Shown here: positions 1 to 15,132 of the stretch, piece after piece
How the letters are laid out: each line of letters begins with the position of its first letter
Numbering within the stretch: position 1 is the stretch's first letter
Assembly: GCA_023251215.1 (NCBI GenBank)
Contig: JAHEZF010000014.1
Span: 1 to 15,132, forward strand
Reading direction: 5' to 3'
DNA: 15,132 bases
Source: Sphingobacteriales bacterium
Lineage (GTDB): Bacteria; Bacteroidota; Bacteroidia; Chitinophagales; Chitinophagaceae
Program-made: the position numbers and the translations under genes
The notes under the pieces: model-generated
The model's database searches: none
What the model was told of the DNA's origin: nothing
Seen by the model: only the letters and a program-made list of their open reading frames with translations

Positions 1-1
1 T

Positions 2-475
2 ATCGGCTTGTCGCTTGATCAGCGTATTTTAGGTTGTGGCAACATTGCCCGGGAAAAAATGAGTAAAGCAGAAACATTTGCAGGCATCACTTTTGACAGA
101 CCTTTTTTTGCAAAAGATCCTGACGAACCTTCCCCGATAAAAGATGAAGAACTTCATTTCCGTCATTTCTGTAATACAATCTTTCATATCGTTCAGGTAG
201 CCGGCAGAATCGTAAACCCCATAGTAGATCCATGGAAAAAAATTGTTATCGGCAGTGATTTTGATGGTCTCATTGATGCCGTTGATTTCTGTATTACGGC
301 CGAACAATACAGGAATATTGAAGTATGGATGAAAGAAAAACTTCCGGCGTTGGCCCTGGAAGCCGGTATCGAATTACCGTCTGACATTGATAAGATCAGT
401 AACGATTTGTTATATAACAATGCTAATTTCTTTTTGCAGAAATATTATTCTGCAAACTCCTTTCCGGGTCAATGA
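2..475 (+). CDS. Peptidase M19 (membrane dipeptidase-like), C-terminal fragment
   Basis: The reading frame is open to the left edge of the window, so only the last ~157 codons are present and the true start lies upstream. The fragment carries IVIGSDFDGL, which resembles the GSDFDG block of renal-dipeptidase-like (M19) zinc hydrolases, where the Asp lies in the TIM-barrel active site. The C-terminal part (KISNDLLYNNANFFLQKYY) matches the usual M19 ending, in which a helix with an N-x-x-x-F pattern closes the barrel. M19 enzymes hydrolyse dipeptides or related amides. The metal-binding His and Glu of the N-terminal half cannot be checked here. The gene ends 17 bp before rlmN. Family assignment is fairly good; substrate is unknown. 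Another amidohydrolase-type TIM barrel is the alternative. Confidence 0.65.
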   Translation: MGLSLDQRILGCGNIAREKMSKAETFAGITFDRPFFAKDPDEPSPIKDEELHFRHFCNTIFHIVQVAGRIVNPIVDPWKKIVIGSDFDGLIDAVDFCITAEQYRNIEVWMKEKLPALALEAGIELPSDIDKISNDLLYNNANFFLQKYYSANSFPGQ

Positions 476-477
476 GT

Positions 478-485
478 TAACTTTG
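478..485 (+). promoter_or_regulatory. -7 promoter box TAACTTTG for rlmN
   Basis: TAACTTTG is an exact match to the Bacteroidota housekeeping -7 consensus TAnnTTTG. It overlaps the end of the upstream gene and lies only 7 nt before the rlmN ATG. No good TTTG -33 box is seen about 20 nt upstream. If it is used, the mRNA would have a leader of only a few bases. Confidence 0.45.
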
Positions 486-492
486 CCGGATT

Positions 493-1536
493 ATGAAAAA
501 TGTGCTGAAGAATATCCGGACACTAACAAAACAAAACCTCGAAGATTACTTTGAAATTCTCGGCGACGAAAAATTCCGCGCAAAACAAGTATATGAATGG
601 CTCTGGCTGAAACCCGTTCAAAGTTTTGATGCCATGACCAACCTGAGCAAAGAGCTTCGTAATAAATTGAAAGAAGATTTTTTGTTGCCGGGTTTAACCA
701 TAGATGCTACTCAATTTTCAGAAGATGGAACTATAAAAACACGATTCAAAACACACGAAGGACATTTAGTAGAAGGAGTGTTGATACCAACCAAATCAAG
801 ATATACCGCCTGTGTTTCTTCACAGATAGGATGTTCTCTCAGTTGTAAATTTTGCGCTACCGGTTATATGGACAAAAAAAGAAACCTAAGTTTTGATGAA
901 ATATATGATGAAGTAGTTATTATCAACCAGCAGTGTGAAAAAATACATGGAAAGAAACTGACCAATATTGTTTTTATGGGAATGGGTGAGCCTTTGCTGA
1001 ATTATAAAAACGTTCTGAGAGCTATCGAACGCATCACTTCGCCTGACGGCCTGGGCATGAGCCCAAGGCGGATCATCGTTTCCACAGCCGGGGTTGCCAA
1101 ACAGATAAAACAATTGGGTGATGACAAGGTAAAATTTAAACTGGCTTTATCACTTCACGCAGCAAACGACAGGAAGCGGCATGAGATCATGCCCATCAAT
1201 GATACCAACAATATTAAATCGCTGGTAGATGCTTTGAATTATTTTTATAAGGAGACCAAAAACGAGATCACATTTGAATACATCCTTTTCAAAGATTTTA
1301 ATGACTCATTAAAAGATGCTGATGAACTGATAAAACTTTATCGCCAGGTTCCGGTTGACCTGGTAAACATCATTGAATACAATCCCATTGATTTTGCAAA
1401 ATTTGAAAAGCCAGAGGAAGAAAAGATTGAAGCTTTTATAAATTACCTGGAAAAGCACCGGATAAATGTCCGCCTTCGCAGAAGCCGTGGTAAAGATATT
1501 GATGCGGCTTGCGGGCAGTTAGCGAATAAAAATTAA
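493..1536 (+). CDS. rlmN: Dual-specificity RNA methyltransferase RlmN
   Basis: Radical SAM enzyme that methylates C2 of A2503 in 23S rRNA and of A37 in a subset of tRNAs, in the cytoplasm. The 347-aa length is normal for the family. The N-terminal accessory domain (about 1-95) is followed by the radical-SAM core. CSLSCKFC (Cys114, Cys118, Cys121) is the CX3CX2C motif that holds the 4Fe-4S cluster. GMGEPLLN (163-170) is the SAM-binding GGE-like motif, and SLHA (220-223) is conserved. Cys107 in ACVSSQ and Cys340 in DAACGQLA correspond to E. coli Cys118 and Cys355; the latter carries the methyl intermediate. All key residues are present, so the enzyme should be active. ATG 493 sits 7 nt after a TAACTTTG box. 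A diverged second copy of the 3' end, including the Cys340 codon, lies just downstream. Confidence 0.97.
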   Translation: MKNVLKNIRTLTKQNLEDYFEILGDEKFRAKQVYEWLWLKPVQSFDAMTNLSKELRNKLKEDFLLPGLTIDATQFSEDGTIKTRFKTHEGHLVEGVLIPTKSRYTACVSSQIGCSLSCKFCATGYMDKKRNLSFDEIYDEVVIINQQCEKIHGKKLTNIVFMGMGEPLLNYKNVLRAIERITSPDGLGMSPRRIIVSTAGVAKQIKQLGDDKVKFKLALSLHAANDRKRHEIMPINDTNNIKSLVDALNYFYKETKNEITFEYILFKDFNDSLKDADELIKLYRQVPVDLVNIIEYNPIDFAKFEKPEEEKIEAFINYLEKHRINVRLRRSRGKDIDAACGQLANKN

Positions 1537-1546
1537 TGCTTCGGTG

Positions 1547-1626
1547 GATAAATCCGCCTCCGCAAAAGCAGAGGTAAAGACATAGATACAGCCTGTGGGC
1601 AACTGGCTAATAAAGACAGTCATTAG
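1547..1626 (+). pseudogene. Orphan second copy of the rlmN 3' end
   Basis: Starting 10 bp after the rlmN stop, the sequence repeats the end of rlmN beginning at GATAAAT (compare 1461). In the same frame as rlmN, codons 1555-1626 read RLRKSRGKDIDTACGQ then LANKDSH and a TAG stop, against RLRRSRGKDIDAACGQ and LANKN in the intact gene. Over the 21 shared codons I count 16 base differences. Nine of the 12 changed codons are synonymous and the three amino-acid changes are conservative (R/K, A/T, N/D). The copy has no start of its own and is cut off from rlmN by stop codons at 1534 and 1549. It diverged while it was still coding, so it looks like the tail of another rlmN allele left by recombination or by a lost inserted element. 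Confidence 0.85.
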
Positions 1627-1680
1627 CATTTAATACCCGGTTATTCCTGTTTTTTTCCTTCTACGAAAAAATTCTTAGTA

Positions 1681-1693
1681 TTGGTTAAACCAA
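1681..1693. repeat. 13-bp palindrome TTGGTTAAACCAA upstream of the Spy-like gene
   Basis: Perfect dyad TTGGTT-A-AACCAA. The one-base centre and weak stem make it a poor RNA hairpin, so an operator is more plausible than a terminator, although a short T-run follows (1697-1702). It lies about 100 bp before the Spy-like gene and shares GGTT/AACC half sites with the dyad at 1752-1767. Function is inferred only. Confidence 0.3.
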
Positions 1694-1747
1694 CCCTTTT
1701 TTATGCTGTCTGTAATTTGATCAATTTATTAATAAACAAGCCCTGCC

Positions 1748-1776
1748 GGAAGGTTTTATTCAAAACCAGCGTCTAA
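1748..1776 (+). promoter_or_regulatory. Candidate ECF-sigma (RpoE-like) promoter for the Spy-like gene
   Basis: GGAAGGT (1748-1754), then 15 nt, then CGTCTAA (1770-1776). This resembles the RpoE-type ECF pattern GGAACTT-N15/16-nGTCTAA: five of seven bases match at -35 and the whole -10 matches. Transcription would begin near 1781 and leave a leader of about 15 nt. A perfect inverted repeat GGTTTT-ATTC-AAAACC (1752-1767) occupies the spacer. No TAnnTTTG box is visible in this gap. An ECF promoter would fit an envelope-stress gene. The match is by eye only. Confidence 0.4.
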
Positions 1777-1795
1777 AATCAAAACATTTACAATC

Positions 1796-2413
1796 ATGAA
1801 AAAGATAATTTTATTCCTGCTGGTTCTTTCAGCAGCCGTTGCCGTTAATGCCCAGGATATGAAACATCGCATGCATCCTGGCATGAGAAAGCATCATGAA
1901 ATGATGATGAAGCAACTAAAATTAAGTGAAGATCAGAAAACAAAATTCCATTCACTAAACGAAGATTTCCGGAAACAATTAATGGATCTGAAAAAGAACG
2001 AGGATATTACAGTGAGGGAATTGAAAAACCGAATGAAAACATTGCACAAAGATCATAAAGAAAAAATAATGGGATTGCTGACTGTCGATCAGAAAGCAAA
2101 AATAGAAAAAATGAAAGCTGAACATAAAGCCATGCAGGAAATAGACGCAAAGGCAAGACTGGAAAAAATGAAGATCAGTCTCAGCCTCACAAATGAACAG
2201 GCGGACAAGATAAACAAGAACCGCCTGGAAATGGCTGAGAAAATGAAAGCCCTTCGGGAAGATGATAAAATGGATATGGAAAAGAAAAGAGAACAAATGA
2301 AAGAACTTATGAAACAACAGAAAGAAAAAATGAAATCCATCCTGACAGCGGAACAATTTGAAAAAATACAGGAATTCAGGCCTCCAAAACCACCAAAAAG
2401 AGAAGTAATGTAG
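1796..2413 (+). CDS. Spy/CpxP-like periplasmic protein with tandem LTxxQ hairpins
   Basis: A 205-aa secreted protein. The N-terminus (lysines, then a hydrophobic stretch ending VNAQ at residue 20) is a type I signal peptide, so it should act in the periplasm. A Met/His-rich segment (21-39) follows and could bind metal. The remainder is very charged, helical and Lys/Met/Glu-rich. Four L[ST]xxQ motifs occur: LSEDQ 43-47, LTVDQ 95-99, LTNEQ 131-135 and LTAEQ 183-187. The first and third, and the second and fourth, are both exactly 88 residues apart, so the protein is two copies of a Spy-like unit. Spy and CpxP are envelope-stress proteins of about 140-160 aa; Spy is an ATP-independent chaperone and relatives such as ZraP and CnrX bind metals. 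The client or metal here is unknown. It has its own terminator and an ECF-like promoter candidate. Confidence 0.75.
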   Translation: MKKIILFLLVLSAAVAVNAQDMKHRMHPGMRKHHEMMMKQLKLSEDQKTKFHSLNEDFRKQLMDLKKNEDITVRELKNRMKTLHKDHKEKIMGLLTVDQKAKIEKMKAEHKAMQEIDAKARLEKMKISLSLTNEQADKINKNRLEMAEKMKALREDDKMDMEKKREQMKELMKQQKEKMKSILTAEQFEKIQEFRPPKPPKREVM

Positions 2414-2439
2414 TTTTATCCGTTCTTTAAGGAAACCCG

Positions 2440-2464
2440 GCTCCGTTCTGACGGAGCTTTTTTT
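2440..2464 (+). terminator. Rho-independent terminator after the Spy-like gene
   Basis: Perfect 7-bp stem GCTCCGT/ACGGAGC (2440-2446 and 2451-2457) with a TCTG loop, followed by seven T. It lies 26 bp past the stop codon and closes a single-gene unit. Confidence 0.9.
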
Positions 2465-2488
2465 ACCCAATGCCCCTGCCTCATTGCT

Positions 2489-2496
2489 TATCTTTG
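2489..2496 (+). promoter_or_regulatory. -7 promoter box TATCTTTG for the rluB-rluA pair
   Basis: Exact TAnnTTTG match 37 nt before the ATG at 2534. The position expected for the -33 box falls at the end of the terminator T-run (2458-2464), where only TTTA is present. The leader would be about 33 nt. Confidence 0.55.
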
Positions 2497-2533
2497 TCGT
2501 TCCTTACTGTTGTAAAACAGAAAACTACTTCAC

Positions 2534-3469
2534 ATGAAAAAGAAATCAACCCAGTTCGACAAGTTTATCAAACGGAAAAATAACGCTGCCATCAAAGAAC
2601 AATTCAAACAGGAAAAAAGAAAATGGAAGAAAGAGAGGGAAGATTTTTTTGAGAAGAAACGTAATGAGTCAGGAGTCAGGAGTCAGGAGTCGGGAGTGAG
2701 GAATGTCCCTATAACCAGTAATCAGCGACCAGCAACCAGCAACCAGCTCATGCCTTTAAACAAATTCATTGCCCATGCCGGAGTATGCGGCAGAAGGGAA
2801 GCGGCAGAAATAGTAAAACGTGGACTGGTAAAAGTAAATGGTGAATCAGTGACTGAACCGGGACATAAAGTATCTTCAAAAGATGAGGTGAGAGTTAATG
2901 GAAAAAAAGTTTTCCTTGCCAAAAACCTTGTCTATATTTTATTAAACAAGCCCAAAGACTATATTACTACCACCGATGATCCGCAGGGAAGAAAAACCGT
3001 GTTGGATATTATTGGCCGGGCTACAAATGAAAGAGTTTACCCTGTAGGAAGACTTGATAGAAACACTGCAGGTGTGTTGTTATTAACAAACGATGGAGAA
3101 CTGGCCCAAAAGTTAACTCACCCCAGCAACGAAGTGAAAAAAGTTTATCATGTTACATTGAATAAGCCCCTGGAGAAAAAAGATTTTGACCAGATACTTA
3201 AAGGTGTTCCCCTGGAAGATGGTCTGGCCGGTGTTGATGTGCTGGCTTATGCAGATAGTAAAGATAAAACGCAAATTGGAGTAGAGATACACAGTGGCCG
3301 CAACCGTATTGTACGCCGCATATTTGAACAGCTGGGCTATGATGTAAAAAACCTGGACCGTGTGATATTTGCGGGGCTGACAAAGAAAAATATTGAAAGA
3401 GGTAAATGGCGTTTTTTAAAAGAGAAAGAAGTAAGAGATTTGAAATTTTTTGGAAAGGGACACCGCTGA
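2534..3469 (+). CDS. rluB: RluB/RsuA-family rRNA pseudouridine synthase with repeat-bearing linker
   Basis: Converts a uridine in rRNA to pseudouridine; relatives RluB, RluE, RluF and RsuA act on 23S or 16S rRNA, and the RluB assignment (U2605 region) is an inference. The 311 aa comprise a Lys/Glu-rich extension (1-43), a repeat-derived linker (44-72), an S4 RNA-binding domain (about 73-125, from MPLNKFIAHAGV) and the catalytic domain (about 132-300). GRLDRNTAG (172-180) holds catalytic Asp175, and GRNRIVRRIFEQLGY (255-269) is the other family motif. The linker is encoded by two arrays of 7-bp repeats. ATG 2534 is preferred because basic N-terminal extensions are common in Bacteroidota homologues, but ATG 2750 would give a complete S4-plus-catalytic enzyme without the repeats. 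An RluA-type synthase follows 16 bp downstream. Confidence 0.9.
   Translation: MKKKSTQFDKFIKRKNNAAIKEQFKQEKRKWKKEREDFFEKKRNESGVRSQESGVRNVPITSNQRPATSNQLMPLNKFIAHAGVCGRREAAEIVKRGLVKVNGESVTEPGHKVSSKDEVRVNGKKVFLAKNLVYILLNKPKDYITTTDDPQGRKTVLDIIGRATNERVYPVGRLDRNTAGVLLLTNDGELAQKLTHPSNEVKKVYHVTLNKPLEKKDFDQILKGVPLEDGLAGVDVLAYADSKDKTQIGVEIHSGRNRIVRRIFEQLGYDVKNLDRVIFAGLTKKNIERGKWRFLKEKEVRDLKFFGKGHR
2666..2747 (+). repeat. Two adjoining heptamer arrays inside the rluB coding sequence
   Basis: 2666-2700 holds five 7-bp units: GAGTCAG three times, then GAGTCGG and GAGTGAG. After a 12-bp spacer, 2713-2747 holds five units of a different heptamer: AACCAGT, AATCAGC, GACCAGC, AACCAGC, AACCAGC. Each array is 35 bp, and together with the spacer they stay in frame, encoding SGVRSQESGVRN and then TSNQRPATSNQ. 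The second array ends two bases before the internal ATG at 2750. Heptamer repeats of this kind usually lie between genes, so this appears to be an insertion tolerated in a linker. Confidence 0.9.
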
Positions 3470-3488
3470 TTAAAGGATTTCACTGATG
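3461..3488 (+). repeat. Short repeat-like sequence supplying the rluB stop and rluA-type start
   Basis: CACCGCTGATTAAAGGATTT followed by CACTGATG contains two CnCTGAT words 17-20 nt apart. From memory it resembles a dispersed element (CCGCTGATTAAA...GGATTTCACTGAT) seen between genes in several bacteria. The first TGA ends rluB (3467-3469) and the final ATG (3486-3488) starts the next gene. Membership of a repeat family needs a genome search. Confidence 0.4.
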
Positions 3489-4211
3489 AAATTTGAAGAA
3501 TTAATCGTTTATGAAAATGGTGATTTTATTGCATTAAATAAACCTGCGGGTTTATTGTCCATTCCCGGCAGGGAGGGAAAAGAAATATCATTAAAAAAAA
3601 TATTGCTGGAAAAATACGGGCAGATATTTACCGTACACAGGTTAGATAAAGACACCAGCGGCCTGATCGTTTTTGCAAAAAACGAAGCGGCACATAAGAG
3701 TCTTTCACTGCAATTTGAACGGCGGGAAACAAAAAAGATTTACCTCGGATTGGTAATTGGCTCTCCGGCTGATAAAAAAGCAAGTATTAATTCAGCAATT
3801 GCAGAACATCCCGTTCATAAAGGAATGATGGTCATTAACTCTAAAGGCGAAGAGTCGTTGACAGATTATGAGGTGCTGGAAGATTTTGGAATTTACTCCT
3901 GGTTACAGTTTCAGCTACATACCGGACGAACACACCAGATACGGGTGCACATGAAACACATTGACCACCCTGTTGTTTGTGATGAGCTATATGGAGACGG
4001 CAAACCTTTTTTTATTTCTTCCATAAAAAATAAATACAAGCTTTCTAAAAATGAGGAAGCAGAAAAACCGATATTAAGCAGGCTGGCTCTTCACTCCTGC
4101 CAACTTGGATTTACTGACGTATCCGGATTACCTGTTGAGCTTACCGCACCATTACCCAAAGACCTGAGAGCAACATTACAGCAACTAAAAAAAAGAAAAA
4201 ATGGAATATAA
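3486..4211 (+). CDS. RluA-family pseudouridine synthase
   Basis: A 241-aa catalytic-domain-only member of the RluA family, which makes pseudouridine in 23S rRNA and/or tRNA. VHRLDKDTSGLIVFAK (50-65) is the RluA signature with catalytic Asp54, and FQLHTGRTHQIRVHM (142-156) is the second strongly conserved motif. HPVVCDELYGDGKP (161-174) is the usual third block. There is no N-terminal S4 domain, unlike RluC and RluD. The exact target (RluA-, TruC- or RluC-like) cannot be read from the sequence. The ATG lies 16 bp after the rluB stop, so the two genes are probably cotranscribed. Its stop is 2 bp from the stop of the convergent osmC-like gene. Confidence 0.92.
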   Translation: MKFEELIVYENGDFIALNKPAGLLSIPGREGKEISLKKILLEKYGQIFTVHRLDKDTSGLIVFAKNEAAHKSLSLQFERRETKKIYLGLVIGSPADKKASINSAIAEHPVHKGMMVINSKGEESLTDYEVLEDFGIYSWLQFQLHTGRTHQIRVHMKHIDHPVVCDELYGDGKPFFISSIKNKYKLSKNEEAEKPILSRLALHSCQLGFTDVSGLPVELTAPLPKDLRATLQQLKKRKNGI

Positions 4212-4213
4212 AG

Positions 4214-4609
4214 TTATTCTTTTATCAATATAGAATAATCAATCGGGGAATTTTTTTTGAGCATGGCAGAAACGCCACAATATTTTTCGAGCGAAAGATC
4301 AATGGCCTTTTTCACTTTGTCCCTGTTCCCATTTGCAGTTTTTACTTTATAAGTAAGATGTATCTCCTTAAATACCTTCGGGTTCTCTTCAGTTTGTGTG
4401 GTTTCAGCGTCAATTTCAAGATCAGAAAAATGAACCCTCATTTTTGTAAGTATATCCACCACATCAATGCCCGAGCATCCGGCCAGGCCGGAAAGCAACA
4501 GCGATTTGGGACTGATACCATGTTGCCGGCTGCCGTCAATATCTATTGAATTGTGATCCTGGTAGCTGGTAAAACGGTGTTCTTTTTTCCAGATTGTTGT
4601 GGTCTTCAT
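4214..4609 (-). CDS. OsmC family protein
   Basis: A 131-aa OsmC/Ohr/YhfA-type protein. The family's two reactive cysteines are present: Cys45 in LAGCSGID, at the start of the central helix, and Cys111 in EKYCGVSAML. Ohr and OsmC reduce organic hydroperoxides through this pair, while the YhfA-like branch is poorly characterised; the sequence (no Ohr-specific motif seen) looks closer to YhfA. The start codon overlaps the stop of the upstream transporter gene as ATGA (4606-4609), which implies translational coupling and cotranscription. It is convergent with the RluA-type gene, with 2 bp between stops. Family is confident; substrate is not. Confidence 0.88.
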   Translation of the reverse strand: MKTTTIWKKEHRFTSYQDHNSIDIDGSRQHGISPKSLLLSGLAGCSGIDVVDILTKMRVHFSDLEIDAETTQTEENPKVFKEIHLTYKVKTANGNRDKVKKAIDLSLEKYCGVSAMLKKNSPIDYSILIKE

Positions 4610-5589
4610 AACTGATGTTTTTTATTCGGCTGGATATTTTCTAAAGTCCAGGTGATCTGTTTTTCAAAATTAAACTTTCGTTCATTGCAGTTTTGTTTGC
4701 TGCAGATCTTGCAGGAAAAAGGAAGGCATCCGTCGCAGTGAACAAAAAGTTCCAGCGATTCACCAAATTCCTTACGTATCAGAGTGGCCAAAGCTTCAAT
4801 TTCTCCGTGTGCTTCATGGACATTCAGGTACCAGGGTACTGTCAAATGGCAATCAAGGTGCAGAATGGCACCATATTTTATGACTCTTAAATTATGGAGG
4901 TCAACCCAGTTTTCGCGGCGATTTTTATTCAGAACAATAACCATTTTCCCGATCAATTCTTTATCTGCCTCGTCCATAATACCGGCAATTGATTTTCGTA
5001 AAATGCTGTATCCCGTAAAAATGATTAATGCTCCAAACCCAAGGGCTACTGCACCGTCAATCCATTTTTGACCGGTGATGGATAATAAAACAAGGCCAAC
5101 AATAATCCCAAGTGTTGAATATGTATCACTTTGCAAATGCTTGCCGCTCGCAATCAAAGCAGGCGAATTATTTTTTCTGCCGGTTCGAAGACAAAAAAAT
5201 CCGACAATATAATTTACAACTGCTGCGGCAGTAACCAGCCATATGCCAAAATTGAGCTGGCGCAATTCGACAGGATAAACAAGATGCTGGATCGCCTTAT
5301 AAATAATGATAACGCCGGCAGAAGTGATCATGGTTCCTTCCACCGCCGCCGAAATAAATTCAGCTTTGCCATGACCATAAGGATGGTTCCTGTCTCTTGG
5401 TATAGCAGCTACATACAGACTATATAAACCGATAAAACCGGCTGCAACATTCACAATACTTTCCAGCGCATCAGTAAGAATGGAAACAGAATGTGTGGAA
5501 TAATAAGCAATCAGCTTTACCGCAAGCAACAGTACAGATATGATGGCTACCCATTTCTGAACTCTGAGATTTTGTTGTGCGGTGTTCAA
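4606..5589 (-). CDS. Cation diffusion facilitator transporter with Cys-rich tail
   Basis: A 327-aa inner-membrane CDF antiporter that exports divalent metal (Zn, Fe, Mn or similar) in exchange for protons. Six hydrophobic segments fill residues ~12-200. HSVSILTDALES (33-44) in TM2 holds Asp40, and HLQSDTYST (151-159) in TM5 holds His151 and Asp155, the usual transport-site residues. HPYGHGKAE (69-77) is the cytoplasmic loop motif. The cytoplasmic domain (~205-285) is followed by a Cys-rich tail with Cys285, 288, 293, 296 and 301 (HCDGC, CKIC, NC), a likely extra metal site. The start appears to be TTG at 5589: the frame stays open upstream back to the permease stop but has no ATG, and the next Met is residue 87. 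It sits 66 bp after the LptF/G gene and overlaps osmC by 4 bp. Confidence 0.92.
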   Translation of the reverse strand: MNTAQQNLRVQKWVAIISVLLLAVKLIAYYSTHSVSILTDALESIVNVAAGFIGLYSLYVAAIPRDRNHPYGHGKAEFISAAVEGTMITSAGVIIIYKAIQHLVYPVELRQLNFGIWLVTAAAVVNYIVGFFCLRTGRKNNSPALIASGKHLQSDTYSTLGIIVGLVLLSITGQKWIDGAVALGFGALIIFTGYSILRKSIAGIMDEADKELIGKMVIVLNKNRRENWVDLHNLRVIKYGAILHLDCHLTVPWYLNVHEAHGEIEALATLIRKEFGESLELFVHCDGCLPFSCKICSKQNCNERKFNFEKQITWTLENIQPNKKHQL

Positions 5590-5655
5590 CGGGAGAAAAA
5601 TTTTCCATTGAAGGTAAACAATAAATGTGTTTTTGAAAGGAGATAAGCGGAACGG

Positions 5656-7071
5656 TCAGCGAAACCAGCCTGCAATAAATTTTGCGAAGCGATAATAAAA
5701 TTCCTTATTCAAAAGCTGTGAATCTTTCATTGCCTTATAAGTCAGAAAAAGACCAACCGGTACCAACACAAAAGTTGACAGCCACATACCTGCAAATGGA
5801 CTCATGGTATTTTCTTTAGCAAATTTTTCTCCGGTAGTGGTAGAAAAATAAAAGACCATAAAAAATATTATTGCAAAAATCATAGGAGTGCCCAGGCCTC
5901 CTTTGCGAATTATGGACCCCAGTGGTGCACCAATGAGGAACAACACAAGGCAGGCCAGGGAAAGAGCTATTTTCCGATGCCATTCAATCAGGTGTTTGCG
6001 CAGGTTTCTTTCTCTTTCTTTCATTGTGTTTACAAGCGAACTGAGTTCTAAACGTAAAGAACTGATTAATCCTTTTGCTTTCAGGTTGACACTTGCCCTA
6101 ACAGAATCGGGCAGTAGTTCATTAAAGTTTTTTGCCGTCATTACAGGATTATCGGTTTGTTTTGCCCAGGCCGTGTCAACATATTTAATAAAATGAAAAG
6201 GACCCAATATGTCTCGTTCCATTTGAAGCTGCACCTGGCGGTTTTCTTTTTTAATTGAATCAATCGCTTTTTCCAGTTGCCGCATACTATACATCTTTTC
6301 ATTATTCTTATTTACACTATCTGCCGTTCGGTTAAACTGAAAAGAGCTGAGATCAAATTGCTTTTTATACTCTCTAAAATTAATACGGATGTACTCAGTA
6401 CCGCTTGTACTGCTTCCTCTTTCCTGGTACCGCCATCCGTCCTTTAAATTAAATTCAAGAAATCGTTTATCCTCTGTAACTCTCATAATGCCCCTTTGGG
6501 CAATAATGAAATTATCCTGCAGCTGGTTACCCTGTTCATACACAATTACATCTCTTATTACACTGTCATTGGCTTCCTTCTTTCCTATTTTGATGGCAAA
6601 CCCATTTATCTTATCATAGAAAACACCTTCTTTCAGATCAAACGCAGGTTTTGCATAAACAATATCCGCCAATAACGTCCTTGATTTTAAGTTCGCTACA
6701 GGGATGATATAATTGGAAAATAAAAAAGCAATGCCGCAAATAAAAAGAGTAACAAAGAATAATGGCCGCATAAAGCGAAGCAGGGAAATGCCGGCGGATT
6801 TTATGGCCACCAGTTCAAAACTCTCACCAAGGTTGCCAAAAGTCATGATTGATGAAAGTAAAATAGCCAGCGGTAATGCCAGTGGCACCAGTACTGCGCT
6901 TTGGTACCAGATAAACTCAAAGATGACATTGGTGCCCAGCCCTTTGCCCACAAAATCATCAATATACAACCAGAAAAACTGCATGACCAGTACCAGCAAC
7001 GTAATAAAAAATGTTGCAATAAATGGCCCGATAAAGGCTTTAACAATGAGCTTATCTAATTTTCTGAACAT
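5656..7071 (-). CDS. LptF/LptG (YjgP/YjgQ) family lipopolysaccharide export permease
   Basis: Inner-membrane permease subunit of the LptB2FG transporter, which extracts LPS and passes it to LptC/LptA. It has 471 aa from the chosen start, MFRKLDKLIVKAF. Three N-terminal membrane segments (about 13-35, 53-80 and 100-120) are followed by a periplasmic beta-jellyroll region of some 240 residues. That region includes a charged, probably coiled-coil insertion (MRQLEKAIDSIKKENRQ), which makes the protein longer than the ~360-aa E. coli proteins. Three membrane segments close it (ALSLACLVLFLIGAPLGS; PMIFAIIFFMVFYFS; LSTFVLVPVGLFLTYKA). LptF and LptG cannot be told apart here. The ATG at 7071 is preferred over one at 7140 because it begins the family's usual N-terminus and lies downstream of a TATTTTTG box. 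Probably the first gene of a three-gene minus-strand operon. Confidence 0.9.
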   Translation of the reverse strand: MFRKLDKLIVKAFIGPFIATFFITLLVLVMQFFWLYIDDFVGKGLGTNVIFEFIWYQSAVLVPLALPLAILLSSIMTFGNLGESFELVAIKSAGISLLRFMRPLFFVTLFICGIAFLFSNYIIPVANLKSRTLLADIVYAKPAFDLKEGVFYDKINGFAIKIGKKEANDSVIRDVIVYEQGNQLQDNFIIAQRGIMRVTEDKRFLEFNLKDGWRYQERGSSTSGTEYIRINFREYKKQFDLSSFQFNRTADSVNKNNEKMYSMRQLEKAIDSIKKENRQVQLQMERDILGPFHFIKYVDTAWAKQTDNPVMTAKNFNELLPDSVRASVNLKAKGLISSLRLELSSLVNTMKERERNLRKHLIEWHRKIALSLACLVLFLIGAPLGSIIRKGGLGTPMIFAIIFFMVFYFSTTTGEKFAKENTMSPFAGMWLSTFVLVPVGLFLTYKAMKDSQLLNKEFYYRFAKFIAGWFR

Positions 7072-7097
7072 ATACCGCTCCGCCTGCTGCAGAGAGT

Positions 7098-7105
7098 TAT
7101 TTTTG
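7098..7105 (+). promoter_or_regulatory. -7 promoter box TATTTTTG for the gene at 7110
   Basis: Exact TAnnTTTG match ending 4 nt before ATG 7110, implying a leaderless or nearly leaderless mRNA. It forms the left arm of a perfect 9-bp inverted repeat whose right arm is the minus-strand box at 7123-7130. No clear -33 box is seen. Confidence 0.5.
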
Positions 7106-7109
7106 ATGA

Positions 7110-7724
7110 ATGAAGAATCAGTCAAAAATACAGCTTTCATCTTTCGAGATGGAATTGATGACGAATGCTAATTGGATTTTAACAAAGAACAGAATTCTTC
7201 ACAAAGCCCGGTATCTGTTGGAAGGTATTCAGGCAGAACAACAGGACATGCTGGACCTGTATAAACAACATCTGCCGGTCGAAGTATTAAAAACGTCTCC
7301 AAAAATTTCAAAGGGTGAGAACTACAAGGGCCTGCCCTACCTGATACTGGATAATCCCAGGTGTTTTGATAAGGAAAAAATACTCGCCGTTCGCACTATG
7401 TTCTGGTGGGGTAATTTTTTCAGCGTTACCCTTCATTTATCCGGGAGTTATAAAAAAATGTTTGAAGAAAAAATCATTGCTTCATACAAAACATTAAAAG
7501 AAAACAACTTTTCCTTATGTAATCATAATAAAGAATGGGAACATCATTTTGAAAAAAACAATTATATACCGCTTGGTAAGTTGCGAAAGGCTGAATTTGA
7601 AAACCGGGTTCGTAAAAATTCTTTTGTTAAGCTGGCAAAAAAGATGCCCTTACAGAATTGGACTAATGCACAAAGTATGCTGTCCGGATATTTCAGGCAG
7701 GTAATTGAAATATTGGTAGCTTAA
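7110..7724 (+). CDS. Uncharacterised protein
   Basis: I do not recognise this 204-aa protein. It has no signal peptide, no convincing membrane segment and no familiar catalytic motif, and it is basic and rich in Lys, Asn and aromatic residues. A compact aromatic block, MFWWGNFFSVTLHLSGSY, lies near residues 97-114, and the C-terminal half is charged and probably helical. The N-terminal pattern (ANWILTKNRILHKARYLLEGIQAEQQ) also looks helical. Codon use resembles the neighbours, so I consider it a real cytoplasmic protein. ATG 7110 lies 4 nt after a TATTTTTG box; ATG 7149 and 7158 are alternatives that would remove the first 13 or 16 residues. It is divergent from the LPS permease gene, and its stop shares TTAA with the convergent START-like gene. 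Confidence 0.7.
   Translation: MKNQSKIQLSSFEMELMTNANWILTKNRILHKARYLLEGIQAEQQDMLDLYKQHLPVEVLKTSPKISKGENYKGLPYLILDNPRCFDKEKILAVRTMFWWGNFFSVTLHLSGSYKKMFEEKIIASYKTLKENNFSLCNHNKEWEHHFEKNNYIPLGKLRKAEFENRVRKNSFVKLAKKMPLQNWTNAQSMLSGYFRQVIEILVA
7123..7130 (-). promoter_or_regulatory. -7 promoter box TATTTTTG for the lptF/G-CDF-osmC unit
   Basis: Reads TATTTTTG on the minus strand, an exact TAnnTTTG match. Transcription would begin near 7119, leaving a leader of about 48 nt before ATG 7071. This argues against the longer reading frame that begins at 7140. Confidence 0.5.
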
Positions 7725-8098
7725 TTGCCGAGGCGATGAAAGAGTTCTTTTACCTGGTAATCCCAAAGCCGGGTTTGATCTTTGATATCTTTTTTTTCGG
7801 CAAAATCCTTAATCACCAGTATGGTTTGATTGGTAATTTCTGATTTTTCAATTTTAAATTCAAAGTATTCTTCTTTGGGTGCGGTAACCCAATGAAACCG
7901 GATTAATTTATCAGCTTCCCTTTCCACTACTTCAGCTTTTTCATATGCTCCATTCCAGCCGAAATAAAAAATATTGTCCCTTTCATCCACTTTTTCTGCA
8001 AACCATTCACCTAAACCTGCTGGGGTGGAAAGAAATTCGTATAAAATTGAAGGCGAACAGCGAACCGGGAACTCTAACGTGTATAATTGTTTACTCAT
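7721..8098 (-). CDS. START-like domain protein (AHSA1/START superfamily)
   Basis: A 125-aa single-domain protein. The pattern of an initial strand (QLYTLEFPVRCSP), a short helix (SILYEFLSTPAGLGEWFA), a run of strands (NIFYFGWNGAYEKAEVV; KLIRFHWVTA; YFEFKIEKSE; TILVIKDFA) and a final long helix (LWDYQVKELFHRLGN) is the helix-grip fold. The TPAGLGEWFA motif is typical of the small START-like proteins common in Bacteroidota. Such proteins bind hydrophobic ligands or act as cofactors, but no specific function is established here. ATG 8098 (MSKQLYTLEF) is chosen because the frame upstream encodes an unrelated hydrophobic leader that falls in the intergenic region. It converges on the gene at 7110 with overlapping stops. 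Confidence 0.82.
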   Translation of the reverse strand: MSKQLYTLEFPVRCSPSILYEFLSTPAGLGEWFAEKVDERDNIFYFGWNGAYEKAEVVEREADKLIRFHWVTAPKEEYFEFKIEKSEITNQTILVIKDFAEKKDIKDQTRLWDYQVKELFHRLGN

Positions 8099-8409
8099 CT
8101 TGAATATGTCAAAAGAAACAGGTGACCTCTGCAATAATAGAGAATTAATGATTGCTATAAAAAACATTTTACGGGTTATTTTCCCCCTGTTTTGAAGGGA
8201 TAAACCTCTAGTAGAAAATAAATGTTGTAATAAAGCGTTAAATTAATAACCAAATTTTTTTTGGCACATACAGGCTATTTAGCTAAATTGCCTTGAAGTT
8301 CAATACTTTCTGAAATATAAAGGACACTTGGTGGGTATTTTTTAGGTATAAGGTAGAATCAATACTTTAATTCTTTAACCCTTAAAATACACCATTAAAA
8401 CCCATACCT
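8099..8409. other. Divergent intergenic region between the START-like gene and rpoD
   Basis: About 310 bp without a gene, AT-rich, separating two divergent genes. The rpoD side holds the promoter candidate at 8260-8291. On the minus strand TTCTTTTG (8118-8111) is one base from TAnnTTTG and lies 12 nt before the START-like ATG. I see no strong hairpin, tRNA or further reading frame in it. Confidence 0.6.
8260..8291 (+). promoter_or_regulatory. Candidate rpoD promoter
   Basis: TTTG at 8260-8263, then 20 nt, then TAAATTGC (8284-8291), which is one T short of the TAnnTTTG box. The spacing is what the Bacteroidota sigma-ABfr pattern expects. Start of transcription near 8295 would give a long leader of ~115 nt before the ATG. 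Nothing better was found between here and rpoD. Confidence 0.35.
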
Positions 8410-9285
8410 ATGAGCATGAGACAATTGAAGATCACGAAGTCTATTACGAATCGTGAATCGCAAAGTTTAGAGAAATACCTCCAGGAGATTGGCAAAGTCG
8501 AGCTTATTTCCCCCGAAGAAGAAGTCAAATTAGCCAACCTCATCAAACAAGGTGACCAGGCAGCGTTGGATCGTTTAACCAAGGCAAATCTTCGTTTTGT
8601 GGTTTCTGTAGCCAAGCAGTACCAGAACCAGGGTTTATCGTTACCCGACCTCATCAATGAAGGAAACCTTGGATTGATAAAGGCTGCCCAGCGTTTTGAC
8701 GAGACCCGTGGTTTCAAATTCATCTCCTATGCAGTCTGGTGGATACGCCAAAGCATATTACAGTCCCTGGCCGAACAATCCCGGATTGTCCGTCTGCCTC
8801 TAAATAAAGTAGGCTTAACAAACCGTATTCAAAAAGCCTATTCTCTGCTGGAACAACAGTTCGAGAGAGAACCATCGGCCGAAGAACTTGCTGATGTCCT
8901 GGATATGGACCTTGAAGAAGTATCAGCATCACTGAGCATTTCTTCCCGCCACGTAAGTATGGACACTCCCCTGGCCGAAGGTGAAGAAAACACTTTATTG
9001 GATGTGATGGAAAACCCAAATGCAGAAAAAACCGATGCCAACCTTGACCACAAAGAATCTCTGAAAACAGAGATTGACCGTTCGCTCAAGGCATTGACCG
9101 AAAGGCAAAAGGAGGTGATCTGCTTTTTCTTTGGAATCGGAGTTGACCATCCCATGAGCCTGGAAGATATTGGTGAAAAATTCAACCTGACCCGTGAAAG
9201 GGTTCGCCAGATCAAAGACAAGGCCATTACCAAATTAAGAGCTACCAATCGTTGTAAACTTTTAAGAACCTATTTAGGCGCATGA
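8410..9285 (+). CDS. rpoD: RNA polymerase primary sigma factor (sigma-70/RpoD)
   Basis: The housekeeping sigma factor that directs RNA polymerase to the TAnnTTTG promoters. The 291-aa short form without region 1.1 is normal for Bacteroidota. Region 1.2 covers ~17-48 ([21 protein letters not shown]). Region 2 covers ~53-125 with [30 protein letters not shown] and the 2.4 segment [16 protein letters not shown]. Region 3 lies ~127-210, and region 4 ~222-291 with the helix-turn-helix [20 protein letters not shown] (250-269). All core motifs are intact. ATG 8410 gives [14 protein letters not shown] 8416 (MRQLKITKS) is an equally good start. A strong hairpin follows 34 bp after the stop. Confidence 0.97.
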
Positions 9286-9303
9286 TTTAATCTATACACT
9301 ACT

Positions 9304-9311
9304 TATCTTTG
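9304..9311 (+). promoter_or_regulatory. -7 promoter box TATCTTTG upstream of ffh
   Basis: Exact TAnnTTTG match 64 nt before the ffh ATG. No clear -33 TTTG lies about 20 nt upstream. If used, transcription would begin within a few bases of the hairpin at 9320, so that hairpin would be the very 5' end of the ffh mRNA. Confidence 0.5.
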
Positions 9312-9319
9312 CAGCTCTG

Positions 9320-9350
9320 AAAAGTGAACATCATACTATGTTCACTTTTT
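9320..9350 (+). terminator. 12-bp hairpin between rpoD and ffh (terminator or 5' hairpin)
   Basis: Perfect 12-bp stem AAAAGTGAACAT/ATGTTCACTTTT (9320-9331 and 9338-9349) with a CATACT loop, ending in a T-run. It is well placed to terminate rpoD transcripts. Because an exact -7 box lies just upstream, it could also cap the ffh mRNA. The stem is AU-rich (4 GC pairs of 12). Confidence 0.7.
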
Positions 9351-9375
9351 CATTTAGTGAAAAGCTTTGTGAATT

Positions 9376-10698
9376 ATGTTTCAAAATCTCTCCGAAAAAC
9401 TGGAAACCGCCTTTAAGAATCTTAAAGGCCAGGGCCGGGTAACTGAACTTAACATTGCTTCTACTTTAAAAGACATCCGCCGTGCCTTAGTGGATGCCGA
9501 TGTGAATTATAAAATAGCTAAGGAATTTACTGATGCAGTAAAGGATAAAGCCATTGGGGAAAAAGTGATCAATGCTATTTCACCCGCCCAGTTGATGGTA
9601 AAAATTGTAAAAGATGAATTAGCTGAGTTGATGGGTGGGCAGGAAAGTGCTTTTAATGCAAAAGGAAGTCCTGCAGTTATCCTGATTGCTGGTTTACAAG
9701 GTAGCGGTAAAACAACTTTTTGTGGTAAGCTGGCTAATTACCTGAAAATAAAGAAAGGCCTCTCCCCCATGCTGGTTGCAGCAGATATTTACCGTCCCGC
9801 TGCTATGGAGCAATTGAAAATATTGGGAGAGCAGATCGGTATAGACGTACATATTGAAGAAGAAAATAAAGACGTTGCTGACATTGCAAAGAATGCTGTC
9901 AAAGAAGCGAGGAGTAAAAACAAAAATGTACTCATTATAGACACAGCAGGCCGCCTGGCTATTGATGAAGCGATGATGAATGAAGTGGCTAATATTAAAA
10001 ATGCCATCAACCCGCAGGAAATTTTATTTGTAGTGGACAGTATGACAGGGCAGGATGCTGTGAAAACAGCAAAGGCATTCAATGATCGTTTAGACTTTAC
10101 GGGGGTTGTTCTTACCAAATTAGATGGCGATACCAGGGGCGGTGCGGCACTTTCCATTAAATACACCGTAAACAAGCCAATCAAATTTACCAGTAATGGA
10201 GAAAAGATGGACACATTGGATGTGTTTTATCCCGAAAGGATGGCGCAACGTATTCTTGGCATGGGTGATATTACTACCCTTGTTGAAAAAGCACAGGAAC
10301 AATTTGATGAAGAACAGGCAAAAAAACTGGAAAGCAAGATCCGCAAGAACAAGTTTGATTTTACCGATTTTAAAGCCCAATTGGAACAGGTAAAGAAAAT
10401 GGGAAATATGAAGGACCTACTCGGTCTGATTCCCGGGATGGGCAAACAAATGAAGAATTTGGATATCAATGATGATTCTTTTAAAGGCATTGAAGCCATG
10501 ATCAATTCCATGACACCTGTAGAAAGAGCCGATCCCGATTTAATTGATAATAGCCGGAAAAAACGCATTGCAAAAGGCAGCGGCAAAGACATCCAGGAAG
10601 TGAACAATTTTATGAAGCAGTTTGAACAAATGAAAGGAATGATGAAGAATATGAACAAAATGCCCATGGGAAGAATGATGCCGGGGATGAAGAAGTAG
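9376..10698 (+). CDS. ffh: Signal recognition particle protein Ffh (SRP54)
   Basis: The GTPase of the bacterial signal recognition particle. It binds 4.5S RNA and hydrophobic signal sequences and delivers ribosomes to FtsY at the membrane. Length of 440 aa is normal. The N domain is ~1-90 and the G domain ~98-295, with P-loop GLQGSGKT (106-113), DTAGR (189-193), TKLD (247-250) and the closing GMGD (295-298). The Met-rich M domain runs from ~320 to 440, with PGMGKQMKNL and the signal-peptide-binding Met cluster in the tail (MKGMMKNMNKMPMGRMMPGM). GSGKDIQEVN is the usual SRP-RNA-binding helix region. ATG 9376 gives the family's normal N-terminus. It lies upstream of rpsP, as in many bacteria. 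Confidence 0.98.
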   Translation: MFQNLSEKLETAFKNLKGQGRVTELNIASTLKDIRRALVDADVNYKIAKEFTDAVKDKAIGEKVINAISPAQLMVKIVKDELAELMGGQESAFNAKGSPAVILIAGLQGSGKTTFCGKLANYLKIKKGLSPMLVAADIYRPAAMEQLKILGEQIGIDVHIEEENKDVADIAKNAVKEARSKNKNVLIIDTAGRLAIDEAMMNEVANIKNAINPQEILFVVDSMTGQDAVKTAKAFNDRLDFTGVVLTKLDGDTRGGAALSIKYTVNKPIKFTSNGEKMDTLDVFYPERMAQRILGMGDITTLVEKAQEQFDEEQAKKLESKIRKNKFDFTDFKAQLEQVKKMGNMKDLLGLIPGMGKQMKNLDINDDSFKGIEAMINSMTPVERADPDLIDNSRKKRIAKGSGKDIQEVNNFMKQFEQMKGMMKNMNKMPMGRMMPGMKK

Positions 10699-10740
10699 GG
10701 AATAATGAACAGATGAACAGGGAATATTGAATGATGAACT
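10699..10740 (+). repeat. Two imperfect ~21-bp direct repeats after ffh
   Basis: GGAATAATGAACAGATGAAC (10699-10718, plus AG) is followed directly by GGAATATTGAATGATGAAC (10721-10739). They differ by two substitutions and a one-base gap. The tract starts at the base after the ffh stop. Similar GAATAATGAAC-type tracts are, from memory, dispersed between genes in Bacteroidota. Confidence 0.65.
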
Positions 10741-10742
10741 TA

Positions 10743-10771
10743 TTGCCAGTTAAGCAAATAGCATCTGGCAA
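10743..10771. repeat. Inverted repeat TTGCCAG/CTGGCAA
   Basis: Perfect 7-bp arms TTGCCAG (10743-10749) and CTGGCAA (10765-10771) around a 15-nt loop. No T-run follows, so it is not a standard rho-independent terminator. It may protect the 3' end of the ffh transcript, or it may be part of the repeat-rich gap. Confidence 0.4.
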
Positions 10772-10805
10772 GTAGTGAGTAACCCCAATTCTTACATTCT
10801 TAATT

Positions 10806-10849
10806 CCCCGCCTGATCCCATAGCTGTCTGGTGATTCAGTCGGGCAGGC
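10806..10849. repeat. Degenerate REP-like palindromic element, copy 1
   Basis: CCTGATCCCATAGCTGTC (10811-10828) matches the core of the element after the M20 gene, apart from a one-base gap and few substitutions. Its inner palindrome has decayed. Outer pairing survives as CCCGCCTGA with TCAGTCGGG (one mismatch), or alternatively GCCTG with CAGGC. It lies between ffh and the rpsP promoter. Confidence 0.5.
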
Positions 10850-10878
10850 TTGTTCGATATGCGAAATTCAAAATCCCC

Positions 10879-10910
10879 TTTGGCATTTTACTCTTTGCCC
10901 CCTATATTTG
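10879..10910 (+). promoter_or_regulatory. rpsP promoter (TTTG-N20-TATATTTG)
   Basis: TTTG (10879-10882), exactly 20 nt, then TATATTTG (10903-10910). Both boxes and the spacing match the Bacteroidota housekeeping promoter, making this the best promoter in the window. The leader to the rpsP ATG would be about 58 nt. It uncouples rpsP from ffh. Confidence 0.8.
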
Positions 10911-10972
10911 CAATCCGGTATCTACCGCGGAATTAACAATTATTGTTTAACGCCTTTAAATGTCTATTTAAA

Positions 10973-11419
10973 ATGGCAGCCAAAATCCGTCTTCAACGAC
11001 ATGGGTCTAAAAAAAGACCCTTCTATTTCATTGTAATTGCTGACTCCCGCAGCCCCCGTGATGGGAAATTCATCCAGAAATTAGGTACATACAATCCACT
11101 GACTGTTCCGGCTACTATTCAACTTGACCGGCAAAGAGCTTTGGATTGGCTAAACAAAGGCGCTACACCCACCGACACTGTTCGCCGCATCCTCAGTTTT
11201 AAGGGAGTACTGTACCTGAAACACCTGCTTCGTGGTGTGAAACTGGGATTGTTTGATGATGCAACAGCAATGGAAAAATTCACCAAATGGACCGCTGAGC
11301 ATGATGCCCAGATAAAAAAACGCCAGGAAGATTCTTACCGCAACAAAAGAGCCAGACGCCCGATGCCGGATCGCAGACCTGAAAGAAAGACTGAAGGTGA
11401 AAGTGGTGGTGAAGGATAA
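10973..11419 (+). CDS. rpsP: 30S ribosomal protein S16
   Basis: Small-subunit protein S16, needed for assembly of the 30S body. The first ~85 residues are the conserved S16 domain: [20 protein letters not shown] at the start, then [20 protein letters not shown], with [19 protein letters not shown] further on. The protein has 148 aa rather than ~80-90. The extra C-terminal ~60 residues are Lys/Arg-rich and end in a Glu/Gly-rich tail; long S16 tails are usual in Bacteroidota. The ATG at 10973 gives the canonical MAAKIRL start. An in-frame TTG at 10943 would add ten residues unlike any S16 and is rejected. It has its own strong promoter and a palindromic terminator, and is followed by its usual partner rimM. 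Confidence 0.97.
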
Positions 11420-11447
11420 TATTATTTTGCCAAAATTAACTGAAGGG

Positions 11448-11474
11448 AGGTGACAATATATTGTCACCTTTTTT
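11448..11474 (+). terminator. Perfect 22-bp palindrome and T-run between rpsP and rimM
   Basis: Arms AGGTGACAATA (11448-11458) and TATTGTCACCT (11459-11469) are perfect complements, and the run 11469-11474 is all T. In RNA the central bases would open as a loop, leaving a stem of about 9 bp. It would end or attenuate rpsP transcription before rimM, keeping S16 well above RimM. Confidence 0.8.
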
Positions 11475-11507
11475 ATTTAAAAAAGTTGAACTTTTGCTCC
11501 AATAACT

Positions 11508-12023
11508 ATGGCAAACTATTTACGATTAGGAAAATTAGTAGCGGCCCACGGCCTGAAAGGGGAACTGTTGCTAAAACATACACTGGGGAAAAAAACTGCA
11601 TTAAAAGGTTTGGAGGCAATTTTTATTGAAGACAAAAAAAAGTCTTTTCTCCCCTGGTTTATAGAGTCAGCCAAAATAAAAAGCGAAAAAGAAATTTATC
11701 TGAAACTGCAAGGAATCAATTCAAGAGAAGCAGCCATTAAACTGATACAAAAAGAAATATGGTTAGATGAAACTGATTTTAAAAAATTCGCATCCAAAAA
11801 AGCACCTTCCGGTTTACTTGGTTACAGCATTATTAATAATACCGAACCTCTTGGTGAAATACTGGAACTAATTGAGCAGCCGCATCAATTGATTTGCCGG
11901 CTGGAAATAAAAGGAAAGGAAGTATTAATACCTCTTCATGAAGGTTCATTACAAAAAGTGAATCATAAAAAGAAAGAAGTGATTGTGGTATTACCAGACG
12001 GGCTGCTCGAAATTTATCTTTAA
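11508..12023 (+). CDS. rimM: Ribosome maturation factor RimM
   Basis: 16S rRNA processing factor that binds S19 and helps assemble the 30S head. Its 171 aa are normal. The N-terminal RimM domain begins YLRLGKLVAAHGLKGELLLK (4-23), where LGKLVAAHGLKGE is the family signature. The C-terminal PRC-barrel includes GLLGYSIINN, GEILELIEQPHQLICRLEIKGKEVLIPLHEG and the conserved ending VVLPDGLLEIYL. Upstream AACTTTTG (11489-11496) is one base from a -7 box and lies 11 nt before the ATG, so rimM may have its own weak promoter below the rpsP terminator. In many genomes trmD and rplS follow; here dinB follows instead. Confidence 0.96.
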   Translation: MANYLRLGKLVAAHGLKGELLLKHTLGKKTALKGLEAIFIEDKKKSFLPWFIESAKIKSEKEIYLKLQGINSREAAIKLIQKEIWLDETDFKKFASKKAPSGLLGYSIINNTEPLGEILELIEQPHQLICRLEIKGKEVLIPLHEGSLQKVNHKKKEVIVVLPDGLLEIYL

Positions 12024-12031
12024 TACTTTTG
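12024..12031 (+). promoter_or_regulatory. -7 promoter box TACTTTTG for dinB
   Basis: Exact TAnnTTTG match beginning at the base after the rimM stop and ending 6 nt before the dinB ATG. No convincing -33 box or SOS (LexA) box is seen. The implied mRNA would be nearly leaderless. Confidence 0.45.
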
Positions 12032-12037
12032 TGAATA

Positions 12038-13207
12038 ATGCCTGAACCGCTTCATCATATTGCTCATTTCGACCTCGATTCCTTTTTTGTTTCTGTGGAA
12101 ATAAGAAACAATCCCTCATTAAAAGGAAAGCCCGTACTGGTGGGCGGTTATGAAAGAGGCGTGGTGGCAGCCTGCAGCTATGAAGCAAGAAAGTTTGGCA
12201 TTCATTCCGCCATGCCTATGAAAAAAGCCATGCAGCTATGCCCGCAGGCTATAGTTACCAGTGCCAGCCGCGACCAGTACAGCAAATATTCAAGATGGGT
12301 AACAGAAATCATTGCTTCAAAAGTCCCGCTATTTGAAAAAGCCAGTATTGATGAATTTTATATTGACCTGACTGGCATGGATAAATTTTTTGGCGCCAGT
12401 AAATACGCAAAAGAATTACGTCAGCTTATTATTGATGAAACGGGATTACCAATCTCCTGCGGATTGGCGTCTGCAAGATTCATCAGTAAAATGGCCACCA
12501 ACGAAGCAAAGCCAAATGGATTTTTAGAAATTCCTCATGGAAAAGAAATAGAATTCCTCTGGCCGCTGGGCATTGAAAAAATAAATGGCGTAGGAAAACA
12601 AACGGAGCAGCAACTGAAAAATTATGGCATTTATACCATTGAAGATATTGCTAAAACTCCTTTGGAGCTGCTTGAGAGATATGTTGGTAAATGGGGCGAA
12701 TCATTATGGCGTAAATCGCAGGGCATTGGCAGCACAGAAATAGTAACAGACTGGGAGCAAAAAAGTATGAGCCATGAGAATACTTTTGACGCTGATTATA
12801 CTGACATTAAATTTCTGCACAGTGAATTAGTTCGCTTAACGGAGAAAACAGCTTACTCCTTACGTGAAGATGAAAAGATGGCCGGTTGTGTTACAGTAAA
12901 AATTCGTTATTCTGATTTTGAAACAACATCCCGGCAAGAGACAGTTAACTACACGGCCCTGGATGATGTGCTGATGGCAAAAGTGAAAGACCTGTTCAAT
13001 AAAAGCTATCAGAAAGGAAGACCTGTTCGTTTACTTGGTGTACGCTTCAGTCAATTAATACCTATTACGCTTCAAATGAGTTTGTTTGAAAACAGCGCTG
13101 AAAAACTGAACCTGTATAAAGCTGTAGATGATATTAAAGAAAGGTTTGGGAGTAAATCGGTAACGAAAGCGGTTGTAATAAAGAATAAACCCGAATCAGA
13201 TGAATAA
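12038..13207 (+). CDS. dinB: DNA polymerase IV (Y-family)
   Basis: Error-prone translesion polymerase. The 389 aa include HFDLDSFFVSVE (10-21) with metal ligand Asp12, ACSYEARKFGIHSAMP (45-60) for nucleotide binding, and SIDEFYIDLTG (103-113) with Asp105 and Glu106, so the catalytic triad is complete. The thumb carries the helix-hairpin-helix INGVGKQTEQQL (182-193). The little finger is ~240-345. QMSLF (346-350) fits the QxxLF beta-clamp-binding motif, although it is followed by ~39 more residues rather than lying at the extreme end; this is common in Bacteroidota homologues. It begins 14 bp after rimM and ends 41 bp before the M20 gene. Confidence 0.96.
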   Translation: MPEPLHHIAHFDLDSFFVSVEIRNNPSLKGKPVLVGGYERGVVAACSYEARKFGIHSAMPMKKAMQLCPQAIVTSASRDQYSKYSRWVTEIIASKVPLFEKASIDEFYIDLTGMDKFFGASKYAKELRQLIIDETGLPISCGLASARFISKMATNEAKPNGFLEIPHGKEIEFLWPLGIEKINGVGKQTEQQLKNYGIYTIEDIAKTPLELLERYVGKWGESLWRKSQGIGSTEIVTDWEQKSMSHENTFDADYTDIKFLHSELVRLTEKTAYSLREDEKMAGCVTVKIRYSDFETTSRQETVNYTALDDVLMAKVKDLFNKSYQKGRPVRLLGVRFSQLIPITLQMSLFENSAEKLNLYKAVDDIKERFGSKSVTKAVVIKNKPESDE

Positions 13208-13219
13208 GCCCATCCTCCT

Positions 13220-13227
13220 TATCTTCG
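13220..13227 (+). promoter_or_regulatory. Near-consensus -7 box TATCTTCG before the M20 gene
   Basis: One mismatch from TAnnTTTG (C for T at position 7), 21 nt before ATG 13249, in the 41-bp gap after dinB. Weak support for a separate promoter; readthrough from dinB is equally likely. Confidence 0.3.
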
Positions 13228-13248
13228 CATGCCCAAAAGTCAATCTAT

Positions 13249-14616
13249 ATGCCAAATGTTTGGAAAGAATACCAGGAAAAAAATAAAGACCGTTTTCTGA
13301 ATGAAATGCTTGATTTACTCCGTATCCCATCTGTAAGTGCCAAGAGTGAACACAAAGCCGATATGCTGAAATGTGCTGAACTGGTAAAGCAGCGAATGTT
13401 AGAGTCCGGCTGCGATAAAGCGGAAGTAATGCCAACCGATGGTCATCCTGTTGTGTATGGAGAAAAAATAATTGATCCATCAAAACCAACCGTGCTTGTT
13501 TATGGCCATTATGATGTGCAGCCACCCGAACCGCTGGAACTCTGGCATAGTGGTCCCTTTGATCCCGTGATCAAAAACGGAAAAGTTTATGCAAGAGGTT
13601 CTGCAGATGATAAAGGACAATTTTACATGCATGTAAAAGCATTGGAAATATTGACAAAGACCAACAGCATGACCACTAATATTAAATTCCTGATTGAAGG
13701 GGAAGAAGAAGTAGGCTCTCCGAATTTGGGAAAATTTGTTGCTGCCAATAAGAATTTGCTGAAAGCAGATGTGATATTAATAAGTGACAGTTCGATGCTG
13801 AGTATGGAAAATCCCTCTCTGGATACAGGTGTTCGCGGATTAAGTTATATAGAAGTGGAAGTAACAGGCCCCAACCGGGACTTACATAGCGGCACATTTG
13901 GTGGCGCTGTGGCCAACCCGGTTATTGTTTTGGCAAAGATGATTTCAAGTTGTCTTGATGAAAACAATCATATTACTATTCCCGGTTTCTATGATGACGT
14001 TGTAGTGCCCAGTACAGAAGAAAGAGCTTTGATAAATAAAGCTCCTTACAATGAAAAAGAATACAAAGATGATCTGGGCGTAAAAGAACTATGGGGTGAG
14101 AAAGGATATACCACTTACGAAAAAACCGGTATGCGGCCAACCATTGAAGTAAATGGTATCTGGGGCGGCTACCAGGGTGAAGGCGCTAAAACAGTTTTGC
14201 CGTCAAAAGCAACCGCTAAAATATCTGCCCGGTTAGTTCCCAATCAGTCATCCCATAAAATGACTAAGAAATTATTGAATTATTTTAAATCTATTGCTCC
14301 GCCGTCTGTAACTGTAAAGGCTTTTGAACATCATGGTGGCGAACCTTACATGACGCCCATTGACAGTAAAGGATATAAAGCGGCAGCTAAAGCCGTAGAA
14401 ACAACTTTTGGCAAAATTCCAATACCTGTTCGGGGAGGCGGCAGTATTCCTATCTGTTCTATTTTGGAAAAAGAGTTGGGAATAAAAATCATCTTTATGG
14501 GATTTGGTTTAGATAACGACAACCTGCATAGCCCGAATGAAAAATACAATATTGAAAATTATTACAAAGGCATTGAGACCATTCCTTATTTCCATAAGTT
14601 TTTTGCTGCCCCCTGA
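13249..14616 (+). CDS. M20 family metallo-dipeptidase (CNDP2-like)
   Basis: A 455-aa di-zinc peptidase of the M20 family that should cleave dipeptides or acyl-amino acids, probably in the cytoplasm as no signal peptide is present. Active-site blocks are all present: GHYDVQPPEP (86-95) with His87 and Asp89, GSADDKGQ (117-124) with the bridging Asp, IEGEEEVGS (149-157) with the catalytic Glu pair, and ISDSS (178-182) with Asp180. NLHSPNE (425-431) holds the last ligand, His427. The inserted dimerisation domain (~197-355) includes DLHSGTFGGAVANP (211-224), whose His reaches the partner's active site in this family. Exact substrate is unknown. The stop codon lies inside a palindromic repeat, so the last residues (AAP) may partly be repeat-derived. 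Confidence 0.94.
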   Translation: MPNVWKEYQEKNKDRFLNEMLDLLRIPSVSAKSEHKADMLKCAELVKQRMLESGCDKAEVMPTDGHPVVYGEKIIDPSKPTVLVYGHYDVQPPEPLELWHSGPFDPVIKNGKVYARGSADDKGQFYMHVKALEILTKTNSMTTNIKFLIEGEEEVGSPNLGKFVAANKNLLKADVILISDSSMLSMENPSLDTGVRGLSYIEVEVTGPNRDLHSGTFGGAVANPVIVLAKMISSCLDENNHITIPGFYDDVVVPSTEERALINKAPYNEKEYKDDLGVKELWGEKGYTTYEKTGMRPTIEVNGIWGGYQGEGAKTVLPSKATAKISARLVPNQSSHKMTKKLLNYFKSIAPPSVTVKAFEHHGGEPYMTPIDSKGYKAAAKAVETTFGKIPIPVRGGGSIPICSILEKELGIKIIFMGFGLDNDNLHSPNEKYNIENYYKGIETIPYFHKFFAAP

Positions 14617-14665
14617 TCCCGATAGTTATCGGGACCCCGGTGGGGGACTTTAGAACCCGATAGCA
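14608..14665. repeat. REP-like palindromic element, copy 2
   Basis: TCCCGATAGTTATCGGGA (14617-14634) is a perfect palindrome apart from its 2-nt centre. It is flanked by CCCC (14635-14638) and GGGG (14642-14645), and by an outer CCCCC (14609-14613) that can pair with GGGGG (14642-14646). A partial third CCCGATAG lies at 14656-14665. The M20 stop codon (14614-14616) is within the unit. CCCGATAGnTATCGGG palindromes are, from memory, frequent between genes in Bacteroidota. Confidence 0.75.
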
Positions 14666-14670
14666 CAAAG

Positions 14671-14697
14671 CCTCATTCAATCTAAGTGAGGTTTTTT
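14671..14697 (+). terminator. Rho-independent terminator after the M20 gene
   Basis: CCTCA (14671-14675) pairs with TGAGG (14687-14691), extendable by one wobble and one AU pair. Six T follow immediately (14692-14697). It lies 54 bp after the M20 stop and just before hslR. Confidence 0.7.
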
Positions 14698-14704
14698 ATT
14701 TTTG
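14697..14704 (+). promoter_or_regulatory. -7 promoter box TATTTTTG for the Hsp15-like gene
   Basis: Exact TAnnTTTG match whose first base is the last T of the preceding terminator, ending 5 nt before ATG 14710. No -33 TTTG is seen at the expected distance. The mRNA would be almost leaderless. Confidence 0.45.
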
Positions 14705-14709
14705 AACTA

Positions 14710-15096
14710 ATGCCAGCAACTGAAAAACTTCGCCTTGACAAATATCTCTGGGCCATCCGGCTTTTTAAAACAAGAACATTGGCTGCCGCAGCCTGTGATA
14801 ACGGTAAAGTAAAATTTAACGGCTCAGCAGCTAAAGCAGCAAAGCATATTAAAATTGGAGACGAATACGAAGTGAAAACAGAAGCCAAACGCTGGCGCAT
14901 CAAAGTAACCGGGCTATTACACAGCAGGGTGAAATATGAAGAGGCGATAAAATATTATGTTGACATCACTCCTGCCGAAGAAATACAAAGGCTGCAATAC
15001 CAGGCGGAAGCATTTTATACCGGAAAAAGAAAAAGTAAAATAGGACGACCTACCAAAAAGCAACGCAGAGATCTTGGCGATTTTTTAGAAGATTAA
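14710..15096 (+). CDS. hslR: S4-domain protein, Hsp15/HslR family
   Basis: A 128-aa protein with an N-terminal S4 RNA-binding domain (about 7-65: KLRLDKYLWAIRLFKTRTLA, then ACDNGKVKFNGSAAKAAKHIKIGDEYEV) and a basic tail (KRKSKIGRPTKKQRRD). Hsp15 binds the 50S subunit carrying a stranded peptidyl-tRNA and helps to recycle it; the E. coli protein is 133 aa and heat induced. The RPTKKQRRDLGDF ending is typical of the family. ATG 14710 is chosen because the frame upstream runs through the terminator stem and T-run. The gene sits alone behind that terminator. An unassigned S4 protein is the alternative to a true Hsp15. Confidence 0.87.
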   Translation: MPATEKLRLDKYLWAIRLFKTRTLAAAACDNGKVKFNGSAAKAAKHIKIGDEYEVKTEAKRWRIKVTGLLHSRVKYEEAIKYYVDITPAEEIQRLQYQAEAFYTGKRKSKIGRPTKKQRRDLGDFLED

Positions 15097-15132
15097 TAAA
15101 GCAGGTTCTTCAGTTTTTCAATATTTGAAATG
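15093..15132 (-). CDS. Possible 3' end of a convergent gene
   Basis: On the minus strand the last 40 bases read ISNIEKLKNLLY and then TAA (15095-15093), open to the window edge. The stop shares TTAA with the hslR stop, exactly as seen at 7721-7724. Thirteen codons are too few to identify a product, and the frame could be open by chance. Confidence 0.3.
   Translation of the reverse strand, partial: ISNIEKLKNLLY

Follow-up and report, generated by a model that had tools for sequence, protein, structure and literature searches.

The rlmN Locus and Its Second Tail

The window, by which we mean the whole stretch of 15,132 nucleotides that was analyzed, lies on contig C172 of a draft Sphingobacteriales genome (G000; 72% complete, 345 contigs), and no other genome with the same genus code turned up among the genomes searched. 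Near its start the window encodes an intact rlmN, followed by a second version of the end of that gene and then by a spy-like gene (Table 1). When the genome was searched with the RlmN protein, the gene itself and one extra match were returned, the latter at 1552-1617 with 82% identity to RlmN residues 326-347 (E 4.3e-5). We refer to the last conserved codons of the gene as T1 and to the extra copy as T2. T2 lies 84 bp 3' of T1 in the same frame, and its stop codon occupies 1624-1626. A codon alignment of T1 with the corresponding part of T2 (1552-1614) reveals differences at 15 of 63 bases, in 12 codons and in 3 residues (V/I, R/K, and A/T); nine of the 12 changed codons are synonymous, and the Cys codon reads TGC or TGT in the two tails. 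The preliminary description of this DNA had reported a second, in-frame copy of the last 21 rlmN codons with the Cys codon and its own stop, and had counted 12 changed codons, nine of them synonymous. The copy is confirmed by the codon alignment and by the own-genome match, and the alignment returns the same counts.

Table 1. Features at and behind rlmN in the window.
Feature	Position	Strand	Basis
rlmN, 23S rRNA/tRNA adenine C2-methyltransferase, intact, 347 aa	493..1536	+	ORF; Pfam RlmN_N 1.4e-19, Radical_SAM 7.4e-13
T1, last conserved 21 codons of the gene (VRLRRSRGKDIDAACGQLANK)	1468..1530	+	translation, comparison with relatives' tails
Joint between the tails, TTCGGTGGATAAATCCGCC (joint pattern TTCGGYGGAYAARYCCGCC), 19 bases	1540..1558	+	
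T2, relic tail (IRLRKSRGKDIDTACGQLANKDSH), terminated by its own TAG, outside the rlmN reading frame	1552..1626	+	
spy-like gene (LTXXQ family), not part of the relic	1796..2413	+	Pfam PF07813 2.4e-5

Because a TAA lies in frame directly upstream of T2, and the T2 frame contains no ATG, GTG, or TTG, we read T2 as untranslated. For the other 16 of the 17 genes in the window, a search with the last 27 residues of each (E up to 0.01) found no second tail within the window. A spy-like gene also stands behind rlmN in many of the relatives whose loci were read, and its leader in the window (1627-1795) shares motifs (TACGAA..TTC.TA and a stretch ending GCGTCTAA) with the region preceding spy in several relatives. 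Farther along, at 2660-2750, the short direct repeats GTCAGGAGTCAGGAGT and AACCAGCAACCAGC lie within the N-terminal linker of rluB, and repetitive rluB linkers also occur in some relatives.

Divergence Between the Two Tails

Between working rlmN tails of different genomes, the median distance is 17 bases in the DNA and 2 residues in the protein (5050 pairs among 101 tails from the fetched loci), and 632 of the 2523 pairs with 13-17 base differences show at least three residue differences. These tails were gathered with a looser pattern, and their counts are preferred over those of a narrower set of 70 tails (median 15 bases; at least three residue differences in 50 of 1394 pairs), which was chosen by a pattern fixing several residues, including the Ala for which T2 has Thr. 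None of the 101 working tails has the I or the T residue found in T2, and the decay of T2 has therefore begun.

Decay was simulated as one duplication, after which the gene copy changed synonymously only and the spare copy changed neutrally, and runs were scored for 15 or more base differences combined with no more than 3 residue differences, a criterion set after the tails had been seen. The T1/T2 pattern arose in at most 2 of 6000 runs at any rate tried, with peak P values of 0.00025, 0.00033, and 0.00033 in three analyses. Drawn instead from two working tails, the pattern has a P of 0.63 without later change, 0.45 with two neutral changes, and 0.10 with six. Simple tandem duplication followed by neutral decay is thus rejected, as the spare copy lacks the non-synonymous build-up expected of it. 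The preliminary description had argued that drift after such a duplication could not give the synonymous bias and that the copies appeared to have diverged as separate working genes; the simulations support the first argument and fit the second.

Differences are mainly synonymous in all six pairs of gene and relic that we found, which come from G000 and from three further genomes (G112, G284, and G508) described below. Under duplication and decay, the P values are 0.0003 for the window, 0.008 and 0.030 for G112, 0.0002 for G284, and 0 and 0.0002 for G508; each is the largest over 13 rates with 6000 runs apiece, and 63 bases were simulated throughout, though the G508 pair on contig C66 has 66. 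An earlier set of runs gave comparable values.

A Tandem Array in a Relative

G112 has three tails at a spacing of 89 bp, two of them behind the gene; the units start and end at identical points, and nothing lies between them. Relative to the gene tail, its second tail has 5 base differences and 1 residue difference, and its third has 4 and 0; G112 is a near-undiverged tandem state. The G112 joint, TTCGGCGGACAAGCCCGCC, is identical to the window joint at 15 of 19 bases. To judge by its letters, it looks like the bases behind the stop codon (..TTCGG) fused to the gene near CGGGTAAATGCCCGCC, which would be a plain tandem duplication. When the joint pattern was searched in G000, G112, and G284 with 2 mismatches allowed, it was present only at the G000 and G112 tails, and a genome-wide repeat can be set aside on that ground. 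A scan of an 84,980-species collection for closely spaced tails, made with an exact pattern whose first copy starts AAAGA, returned only the G112 contig, although that result may omit the record of the window itself.

The head-to-tail repetition of unit and joint by which an array of tandem origin is recognized is thus found in the 89-bp units of G112. Because the joint is common to the window and G112, tandem duplication is likely the first step in the window as well. Tandem duplication had been set aside in the preliminary description; its decay-only version is indeed rejected, but duplication itself now returns as the likely beginning. Between G000 and G112, only 35 of 89 four-fold sites in rlmN are identical, a lower share than in the joint and T2; were the duplication as old as the split of these two genomes, neutral sequence would be expected to have diverged further than the joint and T2 have. 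Base by base, T1 is 9-11 differences from the G112 tails and T2 is 12-14. Two states (the second base of the first codon, and GGT) are common to T1 and T2 but not to G112, and the end of T2, GACAGTCATTAG, matches G356, another relative, and not G112.

Relic Tails in Other Chitinophagales

The tail was matched in 372 of 394 genomes of the family (E up to 10). Besides G000, 22 of these had more than one match, and re-examination of all second matches identified relics in G112 and G284. In the order set, 387 of 396 genomes had a match and two besides G000 had extra ones: G508, which has relics, and G084, where the second match is a contig overlap. Relics are therefore rare, with three genomes among the 372 and one more among the 387. 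Among the other second matches in the family, those of G178, G289, and G325 belong to a second rlmN, full-length in G178 and truncated at the contig end in G289 and G325, while the remaining multi-match genomes gave weak matches only (E 0.1 to 3.4), taken as unrelated. G178, G289, and G325 share genus code g56 (loci L176-L178 and L181-L183), and their two rlmN copies are about 65-67% and 53-58% identical to that of the window; divergent rlmN alleles can therefore meet in one cell. A control search of the 394 family genomes with an internal rlmN segment, at a stricter threshold (E up to 1e-4) than the tail search, gave a second match in 5 of 372 (G178, G229, G230, G294, and G354), which is the full second gene in G178; G294 has two, in frames 243 and 258 residues long. 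At this threshold, G000, G112, and G284 gave no second internal match.

In G284, the order is rlmN, a spy-like gene, the relic tail, a nagA-like gene in reverse, and a phosphoesterase. The left flank through rlmN and spy has the order seen in G044, with flank proteins up to 84% identical, and the genes behind the relic match those behind rlmN in G172, which shares the genus code of G284 (53-77% identical; G172 has one additional reverse frame between rlmN and the nagA-like gene). Because the two sides of the relic carry the gene orders of different relatives, we infer that two rlmN contexts were joined there and one tail was left behind. A single stop interrupts the relic; 11 bases and 1 residue separate it from the gene's own tail, and it is closer to the tails of some other genomes (8 and 9 bases).

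In G508, two tails without a gene body lie on contigs C66 and C63, away from rlmN. They share both ends; relative to the gene, their base differences number 9 and 11 and their residue differences 0 and 1. Among the genus relatives, 0 of 16 have rlmN within 1.5 kb of the loci corresponding to these relics. Several further features of this genome were observed. At 3782-4276 of locus L189, an LGT-like frame (prolipoprotein diacylglyceryl transferase) passes directly into a relic rlmN tail, as if truncated there; a GC-rich interspersed repeat stands beside the C66 relic tail (locus L188) and also near the genes downstream of rlmN on contig C130 (L190). Across 17 species of the genus (L199-L215), the genes directly behind rlmN are highly variable, and few species share a neighbor.

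All six relics start at similar points, about 20-26 codons before the final Lys. This is the sole feature still suggesting site-specificity, and it may be partly an effect of detection, because much shorter pieces would escape the search.

Phylogeny of rlmN and Its Flanking Genes

The nearest full-length rlmN body in the fetched set is that of G356 (87.5% identity), which has a single tail; the rlmN of G332, a fragment with 88.6% identity across residues 174-322, was left out of the rlmN tree. One set of trees also omitted G193, G350, G024, G211, G020, G206, and G284 where present. The rlmN tree assigns the window, along with G356, G112, G327, G206, and G018, to an open group of six (84/44), and the spy tree pairs it with G356 (84/93). 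In AU tests, whose groups were named only after the trees had been seen, a pair of G000 and G356 is rejected by rluB (p 0.030) and the M20 peptidase gene (p 0.042), and a pair of G000 and G112 by rlmN (p 0.048) and M20 (p 0.040), although rluB groups the latter pair weakly (86/32). The tests that involve the window thus fall at p 0.03-0.05. A pair of G356 and G381 is rejected by rlmN at p 2.7e-5 but supported by rluB and M20 (95/93 and 98/99 in two sets of trees), and rlmN has therefore moved within the family; for the window itself the indication is weak.

Breakpoints inside rlmN were sought with seven reference pairs, and none was significant (p 0.073-0.628). The best breaks fell at codons 321, 316, 38, 61, 67, 271, and 176 (p 0.228, 0.129, 0.222, 0.073, 0.403, 0.230, and 0.628), so that two of the seven lie near the tail, neither significantly. 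A mixed origin of the present rlmN, as proposed in the preliminary description, accordingly receives weak backing from the conflict of rlmN with rluB and M20 in the family, but the window itself falls only in the open group of six, and no breakpoint is significant.

Tail trees, which the preliminary description had proposed as a check, are built on 63 columns only, the second with more rows than the first. T2 groups with the G112 tails in both (97/83; 78/80 with more rows). A clade of T1 and T2 is rejected by neither: its score lies 12 log units above that of the free tree in the first (p 0.616) and 48 below it with more rows (p 0.162). Grouping T1 with the G112 tails is rejected with more rows (p 0.027) but not in the first tree (p 0.358). 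Replacement of the gene by another allele, also proposed in the preliminary description, would fit these results, though the tail trees swing and the rlmN tree places the window only in the open group of six.

Origin of the Second Tail

The explanation that we tentatively prefer, at a little under an even chance, is that T2 is non-coding and left over from an older rlmN 3' end that was duplicated in tandem, the gene having since been overwritten by a diverged allele. To judge from G112, the last ~25 codons and a few bases behind the stop would have been duplicated (a unit of 84 bp in the window and 89 bp in G112), leaving the gene with its own end and a spare copy behind it. The gene, including its in-frame tail, would then have been overwritten through homologous recombination with a diverged rlmN allele from a related lineage, while the spare tail, free of selection, would have retained the codons of the older allele. 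Overwriting with the spare tail retained would therefore make the tails look like those of two working genes of different species, and T2 would later have gained a few changes (its I and T residues). Parts of this path are directly visible, namely the relic, the tandem state of G112, the coding-like divergence, and the meeting of two gene orders in G284; the overwriting of the window's gene, its donor, and its timing we infer. Also in its favor are the grouping of T2 with the G112 tails in both tail trees, the conflict of rlmN with rluB and M20 in the family, and the genomes of genus code g56 with two rlmN copies each. Weighing against it are the swings of the tail trees, the shorter distance of T1 than of T2 to the G112 tails, the open group in the rlmN tree, the non-significant breakpoints, the G356-like end of T2, and the close likeness of joint and T2 between G000 and G112.

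A competing account, which we consider unlikely though deserving of real weight, does without a foreign allele: an old tandem duplication would have been inherited vertically, and repeated gene conversion would have kept T2 gene-like until fairly recently. The near identity of the G112 copies (4-5 bases), the joint common to the window and G112, the two states that T1 and T2 share against G112, and the closeness of T1 as well to the G112 tails all suit conversion, as does a clade of T1 and T2 that was never rejected and scored better in one tail tree. However, T1 and T2 are about as far apart as the tails of different genomes, so that conversion would have ceased long ago, yet T2 is little decayed; conversion also leaves unexplained the relics of G284 and G508, which do not adjoin the gene. 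Because the rlmN tree lacks a pair of the window with G356, and one tail tree favors T1 with T2, we gave more weight to conversion and less to overwriting. The rlmN 3' end could also have served as an attachment site for an integrative element that carried in a tail of its own and has since been lost, which we consider improbable. Such an element would suit the alike beginnings of the six relics (shorter pieces would be missed), and PMC9513070 describes an actinomycete element (AICE) inserted, with 11-base repeats, in the rlmN gene of a Streptomyces strain. Against it, a Pfam scan of 17 of 17 window proteins identified no integrase or transposase near the putative att site, nor did scans of six neighboring proteins on three contigs in G508 (where integrases were sought) and of two in G284. 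Of 394 genomes in the family, 372 match the tail, and in none of these was an intact element seen between gene and displaced tail; a distant second tail on the gene's contig occurs only in G284, with a spy-like gene between, and the G112 repeats are 89-bp units with nothing between them. An exact degenerate pattern found the tail in 0 viral contigs, and weak matches came from 10 phage and 2 plasmid records, none labeled Bacteroidota and two of them faecal phage records without a host name. In the five phage records opened, the rlmN sequence extends well past the tail: two from Klebsiella have host genes around rlmN, two faecal ones hold nearly the whole gene, and one from Listeria has an rlmN cut by the record end. 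The lost element proposed in the preliminary description, and the intact one sought at sister loci, thus find no counterpart in these searches. The two faecal records with nearly whole rlmN (L226 and L227; 37-41% identical) are unverified 'Bacteriophage sp.' entries of human origin and may be bacterial contigs.

The remaining readings rank lower still. The similar starting codon of relics in four genomes, together with the G508 copies that share their ends at unrelated loci, could suggest that in Chitinophagales a stretch of 70-90 bp, the final ~22 codons of rlmN, is a small module that moves or is exchanged site-specifically, an idea that we find hard to credit. It is harder yet to see T2 as a functional RNA element or short peptide. 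A small hairpin is possible at the joint in both G000 and G112 and T2 retains a coding look, but folding is ordinary relative to shuffled sequence (z -0.93 for 1534-1626, +0.19 for a G112 unit, and -1.57 for the other strand of the window), the T2 region has no Rfam match, its frame lacks a start codon and follows an in-frame stop, and T2 is missing from the relative G356. A structured RNA or riboregulator was rejected on the folding and Rfam results, and T2 has no evident function. Least probable of all is an artifact of a fragmented metagenome-assembled genome, as the incompleteness of G000 might invite, since the same type of joint recurs in a second assembly (G112) with four base differences.

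Relation to Known Systems and Implications

Three known processes come closest to what is seen here. As in tandem duplication of a gene's 3' end, G112 has near-identical 89-bp units with the same start and end points, but the window's copies are about as unlike as the tails of two genomes. As in xenologous (orthologous) gene replacement with a remnant, a piece of another allele adjoins an intact gene and G284 joins two gene orders; the remnants here, however, are the last 20-26 codons. SCC elements at rlmH are integrative elements that restore the 3' end of their target gene. The loci described here resemble them, and the AICE in Streptomyces rlmN, in that a synonymously altered 3' end stands displaced behind the gene. 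They differ in that the window and G112 have no element, their copies are 84-89 bp apart, and the window encodes no integrase.

Most likely, then, the second tail is a scar of duplication and gene exchange between related bacteria and not an element of a new kind. Such relics leave the annotation of the window's rlmN as it is. The locus is a small example that lends itself to checking: the stranded end of a housekeeping gene preserves a record of another allele, and a spare tail of this kind can help to separate replacement from duplication.
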